From a virus: a DNA stretch of 48,545 bases. The stretch spans positions 1 to 48,545 of the IMG/VR virus record IMGVR_UViG_3300044949_002262. One strand, 5' to 3'. The notes beneath the pieces were generated by a model. That model made no database searches and had not been told where the DNA came from. It saw only the letters and a list, made by a program, of their open reading frames with translations. A program made the position numbers and the translations under genes. This document shows, piece after piece, positions 1 to 48,545 of this stretch (positions within the stretch are counted from its first letter, which is position 1; the number at the start of each line of letters is the position of its first letter).

Positions 1-298
1 CACCGAATCGAAAGCCCTTTGGCAGCGAACGAAAGTACTCGTCATGGTTGCCGATGATGTAGTGAATCCTGACACCCTTTCTGGCTAGACGAAGTAGCTT
101 TTGCACCACTGTGTTGTGTTCAGGCTTCCACGAGTAGCCCTTACCTAGCTTCCACAGATCAATGATGTCTCCGACGAGGTATAGGTTATCCGGCGGCTCA
201 GTCTCCAGAGTCTTTAAGAACTCGAGAAGCTGCTTGTGCTTGCAGGAGATTGTACCGAGATGGACGTCGGAGATGAATATTGATCTGTATTTTGTCAT
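1..298 (-). CDS. Calcineurin-like metallophosphoesterase, LpxH-like (partial)
   Basis: Translating the minus strand from the ATG at 298 gives a protein starting MTKYRSIFISDVHLGT that runs off the left window edge (99 residues visible). Metal-binding motifs of the calcineurin-like phosphoesterase fold appear in order: SDVHLG (residues 9-14), GDIIDLW (about 43-49) and GNHDE (about 83-87). The SDVHLG and GDIIDLW forms are typical of UDP-2,3-diacylglucosamine hydrolase (LpxH)-like enzymes, but phage members may act on other phosphodiesters, so the substrate is open. It is the last visible gene of a minus-strand operon and overlaps the upstream gene stop by an ATGA. Confidence 0.85.
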   Translation of the reverse strand, partial: MTKYRSIFISDVHLGTISCKHKQLLEFLKTLETEPPDNLYLVGDIIDLWKLGKGYSWKPEHNTVVQKLLRLARKGVRIHYIIGNHDEYFRSLPKGFRFG

Positions 299-498
299 TT
301 GACGTACTTTGCAACTATGACCTTGAGAGCTTCAACGTCATCATGTATGGTATGTATTTCGGTTAGGTTTTGCAGGGAGTCGATCGTAGTGTACTGGTTG
401 GTGAATGCCTGACCCAGTTTGAGATATGGATAACCACCAGTGTAGTAAGTCACAAGAAACTGTGTCAGCTTTTGTGGTGTCAGTTTCATGGTATTCAT
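295..498 (-). CDS. Hypothetical protein, 67 aa
   Basis: Small acidic/hydrophobic protein with no domain I recognise. Support comes from context: its ATG overlaps the stop of the upstream gene (ATGA at 498-495), and its own stop overlaps the start of the metallophosphoesterase in the same way, so the three are translationally coupled. The C-terminal half (DDVEALKVIVAKYVK) looks helical. Confidence 0.7.
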   Translation of the reverse strand: MNTMKLTPQKLTQFLVTYYTGGYPYLKLGQAFTNQYTTIDSLQNLTEIHTIHDDVEALKVIVAKYVK

Positions 499-713
499 TT
501 ATTCTCGACCTCCCAAGCCCAACGACTTACAACCCAATCGTCGATGCAGTCTTGCTTGGTGTAGTCACGATAGACTACCTCAGGTCCAAATTTCTCACAC
601 ATCTTACTATACCACCAGGCCCAGTACATGTCAAGGATCTCATCCTCAGACACGGTGACCACGACTGCATCATCTAGTGACTCGGTCTGCTCGTTGTATG
701 ACCAGTATCTCAT
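495..713 (-). CDS. Hypothetical acidic, Trp/Tyr-rich protein, 72 aa
   Basis: Start chosen at the ATG at 713 (MRYWSYNEQ), which forms an ATGA overlap with the stop of the phosphatase gene. A GTG at 731 is in frame but lies deeper inside that gene. The protein is acidic and rich in aromatic residues (DMYWAWWYSKMCEKFG), with no family recognised. Overlaps at both ends place it in the accessory operon. Confidence 0.65.
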   Translation of the reverse strand: MRYWSYNEQTESLDDAVVVTVSEDEILDMYWAWWYSKMCEKFGPEVVYRDYTKQDCIDDWVVSRWAWEVENK

Positions 714-1210
714 GGGTTGTTGATCTTCCACTGCCGATTAATCGTATCAATTCCTACATCACTACATAGGCTAACAAATTGACCGTCGTGTCCAAGCAGT
801 GTATCAAAGTGCTGAGCTAGCAGCAGGTTGGGACACGCTTGCGGCCGAATTTCCTTGATCCACTTAGCAGCGCCTTGAAGATCCTTTGTTCCGTTGTGCT
901 GGAGCCAAAGAGCCATAGCAATAGCAGTACTACGACAAGCACCTGCAAAGCAGTGCACGACTACCCGGGCATCCTCCGGAAGCTTTGAACCCCACTCGAG
1001 GATAGTCTTGGCGTGTTGAATCGTGGGTGCATTAGCCTTGGTCAAGTCTTCCTCATCATCAAACCAAAGCTGCAGGTGGTTCTGCCCATCAATCCGAGGC
1101 GGCCGGAAGACCCAATCGCCAGGATCAAGAGTGCTAAGAAGATGAGTAGCAGCAAACTTCTTTGCCGTCTTCTTTACCTCCGACTTTCCACACACAATGA
1201 ACTCAGGCAC
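710..1210 (-). CDS. Dual-specificity/tyrosine-phosphatase-like protein, 166 aa
   Basis: The sequence VVHCFAGACRSTAIAMAL contains the HCX5R signature of cysteine-based protein phosphatases: nucleophile Cys in HCFAGACRS, followed by the Arg of the P-loop. An upstream WFDDEEDL could supply the general acid, but I cannot assign it. The reading frame is open to 1288, but AAGGAG lies 6 nt before the GTG at 1210-1208, so I take that GTG as the start; this leaves 13 nt after the upstream gene stop. The family dephosphorylates phospho-Tyr/Ser/Thr or small phosphorylated molecules. The target here is unknown. Possible role: early modification of host signalling (inference). Confidence 0.75.
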   Translation of the reverse strand: MPEFIVCGKSEVKKTAKKFAATHLLSTLDPGDWVFRPPRIDGQNHLQLWFDDEEDLTKANAPTIQHAKTILEWGSKLPEDARVVVHCFAGACRSTAIAMALWLQHNGTKDLQGAAKWIKEIRPQACPNLLLAQHFDTLLGHDGQFVSLCSDVGIDTINRQWKINNP

Positions 1211-1223
1211 GATCGGCTCCTTT

Positions 1224-1412
1224 TCAGATGTTCGCCCACTTCTGAGTGTACTTGCCGCATGCGCAAACCCAGCCGTTGGTAGTGGCAATCAGCTCTCGCT
1301 GGTTTGCACAGACCTTGTAGTCACCGGGACACGTGTAGGGATGAAAGGTGCCCGTCTTTTGGTATTCATTGAGACGAGCTACGGTCTCATCAGACCACGG
1401 TGTGTTATCCAT
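1224..1412 (-). CDS. Small zinc-ribbon-like protein, 62 aa
   Basis: Has a FHPYTCPGDYKVC segment and later a GWVCACGKY segment, that is, two Cys clusters suited to one zinc ion. This resembles short phage proteins with a His-Pro-Tyr/Phe-Thr-Cys ribbon. No enzymatic motif. It overlaps the stop of the upstream gene by 8 nt (ATGGATAA), which supports translation as part of the operon. Function unknown. Confidence 0.7.
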   Translation of the reverse strand: MDNTPWSDETVARLNEYQKTGTFHPYTCPGDYKVCANQRELIATTNGWVCACGKYTQKWANI

Positions 1413-1632
1413 TTTTTAATGCCTCTCTAGCCTTACCCGCGGCCTTCATTAGATTATGATGGATCCACTGCTCATCATCACCCCGAGCGAGAGCAGAATT
1501 AGCCCAGTCAACAGCGTCAATGAGACTGGTCAATATCTCTAGCAGGCGTTCGATTTCATCAGCGGCTTCCTTACGTTCCATGTCCCTGTTACTTGGAAAT
1601 GGATCACGGAGGCGTTCAACAATATTGCTCAT
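1405..1632 (-). CDS. Hypothetical helical protein, 75 aa
   Basis: Almost entirely charged and helical, with a central leucine-rich stretch (IERLLEILTSLIDAV). The N-terminus (MSNIVERLRDP, then NRDMERKEAADEIERL) resembles small phage proteins that carry an ADEIERLR-type coiled coil. It starts 5 nt after the stop of the deaminase and overlaps the zinc-ribbon gene by 8 nt. Function unknown. Confidence 0.7.
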   Translation of the reverse strand: MSNIVERLRDPFPSNRDMERKEAADEIERLLEILTSLIDAVDWANSALARGDDEQWIHHNLMKAAGKAREALKNG

Positions 1633-1636
1633 CTCA

Positions 1637-2131
1637 TCACTCCGCTATGAACTTTGTCGGTCGGTCCAACTCGTCGTAGCACACGACTCGCCTGATCCCC
1701 ACGTGCCGAAGAGCCGACCAGCAACTCCGACACGGGTAACTGCACCCAAGCACTCCTCGCCTCTTGGTGTATCTAGACACGTAGGCAACAGAGCGCTCGG
1801 GCTGAAAGTCAGGCACTCGCATTGCGCTTAGCAGGGCAGACATCTCGGCGTGCAGGCAAGAGCTGAACTGATTCCACCTTGCCTGGAAGGGATGGGTCTT
1901 GATCTCGTTGAAGCCAGTCCCGACGACCTCGCCCTTCTGCACGATGACGCAGCCGACCTTGTGGTGACCACGGGTTGAGAGTCGGCTCCACTGCTCTGCC
2001 ATGCTGAGGTAGCGGTAGTCCCGAGACTCTAGCTCCACCTTGGGCAGCGCCGCCAAGTACTCGTTGAGGTTCGAGAACACCTTAGGCTCCCGAACTCCAA
2101 TAGAGCGCCTCTTGGATTTGAAGTGGATCAT
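1637..2131 (-). CDS. Deoxycytidylate (dCMP) deaminase-like protein
   Basis: Zinc-dependent cytidine/deoxycytidylate deaminase family: HAEMSAL supplies the His ligand and catalytic Glu, and YPCRSCWSAL supplies the PCxxC zinc cysteines. HHKVGCVIVQKGEVVGTGFNE is the usual preceding strand-loop. The expected reaction is dCMP to dUMP, feeding dTMP synthesis, as in T4 gene cd. At 164 aa it is close to short phage members. Start uncertain: the ATG at 2131 sits at the expected transcription start of the promoter at 2138-2166, with no leader. A GTG at 2080-2078 (VFSNLNEYL) is preceded by GGGAG and would skip a basic 17-residue extension. Confidence 0.85.
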   Translation of the reverse strand: MIHFKSKRRSIGVREPKVFSNLNEYLAALPKVELESRDYRYLSMAEQWSRLSTRGHHKVGCVIVQKGEVVGTGFNEIKTHPFQARWNQFSSCLHAEMSALLSAMRVPDFQPERSVAYVSRYTKRRGVLGCSYPCRSCWSALRHVGIRRVVCYDELDRPTKFIAE

Positions 2132-2137
2132 GGGTCT

Positions 2138-2166
2138 CTTATAATAAGGGATTGCCGATCTGTCAA
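2138..2166 (-). promoter_or_regulatory. Sigma70-like promoter for the dCMP-deaminase operon
   Basis: On the minus strand a TTGACA box (2166-2161) is followed after 17 nt by TATAAG (2143-2138). It sits exactly in the gap between the 111-aa gene and the deaminase, so the distal accessory genes can be expressed separately from the AAA ATPase. Confidence 0.7.
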
Positions 2167-2169
2167 CCG

Positions 2170-2505
2170 CTAATCGTCATAGGACTTGCCGTTGTTACCG
2201 ACAAACAGATCAGCAGCAATCAGGTCTAGCATGTTGACCGGAGTATCAGCCTCAAGACTGTAATTTACCCATGCATACGACGCCAACCTGCTGTGGCGAT
2301 CAAACGCCATGTTCAGTTCCCACGACTCGTGATAGTGTCCGGGCAGGTCGAACTTGTAGTGATAGACATTAATGAAGTACTCGGTGCGCCATTCATTATC
2401 TGCTTTTTCTACCAGGACACGCTTTTGATAAGAGGCAGCCGCCCGCTTAAAGGTGTCGTTGAACTTCTTGTATCCGGCGGCAAGAAGGTTCTCTTCGTTG
2501 AGCAT
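2170..2505 (-). CDS. Hypothetical protein, 111 aa
   Basis: A GAGGAG ribosome-binding site lies 10 nt before the ATG at 2505. The protein is soluble-looking, rich in aromatic residues (YFINVYHYKFDLPGHYHESWELN), with no recognised family. It follows the AAA ATPase gene with a 12-nt gap and is probably co-transcribed with it. Confidence 0.7.
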   Translation of the reverse strand: MLNEENLLAAGYKKFNDTFKRAAASYQKRVLVEKADNEWRTEYFINVYHYKFDLPGHYHESWELNMAFDRHSRLASYAWVNYSLEADTPVNMLDLIAADLFVGNNGKSYDD

Positions 2506-2517
2506 GTCTTTGTCTCC

Positions 2518-3378
2518 TCAGTTACGGCAGCAGGTGACACGAGCCACCTTGCGCCAGTTGGACTCAGAGCGGCGGCGGATGGTGCCGACCTTGAGCGCCA
2601 TCCGGAGACTGAGCTCACGGAGTCGGTCCTGGTTGGACTCGAGGAAGTCCAGGACCTCGGCCTGAGCGGTCGAGGACAGGCCGACGTTGGTCAGCAGGCC
2701 CTGACGGATGACCTGCTTGATGCGGACCATGTAGTCTCGCTTGGTCTTCATCGCCAGGTCGACGTAGTGGGCCCGAGACACCAGCGCCTGCAGGTGCGGC
2801 GCGAGCTTGGAGCCGCGAGCGATCATGCCGTCGAAGTCGTAGTTGGTGACGAAGATCACCGTGCCCTCGAACTGGAACGACTTGGGCAGCCGCTCGGCCG
2901 TCTCGTCGTCAATCAGCGAGCCCTCGGTCATGTAGGAGATGATCCGACGGTCGTTCGAGTCGAGAGCAGCCTTGAGCAGGTTGAGCGCCGTCTCGTCGAG
3001 GAACACGTCGTCAGCGTCGTCGAACACGAGGACCTGACCGCGAGCTCGGTGCTGGTAGAGCAGCTTGTAGAGCGACGTGGCGCGAATGTAGCCCTTGACG
3101 ATGCGGTGGCTGGTGCCGTTGGGGTCCCAGCTCTCCAGAGCCCGCTCGACCGTGAAGGACTTGCCGAGGCCGGCAGGACCCGAGACGATCATGGCGTTGA
3201 CGTCGCTGGCGATAGCCGCGTCGGTCAGCTCCTGGAGGACCTCAAAGCGCTCTTCGAGCCGCTTCTCGATCTCTTCGTCGGTCTCCTGAGTCACCGGTTC
3301 GGCGATCTGGACCTGCAGCATCTTGTTGATCTGCAGCTTTTCGGTCTTGGGCTTCCGCTGGTAAACGCCGCGAGGCAT
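2518..3378 (-). CDS. AAA+ ATPase, 286 aa
   Basis: Walker A GPAGLGKSFTVERAL (about residues 67-81), Walker B VLVFDDADDVF (about 115-125) and a sensor-1-like FVTNYDF (about 176-182) mark a single AAA+ domain. The N-terminal 40 residues are basic then acidic (MPRGVYQRKPKTEKL). The C-terminal region is Arg-rich (LRMALKVGTIRRRSESNWRK) and ends in CCRN. Phage proteins of this kind are often annotated simply as AAA ATPase; the substrate is unknown. It has its own promoter region (3410-3436) and a GGAG site before the ATG. Codon use is strongly CGN for Arg, unlike the AGR-rich virion genes. Confidence 0.85.
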   Translation of the reverse strand: MPRGVYQRKPKTEKLQINKMLQVQIAEPVTQETDEEIEKRLEERFEVLQELTDAAIASDVNAMIVSGPAGLGKSFTVERALESWDPNGTSHRIVKGYIRATSLYKLLYQHRARGQVLVFDDADDVFLDETALNLLKAALDSNDRRIISYMTEGSLIDDETAERLPKSFQFEGTVIFVTNYDFDGMIARGSKLAPHLQALVSRAHYVDLAMKTKRDYMVRIKQVIRQGLLTNVGLSSTAQAEVLDFLESNQDRLRELSLRMALKVGTIRRRSESNWRKVARVTCCRN

Positions 3379-3409
3379 GATGTCTGTCTCCGTTGTTTGA
3401 CTATTGAAC

Positions 3410-3436
3410 TCTATACCAAACCGAGATTAAAGTCAA
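3410..3436 (-). promoter_or_regulatory. Putative promoter upstream of the AAA ATPase gene
   Basis: The minus strand shows GGTTGACTTTAAT followed by TATAGA (3415-3410). The spacer is only 15 nt, or 17 if TAGAGT is used as the -10. It is kept because the TTGACTTTAAT block is shared with four better-spaced promoters nearby. Confidence 0.5.
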
Positions 3437-3609
3437 CCCCTCAATTCGGCGAGGCGTGCATTCTTTTTCCGCTGGAATTCAGCCTCGTACTGCTTGCAGC
3501 TCTTGGTGAGGAGTTGGGCAAGTTCAGCCTCAAGCCCGCTGTGGCCGTTGCGGTACATGGTCTGAAGCAGGGCCTTGATCTTGTTGATACGCAACTGCCG
3601 GGTGGTCAT
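3433..3609 (-). CDS. Small basic hypothetical protein, 58 aa
   Basis: Reads MTTRQLRINKIKALLQTMYR at the start and ends in KNARLAELRG. A CGGAGACAG ribosome-binding site precedes the ATG at 3609, nearly identical to that of the AAA gene. A well-formed promoter (3636-3664) lies just upstream. The protein is short, basic and helical. Function unknown. Its stop codon overlaps the -35 box of the next promoter. Confidence 0.7.
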   Translation of the reverse strand: MTTRQLRINKIKALLQTMYRNGHSGLEAELAQLLTKSCKQYEAEFQRKKNARLAELRG

Positions 3610-3635
3610 CTGTCTGTCTCCGTGTTGATAGTCCC

Positions 3636-3664
3636 TTTATACCCCTATTCGGGATTAAAGTCAA
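3636..3664 (-). promoter_or_regulatory. Sigma70-like early promoter, leftward
   Basis: TTGACT (3664-3659), 17-nt spacer, TATAAA (3641-3636) on the minus strand, 27 nt upstream of the 58-aa gene. Its -35 box abuts a 12-bp perfect palindrome CCCGGGCCCGGG at 3665-3676, a possible operator. Confidence 0.75.
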
Positions 3665-3785
3665 CCCGGGCCCGGGCACAGTTTTGTAACAGGGCTATCG
3701 GGCGCCCGCCAGTCCACCCGCCCCTGGGACAAAAAGTCAATGATTTCAATGGTTTAGCTAGACTATGGGTTAGAGCGGAAACCAA

Positions 3786-3948
3786 CAAAATCAATGGTTT
3801 AGCCAGGAAAATCAGCTACCAACGATCTAAGTCGGCTAGACTGATGGGAAACCCACTAGGATGGCTTAGCGCGATAGTAGCCGCAAAATCTTTTTCTAAA
3901 AAAGTTTCCGTTATAGATCAACGGTTTACGGCTAAGTCATTGATTTTG
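3786..3948. repeat. Long-spaced inverted repeat (19 nt arms)
   Basis: The arm CAAAATCAATGGTTTAGCC (3786-3804) matches the reverse complement of GGCTAAGTCATTGATTTTG (3930-3948) at 17 of 19 positions. The arms are 125 nt apart. The right arm ends 7 nt before the -35 box of the rightward promoter. Confidence 0.7.
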
Positions 3949-3954
3949 TACCGG

Positions 3955-3983
3955 TTGACTTTTAAAGCGGCTAGGGGTATAAA
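3955..3983 (+). promoter_or_regulatory. Sigma70-like early promoter, rightward
   Basis: TTGACT (3955-3960), 17-nt spacer, TATAAA (3978-3983). The predicted start of transcription is near 3990, which excludes the ATG at 3990 as a start for the next gene. Confidence 0.75.
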
Positions 3984-4007
3984 GAGACTATGAACAAGGG
4001 ATGCAAC

Positions 4008-4211
4008 ATGAAGACCGACCTCTACAGCCTGATCCAGAAGTTCCGCGGCGATGTCCTCGTCGAGGTGGAGACCCTGAACACCCACATCTTCGTGAAGGTC
4101 AACAAGGGTGACTTCCTTAACCAGATCGCTTGCCGCGGCATCACCCTGGAGGAGATGGAGGCTCGCGAGATGTTCACCGGGCAGCTCTACGTCTCCAAGA
4201 TCTACAAGTGA
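4008..4211 (+). CDS. Hypothetical early protein, 67 aa
   Basis: Reads MKTDLYSLIQKFRGDV at the start. The start at 4008 was chosen because AAGGG at 3996-4000 is properly spaced from it, and the in-frame ATG at 3990 would coincide with the transcription start. Mixed alpha/beta composition, no family recognised. It is the first gene of the rightward early operon. Confidence 0.7.
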   Translation: MKTDLYSLIQKFRGDVLVEVETLNTHIFVKVNKGDFLNQIACRGITLEEMEAREMFTGQLYVSKIYK

Positions 4212-4215
4212 GGGG

Positions 4216-4243
4216 TTGACTTTATTCTCAGCCTGTGTATAAT
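4216..4243 (+). promoter_or_regulatory. Sigma70-like early promoter
   Basis: TTGACT (4216-4221), 16-nt spacer, consensus TATAAT (4238-4243). The preceding GGGGTTGACTTT block is shared with the other early promoters. Drives the 58- and 53-aa genes. Confidence 0.8.
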
Positions 4244-4270
4244 GGTTAGTGACAAAAAAGGAAACCTTAC

Positions 4271-4447
4271 ATGAATATCCATACTCTGACCACCAAGATC
4301 ACCGACCTTGCCAAGAGCTGTAAGCTTGATGCCGAGGCCAACGAGCTCTACCGACTGGCGGATCGTGTCGGTCACCAGGGCGCCCTGTTTGAGAAGCCCC
4401 TGACTGACGCCGAGATGGCGATGGTCAAGCGTCTCATTTCCATCTGA
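4271..4447 (+). CDS. Small hypothetical protein, 58 aa
   Basis: Reads MNIHTLTTKITDLAKSCKLD onward and ends in MVKRLISI. It lies 28 nt downstream of a consensus -10 box, with AAAGGAAA as ribosome-binding site. Helical, no recognised family. Confidence 0.65.
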   Translation: MNIHTLTTKITDLAKSCKLDAEANELYRLADRVGHQGALFEKPLTDAEMAMVKRLISI

Positions 4448-4459
4448 GGAGAAGCAGAG

Positions 4460-4621
4460 ATGCGCTACGAAGTCCTGATCAAGAAGGGCCGCAAGATCAT
4501 CGAGCGGCACCAGCGGGAAGACTACACCGATGCCATGCGGCTTCTCGAGTTCATCGAGGAGACCATGGCCTACTCCTATACGGTCGAGTTCAAGGACAAC
4601 TCGCCGTTCAGCCGCCGATAA
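4460..4621 (+). CDS. Small basic hypothetical protein, 53 aa
   Basis: Reads MRYEVLIKKGRKIIERHQRE and ends in NSPFSRR. GAGGAGAAG precedes the ATG, and the gap to the previous gene is 12 nt, so the two are probably co-transcribed. The pattern (strand, helix, then YSYTVEFKDN strand) suggests a small alpha/beta protein. Function unknown. Confidence 0.65.
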   Translation: MRYEVLIKKGRKIIERHQREDYTDAMRLLEFIEETMAYSYTVEFKDNSPFSRR

Positions 4622-4627
4622 AAGCGG

Positions 4628-4656
4628 TTGACTTTCTTTTTAAACCGGTGTAAATT
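4628..4656 (+). promoter_or_regulatory. Sigma70-like early promoter for the DUF932 gene
   Basis: TTGACT (4628-4633), 17-nt spacer, TAAATT (4651-4656), 32 nt before the DUF932 start codon. Again preceded by CGG and followed by TT, as in its neighbours. Confidence 0.65.
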
Positions 4657-4688
4657 CAACAAGTCAACGGAAACAGAGGACACATACC

Positions 4689-5645
4689 ATGGCTCACGAA
4701 CTTGAAGTTGTGAACGGCAAGGCCAAGATGGTCTTCGTCGGTGAAACCCCCTGGCACGGCCTGGGCAAGCAGATCTCTCCGGATCTGACGCCCGACCAGG
4801 TCCTGGCCGAAGCTGGTCTGGACTGGGAAGTCTCCAAGGTCCCGGCCTTCGCCAACATCGCTGGCAAGCAGACCGCGGTGGGCTGGTCGGCCCTGGTCCG
4901 CTCTGAGGACAACAAGGTCCTGGACGTGGTCTCCGACGACTGGAACCCGGTGCAGAACCAGGAAGCGTTCGAGTTCTTCAACGACTTCATTGCAGAGGGT
5001 GACATGGAGATGCACACCGCTGGCTCGCTCCGTGGCGGTCAGATCGTGTGGGCGCTCGCCAAGGTCAAGGACAGCTTCGAGCTGTTCGGCGGTGACCGTG
5101 TGGATTCCTATCTCCACTTCACCAACTTCCACAAGTACGGCTGCTCGACCGACGTGCGGTTCACCCCGATCCGTGTGGTCTGCAACAACACCCTGACTCT
5201 CTCGCTGAACACCAAGGTGGAGCGGATGGTCAAGATCAGCCACCGCCGCGAGTTTGACGGCGACAACGTGAAGTTGATGCTGGGTGTTGCCCAAGAGAAG
5301 CTCTCCAAGTACAAGGAGATGGCCAAGTTCCTCGGCGCCAAGCGCTACACCGCCGACTCCATGGTGGACTACTTCAAGTCGGTCTTCCCGGTCTCCGGAC
5401 CGGAGAACTCCAAGAAGGAGATCAGCAAGTCCGCCAAGACGGCTCTCGGTGTGGTCGACACTCAGCCCGGCGCCGAGTTTGCTCGCGGCAGCTTCTGGCA
5501 GCTGTTTAACACGGTGACCTACCTCACCGACCACCTTGCCGGCAAGACGGCGGACACCCGACTGCAGTCCGCCTGGTACGGCTCCAATAAGGTGCTCAAG
5601 ACTCGGGCGCTTGAGACTGCAATCGAGATGGCCGAAGCGGCCTAA
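4689..5645 (+). CDS. DUF932 phage/plasmid-like protein, 318 aa
   Basis: The N-terminal VGETPWHGLGKQI is the hallmark PWHxLG of the DUF932 / TIGR03299 family. This is followed by the conserved VVSDDWNPVQNQEAFEFF and by FTPIRVVCNNTLTLSL in the middle. Members occur in phages and plasmids; the function is unknown, although the family is often found near DNA-metabolism genes. It has its own promoter and a GAGG site, and Arg codons are almost all CGN, which suggests high early expression (inference). Confidence 0.85.
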   Translation: MAHELEVVNGKAKMVFVGETPWHGLGKQISPDLTPDQVLAEAGLDWEVSKVPAFANIAGKQTAVGWSALVRSEDNKVLDVVSDDWNPVQNQEAFEFFNDFIAEGDMEMHTAGSLRGGQIVWALAKVKDSFELFGGDRVDSYLHFTNFHKYGCSTDVRFTPIRVVCNNTLTLSLNTKVERMVKISHRREFDGDNVKLMLGVAQEKLSKYKEMAKFLGAKRYTADSMVDYFKSVFPVSGPENSKKEISKSAKTALGVVDTQPGAEFARGSFWQLFNTVTYLTDHLAGKTADTRLQSAWYGSNKVLKTRALETAIEMAEAA

Positions 5646-5655
5646 GGAGACAAAT

Positions 5656-5916
5656 ATGTCCACACTGGTTCAACTATCGTTCTACCGAAACGACGAGAAT
5701 TTCCAGCTCAGTTTTGACCTCAAGGAGGAGTCTCTCGGTGAGATCTTCGACAAGCTAGAGATCATGCTGGCGGCTCTCGGCTTTGTACTTGACGGCAAGA
5801 TGCTTAACCTTGTTGACAAGGATGATGACTCGGTTGATAATTCAAGTGGTCTAGGGTTTCTTGCCGAGGACTCCATGACCACCACGTTCACGATCCACCC
5901 AGGCGGAAAGGTATAA
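5656..5916 (+). CDS. Hypothetical acidic protein, 86 aa
   Basis: Start at 5656 (MSTLVQLSFYRNDENFQ) chosen for the AAGGAGA site 7 nt upstream; the frame is open further upstream only inside the DUF932 gene. The composition suggests a small beta-rich protein with a helical LGEIFDKLEIMLAAL. Function unknown. Confidence 0.7.
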   Translation: MSTLVQLSFYRNDENFQLSFDLKEESLGEIFDKLEIMLAALGFVLDGKMLNLVDKDDDSVDNSSGLGFLAEDSMTTTFTIHPGGKV

Positions 5917-5919
5917 CTG

Positions 5920-7080
5920 ATGGCTCGTCTCCCATCCCACATTCAGTCCAAGGTCAAGGACCGAAAGATCAAGACGTCTAAGACGACTGAGTTCCTGCTT
6001 AACTTGAAGCAGATGGGAGACGAACCCACCCTCTCACACCACTCTGAACTGCCTGACTCTGAGTACACCAAGGCTCTGCTGTGGTACAACACCGTGTGCT
6101 CTCGCGACGACGCCCGTGAGTATGCGGAAAGGTACCTAAAGTCTTCCGGCAGGACTGGCGATGTCAAGTTTCTAAAGCAGGTCCCTGATGTGTGGTTCCC
6201 TGTCCACATCGGATGGATTGCTCGTATGGCGTCTCGTGGCGTCAAGCTCAAGCAGCGCACCCTGGACGCTTTCGAGAAGCGCCTTGCCGAGGCATTCACC
6301 AAGATCCCATTCGAGCCTGTAAAGGCTGCCAAGACTGAGCACACGGTCAGCATTCAGACACGAGTCTCCGACAAGGCATCTGATCTGATGTACGAGATCG
6401 AGAAGATGATCGACGACCATGGCTACTCGCCGACCTTCTCCGTGTACGACTGGCTGACCAAAAAGCAGGCATCTGCAGCCCTGGTGCCTCACATGATCCG
6501 ATTCTTCAAGCCCATTGCAGAGGAATTTGCAAAGCTTCATCATGCTCGAGTCATAAGCACCAAGGGAGCAGACCCCCAGTTGCTTGAGGGCTATGCCAGC
6601 TGGACCAAGACTGAAGTTAAGCAAGCTCACCTGTTCTATATGAAGCTGATGGAGGAGTTTGACCGCTACCTCGGCAACACCAAGAAGCAGAGGGTGCCTC
6701 GAGCCCGCAAGGTGGCGCCGCCCGAAAAGCGACTCAAGAACTTCAAGTTCCAGAAGGAGAGCAAGGACCTCCGTCTGGTCTCCATCAACCCAGAGAAGAT
6801 CTTCGAGTCGGACGAGCTCATGATGCTGAACACTAAGTACATGGTACTCACGATCCTCAAGCGGTCAGAAGGCAACTCCTTCGACGTGTCTGGGTCATCC
6901 TTCAAGAACTACGACGAAACTGCAAGCAAGTCGTACCGACTCGGCAGGAAGCCCGAAAAGCTGATCGAAGAGATCTCTAAGGCTGGCAAGCGAGCCCTGG
7001 GCAAGATCCTAGACAAGCTCAAGCCGACCGCACTGCAAGCCCGAAGCAACGAAAACATGATCCTATTGAAGGTGACATGA
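5920..7080 (+). CDS. Conserved hypothetical phage protein, 386 aa
   Basis: Basic, mainly helical protein (MARLPSHIQSKVKDRKIK) with a Lys/Arg-rich linker near residue 260 (KKQRVPRARKVAPPEKRLK) and a C-terminal segment that may bind nucleic acid. I do not recognise a catalytic motif. It resembles unnamed proteins of T4-like aquatic phages in its alternation of basic helices. It sits 3 nt after the preceding gene and overlaps nothing. Function unknown. Confidence 0.75.
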   Translation: MARLPSHIQSKVKDRKIKTSKTTEFLLNLKQMGDEPTLSHHSELPDSEYTKALLWYNTVCSRDDAREYAERYLKSSGRTGDVKFLKQVPDVWFPVHIGWIARMASRGVKLKQRTLDAFEKRLAEAFTKIPFEPVKAAKTEHTVSIQTRVSDKASDLMYEIEKMIDDHGYSPTFSVYDWLTKKQASAALVPHMIRFFKPIAEEFAKLHHARVISTKGADPQLLEGYASWTKTEVKQAHLFYMKLMEEFDRYLGNTKKQRVPRARKVAPPEKRLKNFKFQKESKDLRLVSINPEKIFESDELMMLNTKYMVLTILKRSEGNSFDVSGSSFKNYDETASKSYRLGRKPEKLIEEISKAGKRALGKILDKLKPTALQARSNENMILLKVT

Positions 7081-7081
7081 C

Positions 7082-7360
7082 ATGATCAACCGCGAATACG
7101 TCCAGCCAGAGTACACGATCATTGACGGCCGCCGAGTCGTGATCGCCAAGCACATCACTGAGACAAAGTACGGGCGGACCTACGACCGACTCGATGCCCC
7201 ATACGGCTACAAGCGAACCGTAAAGACACACGACGGCAGTAGCCAGTCCGCTATGGTCTACGTCACCAAGGGACTGGACGGCTCAGTCGAGCGCTATGCC
7301 ATGGTGCAACGCCCAACCACCGATCCGCTTGTAGCCATGCAGTGTTTTAAGTTGACTTGA
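7082..7360 (+). CDS. Hypothetical protein, 92 aa
   Basis: Begins 1 nt after the previous stop codon (TGACATG). Beta-rich basic protein with several Tyr residues, no family recognised. The gene ends overlapping the -35 box of the tRNA promoter. Confidence 0.7.
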   Translation: MINREYVQPEYTIIDGRRVVIAKHITETKYGRTYDRLDAPYGYKRTVKTHDGSSQSAMVYVTKGLDGSVERYAMVQRPTTDPLVAMQCFKLT

Positions 7361-7379
7361 GCCAGAAAGGTTATATAGT
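7352..7379 (+). promoter_or_regulatory. Promoter for the tRNA cluster
   Basis: TTGACT (7352-7357) with TATAGT at 7374-7379 (16-nt spacer) or TATATA at 7372-7377 (14). The predicted transcription start falls at the first base of tRNA-Arg. Confidence 0.6.
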
Positions 7380-7387
7380 CAACTTAT

Positions 7388-7463
7388 GGTCCCGTGGTCC
7401 AATGGATAGGGCAACAGCCTTCTAAGCTGTAAGGTGGGGGTTCGAATCCCTCCGGGACCGCCA
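7388..7463 (+). tRNA. tRNA-Arg (UCU)
   Basis: Complete cloverleaf: acceptor GGTCCCG/CGGGACC fully paired, D stem GTCC/GGGC, anticodon stem ACAGC/GCTGT with loop CTTCTAA (anticodon TCT), T arm GGGGG-TTCGAAT-CCCTC, discriminator G and encoded CCA. Reads AGA (and AGG by wobble), which are frequent in the phage virion genes. Confidence 0.95.
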
Positions 7464-7468
7464 AGTTA

Positions 7469-7522
7469 GCAAGAGGAACACCTCGGCAGTCGTATCGAAA
7501 GATACCAAACGGAGCCTCTTGC
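7469..7522 (+). other. Structured 54-nt RNA element between tRNAs
   Basis: Outer stem GCAAGAGG (7469-7476) pairs perfectly with CCTCTTGC (7515-7522). Inside is a perfect GTATC-GAAA-GATAC hairpin (7492-7505) with a GNRA loop. It does not fold as a tRNA (no T arm). It may be a processing signal, a decayed tRNA or a small structured RNA. Confidence 0.55.
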
Positions 7523-7525
7523 TGT

Positions 7526-7599
7526 GTCGGTGTGGTGTAACGGTAGCACGGCGGTCTCCAAAACCGCTAGTCCCAGTTCGAATCTGGGCACCTTCGCCA
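7526..7599 (+). tRNA. tRNA-Trp (CCA)
   Basis: Anticodon stem GCGGT/ACCGC with loop CTCCAAA (anticodon CCA), T arm CCCAG-TTCGAAT-CTGGG, D stem GTGT/GCAC, discriminator G and encoded CCA. The acceptor stem is imperfect: GTCGGTG against CACCTTC leaves positions 2-71 (T/T) and 3-70 (C/T) unpaired. Reads UGG. Confidence 0.85.
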
Positions 7600-7621
7600 A
7601 ATTTCTCACGGAGCTTAGGCC

Positions 7622-7903
7622 ATGTGGCTTTTATTTCTCTACCTGGCCCTTGGATATGTAGCGCATCACTGCGCTCTGTTCACGGTAGCTTCATTAGCGG
7701 CTTACAACGAAGACTTTGAAGAGTTTGTAAGCAGGGTCCTCATGACGGTCTACAACGGCATTGCGGTGGTCCTTGTGACCTGGTTTTTCTTTGATGTTGC
7801 CTCTACGGCCGTTGTTGCATTTTTTGCAGCACTCTTCTTTACCATCTGTAGGATTGACTTAGAAGCCACCCATGCCATAATGCATGAGGGTGATGACGAA
7901 TAG
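7622..7903 (+). CDS. Small membrane protein, 93 aa
   Basis: Two hydrophobic segments, roughly residues 2-28 (LLFLYLALGYVAHHCALF) and 44-75 (YNGIAVVLVTWFFF and AVVAFFAALFF), separated by an acidic loop, with an acidic tail ending HEGDDE. It is flanked by tRNA genes and its TAG stop shares one base with the start of tRNA-Ile2. Function unknown. Confidence 0.65.
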   Translation: MWLLFLYLALGYVAHHCALFTVASLAAYNEDFEEFVSRVLMTVYNGIAVVLVTWFFFDVASTAVVAFFAALFFTICRIDLEATHAIMHEGDDE

Positions 7904-7978
7904 GGCCTGTAGCTCAATGGTCAGAGCGGACCGCTCATAACGGTTTGGTTGCGGGTTCAAGTCCTGCCGGGCCCACCA
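7903..7978 (+). tRNA. tRNA-Ile2 (CAU, lysidine-type)
   Basis: Cloverleaf: acceptor GGGCCTG/CGGGCCC, anticodon loop CTCATAA (anticodon CAT), T arm GCGGG-TTCAAGT-CCTGC, discriminator A and CCA. The CTCATAA loop followed by a TTGGTTGC variable region matches bacterial tRNA-Ile(k2C-AU) rather than tRNA-Met, so after host lysidine modification it should read AUA. Confidence 0.85.
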
Positions 7979-7999
7979 AAATGCGTGAAGGAATATATC

Positions 8000-8179
8000 A
8001 TGAACTTGGCTATGTTTGTAGTGGCAGTCTTTATTCTCAATGGAGAGATCAAGACCGTCCGTCTGGAGACCCCAAACGTGCAGCAGTGTGTGACCGATGC
8101 ACTTGCGGTTGAATCCACACTTACGGCTCTCGGCGCCGAGGTGTCCACCACATTCTGCATGATTGAGGTGACGCGATGA
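8000..8179 (+). CDS. Small exported or membrane-anchored protein, 59 aa
   Basis: Start at 8000 (MNLAMFVVAVFILNGEIK) chosen for the GAAGGA site 8 nt upstream; the frame further upstream lies inside tRNA-Ile2. The first 14 residues are hydrophobic, like a signal or anchor. The remainder carries two Cys residues that could form a disulfide in the periplasm. The stop overlaps the next ATG (ATGA). Confidence 0.6.
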   Translation: MNLAMFVVAVFILNGEIKTVRLETPNVQQCVTDALAVESTLTALGAEVSTTFCMIEVTR

Positions 8180-8856
8180 AGGTCTACATCGGACCATACA
8201 CAGAGTGGGTCGGAACTGTCCAGATTGCTGAAAAGATCCTATTTTGGAAGAACAGGTATGCAATCAACAAAGACAACCCCCTTGAGAACCATCCAGACTC
8301 TATCGCAATCCACAAGCTTGCAGATCTGCTTTGCAAAATCCCAGGTCTCAGTAGATTTTGCGAGTGGAACTATGAGAGGCAGAAGCGGAGGATCAACGTT
8401 CACATTGACGGTTACGATGTTTGGAACGCAGAACACACTCTTGCACTGATCATTGTTCCTGTTCTGAAGAAGCTCAAGGAGCAGAAGCAAGGTTCCCCAT
8501 TTGTCGACGATGAGGATGTTCCTGAGCGTCTTCGTGCCACTGCTGCCACACCTCTGACTGAGGAGGAGAAGAATACCGGACACACCGATGATCTTTGGGA
8601 ACAGCGCTGGAATTGGGTCCTCGACGAGATGATCTGGGCATTTGAGCAGCATGCTGCGGATGACTGGGAAACTCAATACTATTCCGGTGATACGGACCTT
8701 GTCCTTGAAAAGGTCGAGGGGACAGGATACAGCAAGTTGGTTGAGGGACCAAATCACACATTCAAGATTGACCTAGAAGGCAGGAATGCTGCCTACAAGC
8801 GCATTGAGAATGGACGGCGTCTGTTTGCCAAGTACTACCAGAGCCTTTGGGATTGA
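8176..8856 (+). CDS. Conserved hypothetical phage protein, 226 aa
   Basis: N-terminus MKVYIGPYTEWVGTVQIAEK and a Trp-rich segment LWEQRWNWVLDEMIWAFEQ at about residues 138-156 are typical of an unnamed protein widespread in aquatic T4-like phages, as I recall it. The family function is not known to me. Coupled to the 59-aa gene by ATGA overlap, and 1 nt before gp33. Confidence 0.8.
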   Translation: MKVYIGPYTEWVGTVQIAEKILFWKNRYAINKDNPLENHPDSIAIHKLADLLCKIPGLSRFCEWNYERQKRRINVHIDGYDVWNAEHTLALIIVPVLKKLKEQKQGSPFVDDEDVPERLRATAATPLTEEEKNTGHTDDLWEQRWNWVLDEMIWAFEQHAADDWETQYYSGDTDLVLEKVEGTGYSKLVEGPNHTFKIDLEGRNAAYKRIENGRRLFAKYYQSLWD

Positions 8857-8857
8857 C

Positions 8858-9082
8858 ATGCTACAGGAAAAGATCAGCAACTTTCGCTCTGACATCTATA
8901 AGATGATCAAGGACTTTGATATGGACTTCATCGACGCGGTGGTGCACTGGTGCGACATCAACAAGGTCGAAGTCGAGCTTGCGGCGTCTCTAGTCAAGAC
9001 GGATCCCAACATCCTACACGAGATCCAGCTCGACGCAGAGAGCCTCAACTACCTGAAGAAGACTGCTCGGTTGCCGCTGTGA
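8858..9082 (+). CDS. 33: gp33 late-transcription coactivator
   Basis: 74-aa helical protein; FIDAVVHWCDINKVEVELAA and the ending LNYLKKTARLPL match short T4-like gp33 coactivators as I recall them. The position directly before gp59 and gp32 reproduces the T4 33-59-32 order. gp33 bridges host RNA polymerase and the sliding clamp gp45 for late promoters (known for T4). T4 gp33 is 112 aa, so this is a short form. Its stop overlaps the gp59 GTG start. Confidence 0.75.
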   Translation: MLQEKISNFRSDIYKMIKDFDMDFIDAVVHWCDINKVEVELAASLVKTDPNILHEIQLDAESLNYLKKTARLPL

Positions 9083-9657
9083 CACCCTTCGAGGTCTATA
9101 GAAACTACCTTGCCCTGAAGAGCCATTTCAACAACCCCAAGTACGACTACTTCAAGTACAACGGCAAGAGCGGCGCCAGCCCAGAGTCCTTCAGTAAGAG
9201 GAAGGACGCCATGTTCTTCCAGAAGATCGCCAAGCATAGGGATCCACACGGACTCATGCTGGCAAACTTTGTCAGGAATCCAAAGCTCTGGGTTCGTGAC
9301 ATCGCGTACTCGGAAGAAGCCGAACAGACTTACTTGGACTGGACCAAGCGCATGCAGTCCCTGACCTACGCGTTCAAGTCAGACCTTTCCAAACTCGATG
9401 CACCCTTCGATTCCAACTTGATAGTCAAGGACAACGAGCATCCGACTCTCCTCAGACTGCTATTCTCTGAGGAAGTACAGCCAGAGACCGTCTGCATCAT
9501 AGCGGACCTCACTGGCTGCCTAAAGCACTGGGATCAAGAGCTAGTGTTTGACCCAGTTTGGGACGAGATGGGACTCTTCATCAGGAAGTACACCCCGTTC
9601 GTCAGGTACGACAGAGAGAAGATCAAGAAGACTTTGGTTGACTTCTTCTCTGAGTGA
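9079..9657 (+). CDS. 59: gp59 helicase loader
   Basis: Starts at GTG 9079 (GTGA overlap with gp33); the upstream extension of the frame is inside gp33. The N-terminal region YLALKSHFNNPKYDYFKYNG aligns by eye with T4 gp59 (YLMIKQHMNGKYDVIKYN), and KRKDAMFFQKIAKH with KRRDKYFFQKLSEK. 192 aa against 217 in T4. gp59 loads gp41 helicase onto gp32-coated forks. The -35 box of the gp32 promoter lies in its last codons. Confidence 0.9.
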   Translation: MTPFEVYRNYLALKSHFNNPKYDYFKYNGKSGASPESFSKRKDAMFFQKIAKHRDPHGLMLANFVRNPKLWVRDIAYSEEAEQTYLDWTKRMQSLTYAFKSDLSKLDAPFDSNLIVKDNEHPTLLRLLFSEEVQPETVCIIADLTGCLKHWDQELVFDPVWDEMGLFIRKYTPFVRYDREKIKKTLVDFFSE

Positions 9658-9667
9658 TGTATAAATA
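9638..9667 (+). promoter_or_regulatory. Combined early (-35/-10) and T4-type late promoter of gene 32
   Basis: TTGACT (9638-9643) and TATAAA (9660-9665), 16-nt spacer. The -10 is embedded in TATAAATA (9660-9667), the T4 late-promoter box. Gene 32 could therefore be read both by the unmodified host polymerase and late in infection. Confidence 0.7.
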
Positions 9668-9734
9668 CATTTGGGTCGCCAATACAGACCCCGATACACA
9701 CAAACAGAACATACAAACATACGGAGACATACAC

Positions 9735-10670
9735 ATGGACTTTTCTGCACTCAAGAACCGCAGCGGCAAGAGCTCTCTCGAAAAGCTCACGCAGGAGCTA
9801 TCCAAGCTCAACACTCAGTCTGAATCCAAGGGCGGTGATGACCGCTTCTGGTATCCTGCGGTCGACAAGGCTGGCAACGGCTACGCTGTCATTCGCTTCC
9901 TTCCCGCTCCTGGTGATGAGGACGTTCCGTTCGTCCGGATGTTTGAGCACGGCTTCAAGGGCCCGACCGGCGTCTGGTACATCGAGAACTCTCTGACCAC
10001 CATCGGCAAGCAGGATCCGGTCGGTGAACTCAACTCCAAGCTCTGGAATGAGTCGACCGACGACAACTCTCCTGGTCGCAAGCAGGCCCGGGCACAGAAG
10101 CGCAAGCTCAACTACATCTGCAACATCTACATCGTGCAGGACCAGGCCAATCCCGAGAACAACGGCAAGGTCAAACTCTTCAAGTTCGGCAAGAAGATCT
10201 TCGACAAGCTGAATGAGGCGATGAATCCTCAGTTTGCGGACGAGAAGCCGATGAACCCGTTCGACATGTGGGAGGGCGCTAACTTCAAGCTCAAGATCCG
10301 CACTGTCGAGGGCTACCGCAACTACGACAAGTCTGAGTTTGCGGACGCTGGTCCTCTGTTTGATGATGACAAGAAGCTCGAGTCTGTTTGGAAGTCTGAG
10401 CACCTCCTGCAGCCGTTCCTGGCTCCCGAAAACTTCAAGAGCTATGACGAGCTCAAGGCCAAGCTCAATCGGGCACTCGGTCTGAACGAGACCGGTGACT
10501 CGGTGGCGCCCGCGGCCGCCCGCCAGGCTGCAGCGGCTCGCAAGCCCTCTCCGACCGAGGACGACCTGCCGTGGCAGGAGCCCAAGGCTCCGAGGGCGGC
10601 TCCCGCCAAGACTGAGTCGGTCGACGACGATGACGAAGATTTGGCGTTCTTCAAGCGACTTGCAGATTGA
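9735..10670 (+). CDS. 32: gp32 single-stranded DNA-binding protein
   Basis: 311 aa, close to T4 gp32 (301). Start at 9735 (MDFSALKNRSGKSSLEKL), with ACGGAGA upstream. The N-terminal basic domain for cooperativity, the core (RFWYPAVDKAGNGYAVIRFL, FKFGKKIFDKLNEAM) and the acidic C-terminal tail ending DDDDEDLAFFKRLAD are all present. The zinc site of T4 is absent: the positions of T4 ENC and CPVC read ENS and DPVG. An Ala/Pro-rich linker precedes the acidic tail. Coats ssDNA during replication, recombination and repair. Arg codons are CGN-biased. Confidence 0.95.
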   Translation: MDFSALKNRSGKSSLEKLTQELSKLNTQSESKGGDDRFWYPAVDKAGNGYAVIRFLPAPGDEDVPFVRMFEHGFKGPTGVWYIENSLTTIGKQDPVGELNSKLWNESTDDNSPGRKQARAQKRKLNYICNIYIVQDQANPENNGKVKLFKFGKKIFDKLNEAMNPQFADEKPMNPFDMWEGANFKLKIRTVEGYRNYDKSEFADAGPLFDDDKKLESVWKSEHLLQPFLAPENFKSYDELKAKLNRALGLNETGDSVAPAAARQAAAARKPSPTEDDLPWQEPKAPRAAPAKTESVDDDDEDLAFFKRLAD

Positions 10671-10676
10671 CACTAC

Positions 10677-10702
10677 GGGGGAGCTTCGGCTCCCCCTCTT
10701 AG
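10677..10702 (+). terminator. Intrinsic terminator after gene 32
   Basis: Perfect 8-bp stem GGGGGAGC (10677-10684) / GCTCCCCC (10689-10696) with a TTCG loop, followed by TCTTAGTTT. Only the plus strand has a T-rich tail. It separates gp32 from the convergent minus-strand tail operon and may also slow read-through from that side. Confidence 0.85.
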
Positions 10703-10703
10703 T

Positions 10704-13643
10704 TTAAGCCGCCATGTTGAACAGCTTGGCGTATCTCTCTGCGGCATCATCCGGCTCGACATTACCGGGATCATTTGGATTCTGCGCAGGACCGCCCGAC
10801 ACCGCCGCACCTGGAGTCGCCTGACCTGGAGATTCTGATTGTACGGCCGTGACGGTGGGCGGCACTGGCGTTCTCTCAGCCATTGCATTTTCCTGGGATG
10901 CCCCTGCAACTGCAGCACCCATCTCGTTTCCTGAGGCTTTTGGCGCCGGAACTGGTGAAGATCCACCGCCGGTCTCCATCTGACCGCCACCCTCGCTACC
11001 GCCAGAGCTAGGCGCTTCTGCCATGGATGGCGATGCTGGACTAGTCGCCACTGGCTCTGCTGCAGTCTCACCCGCTGGTGACTTCTGGATCTGTCCCGTC
11101 ATGTGAGCCTGGAGTGTATCCTTGGACCACTCGGGAACCGATCTAGCGGAAAAGTCAGGTCCCCAGACTCGCCTGGACTCTACGTCGAGGTGGACCCAAC
11201 CAGGCCTGTAGACACCGATGCCGCCGATACCCGCAGCCGAGGCCGCTTCAACTAGCTTGTTTGTCTCTTCCTCGTTGCCCTGGAACCTGATGTCGACCGC
11301 GCTGGCTCTTGTATGAGAGGAGTTCCTTGCACCTCCCGCGGCGGCGTTGCGATGTGGATCTCTAAAGCCGCTGGTGATCGTGAGCTTCTTGCCGAATGCA
11401 CTCTCAATCTGCTGGACCTTCTGAGCGATGTCCTTCTTGATCCTGGGATCGACACCCGACGCGAATGTCAGACTGCCGGTTTCAGCAGCGCCTTCTTGTT
11501 CTTTTGCGAGCTGCTGAGAGCCGCTTCCCTCAGATGAATCACTGCCCGAAGGGGCGGGTGCAGGTGTAACAGTACCACTACCTGCGGCTCCAAACGGAAC
11601 AATACTAGGCATGGTTGATACATTCGACTTTGCTACCTGATTAGGTGCTGATCCGACAAATTCAATCTCACCGCCCTTAAATGTTACAGCTTTGGTTTTT
11701 GTGATCAGCCCCATCCCAGATGGACTTGTCCTGTCTGGAGTTGGTGCATTCTTGATAAGAGATTCTGCTGTTATTGTCGTCACCGAAGACTTAGAATCTG
11801 AGACCAAATCACTATCTTTAAGCATTCCACCTGCGGCTGCTCTGGTTACAAGATCGGCATTGTTACTGGGAATCACTGCAGGTACTTGCACCGGTGTTGC
11901 TGAAGCTGGCGCCTCTGTGGCTACCGAACTCGGAATTGCTGGTACTTGTGTCGGAGCTACTGGTGTTGCTGGTGCTGCAGGTGCTTGCACCGCTGGTGGC
12001 ACTAGTCCCGGTACTGCTGGTACTTGGATTGGTGGTGCTGGTACTGCTGGTACTTGGATTGGTGGTGCTGGTACTGCTGGTACTTGCACCGCTGGTGGCA
12101 CTAGTCCCGGTACTGCTGGTACTTGGATTGGTGGTGCTGGTACTGCTGGTACTTGGATTGGTAGCGCTGGTGGTGCTGGTACTGCTGGTACTTGGATTGG
12201 TGGCGCTGGTGGTGCTGGTACCTCTGTGGCTACAGGGCCTGGTACTGCTGGTACTTGCGCTGGTGGTGCTGGTAATGCCGGAACTGCAGATGTACCAGCG
12301 GCTGGTACATTGTTGGCTTGAGGTATGGCAATGTTATTAACAATTTCTTCCCTAGCCTGCTCAGCTGTCATCGTTCCATAGTGTAGACCTATTGTAATTC
12401 GATCGGCCTGTTCTCTAGTCAAGACGCCACTTGAAATTGCAGATTCAAGCTGATTGTAGATTTCCCTCTGCTCTTCTGATAGCTGAACAATGGGTGGCGG
12501 TGCATCATTCGACCCCACTCTTGTATTTCCCACCGGTGAAGGCGATGGCGGCTGTGTTTCAGATTCACGTCTAGCTTGATTTTGTGTTAACGCGTAACCT
12601 GCCGCACCGACTACAGCGGCTCCTGCCAGCACTGGCGCCGCGCTTCTAGCAAGGCCTGCCGCTCTTCCAAGCATTCTGCCAAATCGACCAAGCATGCCAA
12701 CTCTTTGTCGACCGCGAAGTCCCTTGACTGCTTCCAAAAGATCCTCTAAAAGATCGACACTCTTTCTCTGTTCAGTTGACAGAGCATTTAAGGCTTCTGC
12801 CATGGACATTGTCTTGTCCAAAGCCTTACGGCTTCTAGTCGCTTCCCTTACACCCTCTGTACTCTTCTTTTTCTTTTCATCATTGACGTATTCAATGACC
12901 TTAGCAAGTGTGGGAAACGCAGTTCTAAAAACGTCTCCACCCAGACGCTTCATCTTATCCTTTGTCGTCTCACCCTTCTTCTCACCCTTGATTGTCTTAG
13001 TTAGTTTAGTGAGGGTAGGAAATGCCGTGGAGAACATATCTCTACCGACACGACCGAGAAGACTCCTCGACTTTGTATCATCCTCTTCCTCATCCTCTTC
13101 CTCACCCGCAGGTTTCTGAGGTGAAACTAGATTACCGACTTTTACGCTGGAGAGGTCACCCTTCTTGTCTACGACTACTACCTTTTCAATTTCTTTCGGC
13201 TTTGACGTCTTGTCCGGAACAGGCATTGTTTTACCTGCGCCAGCCTTGGGCTGCTCTTTCTTTTCTGGTATGACCTTTTGCTCTATGGGCGCTGCTTGCT
13301 CTACGGGAGTTGTATCACTAGAGACTGCAGGTCTGCTCTTACCCTGAAGGGTTGATACTCTCTTGACGAACCTTTTTCTGTCAAACTTTTTGCCGACCTT
13401 TATAAAGGCCCTCTCTATTGACGATATGAGAAGTCTCTCTACCTTCTCCAGATGCTTCTCGAGATCATCGGGATCGGAAAGTAACTTTGCAAGAGGACTC
13501 TTCGGATCCGTCAGATCCTTCCTTGCTTCATCCAGTCGCAGCTTGACATCTTCAGGTGTATATTCCTCATAAGGCTTTCTGTTGCGCCTGGGAAGAGGCT
13601 TTTGCGCAACTCCCTCATCGCTATCCGGGTACTTGTCTGACAT
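10704..13643 (-). CDS. Large virion protein with Pro-rich repeat and M15 (D-Ala-D-Ala) peptidase domain, 979 aa
   Basis: Start at ATG 13643 (MSDKYPDSDEG); a GTG lies one codon upstream. Regions: charged N-terminus; acidic block GEEEDEEEDD near residue 180; an internal duplicate DMFSTAFPTLTKL / DVFRTAFPTLAKV (about 203-250); a hydrophobic Ala-rich segment (about 321-350); Pro-rich repeats of VPAVPAPPIQ type (about 450-590); a peptidase domain (about 740-830). The latter has SGFRDPHRN, HTRASAVDI (zinc His and Asp) and WVHLD (zinc His), the M15/VanY signature. It probably cleaves peptidoglycan cross-links during DNA entry. It is last in the operon after gp26 and holin. Alternatives: tape-measure or hub component. 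Confidence 0.75.
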   Translation of the reverse strand: MSDKYPDSDEGVAQKPLPRRNRKPYEEYTPEDVKLRLDEARKDLTDPKSPLAKLLSDPDDLEKHLEKVERLLISSIERAFIKVGKKFDRKRFVKRVSTLQGKSRPAVSSDTTPVEQAAPIEQKVIPEKKEQPKAGAGKTMPVPDKTSKPKEIEKVVVVDKKGDLSSVKVGNLVSPQKPAGEEEDEEEDDTKSRSLLGRVGRDMFSTAFPTLTKLTKTIKGEKKGETTKDKMKRLGGDVFRTAFPTLAKVIEYVNDEKKKKSTEGVREATRSRKALDKTMSMAEALNALSTEQRKSVDLLEDLLEAVKGLRGRQRVGMLGRFGRMLGRAAGLARSAAPVLAGAAVVGAAGYALTQNQARRESETQPPSPSPVGNTRVGSNDAPPPIVQLSEEQREIYNQLESAISSGVLTREQADRITIGLHYGTMTAEQAREEIVNNIAIPQANNVPAAGTSAVPALPAPPAQVPAVPGPVATEVPAPPAPPIQVPAVPAPPALPIQVPAVPAPPIQVPAVPGLVPPAVQVPAVPAPPIQVPAVPAPPIQVPAVPGLVPPAVQAPAAPATPVAPTQVPAIPSSVATEAPASATPVQVPAVIPSNNADLVTRAAAGGMLKDSDLVSDSKSSVTTITAESLIKNAPTPDRTSPSGMGLITKTKAVTFKGGEIEFVGSAPNQVAKSNVSTMPSIVPFGAAGSGTVTPAPAPSGSDSSEGSGSQQLAKEQEGAAETGSLTFASGVDPRIKKDIAQKVQQIESAFGKKLTITSGFRDPHRNAAAGGARNSSHTRASAVDIRFQGNEEETNKLVEAASAAGIGGIGVYRPGWVHLDVESRRVWGPDFSARSVPEWSKDTLQAHMTGQIQKSPAGETAAEPVATSPASPSMAEAPSSGGSEGGGQMETGGGSSPVPAPKASGNEMGAAVAGASQENAMAERTPVPPTVTAVQSESPGQATPGAAVSGGPAQNPNDPGNVEPDDAAERYAKLFNMAA
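11937..12275. repeat. In-frame tandem DNA repeat coding for Pro/Val/Ala-rich segment
   Basis: The block GGTACTGCTGGTACTTGGAT, followed by TGGTGGTGCT, recurs many times on the plus strand with near-perfect identity. It includes two long copies carrying CACCGCTGGTGGCACTAGTC (first at 11989, again at 12087). Unit lengths are multiples of three, so expansions keep the frame of the minus-strand gene. Confidence 0.85.
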
Positions 13644-16060
13644 CACGCCACCTGCTTTTCTAGTCTTCTATTTAAGGACACTTCACCTCTATCAATAGAT
13701 GCTTGTTGCTCGCCGGCAACAATCCTCTGCGGCAAGGATGCAGGCGGAATCTGCACTACAACTTCCTGGCCCTGACCTCGTGCTTGCGCCTGGTCTGCTG
13801 CCGCCATCTGTGCGCCCTCTGCAGCTAGAGCGGGACCAGGACCAGGCGGCGCTTGTTCAGCTGAGGCTACTGCGGTTCCCTGCTGTATGACCTGGACACT
13901 GCCCACACGGAATCCTTCGATCCTCTCCATTGCAGCAAGCAGCGCCTGTCTCTGGCCAGAGTTTAGGTCCCTCATCATCGTGCTAGGCGCTACACCTGCA
14001 GCCGCGGCCGCGACTCTGATGTACATCGCAGTGTCGTTTTCGGACGGCGGTGCATACCTAGTGATAGCTTGAGCTATGGTCAGACCGCTGTAATTCCTGC
14101 CCTTAAACAGCAGCGCTTCTTTTGCTCTTCTACCCACATCGTACGTCGGGAAGATGGCAAACCTACCGTCAGTTCCGATGGCTCCCTGGCGTCTAGCAAA
14201 GTCACCAAACTCGATGTTGCCCGGGTTGTTGTTTCTCCAGTTTCTAGCGCCGGTTCTGCGCTCTACCCTACCGTCATCGTACCTGACCACGTTGAATCCA
14301 GGACCCCTCTCCACAACCTCAGTTATGGTACCAGTTGATGCGCCCGCACCGGTGCCATCTCCACTGATAGACGGAGTTACAGGCACCGTTGCAGTTCGCT
14401 GCGCCGATGCAGATACTTGAGATATAGGTGAGGTTGATGGTGTAGTAGTTGCTCTGGGTGTGACACCGCCAAAAACAGCCCTGCCGACTCTAGAAATGTT
14501 TCCATATACGCTTGGCGTAGTGCCACTAGTCGGAGGCCTCGTAACAGGCAATGGTCTTGCAGCGCTATCAGGTGCCGTCTCCGCCGACTGCGGAGGAGTC
14601 AATTCTGTTCGAACCGGTGCCGATGCTTCCGGACTCTGTCTTCTCGACCTATCGAGGTAAAGCTGATACCTTTGTCTTCTGAGCCACAGTTCTCTTTCCG
14701 CTATTCTAGCTCCGCCGCTCAATTCTCTGGGTAAGTTCTCAAGAAGGGTCTGATCTGTAACGTCTCTGGTTGCCTCTGTTATCTCTGGCCAGAGTCTCTG
14801 TATCTCTTCAGTTTCGCGTCTAGATTCCTCTACCCTTCTTTCCTGACCTCGCTGAGCTTCCCTTACGGATCTTTCAGCGTCCGTTTCCCCGCCTGCTTGA
14901 ACTTCGAGCTGTGACGGCGCTGGCTGGTCAGAATAAAACTCAGCTGCAGCTCCAGCTGCAGGTCCTGCCTCTCTTGTAGCTACTCTTTCCCTATTGCTTC
15001 TTGCTTGCTCTTCAGCAGCCTCACTTAGATATGAAGCGACCTGTATGACTATTTCCCTGAAGATTTCTTCTCTTTCGGGGTTATGGGGATCATTTTCCGG
15101 GTATACGCCGATGAGTTCTCTGTATATCTCTCGTGACTCGTTCACCGTGGCTGCAGCTGCACCAGCCGCGATACCAACAACTGGTATAGCGCCAAGTAAA
15201 GCAGCTCCTAATTCTATGCCTGCACCGACAAAATCACCGTTTCTAAGTCGATTCAAGACAGGAATTGCTGCAAGAGCTATAGCAAGTCCTGGTATGATTC
15301 TCCTGAAGGAACTAACCGCCGCCCTTCTTGCAGCTGCTGGAATCCTGGATCTTATTTGCGCTCTTAACTGTTGGGCGCTAAGTCTAGAAGCTTCGGGTGC
15401 TCGAGGACTCGGTGTCACCGAAGGAATCAAAATGGGTCTAGGTGCTGCTGCAGGACTTGGAGCTCGAATTGTAGGCTCTATTCTAGTGGGTCTAGCCTGA
15501 ACTGGGGGTCTTACCCTAGTTACAGTTTCTCTTACAACCTGTCTGACGGCTTGTGTCTGTCTGGAGATTTGCTGTCTTATTGCCTGCACACGACGAACTC
15601 TCTGTGCAGCTCTCATGCGGCGCAGTCTTTCGCGACCACGCGCGCCAAACCTACCTCTTCGACCTCTAAGCCTAGGTCTCGGACGCCCACCACCGATACC
15701 TGGCAACTCTCCACCTGCACCGTCAGGGTTGAGATCAAGACCTTTCAGCTCAGCAATGATCTTGGCTAGGATATCATTTTGTCTGTCCTGCAGTTCCACA
15801 GATTCACTTATGCGCAGGACATTTGCCGCCGCAACTTCCATCTCCTTAGACTTGATAGTCTGAAGTCTACTCTCGCGGTATGCCTGAGCTGCGTCGACTA
15901 CCACCTTCTTTGCAAATGTACTGGCTAGAGAGCCAAACCTACGAAATGCTGACTTGGAGGCGTCAGTACCAGCTGCGGCTCTGGTACTGACCCTAGGCCT
16001 ATCGGAGGCAGGAGCCACCGGCGACGGCAGTGGTCTGTTGCTTGCCGGTGACTCCGCCAT
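13643..16060 (-). CDS. Large virion protein with lytic-transglycosylase-type domain; tape-measure candidate, 805 aa
   Basis: Residues 1-130 are charged/helical. There is an Arg-rich segment (about 150-200) and a hydrophobic Ala/Gly-rich membrane-like region at about 253-304 (PGLAIALAAIPVLNRL, AALLGAIPVVGIAAGAAAA). A domain at about 600-725 starts RNWRNNNPGNIEFGDFA and contains GTDGRFAIFPT and ITRYAPPSENDTAMY. That RNNNPGNI domain is known from virion-associated muramidase-like proteins of several phages. Classic tail clusters place the tape measure just after frameshifted chaperones, as here (gp26, holin, this gene). Its stop overlaps the next start (GTGATG). Function as tape measure is inference. 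Confidence 0.7.
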   Translation of the reverse strand: MAESPASNRPLPSPVAPASDRPRVSTRAAAGTDASKSAFRRFGSLASTFAKKVVVDAAQAYRESRLQTIKSKEMEVAAANVLRISESVELQDRQNDILAKIIAELKGLDLNPDGAGGELPGIGGGRPRPRLRGRRGRFGARGRERLRRMRAAQRVRRVQAIRQQISRQTQAVRQVVRETVTRVRPPVQARPTRIEPTIRAPSPAAAPRPILIPSVTPSPRAPEASRLSAQQLRAQIRSRIPAAARRAAVSSFRRIIPGLAIALAAIPVLNRLRNGDFVGAGIELGAALLGAIPVVGIAAGAAAATVNESREIYRELIGVYPENDPHNPEREEIFREIVIQVASYLSEAAEEQARSNRERVATREAGPAAGAAAEFYSDQPAPSQLEVQAGGETDAERSVREAQRGQERRVEESRRETEEIQRLWPEITEATRDVTDQTLLENLPRELSGGARIAERELWLRRQRYQLYLDRSRRQSPEASAPVRTELTPPQSAETAPDSAARPLPVTRPPTSGTTPSVYGNISRVGRAVFGGVTPRATTTPSTSPISQVSASAQRTATVPVTPSISGDGTGAGASTGTITEVVERGPGFNVVRYDDGRVERRTGARNWRNNNPGNIEFGDFARRQGAIGTDGRFAIFPTYDVGRRAKEALLFKGRNYSGLTIAQAITRYAPPSENDTAMYIRVAAAAAGVAPSTMMRDLNSGQRQALLAAMERIEGFRVGSVQVIQQGTAVASAEQAPPGPGPALAAEGAQMAAADQAQARGQGQEVVVQIPPASLPQRIVAGEQQASIDRGEVSLNRRLEKQVA

Positions 16061-16062
16061 AG

Positions 16063-16407
16063 TTAGTCTCTTTCAACCCTACGGTGACGTCTCATGTCAT
16101 CATCGTCGTCATTGTTCTCAATGGACTTGATCTTCTCCTGCCCACGAGTCCATGCAGCGACGCCGAGGATGGCACCGAACGCAAGGTGAATGATGCCGCC
16201 GTTGGACAGAGACAGGCTCTCCCAAGCGGCATAGGCTGTGTCAGCAAGTCCAAAGCTCTTCATGATGATCGGAATGAACATAGCAAGTAGCGGAAACATC
16301 ACAAAGTCCATAAAGCAGATGAGCATGTAGAGCCAGCCCATGGCTGGTCTCCAGTATGCCCTAACCCAGTGTTCCTCTGGTTTCTGTGTGTCAGCGCTTG
16401 TTTGCAT
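16063..16407 (-). CDS. Holin, GTA 3TM family, 114 aa
   Basis: WRPAMGWLYMLICFMDFVMFPLLAMFIPII forms one or two membrane spans (shown here in part as the region of residues 19-48). GGIIHLAFGAILGVAAWTRG (about 70-89) is the conserved C-terminal span and WTRGQEK motif of the three-TM holins found with gene-transfer agents and some aquatic myoviruses. The acidic run NNDDDDD and basic tail RRHRRVERD follow. It would permeabilise the inner membrane for lysis. It is located inside the tail operon rather than beside an endolysin, and its start overlaps the end of the frameshift ORF by 17 nt. Confidence 0.8.
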   Translation of the reverse strand: MQTSADTQKPEEHWVRAYWRPAMGWLYMLICFMDFVMFPLLAMFIPIIMKSFGLADTAYAAWESLSLSNGGIIHLAFGAILGVAAWTRGQEKIKSIENNDDDDDMRRHRRVERD

Positions 16408-16585
16408 TTTCCCTCTGCTCCTTTAGCTCTTTAAGGAATTGCAGAAGCATTTGGACGAAGACGTCACGCTCGAATGGTATGAGTCCCTCTACTTCTTTAA
16501 TTGAGTACTTATGGTGCTGAATCAGGGCAAAGAGAGTTAGGTAGTAGTTCTCTAGCGTGTTGTGATTCAGCGCAACGTAAAAAAA
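16391..16585 (-). CDS. Downstream ORF expressed by -1 frameshift from gp26 (tail-assembly-chaperone extension)
   Basis: A 64-codon open frame overlapping the gp26 end in the -1 frame. It has no ATG, GTG or TTG before a Met deep inside, and an in-frame TGA lies directly upstream, so independent initiation is unlikely. Slipping back one base on the seven-T run yields a continuation beginning YVALNHNTLENYYLTLFAL, then EGLIPFERDVFVQMLLQFL, ending ENANKR; the fusion is 295 aa. The helical IPFERD segment recalls the second member of chaperone pairs in myoviruses, possibly the counterpart of T4 gp51. See the frameshift finding. Confidence 0.75.
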   Translation of the reverse strand, partial: FFYVALNHNTLENYYLTLFALIQHHKYSIKEVEGLIPFERDVFVQMLLQFLKELKEQRENANKR

Positions 16586-17277
16586 TCAGTTAGGCTCGTA
16601 AGTTCAATCACTCTCTCATTGCCGCTAGAGTTGGTGTAGGTCAGTTTGTGGTGCAGACGAGGCGCCGCAGCCATGAAGTTTTGGATCTTCTCCAGGGTCT
16701 CAACGCCGCAGTCATCCAGGAACTCCTCAATCTCCTTGAGAGAGTAGTCCGCAGGATTGTACAGGTCATCCCCGTCATAGATCTTGTCGACGCAGCGAAG
16801 GATCAGCTCGTAGTAGGCTTCGTCGCCTGCGGTGAAGTACTGCTTGTCGTCCAGCAGGGACGCAGCGGGCCACCTCATCACGAATCCCATGGAATCGGTG
16901 ACCTTGATGACAGGGTCCACATTCTCTGGAAACTGGACCTTGACTTCCTTGAGGTCGATAGTGAAGTCGTATACCTTCCTGTCCTCGCTGTCCCTATAAG
17001 ATACCTGGACGATGTTGCTTACAGACACAGCTCTCAGCTGAAGGAACAGGTACTCGAGGTCAAAGATCGGCAGCTTGTCCACGTCGAACGCCTCACTGAT
17101 GGCGCAGTTGTTGACTATCTGCTTCACGGCTCGCAGTGAGTCTGCTGGATCCTCTGACGACTTTGCAATCAGCAGGATCTTCTCTTCCCTGACGAGAAAG
17201 GGTCTGAACGACTCCTTCTTGCCCGTGGACGGAACCGTGAACTCGTAGATTGGGTGCTTGACTTTAGGTAGTGGCAT
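16567..17277 (-). CDS. 26: gp26 baseplate hub subunit (T4 baseplate / chaperone family), 236 aa
   Basis: MPLPKVKHPIYEFTVPSTGK, RPFLVREEKILLIAKSSED and LPIFDLEYLFLQLRAVSV are characteristic of T4-like gp26 (the short-tail baseplate family PF12322 as I know it). A GGAG lies 8 nt before the ATG. It acts in baseplate hub assembly. The last codons overlap a slippery run that can extend it by 62 residues. Preceded by the gp54-like gene, followed by holin and tail proteins. Confidence 0.85.
   Translation of the reverse strand: MPLPKVKHPIYEFTVPSTGKKESFRPFLVREEKILLIAKSSEDPADSLRAVKQIVNNCAISEAFDVDKLPIFDLEYLFLQLRAVSVSNIVQVSYRDSEDRKVYDFTIDLKEVKVQFPENVDPVIKVTDSMGFVMRWPAASLLDDKQYFTAGDEAYYELILRCVDKIYDGDDLYNPADYSLKEIEEFLDDCGVETLEKIQNFMAAAPRLHHKLTYTNSSGNERVIELTSLTDFFTLR
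16579..16585 (-). promoter_or_regulatory. Slippery heptanucleotide for programmed -1 frameshift
   Basis: Seven T on the minus strand, in phase as T-TTT-TTT within the gp26 codons GAT TTT TTT ACG, 10 nt before the gp26 stop codon. This is a canonical X-XXY-YYZ site. I did not compute the stimulatory structure downstream. Confidence 0.75.
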
Positions 17278-17316
17278 TATCTAATCTCCAAACGCATTGT
17301 GTTGTTGTTAGTTGAA

Positions 17317-17949
17317 TCACGTGTTTTGTATCGCCAGTGAGGATCCGGATCCCTGTAGGAGCTGGTGATTCGTATATGCAAACACGACACTGGTCTTGAA
17401 CAGCTCGTTGGTCCTTGACCATGCAAGACCTGCATCAGCCATTGATATGGGAAAGGCTTCGACCAAGCCAAATCTCAAGATAGGAGTTACTTCTCCACCA
17501 ACGCCAGATTCGGTACCGGTGCTGTTGTAGACCTTTATGTCCATGTCGACGCAGTAATCTTCTTTGTACCCGGTCATGAAAGTGGGTATTCTGACAACAG
17601 CGCCTCCCGATCCTGAGATGTCGACTATGTTGTACATCCAGTCATAGAAAAACTTTGCTATGGCCATCTCAGACGTGTCGATGAAGTCTATGGAGACCTC
17701 GTTGAACCTACTCTTTCCAGTCGGCGTCTTGATCCTGGGCCCTACGCCGTATCTTCTTGACTCGTATGTGTCAAACACTATCCCGGGGATGTTAACCCTT
17801 TCGGCTCTCATGGTCATGACACGAGACGCCTCAACGCCGTATGAGCCGGCTAGTACGCCTGGAACTGGTACTTCGACGTTGAACTTATTTACGGGGAGTG
17901 TGCCGTACCTTCCGATGTTATCGGAAAACTCTTGAATGTTGAACGCCAT
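17317..17949 (-). CDS. Tail-tube-fold protein, likely baseplate tube initiator gp54-like, 210 aa
   Basis: The tube fold of gp19/gp48/gp54 is suggested by the N-terminal NKFNVEVPVPGVL, MTMRAERVNIPGI, the mid SIDFIDTSEMAIAKFFYDWM, and the closing AFPISMADAGLAW plus TSVVFAYTNHQLL (strand order and the Phe-Pro turn). The length suits the short gp54/gp19 forms of aquatic T4-like phages. Tube protein gp19 normally sits beside gp18, which is absent here, so gp54 is preferred. Coupled to the upstream gene by TAATG. Confidence 0.6.
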   Translation of the reverse strand: MAFNIQEFSDNIGRYGTLPVNKFNVEVPVPGVLAGSYGVEASRVMTMRAERVNIPGIVFDTYESRRYGVGPRIKTPTGKSRFNEVSIDFIDTSEMAIAKFFYDWMYNIVDISGSGGAVVRIPTFMTGYKEDYCVDMDIKVYNSTGTESGVGGEVTPILRFGLVEAFPISMADAGLAWSRTNELFKTSVVFAYTNHQLLQGSGSSLAIQNT

Positions 17950-18557
17950 TAGACTACTTGGCTCCTAGACCTATTCCAGACCGTATTGACATCAGCCTTG
18001 GCAAACTTTTCGGTGGGCAGCATGAGGGCAACGTCCCAGAAGTTGGGCTGTATCCTGAGAAACTTGGACTGCACGTGATCGAGCAGGTAGTGCTTGACGC
18101 ACGGCTCGAAGTATCTGAACCTTGATGCCTTGGACAGTAACTCGTAGCTCACAACCAGCTTCGTGGAGTCGTTGAACTTCTTGTTGTTGGTGATCCCATA
18201 GAGCTGGTCCATGAGCTTTGCCCTGAGCACCGGCGGCAGGTAGTGGAGGTTCATGCCGAGGAAGCCACCTGGCTTTGGACCGATCACGAACACCAGAGGA
18301 AACATGTCGTAGTAAGGCAGGGTCTTTTTGTTCTTTGGGTCGTAGAAGAACGAGTACATGCTTCCGATCGACCCACCGTCTATGCTGGTCTCCAGGTTGT
18401 TGTCGTCCGGATCTTGCATGAGCTTGTTGCGATTTACTGACTTGACAGCAGCCGCCTGATTGCGGAACCAGGTTCTTGCATCCCTCTGACGGACTGATTG
18501 GTCGATGCCATCAGCCTTGCCAGTCTTAGCTATCTTCTGAAAGATGTAACTTGCCAA
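17949..18557 (-). CDS. Conserved T4-like virion protein, candidate DNA end protector gp2, 202 aa
   Basis: The block YYDMFPLVFVIGPKPGGFLG, then MNLHYLPPVLRAKLMDQLYG, is one I associate with a conserved gene of aquatic T4-like phages that is often labelled DNA end protector (gp2) or structural protein. It is directly downstream of gp4, as gene 2 is near gene 4 in T4. T4 gp2 is longer (274 aa), so the assignment is tentative. Role if correct: binds DNA ends in the capsid and shields them from RecBCD. Confidence 0.5.
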   Translation of the reverse strand: MASYIFQKIAKTGKADGIDQSVRQRDARTWFRNQAAAVKSVNRNKLMQDPDDNNLETSIDGGSIGSMYSFFYDPKNKKTLPYYDMFPLVFVIGPKPGGFLGMNLHYLPPVLRAKLMDQLYGITNNKKFNDSTKLVVSYELLSKASRFRYFEPCVKHYLLDHVQSKFLRIQPNFWDVALMLPTEKFAKADVNTVWNRSRSQVV

Positions 18558-18578
18558 GGTGTCTCTCGCTTCTTCACC

Positions 18579-19037
18579 CTATTTATCACCACGACCGTAG
18601 ATCTGATCCTCAGTCATGATCATGAACTTCCATCCTCGGTCCTTGCAGTAGTCCTCGGCGGCTGTCCACTTGGCCTTGTTCACGCCCCACGTCATCACCT
18701 CAGTCAGGTACCTGCGAGACTGTCTTGGGTTCTCTGGTCTCTTTGGCTCGACTGTCTGCGCCTTTGGCTTCACCTCGACCAGCACCGTCTCGTTGATGCC
18801 CTTCCTCGTACGCATGTGGACTAGGAAGTCTGGAAAGTACCTGTGGACTCTGTTGTCGACCGGTGAGCGATAGGGTATGATCCTCTCCTCGGACGACCAC
18901 CAGAGGACATCTGAGTGCAGGTCAAAGTAGCTCATGAGCCTGAGCTCCCATCCGGATCGGTATACGATGTTAGAGGGATCGCCCCTGTACTTGTCGGGGT
19001 TCTTTGGCTTGAAGAAGCCCTGGTTGTATTTCGGCAT
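18579..19037 (-). CDS. 4: gp4 head completion protein (TnsA-like nuclease fold), 152 aa
   Basis: PSNIVYRSGWELRLMSYFDL, YRSPVDNRVHRYFPDFLVHM and VLVEVKPKAQT give the E-xn-D-x-ExK pattern of the PD-(D/E)xK/TnsA nuclease fold characteristic of T4 gp4 (gp50). Length matches T4 gp4 (150 aa). Acts in head completion before tail joining. First gene of the leftward late operon, behind the late box at 19075-19082. Confidence 0.9.
   Translation of the reverse strand: MPKYNQGFFKPKNPDKYRGDPSNIVYRSGWELRLMSYFDLHSDVLWWSSEERIIPYRSPVDNRVHRYFPDFLVHMRTRKGINETVLVEVKPKAQTVEPKRPENPRQSRRYLTEVMTWGVNKAKWTAAEDYCKDRGWKFMIMTEDQIYGRGDK
18580..18587 (-). promoter_or_regulatory. Possible late promoter, GATAAATA
   Basis: On the minus strand GATAAATA overlaps the gp4 stop codon, 22 nt before the next start codon. 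One mismatch to the T4 late box. Confidence 0.35.
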
Positions 19038-19054
19038 GGGGTCTCATGAACACA

Positions 19055-19062
19055 TATAAATA
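19055..19062 (+). promoter_or_regulatory. T4-type late promoter, rightward
   Basis: Exact TATAAATA, 33 nt before the TTG start of gp48. No -35 box, as expected for gp55-dependent late promoters. Confidence 0.75.
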
Positions 19063-19074
19063 GCGAGGTCGGAA

Positions 19075-19082
19075 TATTTATA
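19075..19082 (-). promoter_or_regulatory. T4-type late promoter, leftward
   Basis: Exact TATAAATA on the minus strand, 38 nt before the gp4 start. With the box at 19055-19062 it forms a face-to-face (overlapping divergent) pair, so the two transcripts would share about 13 nt. Confidence 0.75.
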
Positions 19083-19095
19083 AGAGAGGCGTCAG

Positions 19096-20022
19096 TTGGT
19101 ACGACAGTTAATTGAAAGCGCTGTTTCAGACTTTCGTCGCCTCAGAGACGGTGGTGTTGGATACAGTGCCCCGTTTGGGGGAACAACTAGACTTGTTTTC
19201 CCAGAAGACCTAAACAGAACATCATTTAGCAGATTGAATGCTGATAGCGTAGAAGTGCCGTACATGACCATGGGCTTCAGCTCGTACGAGAGGCGCTCTA
19301 TCTACCAGCAGCCATTCTATAGAGATGTGATGAGGATTGCACTGCCACTTCCAGACAATCTGACCGAGCAGACAAGTGTAAGCTATGACAAGAGCACTGA
19401 ACTTGGTTCCGTTGCTGGATCTGTAGTCGAGGGCCTGTCACAGGGCGTTCCTGCAAATCTTCAAGAGGGCCTAAGATCAGCTGAAACTGTTGCGACCGGA
19501 ATAGCCGCATCTGCAATACGAAGGCTAGCCAATGCATTGAGTCCCAACATAGGCAACGCGGCTTCAGCTCTGACTGGTATAACGGCAAACCCGTTTCAGG
19601 TTGTCCTCTTCAAGTCACCGGAGTTTAGGGCACACACGTTCAGCTGGCAATTTGCGCCGAAGAACAGGAACGAAACTGACACCGTAAACAACATCATCAA
19701 GGCATTTAGGTATCACGCTCTTCCAGGAGTTCTAGGCGCAGGCGGTGTGATCTTTTCATACCCGGAGATACTCACGATCAACTTCAGGCCGCAAGAGACT
19801 GCAAACTACATGTACGAATTCAAGCCGTGTGTGGTCGAATCAGTTGCGGTGAACTACACGCCAAACGGCCCGTCATTCTTCAACAGGACAGGTGCTCCGA
19901 CCGCAGTCCAGTTCACCATCCGAGTTCAAGAGATAGAGATCTGGACCAAGGCTGATTTCCTTCGAAACCCTCAAGGCATATTCAATAATGCCACCATAGC
20001 CGGCAATTTTTTTGAGCCGTAA
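19096..20022 (+). CDS. 48: gp48 baseplate tail-tube cap
   Basis: NPFQVVLFKSPEFRAHTFSW, QFAPKNRNETDTVNNIIKAF and the C-terminal VQFTIRVQEIEIWTKADFL fit the tube-like gp48. 308 aa against 364 in T4. The middle has an Ala/Gly-rich insertion (residues about 110-170). The start is taken as TTG 19096 with AGAGG 6 nt upstream; the next in-frame ATG would remove about 56 conserved-looking residues. It terminates the baseplate dome and starts tube polymerisation. Confidence 0.8.
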   Translation: MVRQLIESAVSDFRRLRDGGVGYSAPFGGTTRLVFPEDLNRTSFSRLNADSVEVPYMTMGFSSYERRSIYQQPFYRDVMRIALPLPDNLTEQTSVSYDKSTELGSVAGSVVEGLSQGVPANLQEGLRSAETVATGIAASAIRRLANALSPNIGNAASALTGITANPFQVVLFKSPEFRAHTFSWQFAPKNRNETDTVNNIIKAFRYHALPGVLGAGGVIFSYPEILTINFRPQETANYMYEFKPCVVESVAVNYTPNGPSFFNRTGAPTAVQFTIRVQEIEIWTKADFLRNPQGIFNNATIAGNFFEP

Positions 20023-20033
20023 GGAAGTAGTAG

Positions 20034-20915
20034 ATGCCTGAGAGATACTTCGACAAGTTTCAGCGTATCAGATACGCCAATACGGAAGTGCGGGACATCA
20101 CGCAGCGCACGGCATTTCTGAATACGGTATACAACAATCCCGTGTTTTACTATCCCTACGACGTAGCCCAGGGAGAGAGACCGGACATCATAGCCAACAG
20201 GTACTACAGCGACCAGTACCTATCATGGCTACTTTACATGTCAAACAAGGTGATAGACCCATACCACGACTGGTATCTGGACCAGACTACGTTTGAGGAG
20301 TTCATTGTCAAGAAGTACGGCTCTCTGGCCAACGCACTGACAAAGATCAAGTACTACAGGAACAACTGGTACTCTGACTCGAGTCCGACCATATCGTCCA
20401 CGACATATAACAGCCTGGATGCATCTCTGGTCAGGTTCTACGAACCCGTGCCGATCAACGGCGTAGTCACCTCTAACCCCAGAGAGTACACCAGAACAAA
20501 GGTCGACTGGACCATAAAGACTAACTCCATCGCCAGATACTCAACTGCAAACGGGGCAGGGTTTACCAGTGGTGAGGTTGCTGATGTAGTGTATGACAGC
20601 AACAACAGAGGCACGGGGCAGGTCACGTTCGCCAACACCACGACTGTCATGCTAGAGAATCTAGCGGGCACTGCCACCGGCGGTAGTATATCAGGATCCA
20701 GCTACATCAAGGGCAGAGAGTCACTTGCAAACACTGGCTTCACCTCCGCCAACGTGGTCATAAGCAACATACCTGCAGTCGAGCTACCGTACTGGAGCCC
20801 GGTCACCATGTACGAGCACGAGAACGAAGTCAACGAGCGAAACAAGTCCATACTTGTCCTGAAGAGCGAGTTTGCTCCTGGCGTGGCTCGAGAACTGAAG
20901 AACCTACTGAGGTAG
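20034..20915 (+). CDS. 53: gp53 baseplate wedge
   Basis: YFDKFQRIRYANTEVRDITQ, then the LysM-like stretch GERPDIIANRYYSDQYLSWL and DPYHDWYLDQTTFEEFI, are typical of gp53. T4 gp53 is 196 aa; here 293 aa, because of a central insertion (about residues 165-245) containing GTGQVTFANTTTVMLENLAG, a beta module shared with gp7, gp8 and the DUF4815 protein. The C-terminus (YEHENEVNERNKSILVLKSE) rejoins the family. It links adjacent wedges in the baseplate. Confidence 0.85.
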   Translation: MPERYFDKFQRIRYANTEVRDITQRTAFLNTVYNNPVFYYPYDVAQGERPDIIANRYYSDQYLSWLLYMSNKVIDPYHDWYLDQTTFEEFIVKKYGSLANALTKIKYYRNNWYSDSSPTISSTTYNSLDASLVRFYEPVPINGVVTSNPREYTRTKVDWTIKTNSIARYSTANGAGFTSGEVADVVYDSNNRGTGQVTFANTTTVMLENLAGTATGGSISGSSYIKGRESLANTGFTSANVVISNIPAVELPYWSPVTMYEHENEVNERNKSILVLKSEFAPGVARELKNLLR

Positions 20916-20916
20916 C

Positions 20917-22155
20917 ATGACAAACCTCAACTACAGAAACGGCGATGTACAAATAGTAACACTGACGATCACCTCCGAGAGGGGTACGATCGACCTCAAG
21001 TCATCGTTTGTGGGAGCGTCAATATACGAGAGCGTGTTCACCCCCGGCATGGTGTGCGACATACGAGTGCTGGACATGAACGACTTGCTCGGTCAAGCAA
21101 GACTTGTCGGCGACGAGGTAGTCATCTTTGAGATCTACGTGATGGGTTCGCAGAATGCCCTGTATAGGTTTGCTCTCCACGAGCTGTCGGAGCTAGAGAG
21201 CGTCGGCTCACAGAAGGGCAAGACTTACACTCTCAAGTGCGTGTCTGAAGAAGCCATGTATGCAAAGACCAACTTCGTGCAGAAGAGTTACAACCAGCTT
21301 TGCTCCGAGATGGTGGAGGACATTTACTACAACTACCTGCGCAGCTCTAAGCCCATAGAGATAGAGACCACCAGGGCGCCTCAGAAGATATTGGTCCCAA
21401 ACAAGAACCCGTACGACGCCATAAGCATGATCAAGAAGAGATCCGTATCCGCGGACCAGAGGTCATCCTTCTATGTGTTCTTTGAGAACAGAAGGAACGA
21501 GCAGCAGACGTTCAACTTTGTGACGCTTGAAAAGCTTTTTAGCGAATCCACGGTCAAGGACTTTCAGATGTCCGACGCCATCAACACCTCCATCTTTGCC
21601 AGGGGCGATGACAACATAATCGCGTTCAGGATCCCAAACCAGTTCAGCTCCACAGATCGAATCGCGTACGGCGGTCCAAGAAGAATAGTCACGTTCAACT
21701 TTACCACGTGGCAGTTTGAGACCAGGAATGTCGAGACAAGCGAGTCTACCTTTGCTGCTGTCGGCGGTGCAGGATCGCTAGACAGTCGGGCATTCCAAAA
21801 CAAGTACTTTACCTCAGATACTCCACCGCAGTCGATGATCCCGGTAGACATCTCGCAGAGGCCCGAGACGTTCATCCCAGAGGCTACGCCCGACACTCAG
21901 GCGCTCATAGCGCTATTGATGCAGAACTCGCTGAGGATCAAGGTCATAGGAGATACGGTGCTCACCGCCGGAGCCACGATCAATTGCACCTTGCCTAACC
22001 GCAAGTCATTCACCGACGCTCCATCAGAAGATCCCTTGATCACTGGTAAGGTGCTGATCACTAGGATACACCACAGGATCGGTACGGCAACTGACAGGCC
22101 TAGATACACGTGCTCCATCGAGGGAATCAAGGGTCGCTATGAGGAGGCGCTTTAA
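20917..22155 (+). CDS. 27: gp27-like baseplate hub protein, 412 aa
   Basis: N-terminal tube-like domain (GDVQIVTLTITSERGTIDLK, FVGASIYESVFTPGMVCDIR) and C-terminal ITRIHHRIGTATDRPRYTCS fit the hub family of T4 gp27/Mu gp44 type. Length matches T4 gp27 (391 aa). It sits immediately before gp5, which it should bind as a trimer. Stop and gp5 start overlap (TAATG). Confidence 0.75.
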   Translation: MTNLNYRNGDVQIVTLTITSERGTIDLKSSFVGASIYESVFTPGMVCDIRVLDMNDLLGQARLVGDEVVIFEIYVMGSQNALYRFALHELSELESVGSQKGKTYTLKCVSEEAMYAKTNFVQKSYNQLCSEMVEDIYYNYLRSSKPIEIETTRAPQKILVPNKNPYDAISMIKKRSVSADQRSSFYVFFENRRNEQQTFNFVTLEKLFSESTVKDFQMSDAINTSIFARGDDNIIAFRIPNQFSSTDRIAYGGPRRIVTFNFTTWQFETRNVETSESTFAAVGGAGSLDSRAFQNKYFTSDTPPQSMIPVDISQRPETFIPEATPDTQALIALLMQNSLRIKVIGDTVLTAGATINCTLPNRKSFTDAPSEDPLITGKVLITRIHHRIGTATDRPRYTCSIEGIKGRYEEAL

Positions 22156-23690
22156 TGACTGAGAGAAACTTCGGAGAGAACACCACCACCTGGATCGGCA
22201 TTGTCGCCAACGTCATGGATCCACACGAGTCTGGCAGAGTCCAGGTTCGTGTGTTCGGTCGCCATGACGACGTCATCAACATTCCAGATGAGGATCTACC
22301 CTGGGCCCAGGTCATTCAGCCGGTTACTTCTGCTGCTATCGGTAGAATAGGAACTGCACCAGTTGGAATAGTGGTGGGGACTAGAGTATTCGGACACTGG
22401 CTCGATAGGGACCAGCAGTATCCGCTGGTGATGGGGACGGTCGGTCGGGCAGGCGCACCGGTTTCAGGTCAGACTGAAGGCGGCGCCCCAGCGGTCAATA
22501 CCGCATTCGGCAGCATTCCATCTGCTACTGTAAACAGTCCAAACAACCCGTACTCATCCCTAGCGCCAGAGAGGATCCTTGTGTCCTCGATTAACTCCGG
22601 TGAGATAAGCGTCGACGAGGTCAACAACACCGAGGGCGCCGTGATCACTTCCGCCGTAGAGGAGGGGATGACATACGCTGAGGCGCCGACAACTGCATCT
22701 GCCGATCCGCAGGCTGGAGACATCCTCGCCATACTGAATCAGGTAGATCCGCAGAATCAGATAGCAGCGCTGCAGTGCTTTCCGGGTGCGGCGACAAGAC
22801 TCACCATATCCATAGATCTGGGCGCAATTGCCGCAGGTTTCATCAACGTGGTTGCCGATGCTCTAACTAGGACCATACTTGATCTGATGGAGCAGTTAGG
22901 TGTCAACAGCGTCCTGAGAGCACTAGATCAAGCGGCGTTTGCCCTCGCTAACTTCAGAGCGGCATTTGATGCACTGCAGTCAGGGGGCATCTGCGGCGCA
23001 CCTGCTGCACTAAACTCCATCGACACCGGCACCAGGGCGCTGCTTCGCTCGTACACCAACATCCAGACTGCAATCCAGCGTGGGTCAAACACCCCGCAGA
23101 CGCTGCGCAGGAGACTTGGTCAGACTCAGCAAGAGATCCGGTCAAGGGCTCCAACAGAAGCCTTTAGGCCCGTGTCTGTAGTCTTAACGGCGCCGGCCGG
23201 CTATGTCCAAGAGTATCACTCATTTGCTAGAGATCCATACCCCGGATACATCAGATGGAACGACCCGACTGGTGCGGGCACTCCTGCCTTCACTCTTAGA
23301 AATGGGCAGCCGAACTTCGTGAGCGCCCAACAGCAGGCTAGCTTTGACGTAAGCGGCGCCATCAGATCCAGCCTGTTCAACGCGATACGAACTGGAACTC
23401 TAAATACGACCAACCTACAATCAATACTGAGTCAGGCAACTGGAGTGGCGCAGGCATCGGCTCTCCGTAGCGTAATCGGCGGCGGTAACCCAGTTCAGAT
23501 TCTTGCGGCTGCAGCCAGACTTGTCCCGCAGATATATGCAAGCCTGACTGGACTCTTCAACCCAAGCATCTCCGTGTCCGTGCTCCCTAACTCGGGAGCC
23601 ATACAGCAGTCCATGCAGAGGTTCACACAAGCTCAGTCTGTTCTAGCTATAAGAAGGGCTCAGATGGAAAACGCGTTCAGGAGCATTTGA
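22155..23690 (+). CDS. 5: gp5-type baseplate hub, OB-fold, no lysozyme domain, 511 aa
   Basis: WIGIVANVMDPHESGRVQVR, VFGRHDDVINIPDEDLPWAQ and VGIVVGTRVFGHWLDRDQQY are the OB-fold of gp5/VgrG hubs (residues 1-105). The remaining 400 residues are Ala/Gln/Ser-rich and helical. The T4 lysozyme insert (E-8aa-D/C-5aa-T) is not seen. The needle domain is encoded by the next gene. Pierces the outer membrane with gp27. Confidence 0.85.
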   Translation: MTERNFGENTTTWIGIVANVMDPHESGRVQVRVFGRHDDVINIPDEDLPWAQVIQPVTSAAIGRIGTAPVGIVVGTRVFGHWLDRDQQYPLVMGTVGRAGAPVSGQTEGGAPAVNTAFGSIPSATVNSPNNPYSSLAPERILVSSINSGEISVDEVNNTEGAVITSAVEEGMTYAEAPTTASADPQAGDILAILNQVDPQNQIAALQCFPGAATRLTISIDLGAIAAGFINVVADALTRTILDLMEQLGVNSVLRALDQAAFALANFRAAFDALQSGGICGAPAALNSIDTGTRALLRSYTNIQTAIQRGSNTPQTLRRRLGQTQQEIRSRAPTEAFRPVSVVLTAPAGYVQEYHSFARDPYPGYIRWNDPTGAGTPAFTLRNGQPNFVSAQQQASFDVSGAIRSSLFNAIRTGTLNTTNLQSILSQATGVAQASALRSVIGGGNPVQILAAAARLVPQIYASLTGLFNPSISVSVLPNSGAIQQSMQRFTQAQSVLAIRRAQMENAFRSI

Positions 23691-23691
23691 C

Positions 23692-24414
23692 ATGTCAGAC
23701 AGCGGCTCCAACAGGAGACACCCACAGTCTACTTTCTCGACTGAGTATCCCTACAACCAAGCGACGATCACCAGAAGTGGTCACGAGTTCCACATCAACG
23801 ACGCTCCCGGAAACGAGAGCTTGAGGGTAGCGCACACCACTGGCACATACGTCGAGATAGAGAAATCTGGTCGATGGGTTCAAACTGTGGTGGAGAAAGT
23901 CTACAACTACTTCAAGGGCACGTTTACGCAGACCATAGACTCGCATGCAGACATAAAGATCGGCGGCACCTACGCACTGAACATCGACAAGTCATCGTAT
24001 GAGAACGTGGCGGGCAAGAAGTTCACCGCAGTGGGCGATGATCTAGTTGACGGCGTGGGCGGTGTCAGAGAGGTGCACACGGAGCGGGACAAGACCGAGA
24101 GCATCAACGGATCTTGCACGACTGCTATCCGCGGCGACATGAATACCGGGATTGAAGGCGCATGCTCGACCGACGTGAAGGGCACAAGGACGGACGTGCT
24201 GAACGACGACTGGTTCGTCACGGGCAAGAATGCAGAGATCAACATGACAGGCCTGTTCAAGGTCAAGTGCAGGACCATGGAGATTGATGCATCAGATACT
24301 GTGGAGATTAAGGCGGGCAGTTCCATCACCATAACAACTGCAGGCGGTCCGATTACAGTTACTGCCCAGGGTGTTGTCTACATCAACGGCACGCAGATTC
24401 GCCTGAACGACTAG
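23692..24414 (+). CDS. Baseplate central spike needle (gp5 C-terminal beta-helix equivalent), 240 aa
   Basis: Begins with a short linker and then GTYVEIEKSGRWVQTVVEKV, as in the C-domain of gp5/VgrG spikes. This is followed by regular short repeats of 8-10 residues (KIGGTYALNIDKSS, GGVREVHTERDKTESI, TAIRGDMNTGIEGA) that would form a triple-stranded beta-helix. It ends SSITITTAGGPITVTAQ then VVYINGTQIRLND. Starts 1 nt after gp5. A PAAR-type tip is not visible. Confidence 0.8.
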   Translation: MSDSGSNRRHPQSTFSTEYPYNQATITRSGHEFHINDAPGNESLRVAHTTGTYVEIEKSGRWVQTVVEKVYNYFKGTFTQTIDSHADIKIGGTYALNIDKSSYENVAGKKFTAVGDDLVDGVGGVREVHTERDKTESINGSCTTAIRGDMNTGIEGACSTDVKGTRTDVLNDDWFVTGKNAEINMTGLFKVKCRTMEIDASDTVEIKAGSSITITTAGGPITVTAQGVVYINGTQIRLND

Positions 24415-24429
24415 GTAGGATAATCAGAG

Positions 24430-24852
24430 ATGTCAACTAGAGCCGACAGGTACACACAGATACAGAAGGTCCCGGACCTATACTCGGACTTCTTTGATGA
24501 CCTAACGCCGCATCCAGTCACCAAGGACCTGATGCGGGTGAGGAACGACCAATCTGTAAAGCAGTCTGTGAAGAACCTGGTCCTCACCAACATCGGAGAG
24601 AGGCTGTTTCAGCCCACGATCGGATCAACGGTCACCGGATCACTGTTTGAGCCCAACGACGCGTTCCTTGCAGACGACTTGAGGAGCAGCATCAAAAACG
24701 TCATAGAGTCAAACGAGCCTAGAGTGACTCTAATAGATATCATAGTCAGTCCTCAGTCGGATGAAGTTTCCGTCAACGTCACAATCATATTTGCTTTAAT
24801 AAATAACATGCAACCCCAGAGCCTTGACATAATTCTAAGAAGAGTGCGCTAA
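24430..24852 (+). CDS. 25: gp25 baseplate wedge
   Basis: 140 aa (T4 gp25 is 132). LVLTNIGERLFQPTIGSTVT, IESNEPRVTLIDI (the conserved EPR motif) and FALINNMQPQSLDIILRRVR match the gp25/TssE family. Nucleates the wedge with gp6/gp53 and starts the sheath. Overlaps the gp6 start by TAATG. Confidence 0.95.
   Translation: MSTRADRYTQIQKVPDLYSDFFDDLTPHPVTKDLMRVRNDQSVKQSVKNLVLTNIGERLFQPTIGSTVTGSLFEPNDAFLADDLRSSIKNVIESNEPRVTLIDIIVSPQSDEVSVNVTIIFALINNMQPQSLDIILRRVR
24798..24805 (+). promoter_or_regulatory. Possible late promoter, AATAAATA, upstream of gp6
   Basis: AATAAATA within the gp25 3-prime end, 46 nt before the gp6 ATG. One mismatch to the late box. Position is suitable, evidence limited to the motif. 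Confidence 0.3.
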
Positions 24853-26675
24853 TGGCAAACAACTCGATAAGTCTGGTCAACCTGGACTTTGACACTCTAA
24901 AGACACAGCTAAAGACGTACCTCAAGGGTCAAGCTCAGTTCTCTGACTACGACTTTGACGGGTCGAACATGTCCGTACTTCTGGACATCTTGACATACAA
25001 CACGCACCTCAACGCGTTCTACCTAAACATGGTAGCGTCTGAGATGTTCCTGGATTCCGCACAGCTCAGGAACTCCGTGGTATCCGTCGCCAAGGCTCTG
25101 AACTACACGCCCAGGTCCGCTAAGTCTTCCAGAGCAGTCATCAATCTGGTGTTCCTTCAGTCGGGCCTGCAGAAGTTCACCATACCAGAGAACACCAGGT
25201 TCATAGCAAGGAATTCCAGAGGGACATTCCAGTTCCTGACCAACGAGTCTCAGATCCTCTACCCGGCAAACGGCGCCTTCAGGGCTAGCAACGTGAGCGT
25301 GTACGAGGGATCCATAGTTACGGATTCGTTCGTTGTCGACTACTCCACCGAGGGTCAGCGATTCATAATGTCGAACGAGACAATAGACACCGACTCTGTG
25401 CAGGTCGTCGTGTCGGAAGACCAGGGGCAGACCAACACTCAGTTTACGCTGGCGACCAGCCTCTTCGGTCTGACATCCAACTCTAATATCTACTTCCTGC
25501 AGGCGACTGACGACTCCAGGTACGAACTGGTGTTCGGTGACGGGGTGTTCGGAAGGAGACCCAAAGACTCCGCCGTAGTTACAGCGTCGTACAGGAACGT
25601 CGCCGGTGCCGCGGGCGACGAGTGCACGGGGTTCATACTTTCGGATAACCTAGGGAGCCTAAACGGCTTTGGATCCGCCATAGCTCCGACAATAACGGTT
25701 GTCAACACGAGCTCGGGTGGCAGTGATCCAGAGACACTGGACGAGATCAGGTTCAGAGCTCCGAGGTCCTATCAGACGCAGGACAGGGCAATCACCCCAA
25801 ACGACTTTGAAGCGCTTGTCACCCAACAGTTTCAGTACGTCAAGAGCGTGAGGGCATACGGCGGTGACCAGATCACCGGAACGCCGGCGTTCGGCAGGGT
25901 GTTTGTAGTTCCCCTGACATTCTCTGGCGACATCCCATCGCTGAACCAGAAGTCTGACATTCAGTCATACCTCAAGGCTAGAACAACCATCGGGATAGAT
26001 CCAGTCGTGATCGACCCTGACTACCTCTTCATTGAGGTGGATACCAACGCTGCATACAGCGACGCGGACACGACACTGAGTCCTGCCGACATCGAGGCTG
26101 CAATCAAGCAGGCCATCGAGAACTACAACAGCTCAGAGCTTGTTGACTTCAATGTGGAGCTTAAGCTCTCTCGACTTGAGGCTGCAATCAACGACGCCGA
26201 TCCCTCGATACAGACAAACACCACCGAACTCACTCTCCGCAAGGACTTCAAGGCGCTCATTCTACAGCGCACGTTCCCCAGCGTGACATTCAGGAACGCC
26301 ATAGTCCCCGGAACAATAACCTCGTCTGCTTTCATCTCAGACGGGAGCAGGTTCGAGTACACCGACTACAATCCAAACCAGCAGACTCTATCGGTGACCG
26401 TGACCGATAACAAGACCACGATCGTGAACTCGACAAATGCGGTCTATCTTAAGAATATCACAAATCCCGGTGCGGTGTCGTACTCACCAGCGGGCACCGT
26501 GGACTACAGCACGGGCTCCATAACCCTGAACTCCATCGTGCTCACGTCTCTGGAGGGCAACGACGGGATCCTGTTCTACGCAAAGCCACTGCTGCAGGAC
26601 ATACAGTCCAAGGAAAACGACGTGATCGCGATCGACATCGAGTCCGGAATATCGGTCACCGTTAGAAAGGCCTAA
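24852..26675 (+). CDS. 6: gp6 baseplate wedge
   Basis: LVNLDFDTLKTQLKTYLKGQ, YDFDGSNMSVLLDILTYNTH and LNMVASEMFLDSAQLRNSVV are diagnostic of gp6. 607 aa against 660 in T4. VRAYGGDQITGTPAFGRVFV lies in the J-type core shared with Mu gp47/P2 J baseplate proteins. A C-terminal beta-domain carries SNSTNAVYLKNIT-like segments. Forms the wedge ring around the hub. Confidence 0.95.
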   Translation: MANNSISLVNLDFDTLKTQLKTYLKGQAQFSDYDFDGSNMSVLLDILTYNTHLNAFYLNMVASEMFLDSAQLRNSVVSVAKALNYTPRSAKSSRAVINLVFLQSGLQKFTIPENTRFIARNSRGTFQFLTNESQILYPANGAFRASNVSVYEGSIVTDSFVVDYSTEGQRFIMSNETIDTDSVQVVVSEDQGQTNTQFTLATSLFGLTSNSNIYFLQATDDSRYELVFGDGVFGRRPKDSAVVTASYRNVAGAAGDECTGFILSDNLGSLNGFGSAIAPTITVVNTSSGGSDPETLDEIRFRAPRSYQTQDRAITPNDFEALVTQQFQYVKSVRAYGGDQITGTPAFGRVFVVPLTFSGDIPSLNQKSDIQSYLKARTTIGIDPVVIDPDYLFIEVDTNAAYSDADTTLSPADIEAAIKQAIENYNSSELVDFNVELKLSRLEAAINDADPSIQTNTTELTLRKDFKALILQRTFPSVTFRNAIVPGTITSSAFISDGSRFEYTDYNPNQQTLSVTVTDNKTTIVNSTNAVYLKNITNPGAVSYSPAGTVDYSTGSITLNSIVLTSLEGNDGILFYAKPLLQDIQSKENDVIAIDIESGISVTVRKA

Positions 26676-26678
26676 GGG

Positions 26679-28922
26679 ATGAGCAACATCGAAAAGTTTA
26701 TCTCACCCTTTATAGCCCAACAGTTTCCTTCGTTCTATAGGTCTGAAGGCAAGAACTTTGTAGCCTTCGTAAAGGCATACTACGAGTGGATGGAGCAGAG
26801 CAACAACGTAACAAGTGCCTCCAGATCACTCCTGGAATATGCCGACGTAGACCTGACCACAGACGACTTCATCGAGAACTTCCGCACGCAGTACATCGCC
26901 AACTTACCCGAGTCGGTGGTTGCTGACAAGAGACTTCTGATCAAGCACATAACCGACCTATACAGGTCAAAGGGATCTCGACTCGGCTACGAGCTGCTAT
27001 TCAGGCTGGCGTTCAACGAAGACATAGAGATCTATGTACCCAACGAGTTCATATTCAAGCCGTCCGACAACACCTGGACCATCCCTAGGTACCTCGAGGT
27101 AACATCCAGTCCCTTCCTGGCGCAGCTGATTGGGACTGACATAACGAATTCTGACGGTACCGCCACGGCCATTGTTGAAAACTACTCCAGACGAGTTGTT
27201 CAGGGCAGAACGATCAACGTCCTGGAGCTCTCGTCAGTCATCGGCGAGTTCAAGAACGGCGACAAGATCATACCGCTTGCGCTGGGAGGGTATTCAGTCG
27301 ACGATGCTCCGATAGTCAGGGGATCACTGCTTGCTATTGCCATCACTGACGGTGGACAGAATTATTCCGTCGGTGACATACTTGACGTAAGCGGCGCTGG
27401 TGTGGAGGGTCGGGCTAGAGTCGCTGCAATCTCCAATAACTTCACGGGTTCAGTTGACTTTCTTCTGGTCGACGGCGGATCAGGCTACACGTTAAATGCA
27501 GTTGTCACGGTTGCAAAAACTCTAAATCTCAACGTCACTGAGATGGTGTTCCCCATGGTGGTGGGCGATGTGGTTGTGGATACCACCACCAACGCCAACG
27601 GGACAGTCGTATTTTCAAACAGCGTGTTCGTCCAGCTAGTTGACTTCAGTCCGTCTCTACAGTTCACACCGGGTAACGTGCTGCAGGGATCTTCCAGTAA
27701 CACCACGATTACAAGAGTAACTGGCGGTACCGGCGAGAGAGCATCCTTCAGAGTAGGATCTATCATCAACAAGGAATCCATCACGTTCATCGCTGATGTG
27801 CTTGATCCATACCTATCAATTCAATTGGACTCGAGTGGCGCTAATTCATATGCCCTGGACGTTTCGGGAGTGTCCGGCACGTTCGGCACTGGCGCCACGG
27901 TCACTAGCTCCGCCAACTCAATCACCATCGAGTGCATTCCGACCTCGAACACTCTCATCCAAAAGGACGAGGGACTCAGCAATACAGCGCTAGGTATATC
28001 GGGACTCTACGTGTACAGGGCAGATGAGTCTCTCATCTTGTGCACCGGCACCGATGCAGACCTGACCAACGCAAACCTCATCTCGGGGTCAATACTTGTC
28101 GGCAACGTGTCCGGAAGCTCTATACAGCTCATCCATCAACCTGTAAAGGAGACCGTTAACGGCGCCGGGTTGGTAGAGGCTGCAAATTCGTCTCAGATCA
28201 GACTGTCGTCGGTCAACGGATACTTCGTGACTACATCTACCCTGAACAACAGCAACGCTGCAGGGTCGGCGACTATCAGTTCAGTGGTACGACTGACAGA
28301 TTGGAACTTTGCTAACTCCATCACCGTATTTGATAACCTGGACTCTGTCATCACCGACGTAACTCCAGAGACAACCGAAGAGATAGGCACGATCGCGTCA
28401 CTGACTGCCATAAATCCAGGCTCTGGATATCTGACCCGTCCATTCATAACGGTCAAGGAGCCTTCGATCATATCGCTCAACCTGTTCGACATCGACGGCA
28501 GCCAAAAGGGAAACAACGCGATCGTCGACTCAACTATCATATCCGGCAACGGAGTGATATCAGCGGTTGACGTGATCGACTCGGGCTTTGGTTACCTTGA
28601 TACAGAGAGCGTAAGTCTGAACCTGACAGGGAACGACACCACGGTCCTAGGATCTGCAATAGTCTACGGCACCGGCAAGGGCACCGGTAGGTGGTTAAAT
28701 AGAAAGAGTTTCCCGAGTGATGTAGATAAGATCCAGGATGGACTGTTCTACCAGAACTACTCGTACGAGATTGTGGCGCAGAGGATGCTAGAGTCGTACG
28801 ACAAGCTGGTAAGAAACCTTGTCCATCCGGCGGGCATTGCTCTATACGGTCGATATCGCTCGATAGACTACATCGAGGGCGATGCGGCTACAGTTGCCGG
28901 TTCATCAATACAACAGCAGTAG
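26679..28922 (+). CDS. 7: gp7-like baseplate wedge protein, 747 aa
   Basis: The N-terminus FISPFIAQQFPSFYRSEGKN, then FVAFVKAYYEWMEQ, and LLIKHITDLYRSKGSRLGYE are characteristic of the wedge protein that follows gp6 in aquatic T4-like phages. C-terminal KIQDGLFYQNYSYEIVAQRM. Between them are repeated beta modules with a DGGSGYTLNAVVTV / NPGSGYLTRPFITV motif and NGTVVFSNSVFVQLVDF. T4 gp7 is 1032 aa. Assignment relies partly on the order gp6-gp7-gp8. Confidence 0.75.
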   Translation: MSNIEKFISPFIAQQFPSFYRSEGKNFVAFVKAYYEWMEQSNNVTSASRSLLEYADVDLTTDDFIENFRTQYIANLPESVVADKRLLIKHITDLYRSKGSRLGYELLFRLAFNEDIEIYVPNEFIFKPSDNTWTIPRYLEVTSSPFLAQLIGTDITNSDGTATAIVENYSRRVVQGRTINVLELSSVIGEFKNGDKIIPLALGGYSVDDAPIVRGSLLAIAITDGGQNYSVGDILDVSGAGVEGRARVAAISNNFTGSVDFLLVDGGSGYTLNAVVTVAKTLNLNVTEMVFPMVVGDVVVDTTTNANGTVVFSNSVFVQLVDFSPSLQFTPGNVLQGSSSNTTITRVTGGTGERASFRVGSIINKESITFIADVLDPYLSIQLDSSGANSYALDVSGVSGTFGTGATVTSSANSITIECIPTSNTLIQKDEGLSNTALGISGLYVYRADESLILCTGTDADLTNANLISGSILVGNVSGSSIQLIHQPVKETVNGAGLVEAANSSQIRLSSVNGYFVTTSTLNNSNAAGSATISSVVRLTDWNFANSITVFDNLDSVITDVTPETTEEIGTIASLTAINPGSGYLTRPFITVKEPSIISLNLFDIDGSQKGNNAIVDSTIISGNGVISAVDVIDSGFGYLDTESVSLNLTGNDTTVLGSAIVYGTGKGTGRWLNRKSFPSDVDKIQDGLFYQNYSYEIVAQRMLESYDKLVRNLVHPAGIALYGRYRSIDYIEGDAATVAGSSIQQQ

Positions 28923-28937
28923 TGGTGTAAAACAAAG

Positions 28938-31900
28938 ATGACGTCATTGCTTACAATCAATCACCACATCAACGAGGTCAACACCTACGTTGAGAGTGTC
29001 GAGCACGCCAACAACACCTACTACATGTTTGTGTCGCGGCCGCAGCCATGGGCCAACTCGTCTGGCGGCAACGACGACACAGCGGTGCAAGTCGCCAACG
29101 ATTCAGTCGTGCAGGTTCAGCTTGATACCTACAACGACATCATGTTTGGCAAGAAGATAGAGCCCACCGACATCAACCACGTGGCTCCGAGGTATAACTG
29201 GACGTCGAACACCGTCTACTCTCGCTACGACCAGAGTGACGCCAACCTATACTCGACATCATTCTATGTCATTACGGATCAGTACGCAGTATTCAAGTGC
29301 ATCGACAATGCCGGAGGAAGGGCATCGACTGTAAAGCCCACTCTGACCGCAACTAGCGGAACATTTCAGACGGGAGACGACTACGTCTGGAAGTACATGT
29401 ACAGCGTCGACGCCACGTCCAACGCGAAGTTCACGAGCGCTAGCTTTATTCCTATTCTGTCCAATTCGGCTGTTGTAGGGAATGCCGTCCCCGGGACAAT
29501 CGACGTCATCCGAGTCTCCAACGGCGGTAACAGCTATTCGGTCTATGAGTCTGGATTCATCGATGCCATTGTCGATACCCTCACGATCAAGCTTCCAGAT
29601 GACTCCTCATCCGCTGATGGGCACTACGTAAAGTCGTCAATATACCTCAAGTCCGGATTCGGCGCAGGTCAGGTCAGAGAAATAATCTCGTATGTGGGCC
29701 CGACCAGATCCGCGACCATTGACTCACCCATCGAGACATACACCCGTCTAGACTTTGCAAACAGCGTCACCATCTCTGGCGGCACCGTCGGTGAAACGGT
29801 GCGGCAGGAAATAGACTCCATCAACTACGTGTTCAGCACGGGCTACTTCAACGCTGGCGCCAACGTCGTGCAGACTACGTCAGGCGTTGCCGCCACGGTC
29901 CTTTCTGCCAACAGCAACGTCCTCCGGCTCTCAAAGTTCAACAAGGACCAGGACTTTACTGTGGGACTGGCGATCAGGGACCTATCCGATACGGGCGCCC
30001 TCAGGACAGACAAGGTCAACATATCCAATGCATCAACGCTTGGGCTTGGAATAGTCCTTACAGCTGGATCCGGATACACAGGAAACGCTACCGTAACCAT
30101 CACGTCGAACAGCGGGTCTGGTGGAGTCGCCAACGCGCAGGCCAACTCAACTGGCAAGATAGTCGCCATCAACATATCCAACACCGGAACTGGTTACATC
30201 TCAGAGCCGACGGTGACGGTATCAGCCCCGACGGCGCAGACCTTCAACGCGAACACAGACGTGACCGGCGGTACTGGTGAGGGCTCAAACAACATTGTAC
30301 TTCTGGCAACTGCCAACTCCTTTGCGGTCGGTGACCAGATAAGGTATACGGTCTCAGCGGGAAATACGGTAATCGGAGGGCTGACAAACAACTCCGTGTA
30401 CTTCATCCAGTTCTCGAACTCGACCGTGGTTGCATTCTCCAACACCTCAAATACGTCGCCGGGGAACAGGATTGCCCTGACGAAGGGTGCGACTCAGACC
30501 GGTCACACGCTGCAGGGAATCAGAGCAACCGGAAGGATCGTCCCGACAAGCATGTACGCCGTGAACGCGGCTGCAGCCTCAACACTGGCAGCTGAGTATT
30601 CGGTGGGCAATTTCTTCAGGGTCGGAGAGAACGCCAACAACAACATCAAGAGAATCAGCAGCGTCAACTCGACCGTAGTCATAGTCGACAGTCCGTTCTC
30701 CAGCACGCTTCTGTCCGCAAACACCTACAAGCTGTCAACTGCTCTACTGCCGTCCTCCATCACGACTACAGTGGCATCTGGCATCATCTCGAATACGAAC
30801 CTGGATTCCATAAGGCTCACAATCTCAAACACCACGGTGGCGGGCGCCTCGTTCATCCTGGGTGAGAGAGTGGACTTTGTAACGTCAGCAAATGCCTCAC
30901 TCAACGCAAACGGCACGGTAGCATACTCCAACTCATCGACGCTGTTCATCGCCGGAATCAGCGGCACCTGGTACAGCGGTCAGAGGGTCCGGGGCAACTC
31001 GTCTGAGCTGGCTGCCGACATTGTGACTCTGGACAGCAACCCCAACGTCACGGTTAGGAATCCATCTGGCACATATACGCTCGGTGATCCAGTCGACTTC
31101 AGATCAACAACTGGCTCTAACACGGGTCTAGCGACTCTCACCTCGATCGTCAACCTGTCACGCGGCGCCATCGAGTACGAGATTGCGCCCACAGTCAGGA
31201 TCACGGGTGACGGCAACGGAGCGATCGCGGTTGCAACCGTAAATCCAAACACCGGATTCTCAAACGCCATCCAGAGCGTCAGCGTGATCTCACCCGGATC
31301 AGGTTACACTCAGGCAAACGTGGTGGTGTACTCGAACACGCTATACGGATCAGGCGCCGTTGTTGCGCCCGTCATATCTCCTCTGGAGGGACACGGCTTT
31401 GATCCGATAAGTGAACTAGGCGCTCGCTATGCCGGCATGACCATAAAGTTTGACACCACCGCAAACGAGAGCTGGTACTTCCCGTCCAACGTCTCCTTCC
31501 GCAGGATAGGCATACTTAAGAATCCTAAGTTTGCAAACTGCACAGCTCAGACCGTAAACTACACCAGCGTTGATCTAAACTTGGCAAACCAGGCGGGCTC
31601 GTGGGTGCCCAACGAGTATGTCCTGCAGGCAACCACCAATGCAGTCGGAAAGGTCATCTCCAGTAACTCTACCGTCTTGCGCCTGTACGACACCACAGGC
31701 GTGTTTGCCCAGTCCAACACGATCGCTGGATTGACATCTGGCGCCTCGGCCAACGTGTCTGGCGTCACGTCGGTCAGGTTCATCGAGGGCGAGAACGTGT
31801 TGCAGGTCAACACCAACGCGTCTGGCAAGATATCACTGTATGTCGGAAATACGACTCTGTACTTGTCAAACGTTGTCGGCTCTCTTGCCAACAACCAGGT

Positions 31901-32537
31901 GATCCGCGGCTTGCAGTCGAATGCAGTAGCGACCGTAAGTTCCATATTCAGCGCTGATGGCTCAAGGAACTTGTCGACTACGTTTGCTGATAGGTTTAAC
32001 CAGACATCAAGGCTGACTATCAACAGCAACACAGGCGCATTTGCAAACTTCGAGACCATCACGCAGGCTCAGACAAACGCCACGGGCAGGGTCATACTGA
32101 CTGGATATGATCTAGATCTACAGGTCAACTCAGTTTCGGGATCATTCTCTATCGGTGACACCGTGACCAACTCCAATACGTCGGCAAACGCCAAGTGCGT
32201 GTTTGCCAACTCAAGCTACATCAAGCTGACCGCAGTCAGTAATACCAGTCTCTTTCCCGCCAACTCTGTTATAAATAATGGATTGGGATCCACAGCGACT
32301 GTGCAGAGGAACTATCAGGTCGTTATCGTTTCGGATGTCTCCAGAGCTAATAACTTTGAGACGGGGTCTCAACTTGTTACAGGACAGAATACAGGGTCTG
32401 TGGCCACACTGAGCTTGGTAACAGATCCCGACCTAACACGGGAATCGGGTAGAGTTCTTTACATAGAGAATTCAAACAGCGTGATCACTAGGTCGTTAAA
32501 TAGCACAGAAGAATTAAGACTGATTATAAAGTTCTAA
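28938..32537 (+). CDS. 8: gp8-like baseplate wedge protein enlarged by beta modules, 1199 aa
   Basis: The N-terminal 170 residues carry the gp8 pattern: YYMFVSRPQPWANS, INHVAPRYNW, AVFKCIDNAG and DDYVWKYMYSVDA align in order with T4 gp8 (FITFGRSEPW, VIPRRDW, WLVYRCLD, DGYVWEYLFEI). The last 30 residues (SGRVLYIENSNSVI, STEELRLIIKF) match the T4 gp8 end (GEMIYMENRPPIIM, QTEEINILFTF). Between them is an approximately 1000-residue insertion of repeated beta modules (GSGYTGNATVTITSNS; NGTVAYSNSSTLFIAGISGT). T4 gp8 is 334 aa. It is a wedge dimer contacting fibres. Confidence 0.8.
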   Translation: MTSLLTINHHINEVNTYVESVEHANNTYYMFVSRPQPWANSSGGNDDTAVQVANDSVVQVQLDTYNDIMFGKKIEPTDINHVAPRYNWTSNTVYSRYDQSDANLYSTSFYVITDQYAVFKCIDNAGGRASTVKPTLTATSGTFQTGDDYVWKYMYSVDATSNAKFTSASFIPILSNSAVVGNAVPGTIDVIRVSNGGNSYSVYESGFIDAIVDTLTIKLPDDSSSADGHYVKSSIYLKSGFGAGQVREIISYVGPTRSATIDSPIETYTRLDFANSVTISGGTVGETVRQEIDSINYVFSTGYFNAGANVVQTTSGVAATVLSANSNVLRLSKFNKDQDFTVGLAIRDLSDTGALRTDKVNISNASTLGLGIVLTAGSGYTGNATVTITSNSGSGGVANAQANSTGKIVAINISNTGTGYISEPTVTVSAPTAQTFNANTDVTGGTGEGSNNIVLLATANSFAVGDQIRYTVSAGNTVIGGLTNNSVYFIQFSNSTVVAFSNTSNTSPGNRIALTKGATQTGHTLQGIRATGRIVPTSMYAVNAAAASTLAAEYSVGNFFRVGENANNNIKRISSVNSTVVIVDSPFSSTLLSANTYKLSTALLPSSITTTVASGIISNTNLDSIRLTISNTTVAGASFILGERVDFVTSANASLNANGTVAYSNSSTLFIAGISGTWYSGQRVRGNSSELAADIVTLDSNPNVTVRNPSGTYTLGDPVDFRSTTGSNTGLATLTSIVNLSRGAIEYEIAPTVRITGDGNGAIAVATVNPNTGFSNAIQSVSVISPGSGYTQANVVVYSNTLYGSGAVVAPVISPLEGHGFDPISELGARYAGMTIKFDTTANESWYFPSNVSFRRIGILKNPKFANCTAQTVNYTSVDLNLANQAGSWVPNEYVLQATTNAVGKVISSNSTVLRLYDTTGVFAQSNTIAGLTSGASANVSGVTSVRFIEGENVLQVNTNASGKISLYVGNTTLYLSNVVGSLANNQVIRGLQSNAVATVSSIFSADGSRNLSTTFADRFNQTSRLTINSNTGAFANFETITQAQTNATGRVILTGYDLDLQVNSVSGSFSIGDTVTNSNTSANAKCVFANSSYIKLTAVSNTSLFPANSVINNGLGSTATVQRNYQVVIVSDVSRANNFETGSQLVTGQNTGSVATLSLVTDPDLTRESGRVLYIENSNSVITRSLNSTEELRLIIKF
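32270..32277 (+). promoter_or_regulatory. Possible internal late promoter, TATAAATA
   Basis: Exact late box inside the gp8 coding region, 278 nt before the DUF4815 gene. A second, weaker GTTAAATA lies at about 32494. Could boost expression of the giant downstream gene; it may also be chance in an Asn-rich coding region. Confidence 0.4.
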
Positions 32538-32554
32538 CCCAGAGGGTCTACTGA

Positions 32555-35500
32555 ATGTCTTTAGAAACCAACTTCAACGCAGCCCCTTACTTTGATGACT
32601 ACAGCGCGAACAGCAACTACTACAGGGTGCTGTATAAGCCCGGCGTTGCTGTGCAGGCTCGTGAGTTAACTCAGTCTCAGACAATCCTTCAGGATCAGAT
32701 CGACAAGTTCGGCAGACACATCTTCAAGGAGGGGTCTGTAGTCGAGGGATGCACTCTGGCATTCGACGACGGCTATGCCTACGTCAAGGTGACAGACACC
32801 GCTACAAACGGCTTCGTGATCAGCGTCGGTGACTTTGTCGGCGACAAGCTGGTGTCAGCGGCAAACCTCCAGGCTGTCATCGTTAACGCTATTGCAGGTC
32901 TAGAGACCAACGACCCCAACCTAAACACCTTCTACGTCAAGTACCTGAACTCCACAAACTACGCCAACGGCGCTCAGCAGAGGACGTTCGATCCTGACGA
33001 GGTCCTAGAGATCAGGACTCCAGACGACGTTCAGGTTGCGGAACTGGCAGTTGCAAATGCCGCCTATTCTCCCATCGGAACCGGATACGCGGTGTCCATA
33101 TCCGAGGGCACCGTGTTTAACAAGGGCTTTTTCATTACAGTTCAGCCCCAGACAATCGTTGTGTCGAAGTACGACAACAGCCCAGAGGACCTAACGGTCG
33201 GGTTCATCACTGACGAGACCATCGCCACATCTGACAGTGATCCCTCTCTGTTCGACAATGCGCTGGGTTCACCGAACTTCAATGCGCCCGGCGCAAACAG
33301 GCTCAAGCTGTTTCCCAGACTCGCTACAAGGCCCATCGACACCTCTAACTCTGCGGCAAACACCTCGAACTTCTTCTCTGTTGTCGACTTCAACGGCGGT
33401 AAGCCCGTAGTCAAGCTCGTTGATCCCCAGTACGCCAAGATCGGAAACGAGATGGCGAGGAGGACATTCGAGGAGTCAGGCAACTACATTGTTGACCCAT
33501 TCGAGCTCAGCGTAGCGTCAAACACCACCAACTCCAATAACCTGGTGCTTGAAGTGGGCAGGGGTCTCGGATACGTCCAGGGCTACAGGGTCGAGTATGC
33601 CGACACCAACCGCGCGAACATCAGGAAGGGAACTGATACCCTCTACTTCCCCAACCAGATCGTCACCGCGAACTACGGAAACTACGTCATCGTCAACGAG
33701 CTGGCTGGCGTCTTTGACATCAACACGCTCGACGATGTCGGTCTGTACGCAACTGCGGCTACAAAGCTCACAGCTGGCGACTACACACCGACTGGATCTG
33801 CGCCGGCAAACTTGATCGGCACCGCCAAGGTCAGAGGCCTGGAGTACGACTCCGGCATCCCGGGCACCCCGAGCTGCACGTACAGGATGTACCTGTTCGA
33901 CATCAACATAACTGCCGGCAACTTTAGCTTTGCCGACGTTCGCTCGGTCTATGCCACCGACAGCGCCTCTGTAGCTGGATATGCAGATGCGGTGTTGGTC
34001 AGCGGTTCAGCCGTACTTAGAGAGACGGCCACTCCTGATGTGGTGTTCAGCCTGGGTCGCAGTGCCATCCAGACCGTGAACACGACTGCAACCTCGTTCT
34101 TCTACAGGACAAAGGGCACACGCACGTTCCAGGCAAACGGCACTGCCGTACTGACTCCCGCCGCTTCGCACCCGGGCGGTCTGGACACCATTGCACTGAC
34201 GGGATCTCTTTCAGAGGCAAACGAGCTCAGGTTCGTAGTGGTAGCCAATACGGCTGCAAATGCCGTCAACGTGACTGCGGTCTCGGTGAGCGTGAACACC
34301 TCGTCTCCCAACGTCACAGGCAACGCCGTGTTCACCTCCAACTTTGAGGTGGGCGACTACGTATCAGTCGGCAACTCCTCTGTGTTCAACGTCAGAAGGG
34401 TCACGTCGATCACCAACACCACACACATGGTGGTGAACGCGAACTTCAGCTACGCCAACACGACTGCAACGGTAGCTAGACACTTCCCTGCAGGCGCACC
34501 GATTCCGTTTACCAGGGATGACTCCGCCAACGTGGTGGTTGCATCTGACGGCTCATCAGCTACCTTCAACCTAGGCACCAACCTGGCGTCGACATTTGTC
34601 GCTACCATCTACTATGACGCGTTCAGAAACCAGGCGGTTCAGGCATCGAAGGTCATCAACAAGAATCGCTTTGTCAAGATCCAGGCCAACACGCACCCAG
34701 CAGGCAACCAGGGCCCGTGGTCACTTGGCATTGCCGACGTCACAAAGATCAGAGCTGTCTACCAGGGCACCTCATACGCGACCACGAATCAGAACCTGTC
34801 CAGACTGTTCTCTCTTGACAGCGGACAGAAGGGAAGCTACTACGGGCTGGCTCAGCTCTCGATCAAGCCAGGCAGCGGTCACACGGTCGGCGCAAACGAT
34901 CGCCTTCTGGTCGAGCTCGATCACCTCACTCCTGACTACTCGGGCGGCATCGGGTACTTCTCGGTCATGTCGTATCCGATCGACGACGCCAACACCGCCA
35001 ACACGACGGCAATCCTGACGCAGGAAATCCCTGTGTTCACGTCTGAAACTGGCGTGTCGTATGACTTGAGAGACTCCATCGACTTCAGGCCGTACTCCAA
35101 CAACACCGCAAACAGCGCTACGCTCATAGCCAACGCGACCGAGAATCCATCTGCAAACGTGGTCCTGTTCATCGACGTGGATGGCGCCTATTCGCCTTCG
35201 CCCGACAAGAACTTCAACACAGCGTTTTCTTATTACCTGGGAAGGAAGGACAAGATAGCCCTGTCTCCAGAGGGCGTTATCAACACGGTCGAGGGAGCCC
35301 CGGCCGCTAATCCGCTATCGCCCAGAGACCTTGACGGCGCCATGACCCTCGGCGTCCTGACAATTTCCCCGTATCCGTCACTGTCACAGGCTGATGTCAG
35401 GACATACCAGAGGCCAGAGTACGGCGTCACTATCGACCTGCAGCAGAATCGCAGGTACACGATGCGCGACATCGGCACAATCGACAAGAGGATGGCCCGA

Positions 35501-38500
35501 CTCGAGTACTACACATCTCTATCCCTTCTCGAATCGTCTGCAAAGACACTGATTGTAAAGGATGATACGGGAGCTGAAAGGTTCAAGAACGGGTTCATCG
35601 TCGATCCGTTCAAGGGCTTCACTGTTTCAGACACCAGCAGCCCCGAGTTCAAGGCATCCATCGACATCAAGCTGCAGGAGATGGCACCGACCGTCAATCG
35701 CACCTACGTTGATCTAGATCTGGACACGGGCGCAAGCACCGGAGTCGTGAAGGAAGGAAACCTCATAACGCTGGTAGGCAACACGGTCCCATACATCGAG
35801 CAGCCCTTTGCATCGAAGGTGCGAAACTGCGTAGAGAACATCATCTACGTCTGGACGGGCAACATCGAGTTGACGCCCGGCGGCGACGCACAGCCAGACA
35901 TCGACAGAAACCCAGACGTGGTTGCAAACTTCGACCTGTCTGGTCTCACCCCTCTGATCAATGCTCTGCCAAACCTCACAGGTGTTGAGCGCATCGTCAG
36001 CAGCTCACCGGTTACGACAACAGTCGACAGAACCTCTACAACAGTAAATAGACAAAATTGGACTCAAACCACTACCACAACCAGAGACGTAGTAGCAACA
36101 ACAACCGAAACGACTATTAGATCTGACCTCGACTTCAGTGCGTCGACTCTCAACACGTCATTCGACTTCGGCGACGTGGTTCAGGACATTGCAATCCAGC
36201 AGTTCATCAGGCCTCGCAGGATAAGCTTCAGCGCTACAAACCTAAAGCCGAATACCCGGGTGTATGCATACTTTGACGGTCAGCCGGTGTCTCAGCATTG
36301 CTCTCCTACCTCATCTATAAGCCTGGGTGATCCCCTTGTGACGGACTCTCTTGGAACAATTCAAGGAAGGTTCATCATCCCGGCTGAGACCTTCAAGACG
36401 GGTGATAGAGTCTTTAGGCTTGTCGACGTTGACGATCTAGTCGTGGCAGCTGATTCTGTAACGACACAGGCTGCAGCCACCTACTCTGCCAGCAACATCA
36501 CGATCACGAAGGCCAGACTAGGGCTCAACTCAAGACTTCCTGACATCGCGATCAACACCGTGAACGTGACTCAGGGAACTAGAGTTTCATCCAGAACGGT
36601 CTCCAGTACAGTCATCAACACAACAGTTCAGCAATGGGACCCCATCGCGCAGACGTTCCTCATCAACGAGATCGAGGATAACACCGGCATCTTCATGAAG
36701 AAGCTTGACCTGTTCTTCAGGACCAAGCACCCCACGCTCGGTGTCGAGGTTCAGATCCGCGAAGTCGAGAACGGGTCACCGACGCTTAAGATCGTGCCGT
36801 TCGGCAGGAAGCACCTGACTGCCGCTCAGGTCACCGTCAGCAACGACTCGACGGCAGTGACCTCGTTCGAGTTTGACACTCCCGTGTTCCTCAAGGCTGG
36901 CTCAGAGTATTGCTTTGTCGTGATGCCTGACGGATCCAACGACGGGTACAACATCTGGCTCGGAGAGCTCGGGGCTACCGACATCAGAACTGGCAACCCA
37001 GTCTACTTCAACAACTCGACCGGCGTCATGTTCACATCGTCGACAAACAGGATCTGGACTCCGTTCCAGAAGGAAGACATCAAGTTTGTCATCCACAGGA
37101 AGAACTTCACGACTACATCGGGCACTGCGGTGTACAAGAACTCCAACACCGAGTACCTGACTGCCAACAACTTCGGCGGCTTCTTCCTTGCCGGAGAGAA
37201 GGTGTATGTCAGCAATGCCGTGAACATCATCTCTTCCAACGTGTCGACTAGCAACTCATCTAACGCCATCGCCGTGATCGCCAACTCGACCTCGAACGCG
37301 CAGGCCCTGTTCGCGAACGGCAGCTACATCTACGTGACGTCCAACACCGGAAACACGACCGACGTGAGGTTCATCACCAGCGTCCCTAACGCGAGTCACG
37401 TGGTGGTTGATTCCATACTCTCGTTCACTGACGGCAACTGCTCCATCGGTTACCTGAAGTCGAACGGCGCTCTGTTCGGCTACATGTCCAGGGTCTCTCT
37501 GGACACAGGTATCGTGCACCTGGAGAGGTCCTCTGCCAACTCCACGTCGGGATTTGGAAACGTGGTCACGGGCACCGCAAACGCAATCCTTATCGGCGAG
37601 GAGTCACGGGCCAAGGCCAATCTGGTGTCAGTCGACAACCTGGTCTACTCGGTGGTCATCCCGCAGTTCTCTTATATCTCGCCCACTGGCACGTCCGCGT
37701 ACCTGCAGATGAAGGGATCCAACGCCACTACCAACGACGCGGTCTACACGACCATGACCGGCGACCTTGAGACGTTCTTTACAGATCGTGAGAGGACCAT
37801 CAGGTCGTACTCCAACGAACTGCAGGCGGGCGGCGCAAAGAGTGTCGAGGTGACCATCCCTCTCACTGCTACAACAAACAAGACTTCGCCGTTCATCGAC
37901 GACATCAAGTCCAACATAGTCACACTACGAAATGTCTCCGGCAACACCTCTACCCTTGCCAGAGAGACCTATCCCACGGGCGGCAACACGGGCGCAAAGT
38001 ACATCTCCAAGAGAGTTGTTCTGGCTGAGGGTCAGGACGCCGAGGATCTCCAGGTGTACCTGTCAGCCTACAAGCCGTCCAACACCGACATAACGGTGTA
38101 TGCAAAGTTCCTGAACGGCGAGGACGCTGAGGGCATCGAGAACAAGTGGTGGACGCCCCTCAACCAGAATACGTCATCTGCGGTGGTGTCAAGCAGAGTC
38201 GATCGAAACGACTTCAAGGAGTTCGTGTACGATCTGCCATTCAAGTATGCAGTCAACGCGGCGTCGAACACCGCAATGGCTGACTACGCTGTCTACGGCA
38301 CGTTCACCAACACGAGCATATCATCCAACACCATCACGATCTCGAACACGACTCCGCTCGACATCGGCACGCTGGTCTACTACATCGGTACCGCATCAAA
38401 CAGCATATCGAACGGCTTCTACAGCGTGTTCACCTCTAACACGACCGCGGTCAGACTTGCTACGGCGGGCACGTCGACTCCGGTTACCATCACTCCGGCG

Positions 38501-38710
38501 GCTTCTGCGAACACAGCATCCCTGTACGTGGTGCCGCAGACTGCATTCAAGGACCTGTCCCTGAGCAATGTGGTCTCCTACTACACCAGTACGGGCGCTC
38601 ACGTGCACTCATACAAGACGTTCGCGGTGAAGATAGTGATGACCACCGAGGAGGGGTCCCACATAGTTCCCAGGGTCTCCGACATGCGCGCAATCGCCCT
38701 GCAGACATGA
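32555..38710 (+). CDS. Giant DUF4815 virion protein (baseplate/fibre attachment), 2051 aa
   Basis: The N-terminus FNAAPYFDDYSANSNYYRVL, YKPGVAVQARELTQSQTILQ and DKFGRHIFKEGSVVEG is the DUF4815 signature known from cyanophage-type structural proteins. At about residues 1360-1510 a domain with QWDPIAQTFLINEIEDNTGI, FFRTKHPTLGVEVQIREVEN and EYCFVVMPDGSNDGYNIWLG repeats a pattern seen in large phage appendage proteins. Several beta modules (GTAVYKNSNTEYLTANNFGG) lie after it. Likely takes the place of T4 gp9/gp10 in linking baseplate and fibres (inference from position after gp8). Confidence 0.75.
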   Translation: MSLETNFNAAPYFDDYSANSNYYRVLYKPGVAVQARELTQSQTILQDQIDKFGRHIFKEGSVVEGCTLAFDDGYAYVKVTDTATNGFVISVGDFVGDKLVSAANLQAVIVNAIAGLETNDPNLNTFYVKYLNSTNYANGAQQRTFDPDEVLEIRTPDDVQVAELAVANAAYSPIGTGYAVSISEGTVFNKGFFITVQPQTIVVSKYDNSPEDLTVGFITDETIATSDSDPSLFDNALGSPNFNAPGANRLKLFPRLATRPIDTSNSAANTSNFFSVVDFNGGKPVVKLVDPQYAKIGNEMARRTFEESGNYIVDPFELSVASNTTNSNNLVLEVGRGLGYVQGYRVEYADTNRANIRKGTDTLYFPNQIVTANYGNYVIVNELAGVFDINTLDDVGLYATAATKLTAGDYTPTGSAPANLIGTAKVRGLEYDSGIPGTPSCTYRMYLFDINITAGNFSFADVRSVYATDSASVAGYADAVLVSGSAVLRETATPDVVFSLGRSAIQTVNTTATSFFYRTKGTRTFQANGTAVLTPAASHPGGLDTIALTGSLSEANELRFVVVANTAANAVNVTAVSVSVNTSSPNVTGNAVFTSNFEVGDYVSVGNSSVFNVRRVTSITNTTHMVVNANFSYANTTATVARHFPAGAPIPFTRDDSANVVVASDGSSATFNLGTNLASTFVATIYYDAFRNQAVQASKVINKNRFVKIQANTHPAGNQGPWSLGIADVTKIRAVYQGTSYATTNQNLSRLFSLDSGQKGSYYGLAQLSIKPGSGHTVGANDRLLVELDHLTPDYSGGIGYFSVMSYPIDDANTANTTAILTQEIPVFTSETGVSYDLRDSIDFRPYSNNTANSATLIANATENPSANVVLFIDVDGAYSPSPDKNFNTAFSYYLGRKDKIALSPEGVINTVEGAPAANPLSPRDLDGAMTLGVLTISPYPSLSQADVRTYQRPEYGVTIDLQQNRRYTMRDIGTIDKRMARLEYYTSLSLLESSAKTLIVKDDTGAERFKNGFIVDPFKGFTVSDTSSPEFKASIDIKLQEMAPTVNRTYVDLDLDTGASTGVVKEGNLITLVGNTVPYIEQPFASKVRNCVENIIYVWTGNIELTPGGDAQPDIDRNPDVVANFDLSGLTPLINALPNLTGVERIVSSSPVTTTVDRTSTTVNRQNWTQTTTTTRDVVATTTETTIRSDLDFSASTLNTSFDFGDVVQDIAIQQFIRPRRISFSATNLKPNTRVYAYFDGQPVSQHCSPTSSISLGDPLVTDSLGTIQGRFIIPAETFKTGDRVFRLVDVDDLVVAADSVTTQAAATYSASNITITKARLGLNSRLPDIAINTVNVTQGTRVSSRTVSSTVINTTVQQWDPIAQTFLINEIEDNTGIFMKKLDLFFRTKHPTLGVEVQIREVENGSPTLKIVPFGRKHLTAAQVTVSNDSTAVTSFEFDTPVFLKAGSEYCFVVMPDGSNDGYNIWLGELGATDIRTGNPVYFNNSTGVMFTSSTNRIWTPFQKEDIKFVIHRKNFTTTSGTAVYKNSNTEYLTANNFGGFFLAGEKVYVSNAVNIISSNVSTSNSSNAIAVIANSTSNAQALFANGSYIYVTSNTGNTTDVRFITSVPNASHVVVDSILSFTDGNCSIGYLKSNGALFGYMSRVSLDTGIVHLERSSANSTSGFGNVVTGTANAILIGEESRAKANLVSVDNLVYSVVIPQFSYISPTGTSAYLQMKGSNATTNDAVYTTMTGDLETFFTDRERTIRSYSNELQAGGAKSVEVTIPLTATTNKTSPFIDDIKSNIVTLRNVSGNTSTLARETYPTGGNTGAKYISKRVVLAEGQDAEDLQVYLSAYKPSNTDITVYAKFLNGEDAEGIENKWWTPLNQNTSSAVVSSRVDRNDFKEFVYDLPFKYAVNAASNTAMADYAVYGTFTNTSISSNTITISNTTPLDIGTLVYYIGTASNSISNGFYSVFTSNTTAVRLATAGTSTPVTITPAASANTASLYVVPQTAFKDLSLSNVVSYYTSTGAHVHSYKTFAVKIVMTTEEGSHIVPRVSDMRAIALQT

Positions 38711-38925
38711 TGAATCAGTACTTAAAGGTCAAGGATGAAGAGAGTCTAGTTCGAGACACCTCTTCATCGGCTATCCTAAATACAGATAGTTTGGCTCTGC
38801 AGAGCTATAAAACAAGAAAGGCCAAGGAGGCGGCGATCGACAGAGTTCTCAGAGAGCACGACGAGCTCAAGAGTGAACTCAGAGAGATCAAGGGTCTCCT
38901 CAAGGATCTAGTAGGGCAGAGATGA
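38707..38925 (+). CDS. Short coiled-coil protein, 72 aa
   Basis: Overlaps the giant gene stop (ATGA) and the fibre start (ATGA). DESLVRDTSSSAILNTDSLA followed by a Lys/Glu-rich heptad region (HDELKSELREIKGLLKDLVG) resembles a small conserved protein of T4-like aquatic phages at this position. Possibly a fibre trimerisation or assembly helper; not established. Confidence 0.75.
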   Translation: MMNQYLKVKDEESLVRDTSSSAILNTDSLALQSYKTRKAKEAAIDRVLREHDELKSELREIKGLLKDLVGQR

Positions 38926-40673
38926 CAATAACTGTTACACCAGTTTCAAATACGCAGACATTCGGGTCTTGGCTATCGGTAACTAACCGACTCGCTAACT
39001 TGATGACGCAGAACACCGTCACCACCGACTCTACAACTGGAGGCTCACTGACGGTCGGTAACGGGTATGTCCAGGGCCACTTCGGCGCAGACGTGCTCTA
39101 TGCCGGAAGCGGTCTGGTCGGCGGGAACGTGTCGACCAATAGCTCTCTCCTCATACTTTCAAATTCAGCCTTTAGGTACACGACAGCAAACCTATTCTCT
39201 GTAGCTGCAAACACCACGACTCAAGTCATTACGGCGGCCGTAAACACCTTTACAATCACGTCTAACACCGTCTCAGTCACGTCTAACACCGTCTCAGTCA
39301 CTGGCAACTCCACGTTCTCTAACACCATCACCGTTACCGGGGCAGCAGTTCTTTCAAACACCCTGAGTGTTGCAGGCGATGTCACCTTCCTTAGCACAGC
39401 AGCTCTGGTGGCTAACGGGTCGGTCGGCACGTCTGGGCAAGTCCTCTCTTCGAACGGAACTGGTATTTACTGGAGCACACCTGCGGCTACCGGCGTCACC
39501 AATGTAGCCAGCGGCAACGGACTTAGTGGTGGGCCAATAACCAGCACAGGATCCTTGCTTGTCGTGCAGGGAACCGGTACGGTAGTCAACACCACTGGCG
39601 TGCACGTCAACTCCTCTATGTTTGTCAACACCTCTGCCGCCTACACCATCACGGGAGTGCACACCTACCAGACTAACGTGATTGTCGGTAACACCACGGT
39701 CAACACCCAGCACTCAAACTCTGTCATCCTTATATCGAACTCTACTAGCACCACAAGCCTCGGACTGACTAACATACGAGTCGGTAATACCGCCACCAAC
39801 GTTATAATATCCAACACCACCTCGACATTCGGTGGCAATGTGGTCATTTCTGGGTCTGCCAACGTCACGGCAAACCTGACTATATCTGCAACCGGCGAGC
39901 TCATCATCTCCAACGGCGCCGGAATCCAAGCAAACGGTACGTTTGGCACATCAGGTCAGGTGCTGTCATCAAACGGTACGGGCGTGTATTGGGCCAACGT
40001 TGCAGCTAGCGGTGGCAGCGGACTGTTCAACACCAGTCTCACCGCCTCGGTCGGCTTTGCTGCTAACTCGACTCTGTCACCGGCATTCACGGCTCCAGGA
40101 ACTGCTGGTCTCAGGTACATCGTGTACTCCATCCACGTGACCAACATCGGAACGGCAAACAGCGGCGTGACTGCTAAGATCAACGGGGCAACATATGCCA
40201 ACGTATCCCTTGCTACCACAGTTCCTCTGCCTGTAGAGTCTGCAGTCGAGCTCTTGAAGATGCCCAAGGTCATGCAGCCATCTGACGTGCTGAGCATCCA
40301 GGTTCAGGACAACACTCCTCTGCACGCCACGATCACGTACGAGACCCAGACAAGCACCAACCTGTTTGGGGCTGGCGTGGACATCACTGCTGACGCTACG
40401 TTTACGGACCTCTACACTGCGTCCGGCAACGCTGTCATCCAGTCGGTGCTATTGAGCAATGACGACGGAGTCAACGACGTCAAGGCTCGTGTGGTCTGGA
40501 CTGATGGCTCCAACAATATCCAGGGCTACTACTGCTATGACCTGATCATTCCAGCCGACGCGACGGTTGAGATCCTAGAGCAGGCCAAGTACCTACCGAG
40601 CGGCTTCAAGATCAGAGTCTACGCCAACGTGGGCAATAGGCTTGAGGCTGCGGTGTCTGGGAGACTCATCTGA
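38922..40673 (+). CDS. Tail fibre-type protein, 583 aa
   Basis: Ser/Thr/Asn/Val-rich shaft of short beta repeats (SNTVSV, SNTITV) with two copies of the fibre motif GTSGQVLSSNGTG followed by IYW or VYW (about residues 169 and 342), common in phage fibres. The C-terminal 200 residues form a globular domain (GLRYIVYSIHVTNIGTANSG, YYCYDLIIPADATVEILEQA). The N-terminus TPVSNTQTFGSWLSVTNRLA is an attachment-type segment. The stop overlaps the next start (TGATG). Confidence 0.8.
   Translation: MTITVTPVSNTQTFGSWLSVTNRLANLMTQNTVTTDSTTGGSLTVGNGYVQGHFGADVLYAGSGLVGGNVSTNSSLLILSNSAFRYTTANLFSVAANTTTQVITAAVNTFTITSNTVSVTSNTVSVTGNSTFSNTITVTGAAVLSNTLSVAGDVTFLSTAALVANGSVGTSGQVLSSNGTGIYWSTPAATGVTNVASGNGLSGGPITSTGSLLVVQGTGTVVNTTGVHVNSSMFVNTSAAYTITGVHTYQTNVIVGNTTVNTQHSNSVILISNSTSTTSLGLTNIRVGNTATNVIISNTTSTFGGNVVISGSANVTANLTISATGELIISNGAGIQANGTFGTSGQVLSSNGTGVYWANVAASGGSGLFNTSLTASVGFAANSTLSPAFTAPGTAGLRYIVYSIHVTNIGTANSGVTAKINGATYANVSLATTVPLPVESAVELLKMPKVMQPSDVLSIQVQDNTPLHATITYETQTSTNLFGAGVDITADATFTDLYTASGNAVIQSVLLSNDDGVNDVKARVVWTDGSNNIQGYYCYDLIIPADATVEILEQAKYLPSGFKIRVYANVGNRLEAAVSGRLI
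39259..39300. repeat. Exact 21-bp tandem duplication in fibre shaft
   Basis: Two perfect consecutive copies of 21 bp (39259-39279 and 39280-39300) coding TSNTVSV twice. Confidence 0.9.
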
Positions 40674-41818
40674 TGAGCGGTAGCACTACTAAGGCGCCGT
40701 TTAGACTACAGGATGTAAGAGACGCCATTCTGAACAACGGGTGGGTGATTTATAATCGAGACAATGATCCGGGAACCCTGTGGACATGGGGTTTAAACGC
40801 GTTCGGCCGACTAGGCGACAATACAAGTGTTAATAGGTCATCACCAGTGCAGGTGCCAGGGACCCAATGGACCGAAGTCTCTAGTGGCGGTTATCACACC
40901 GCAGCCCGGAAGTCAGATGGGACTCTGTGGACATGGGGTAGCAGCGGCAGCGGTGAGCTCGGTGTAGATCTGATCGGCCTTGTAAGCAGATCATCTCCAA
41001 TTCAGGTGTCAGGGACCCAGTGGACCGAAGTCTCCAGTGGTGGTTGTCACACCGCAGCCCGGAAGTCCGACGGGACCCTGTGGACATGGGGTGACAACGT
41101 TGCTGGTCGACTAGGCGACAGTACAGCCATTTCAAGGTCATCACCTATTCAGGTGCCAGGGACCCAGTGGACCGAAGTCTCTAGTGGTGGTCGTCACACC
41201 GTAGCCCGGAAGTCAGATGGGACCCTGTGGGCATGGGGATTAAATGGATCCGCTGAGCTGGGTGATGGGACAGTCATTTCAAGGTCATCACCAGTTCAAA
41301 TACCCGGTACTCAGTGGACCGAAGTCTCGGGTGGTCTTTGTCACACCGCAGCCCGGAAGTCAGATGGGACCCTGTGGGCATGGGGTTTTAATAATTGGGG
41401 CCGATTAGGTGACAATACAAGTATTAATAGGTCATCTCCAATTCAGGTGCCAGGGACCCAGTGGACCGAAGTCTCTAGTGGTGGTTATCACACCGCTGCC
41501 CGGAAGTCAGATGGGACCCTGTGGACATGGGGATGCAATGGGTTTGGTCAACTAGGTGACAACAGCAACATCCTTTCAAGGTCATCCCCAATTCAGGTGC
41601 CAGGGACCCAGTGGACCGAAGTCTCTAGTGGCGGTTGTCACACCGCAGCTCGGAAGTCCGACGGGACCCTGTGGACATGGGGATGCAATGGGTCTGGTCG
41701 ACTAGGTGATAATACAGCCATCCAAAGATCATCACCGATTCAGATACCAGGTACCCAGTGGACCGAAGTCTCTGTCGGTGCTACAGGTAGTCACACCGCA
41801 GCCCGGAAGGCTGTCTAA
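40673..41818 (+). CDS. RCC1-type seven-bladed beta-propeller adhesin 1, 381 aa
   Basis: After a 39-residue N-terminal anchor (FRLQDVRDAILNNGWVIYNR) come seven repeats of about 49 residues. Each runs LWTWG, then GRLGDNT, then RSSPIQVPGTQWTEVSSGG and HTAARKSDGT, the RCC1 blade. Seven blades close a propeller. Blades differ mostly in the loop after LWxWG and at GGxHT, the exposed loops, which suits ligand binding. 23 Trp in 381 residues. It follows the fibre gene with TGATG overlap, so it is probably the fibre tip or a receptor-binding protein. The DNA of the blades is almost identical. Confidence 0.85.
   Translation: MSGSTTKAPFRLQDVRDAILNNGWVIYNRDNDPGTLWTWGLNAFGRLGDNTSVNRSSPVQVPGTQWTEVSSGGYHTAARKSDGTLWTWGSSGSGELGVDLIGLVSRSSPIQVSGTQWTEVSSGGCHTAARKSDGTLWTWGDNVAGRLGDSTAISRSSPIQVPGTQWTEVSSGGRHTVARKSDGTLWAWGLNGSAELGDGTVISRSSPVQIPGTQWTEVSGGLCHTAARKSDGTLWAWGFNNWGRLGDNTSINRSSPIQVPGTQWTEVSSGGYHTAARKSDGTLWTWGCNGFGQLGDNSNILSRSSPIQVPGTQWTEVSSGGCHTAARKSDGTLWTWGCNGSGRLGDNTAIQRSSPIQIPGTQWTEVSVGATGSHTAARKAV
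40778..41812. repeat. Seven near-identical ~147-bp blade repeats
   Basis: Blocks such as CAGTGGACCGAAGTCTCTAG and CCCGGAAGTCAGATGGGACC recur in nearly every blade with few synonymous changes, far more alike than the blades of the third propeller gene. Confidence 0.85.
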
Positions 41819-41852
41819 TAATTAGTAAGATCTCTATGGAGACACAGTACAA

Positions 41853-42575
41853 ATGAGATACTTCAAGTTCACTCAGGTCGACTCGATCACTGGGATCTCA
41901 GTCAACAGGGAGACCTCCAAGGAGGGACCCAAGAATCCGGACCTTGACGGCCTGCAGATCCTAATGCAGGACGGCATCAACTCGTGCTTCTGGTATGGTA
42001 CCGTGTCAGAGGATGCAGAGCCCAACCCAGAGAATCAGTGCTGGGAGCTCACGCCGCAGGAGTTTGCCGACGCGGTCAAGGCCAATCTTGACAGAGAGGT
42101 CGACAGAGCCAGGGAGCAGCTGTTCGAGGAAGAGCGTGGACTCCGAAGAGTCTACCTGCAGGGCAAGTACGACGACACGGCATCCATCGCCGGCATCTAC
42201 AAGTACGAGCAGGCCAAGGCATACCTTGCCGGCGATCCAGGAGTAAAGCCAGTCCTCGAGACGGAGGCTTCAGTTCGCGGCGTCACCGTGCAGGTCCTGG
42301 CCGAGAGGATCGTAGCCAACCACGAGAGCTTCAGGACAAAGGAAGCCATCATCGCCGGACTCAGGGGCAAGCAGCTCGACAGGATCAACGGCTTTCAATT
42401 CGACGCCGCAGATCCATGGGGATCCTGGCAGGAGTTCTTCAAGCTTGAGACCATCGGAACGAGGACCGAACAGGTGTTCGAGAACGGACAGATGGTCGAC
42501 AAAGAAGTTCCTCTCCAAGTCAGGCACTACGGTCCGGAACTCGGGGCTAGATACCAGGTGATCGAAGGGGGCTGA
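41853..42575 (+). CDS. Putative tail-fibre assembly/accessory protein, 240 aa
   Basis: Starts MRYFKFTQVDSITGISVN. The region about 131-178 (LETEASVRGVTVQVLAERIV, then IIAGLRGKQLDRI) resembles the helical DUF4376-type segment of phage tail-fibre assembly proteins. The position between two propeller genes supports a chaperone or accessory role for them. A truncated copy of its start (MRYLKLIPNK then stop) lies after the second propeller at 43767-43799. Confidence 0.6.
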   Translation: MRYFKFTQVDSITGISVNRETSKEGPKNPDLDGLQILMQDGINSCFWYGTVSEDAEPNPENQCWELTPQEFADAVKANLDREVDRAREQLFEEERGLRRVYLQGKYDDTASIAGIYKYEQAKAYLAGDPGVKPVLETEASVRGVTVQVLAERIVANHESFRTKEAIIAGLRGKQLDRINGFQFDAADPWGSWQEFFKLETIGTRTEQVFENGQMVDKEVPLQVRHYGPELGARYQVIEGG

Positions 42576-42576
42576 T

Positions 42577-43749
42577 GTGCCTGTAACTAATGCCGACTGC
42601 GGGGTATGGAGCCTCGACGAGGTCTACCTGAAGATCAGCGCCAACAAGTGGGTGTGCTACAGTCCGGCAAATGATCCAGGTTCACTATGGGCTTGGGGTA
42701 CAGGTTATGGTGGGCAACTCGGTAACAACACTACAGGCAAAGTGTCCTCTCCGATACAAGTACCCGGTATCTCATGGATGGAAATTTCAGCTGGTGGTAA
42801 CCATTCCCTAGCCAGAAAATCAGATAGGACTCTGTGGTCATGGGGATATAACCAATTTGGCATCCTCGGTGACAATACGTTGGTCAATAGATCCTCTCCG
42901 ATACAGGTACCAGGTACCTCATGGGTCGAGGTAGCAGCTGGCATGTCCCTTTCCCTAGCTCGCAAGTCAGATGGGACTCTGTGGTCATGGGGGTATAATG
43001 GTAATGGTCGTCTTGGACTTAATACCTCAGCTGCCTATCCGGCGGACAGTAGGTCCTCACCGACACAAATACCGGGTACCTCATGGTCTGATATTGCGAC
43101 CTCGGGTATAGTCTCACTAGCTAGAAAGACAGATGGAACTCTATGGTCTTGGGGGTATAATGTTCTCGGGCAGCTTGGTTTAAATGATAGAGTCCAAAGA
43201 TCATCACCGACACAAATACCAGGTACCTCATGGGTGGAAATGTCTCCTGCTGGTGGTGCGGGAACCGGTCCCGTCTTAGCTCGCAAGTCAGATGGGACTC
43301 TATGGTCCTGGGGATATAATGGTAATGGGCAACTTGGTTTAAATGATAGAGTCGATAGGTCCTCTCCGGTACAAGTACCAGGTACCTCATGGGTTGAGGT
43401 GTCGACAAAAAACTATGTTTCTGTAGCTCGCAAGTCCGATAACACCTTATGGGTCTGGGGTAGAAACTTTAATGGAGAACTTGGTTTAAATGATAGAGTC
43501 CTAAGATCATCACCGACACAAATACCAGGTACATCCTGGATTGAGGTGTCTGCTGGTGGGGTCGGACTAGATCCTTTTACCCTAGCGCGTAAATCGGATG
43601 GGACCTTATGGTCTTGGGGTAGAAATAGATTTGCAGAACTCGGTGACAACACCGGAATCACTAGGTCCTCACCGGTACAGGTACCAGGTACCCAATGGCT
43701 TGATATATCAGCTGGTGTTCAAAATGCCCTGGCCCGCAAGTCAGTTTAA
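42577..43749 (+). CDS. RCC1-type seven-bladed beta-propeller adhesin 2, 390 aa
   Basis: GTG start at 42577, preceded by GAAGGGGG and 1 nt after the previous stop. N-terminal anchor GVWSLDEVYLKISANKWVCY, then seven blades LWSWGYN, GQLGLNDRV, RSSPTQIPGTSWVEVSAGG, LARKSDGT. Blades 3, 4 and 6 carry small insertions in the outer loop (ADSRSSPT; PAGGAGTGPVLA; GGVGLDPFTLA). 23 Trp. Paralogue of the propellers at 40673 and 46729. Confidence 0.85.
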   Translation: MPVTNADCGVWSLDEVYLKISANKWVCYSPANDPGSLWAWGTGYGGQLGNNTTGKVSSPIQVPGISWMEISAGGNHSLARKSDRTLWSWGYNQFGILGDNTLVNRSSPIQVPGTSWVEVAAGMSLSLARKSDGTLWSWGYNGNGRLGLNTSAAYPADSRSSPTQIPGTSWSDIATSGIVSLARKTDGTLWSWGYNVLGQLGLNDRVQRSSPTQIPGTSWVEMSPAGGAGTGPVLARKSDGTLWSWGYNGNGQLGLNDRVDRSSPVQVPGTSWVEVSTKNYVSVARKSDNTLWVWGRNFNGELGLNDRVLRSSPTQIPGTSWIEVSAGGVGLDPFTLARKSDGTLWSWGRNRFAELGDNTGITRSSPVQVPGTQWLDISAGVQNALARKSV

Positions 43750-43761
43750 CGTAGGAAACAA

Positions 43762-43820
43762 GTAAGATGAGATACCTTAAGCTCATTCCCAATAAGTAAC
43801 TAAAACACTTAAGGTCTTAC
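43762..43820 (+). other. Stem-loop after propeller 2
   Basis: ACCTTAAG (43774-43781) pairs with CTTAAGGT (43808-43815). Flanking GTAAG (43762-43766) pairs with CTTAC (43816-43820) across a bulge. No T tract follows, so it is not a clear terminator. It separates the propeller from the oxygenase genes. Confidence 0.55.
43767..43799 (+). pseudogene. Truncated remnant of the MRYFK accessory gene
   Basis: An 11-codon frame MRYLKLIPNK-stop directly follows propeller 2, in the same relative place that the full 240-aa gene follows propeller 1. The start MRYxK and its DNA (ATGAGATAC, then TTAAG or TCAAG) match. It looks like a decayed duplicate of the propeller-accessory unit. Confidence 0.5.
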
Positions 43821-43823
43821 ATC

Positions 43824-44390
43824 ATGCTTGAATATGTGACTATAAAGCGAGACTTTATCCCGCAACACATTGTAACGCACCTGCTTGCTCTGACTGACTC
43901 GGTGGCTTATCCGACCTCAACAGGTCACGGATCCACCGAGTCAGTCAACGCAGAGTATAGGAACACGGGTCGACACAAGATCCCGCCGCAGACACTCATA
44001 GATATAGAGTCGACTGCAAAGCATATCCACGAGACTCTGCTTGCACCAAAGCACCGGACTACACTTAAGTCCGTAGAGGAGCCTCAACTGCTATCGTATG
44101 GACCTGGCGGCAAGTACGACCCACACAATGACTCGGAAGACTTTGTCAACAACAAGCTGACCAGGGTAGTCCCCAGAGACTGGACTATGATCTGGTATCT
44201 GAACGACGACTACGAGGGCGGCAAGCTAGACTTCTGCAGGCTCGGGATCACGTTCAACCCCAAGGCGGGAGACATGATCATATTCCCGTCCTATGCAGAG
44301 TTCGAGCATGCAGTGACGCCGGTTACTCGAGGTGTCCGCAAGTGCCTAGTGACATGGATTGAAACAGACAGGAGAGTGTATGAGCGCTGA
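43824..44390 (+). CDS. 2OG-Fe(II) oxygenase (prolyl-4-hydroxylase-like) 1, 188 aa
   Basis: Iron ligands HND (H101, D103) in GKYDPHNDSE and H162 in EFEHAVTPVTRGVRK, with R172 at the +10 position for 2-oxoglutarate. WYLNDDYEGGKLDF and PKAGDMIIFPS are the usual strands of the double-stranded beta-helix. Expected reaction: hydroxylation of a protein side chain with O2 and 2OG. The substrate is unknown; nearby propellers and Pro-rich virion protein are candidates (inference). First of three such genes in a row. Confidence 0.9.
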   Translation: MLEYVTIKRDFIPQHIVTHLLALTDSVAYPTSTGHGSTESVNAEYRNTGRHKIPPQTLIDIESTAKHIHETLLAPKHRTTLKSVEEPQLLSYGPGGKYDPHNDSEDFVNNKLTRVVPRDWTMIWYLNDDYEGGKLDFCRLGITFNPKAGDMIIFPSYAEFEHAVTPVTRGVRKCLVTWIETDRRVYER

Positions 44391-44958
44391 GTATGAGCAA
44401 GAGGGCTTCGTGATCATCAGGAACTTCATCCCTGACTTTATGGCCGCCTTCTTTCGCGAGCACATGAACACCCTGCGCATAGCGGGTAAGATGACAGACG
44501 GCGATCCGCAGGTCGGGAAGAGTCACTGCGTGTATGGAGACCCAGCGCTCGACACGTTCATGCTTATGTCAGCTCCGATGCTAGCTAGAGCGACCGGTCG
44601 ACCACTGCTACCGACATACACCTACGCCAGGATCTACGAGAGAGGCGCTGAGTTGCTTCCCCACGTGGATAGGCCAGAATGCGAGCACTCGATGACCATA
44701 AGCTTCGGCGGAGACTACGACGAGCTCTGGCCCATATGGCTCATGGATCCAGAGAAGAAGGTGCCTCAGATGGCGGCTCTCCATCCTGGCGACGCGGTGA
44801 TCTACAAGGGCACGAAGCTCCATCACTGGCGTGACGAGTTCTTAGGTAGGACTCAGTACCAAGCGTTTATGCACTTTGTGGAAGAAGGCGGTCAGTACGG
44901 AGACAGGCTCTTTGATGGAAGGCCATATATAGGTATGTCAGCCGACACGAAGAAGTGA
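44380..44958 (+). CDS. 2OG-Fe(II) oxygenase-like protein 2, 192 aa
   Basis: Start at 44380 (MSAEYEQEGFVIIRNFIPDF) with GGAGAG upstream, overlapping the previous gene by 11 nt. HVD (H95, D97) in LLPHVDRPECEHSMTISF; ALHPGDAVIYKGTKLHHWRD gives H148/H149; R157 (GRTQYQAFMHFV) is the likely 2OG-binding residue. The lineage differs from oxygenase 1: the fold resembles the phage group with a GTKLHHW motif rather than classical P4H. Substrate unknown. Confidence 0.85.
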   Translation: MSAEYEQEGFVIIRNFIPDFMAAFFREHMNTLRIAGKMTDGDPQVGKSHCVYGDPALDTFMLMSAPMLARATGRPLLPTYTYARIYERGAELLPHVDRPECEHSMTISFGGDYDELWPIWLMDPEKKVPQMAALHPGDAVIYKGTKLHHWRDEFLGRTQYQAFMHFVEEGGQYGDRLFDGRPYIGMSADTKK

Positions 44959-44973
44959 AGGATATCCTATACC

Positions 44974-45564
44974 ATGAGCTACACCGACTACGTCGTGTTC
45001 AATCCTAAAGTAGAGCAAGTAGCGACCGACATCCTGCAGATAGAGTTCTGGAAGCCAGAGTTCTGCAGGATCCTGACCGAAGCCGCTGACTCCATCAACC
45101 AGTACGAGAGCAGACCCAACGATCCAGTCCCGGGTCAGGAGCTCAGGATCGACAAGATCAGTCCGGAGCTCTACAGGTCATTCTGCATGCACTGGAAGCA
45201 GACCGTTCAGCCGGTACTAGAGGACTTCTACAAGATGCCGTCTAGCATGTGGTTCAGCGGCTGGAAGGTGCCGTTCATCATCAAGTACACGCCGACTACG
45301 CAGAGGGAGTTGCCGGTGCACTGGGATGACTCTATGGTGACAGGCACCGTGAAGCTGAATGACGAGCACGACGGCGGAGAGCTAGAGTTTCCGAGGTACG
45401 GCTTTACCAACAAGAAGTCACCAGTCGGATCCATGCTGGTGTGGCCCAGTGGTCTGCAGCACATCCACAGGTCAACGCCTGTCACCAGAGGCACGAAGTA
45501 CTCTCTAGTGGCATGGACAAAGACGTCCCCTCAGCAGGATGGTCTGAACTATGGTAGCGTTTGA
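44974..45564 (+). CDS. 2OG-Fe(II) oxygenase 3, 196 aa
   Basis: VHWDDS supplies H116 and D118. HDGGELEFPRYGF and SMLVWPSGLQHIHRSTPVTR supply H165; R172 or K175 would hold 2OG, and a Lys at the usual +10 Arg position is a variation. Similar to P4H/PLOD-like phage enzymes. It overlaps the glycosyltransferase gene by 14 nt, which argues that hydroxylation and glycosylation are linked. Confidence 0.85.
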   Translation: MSYTDYVVFNPKVEQVATDILQIEFWKPEFCRILTEAADSINQYESRPNDPVPGQELRIDKISPELYRSFCMHWKQTVQPVLEDFYKMPSSMWFSGWKVPFIIKYTPTTQRELPVHWDDSMVTGTVKLNDEHDGGELEFPRYGFTNKKSPVGSMLVWPSGLQHIHRSTPVTRGTKYSLVAWTKTSPQQDGLNYGSV

Positions 45565-46744
45565 CCAGGCAAAGGAGCTGTTTGACAAGAGAGAATACCT
45601 AGCTTCACTTGAGTTCATGGCGGCCGTGCACGTACACGAGAGAGACAGCACCGTCAGGCGGGCGCTCAAGCTCAACATGGCTAAGTGCTTCTATCAGCTG
45701 CGTCGACCTGACCTTGCCGAAGGGCTCATCAGAAACCTCGACTACGGATCCGACGATCCTATGGCTCAGATAGACCTGTCACTGTACCTGAACTGGCAGG
45801 GAAAGCACGACGAGTCGTTTCAGATCCTCCAGTCACTCCCGCAGGACATTCCCGCAGTCAAGTTCAACCTGGGCTGGCACCTGGTCAGACAGGGCAAGTT
45901 CCTGGAGGGCTTTGATCTGATGAACACCGGTCGAGAGATCAACGTGTTCGGAAGCATCCACAGAGACGCCAGGGTGGATCCAAGGAAGATCAGAGCTCCG
46001 ACCAAGAGAGACAGGACTGCGGTCTACATGGAGGGAGGTCACGGCGACTGCCTGATCTTTGCCAGATGGCTTCCGCTGCTCGAGCGCGAGTCTGACTCTC
46101 TGGTGGTATACTGCCCCAAGTCGATGGTAGACTTGATCCGTGGCATGGGTCACCTAGCGTCAGCTGAAAAGAACTTTGATCCTAACCAGTTCGACTGCGT
46201 GGTTCCGTCCATGGCGATCCCGTCTCTGCTCAGACTCGATGATCCATTTGAGGAAGTGGACAGGCCTGACTATATACAAGTCAACGTCGAGGATCCCACG
46301 CTGAAGTTCAAGCCTGGATTCAAGATCGGCGTGAAGTGGGCGGGCAACCCAGAGTTCGAGCACGAGCAGTTTAGGCAGGTTCCGGTGGAGAACTTCGAGT
46401 CACTAGCTAGCGTCGGTGACCTCTACGACTTCCAGATAGAGAGCCATGCGGTCAGAGGATCCACGTGGATCGGCAATCGGATAAATAGCTGGTTGGACAC
46501 ATACTGCATTATGAGAGAGATGGATCTAGTCGTATCTAGCTGCACGTCGGTGGCGCACCTAGCCGCTGGGATGGGCAAGGGATTGGCCGTACTGACTCCG
46601 CTGGTTCCTTACTTCGTGTGGGAGGGAAAGCCCTGGTACGGTTCGAACGTCCTAGAGCTGCGGCAGAGAGTAGACGGATCCTGGGGTGACGTGTCAGAAG
46701 AGATCAGAAGTAGGATGGACTCAGGGACATGTCAGGTACCGTAG
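45551..46744 (+). CDS. TPR-containing glycosyltransferase (GT9/ADP-heptose-transferase-like), 397 aa
   Basis: Residues 1-115 are TPR-like helical hairpins (AKCFYQLRRPDLAEGLI, NLGWHLVRQGKFLEGFDL). From about 155 a GT-B domain: EGGHGDCLIFARWLPLL (GxGD motif), GVKWAGNPEFEHEQFRQVP (about 258-276) and SSCTSVAHLAAGMGKGLAVL (about 328-347), as in TPR-glycosyltransferases related to heptosyltransferases. Likely transfers a sugar to a protein or glycan held by the TPR groove. Neighbours suggest the hydroxylated virion adhesin as acceptor (inference). Confidence 0.8.
   Translation: MVAFDQAKELFDKREYLASLEFMAAVHVHERDSTVRRALKLNMAKCFYQLRRPDLAEGLIRNLDYGSDDPMAQIDLSLYLNWQGKHDESFQILQSLPQDIPAVKFNLGWHLVRQGKFLEGFDLMNTGREINVFGSIHRDARVDPRKIRAPTKRDRTAVYMEGGHGDCLIFARWLPLLERESDSLVVYCPKSMVDLIRGMGHLASAEKNFDPNQFDCVVPSMAIPSLLRLDDPFEEVDRPDYIQVNVEDPTLKFKPGFKIGVKWAGNPEFEHEQFRQVPVENFESLASVGDLYDFQIESHAVRGSTWIGNRINSWLDTYCIMREMDLVVSSCTSVAHLAAGMGKGLAVLTPLVPYFVWEGKPWYGSNVLELRQRVDGSWGDVSEEIRSRMDSGTCQVP
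46480..46487 (+). promoter_or_regulatory. Possible late promoter, GATAAATA, upstream of propeller 3
   Basis: GATAAATA inside the glycosyltransferase gene, 242 nt before propeller 3. One mismatch to the late box. Confidence 0.25.
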
Positions 46745-47865
46745 AGACAAACGTATTCACGCTGAACAAGCTCTATCAGCTGGTAGTTGATGGGCAGGTA
46801 ATTTATAGTAGCTCCAATAGTAACGTAACGGAATTGTGGTCCTGGGGCTGTAATTACGCCGGTGCATTAGGTGTTGGCATTACAAATGACAGATCATCCC
46901 CGACACAGATACCTGGTACTCAGTGGACTGCAATCCAAGGTAAAGGAAGTGCACGTGCAGCTCGTAAATCCGATAATACACTGTGGATTTGGGGGTGTGG
47001 TGCCTTTGGTCAGATCGGCGATAATACAGTAGTTCAAAGATCATCACCAATTCAAATACCGGGTACTCAGTGGGCTGAGATCTCTAGTACAGTTAATAGT
47101 AATGCAGCTCGTAAATCAGATGGAACCCTGTGGACATGGGGTTCTGGCTCATCAGGTCGGTTGGGCATCAACAATACTGAAAACAGATCGTCTCCCGTAC
47201 AAGTACCGGGTACTCAGTGGTCTAGGATTTTTCGCGGAAGCGCCGGTGGTTTTGCAGCTTTTAAAAGCGATAATACCTTGTGGGTTTGGGGTGATAACAC
47301 GCGGGGACAGTTGGGTCAAGGAAATGTCATAGCAAGATCATCACCAATTCAAATACCGGGTACTCAGTGGGTCGACTATTCTGGTGATAAGGTCGATGGC
47401 CATGCAATGGCGCGTAAATCAGATGGGACCCTGTGGACATGGGGCTTTAACATTGCTGGGCAGTTAGGTAACAGTTATACCACTGACAGATCTTCGCCCG
47501 TACAGATATCAGGCACACAATGGACCGACATCTCGGCTGGTGCAAGATTTAGTCTAGCTCGTAAATCAGATGGAACACTGTGGTCTTGGGGCCTTAATGA
47601 TGACGGCCGTCTCGGTCATAACACTACCATTAGTGTATGCGCTCCTACTCAGGTGCCTGGTAACCAGTGGTCAGGAATTTCAGGGGGATATAGGTCAAGC
47701 GGTGCACTTAAGACGGATGGAACTTTATGGGCTTGGGGAGATAATTATTTTGGCAATGTAGACATATCTAGAATAAATAGATCTTCGCCGGTTCAGGTAC
47801 CTGGAACTCAGTGGACCGAATTTGCAGTTGATGGACGCTCATTTTTGGCTCGCAAATTTGCTTAA
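46729..47865 (+). CDS. RCC1-type seven-bladed beta-propeller adhesin 3, 378 aa
   Basis: Anchor FTLNKLYQLVVDGQVIYSSS then seven blades (LWSWGCNYAGALG, LWIWGCGAFGQIG ... LWAWGDNYFGNVD) with RSSPxQIPGTQW. 21 Trp. The most divergent of the three, with AT-rich synonymous positions (CGTAAATCAGAT), unlike neighbouring genes, so it probably has a separate history. Starts inside the glycosyltransferase end (16-nt overlap). The stop lies in TAATAATTA, as in propeller 1. Confidence 0.85.
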   Translation: MSGTVETNVFTLNKLYQLVVDGQVIYSSSNSNVTELWSWGCNYAGALGVGITNDRSSPTQIPGTQWTAIQGKGSARAARKSDNTLWIWGCGAFGQIGDNTVVQRSSPIQIPGTQWAEISSTVNSNAARKSDGTLWTWGSGSSGRLGINNTENRSSPVQVPGTQWSRIFRGSAGGFAAFKSDNTLWVWGDNTRGQLGQGNVIARSSPIQIPGTQWVDYSGDKVDGHAMARKSDGTLWTWGFNIAGQLGNSYTTDRSSPVQISGTQWTDISAGARFSLARKSDGTLWSWGLNDDGRLGHNTTISVCAPTQVPGNQWSGISGGYRSSGALKTDGTLWAWGDNYFGNVDISRINRSSPVQVPGTQWTEFAVDGRSFLARKFA

Positions 47866-47897
47866 TAATTAAAACTTGAAAGGGTGTGCACCATATC

Positions 47898-48545
47898 ATG
47901 AAAGCAGTGAACTTCTGCATCGGACTACCTCGTTCTGGATCTACGGTTCTGATGAATATCCTTCAGCAGAACCCAAAGATTTACACCACCGGAACATGTC
48001 CACTACCCTATGTGACCGAAGCCGTCAAAGCTCAGTCGACGTCGGTGTCAGAGTTCATAGCCATGCCGCAGGACACCGCCGCTGAAGCGGTCAAGGGCTT
48101 CATCCGCGGCGGCATTGACGGCTGGTTCTCCACGCTGACTGACAAGCCCGTGGTCATCAGCAAGTCTAGGACTTGGGATACACACATCAATACCCTGTTC
48201 ACGATCTACGATGATCCCAAGTTCATAGTATGCCTCAGGGACCTCAGAGACATCATAGCGTCGTTCGAAAAGCTACTGTTCAAGAACACGCACATACATA
48301 TGGGATCCAGAGATGATCCCTTCCACATGCTACCCGTGTCAAAGCGAGTAGAGCTTTACTGCACCGACGTTGGCGGAAACATGGGTAGACCTCTCATGTT
48401 TCTCAGGCACGTGTTCGAGTGGATGCAGAAGAGGCCCAACAACTTCTTCATTGCTCGTTGGGAAGACTTCAGCAAGGAGCCAGTCAGGTCACTTAGGTCC
48501 ATGTACCAGTGGCTAGGCATGGACAACTATGAGCACGACATGAAC
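47898..48545 (+). CDS. Sulfotransferase (partial, runs off right edge)
   Basis: Starts MKAVNFCIGLPRSGSTVLMN: GLPRSGSTVL is the 5-prime-phosphosulfate loop of PAPS-dependent sulfotransferases. VCLRDLRDIIASFEKLL (about residues 110-126) is the 3-prime-phosphate motif with Arg and Ser. WEDFSKEPVRSLRSMYQWLG is the C-terminal family region. 216 residues visible. Transfers sulfate from PAPS to a hydroxyl of a sugar or Tyr. Last gene of the modification cassette in this window. Confidence 0.85.
   Translation, partial: MKAVNFCIGLPRSGSTVLMNILQQNPKIYTTGTCPLPYVTEAVKAQSTSVSEFIAMPQDTAAEAVKGFIRGGIDGWFSTLTDKPVVISKSRTWDTHINTLFTIYDDPKFIVCLRDLRDIIASFEKLLFKNTHIHMGSRDDPFHMLPVSKRVELYCTDVGGNMGRPLMFLRHVFEWMQKRPNNFFIARWEDFSKEPVRSLRSMYQWLGMDNYEHDMN

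Follow-up and report, generated by a model that had tools for sequence, protein, structure and literature searches.

The question raised by this locus was whether an uncultured T4-related phage makes one protein or two from its gp26 gene. The window, i.e. the whole stretch of DNA analysed (48,545 nt, IMG/VR virus record IMGVR_UViG_3300044949_002262), carries on its minus strand a gp26-like gene that ends in a run of T, and the -1 frame stays open beyond the gp26 stop codon. A preliminary description, made from the letters alone, had read this arrangement as a programmed -1 frameshift that yields a gp26-gp51 fusion by a logic like that of lambda G/GT. The features concerned were:

16567..17277, minus strand: gp26-like baseplate hub / tail assembly chaperone, short form, 236 aa (PF12322, PHROG 150, structure model)
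16579..16585, minus strand: slippery heptamer T TTT TTT in the gp26 phase (direct reading; kept in relatives)
16391..16579, minus strand: -1 frame extension, 62 codons and stop, gp51-like C-terminal part of the predicted long form (PHROG 634)
16063..16407, minus strand: next gene, 114 aa, holin-like membrane protein (PHROG 3427, 3.1e-5)

Read directly on the minus strand, the gp26 gene ends ACT GAT TTT TTT ACG TTG CGC TGA. The heptamer (16585-16579) lies in the gp26 phase that is needed for a tandem -1 slip, as first described, and 9 nt separate it from the gp26 stop TGA (16569-16567). The -1 frame has a TGA directly 5' of the T run, followed by 62 open codons (16579-16394) and a TGA stop (16393-16391), so that the 62-residue extension was also read correctly. 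The tail protein starts YVALNHN and ends ENANKR, and the predicted long form has 233 + 62 = 295 aa. The ATG of the 114-aa holin-like gene overlaps the end of the extension by 17 nt. The pattern TTTTTTYA occurred once in the window, where about one occurrence is expected by chance; the heptamer alone therefore proves nothing, and the case rests on conservation.

The identity of both parts was examined with profiles. Membership of PF12322 (T4_baseplate) was assigned if the score exceeded the gathering threshold and most of the domain was covered, and gp26 matched profile positions 2-218 of 219 at 6.1e-53 with 180 bits (cut-off 24.5); it also matched PHROG 150 (baseplate hub) at 1.6e-59. The -1 tail matched positions 58-117 of 121 of PHROG 634 ("baseplate hub assembly catalyst", gp51) at 3.3e-22, in agreement with the early suggestion that the tail is a gp51-like component. 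T4 gp51 belongs to the same PHROG 634 family. PF12322 was matched by T4 gp26 (9e-64) and by residues 1-201 of T4 gp51 (4e-52), and T4 gp51 runs past this domain into the PHROG 634 region; on these profile matches, T4 gp51 is a gp26-like domain plus the tail. A profile of the predicted fusions aligned to T4 gp51 through the junction, in a search with two targets only, so that the Pfam and PHROG matches weigh more than its E-values. By these matches and the junction-spanning alignment, the 295-aa fusion is colinear with the 249-aa T4 gp51.

A comparison of gp26 loci in related phages, for a conserved heptamer and an open -1 frame, had been proposed as a check. Relatives were collected from IMG/VR (78 loci in one search and 80 in another, two contigs being common to both). 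All 148 loci with a readable gp26 end carried T TTT TTT or T TTT TTC in phase, and the gp51 tail was always in the -1 frame in the loci that cover it. In a non-redundant set of 89 genes (at most 80% identity, window's gene included), the codon before Phe-Phe ended in T in 89/89 genes against a gene background of 74%, and the first Phe was TTT in all 89 against a gene-wide background of 68%; the second Phe was TTT in 79 and TTC in 10. The probability of this codon bias was about 1e-27 with the loci treated as independent, and as they are related the value serves as a guide only. Judged by these codon counts, variation between T and C at heptamer position 7, with positions 1 and 4 fixed, is the freedom allowed by a tandem slip.

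T4 and 44RR aside, 22 cultured phages were examined, and 18 of them had T TTT TTY: Kyanoviridae cyanophages, Pelagibacter phage HTVC008M, Methylophilales phage Melnitz-3, Vibrio and Aeromonas Straboviridae, and phages of Delftia, Stenotrophomonas and Pseudomonas. Rhizobium AF3 had T TTT TTG at the gp26 site, and Vibrio VAP7, Vibrio D510 and Pseudomonas Cygsa01 were without a canonical heptamer. Homopolymer runs are common sites of sequencing error, and the T run in the window could mark such an error or a decayed gene. This is contradicted because the same frame change stands at the same site in the 148 loci and in 18 cultured genomes, with the tail protein conserved, and we find an artefact or pseudogene barely credible.

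Slippage could also take place in transcription, if RNA polymerase added an extra U to the mRNA on the seven T's of the window and the fusion were translated from that message. Seven T's are a short run for RNA polymerase slippage, and only six T's followed by C are present in 10 of the 89 non-redundant loci and in 16 of the 18 heptamer-bearing cultured phages. The bases at positions 1, 4 and 7 of the heptamer are as expected for a tandem tRNA slip, and a stem at a fixed 7-nt spacer (below) is the layout of a ribosomal signal. Given the T TTT TTC variants and the stem, transcriptional slippage was judged extremely unlikely.

A different reading takes the tail for a small gp51 gene in its own right, which ribosomes would enter by re-initiation or at an internal start. 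Cyanophage records do annotate a gp51 of 41-60 aa from internal or alternative starts, and in several other phages the gp26 stop overlaps an ATG (TAATG/TGATG), so that a separate gp51 could arise there by re-initiation; VAP7, Cygsa01 and D510 combine such an ATG with the lack of a canonical heptamer. In the window, the first start codon of the -1 tail is the ATG of residue 44, and no SD was found, in keeping with the early remark that the frame makes no sense as a gene of its own; an independent small gene was rejected here. Homologues with their own start and SD had been named as the pattern that would speak against a fusion. Between the opening of the -1 frame and tail codon 10, no ATG, GTG or TTG was present in 45 of 87 non-redundant loci, and a start preceded by an SD-like tetramer was found in 0/87. 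The conserved tail already begins at the heptamer, 5' of the starts given in the annotations, T4 gp51 is the full fusion and not a 60-aa peptide, and a separate gene leaves the heptamer and the stem unexplained. We therefore regard an independent gp51 gene as very unlikely. The gp26 genes of VAP7, Cygsa01 and D510 (loci L167, L169 and L171) end GTT TTT, ATT TTC and CTT TTC, respectively, and the same tail may be reached in these phages through a weaker slip or through translational coupling.

The annotation of gp51 was inspected in the cultured phages. It started from internal codons in S-RSM4, Sf-FP1, Syn19, HTVC008M and Melnitz-3, and gp51 was not listed in ACG-2014j, ACG-2014e, Aeromonas CC2 and Aeh1. 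A -1 tail of 56-58 aa follows the T TTT TTC of gp26 in Aeromonas phage CC2 (L166, 3203-3372) and Aeh1 (L184, ~2507); the Aeh1 gp26 ends GAT TTT TTC GAC TGA, with the -1 tail unannotated. Cyanophage gp51 was described at about 20% of the normal length, missing the first ~200 residues, and gp51 was described as absent in Aeh1 (Sullivan 2010, PMC3037559). A frameshift that supplies the first ~200 residues from gp26 would account for both the short and the "missing" gp51, and frameshifting very probably explains the truncated or missing gp51 of many marine phage annotations. These findings indicate that gp51 in most T4-related environmental phages is the frameshift end of gp26, neither a 40-60 aa orphan nor missing. 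In many public records of cyanophages, vibriophages and Aeromonas phages, it is either given a doubtful internal start or left out.

The ribosomal -1 frameshift was further examined through the RNA downstream of the heptamer, where two complementary arms were located:

16563..16571, minus strand: 5' arm of a putative stimulatory stem, GCTGAATCA, which holds the gp26 stop TGA (16569-16567)
16516..16524, minus strand: 3' arm of the putative stimulatory stem, TGATTCAGC, with a 38-nt loop between the arms

A frameshift stem was defined as one that lies 5-9 nt after the heptamer and shows compensatory change; the window's stem has 9 bp, follows the heptamer after a 7-nt spacer (16578-16572) and covaries. 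The 70 nt after the heptamer folded at -16.5 kcal/mol (z -3.4 against dinucleotide shuffles), and the mean folding z over the loci was -3.1 (stop at +15) or -2.4 (stop at +9), with controls at about -0.2. When the stem was scored in an alignment of 66 sequences, 86.9% of cells were paired against 20-35% when slid, and 25 cells carried a double change against 8.9 expected, a count reached in 0/500 shuffles. An alignment of 20 loci with other stop spacings gave 88.3% paired cells (26-44% when slid) and 20 double-change cells (8.0 expected), again with 0/500 shuffles reaching the count. The stem stretch also codes in the -1 frame, and synonymous recoding was hence used as a coding control: the native mean was -16.2 kcal/mol and the recoded mean -7.2 kcal/mol (mean z -3.2), with values of +0.24 for the later part of the tail and -0.17 for the gp26 interior. 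A coding-only origin of the stem was ruled out by this recoding.

RNAalifold returned no consensus structure for the 66-sequence alignment, probably because some rows are in another register; L094, L095, L098 and L129 have the stem in another register, the window's register being broken. Rfam gave no family match for window positions 16200-16800, and a scan for other conserved helices gave U-run/A-rich pairs only. The hairpins of cultured cyanophages differ (P-SSM2, z -4.3; Sf-FP1, -4.0; ACG-2014j, -5.1), and in many cultured cyanophages a GGAG/GAGG-like sequence precedes the heptamer by 10-16 nt. The register of the stem is specific to the lineage; in cultured cyanophages, other hairpins and/or the upstream GGAG are kept in its place. 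In loci L048, L054, L056, L063 and L172, an SD-like sequence, in many cases GGAGGG, precedes the T TTT TTC site by 10-16 nt, and the stem is poorer in the register of the window. Over the loci, the weaker the stem, the stronger the SD-like sequence tends to be (rho 0.29, p 0.003, relatedness uncorrected). From its position and conservation, the stem would be expected to raise slippage.

For structural comparison, gp26 and a T4-like gp51 were folded. The gp26 ends came out misaligned in a mixed protein alignment of tails, gp26 and gp51, which was kept out of the folding. The gp26 model (pLDDT 87.6, pTM 0.83) gave 3fgx (Z 8.5), 2ob9 (Z 7.4) and 3klu (Z 6.6) as ranks 1-3 in VIA-align, the next, unrelated match being at 3.9, and the match to chaperones spans residues 1-95 only. 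The entry 2ob9 is the HK97 tail assembly chaperone and 3klu is YqbN; 3fgx and 3klu are proteins that we take to be phage-tail-chaperone-like and of prophage origin. Foldseek alone gave no significant match for the gp26 model. The gp26 model argues with moderate strength for an N-terminal gp26 fold that resembles HK97-type tail assembly chaperones. In the T4-like gp51 model (pLDDT 91.9), the part corresponding to the tail is helical, as expected if the extension is helical, as the preliminary description had it; VIA-align of this model gave no chaperone among the matches listed.

Two long genes lie downstream of gp26:

13643-16060, minus strand: 805-aa protein with a lysozyme/tape-measure-like C-terminal region
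10704-13646, minus strand: 980-aa protein with Peptidase M15 and long proline-alanine-valine repeats

Both had been put forward as candidate tape-measure proteins, a role that was not established; in the 805-aa protein, the match to a tape-measure family is confined to residues 592-760 and probably comes from an enzymatic domain. On the other side of gp26, the gp4-like head closure protein (18579-19037, minus strand) matched the PF08722 TnsA-like endonuclease N-terminal domain at 1.9e-22.

We consider it highly likely that gp26 makes two tail assembly chaperones through a stem-aided -1 frameshift of the lambda G/GT kind. The reading of a gp26-gp51 fusion, and of a lambda-like logic behind it, is strongly supported by the conservation of heptamer, phase and tail, by the PHROG 634 match, the colinearity with T4 gp51, the chaperone-like fold and the stem. 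We infer that ribosomes slip in the window's phage, that the rate of slipping leaves the long form in the minority, and that the products act as chaperones. Most ribosomes would stop at the TGA (16569-16567) and release the 236-aa gp26 as the short form. A minority would slip by -1 in tandem on U UUU UUU, with re-pairing of two tRNA-Phe, helped by the 9-bp RNA stem that lies 7 nt downstream with the gp26 stop inside it; these ribosomes would read 62 more residues and give the 295-aa gp26-gp51 fusion, the long form. On the model of lambda gpG/gpGT, the N-terminal domain common to both forms would coat the tape-measure protein, the helical gp51 extension, carried by the rarer long form, might recruit tail-tube or hub components, and both forms would be gone before the virion is complete. 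The conserved RNA stem is directly testable.

Like lambda gpG/gpGT, HK97 and P2 E/E', the window has a short form and a predicted -1 frameshift-extended long form from one gene, with a slippery heptamer at the gene end in the tail gene region, and the predicted fold of the gp26 N-terminal domain resembles that of the HK97 chaperone. It differs from these pairs in that the protein is of the PF12322 family of T4-related myophages and the heptamer is T TTT TTY, in the covarying stem that contains the 0-frame stop, and in its neighbours, as the gene adjoins a tail-tube-like gene and a tape-measure gene directly downstream was not established.

T4 gp26 and gp51 resemble the window's products, both being PF12322 proteins of which only gp51 has the C-terminal extension. 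T4 and its close relatives differ from the window in having two divergently placed genes, 26 and 51, in place of one gene with a frameshift: T4 gene 26 reads GAG TTC TTT GAG and is without T TTT TTY, the 44RR genes 26 and 51 are also separate and divergent, and T TTT TTY was found in none of six other T4-like gene 26 ends. In a tree of the gp26/gp51 domain, the T4-type gp26 copies form one group and the T4-type gp51 copies another; as the tree does not resolve its root and backbone, no claim is made on whether frameshift or two genes is the older state. The two arrangements are a natural comparison for how the ratio of two assembly chaperones is fixed. A stop inside a covarying stem here, other hairpins or an SD-like stimulator in relatives and a separate gene 51 in T4 make it somewhat probable, in our view, that the signal is exchangeable and the two-form output conserved.

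Short and long forms of T4-like chaperones, some made by poly-T frameshifting as predicted for the window, are credited to Vladimirov, Gautam and Davidson 2022 (Virology 566:9), which is cited for T4-like phages with separate short and long chaperone genes in place of a frameshift (PRFect paper, PMC10885494) and for poly-T frameshift signals in T4-like chaperone genes (Adele paper, PMC12846349). As the chaperone role and poly-T frameshifting are already attributed to that work in these citations, the frameshift phenomenon in general is not new; the covarying stem that holds the gp26 stop is new here, and the lack of a description of it in the searchable literature or Rfam is weak evidence of novelty. 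The "short gp51" of cyanophages and marine vibriophages (PMC3037559) has the same tail as the window's extension, and the window departs from that description in that the missing ~200 residues are those of gp26, joined to the tail by the predicted frameshift.
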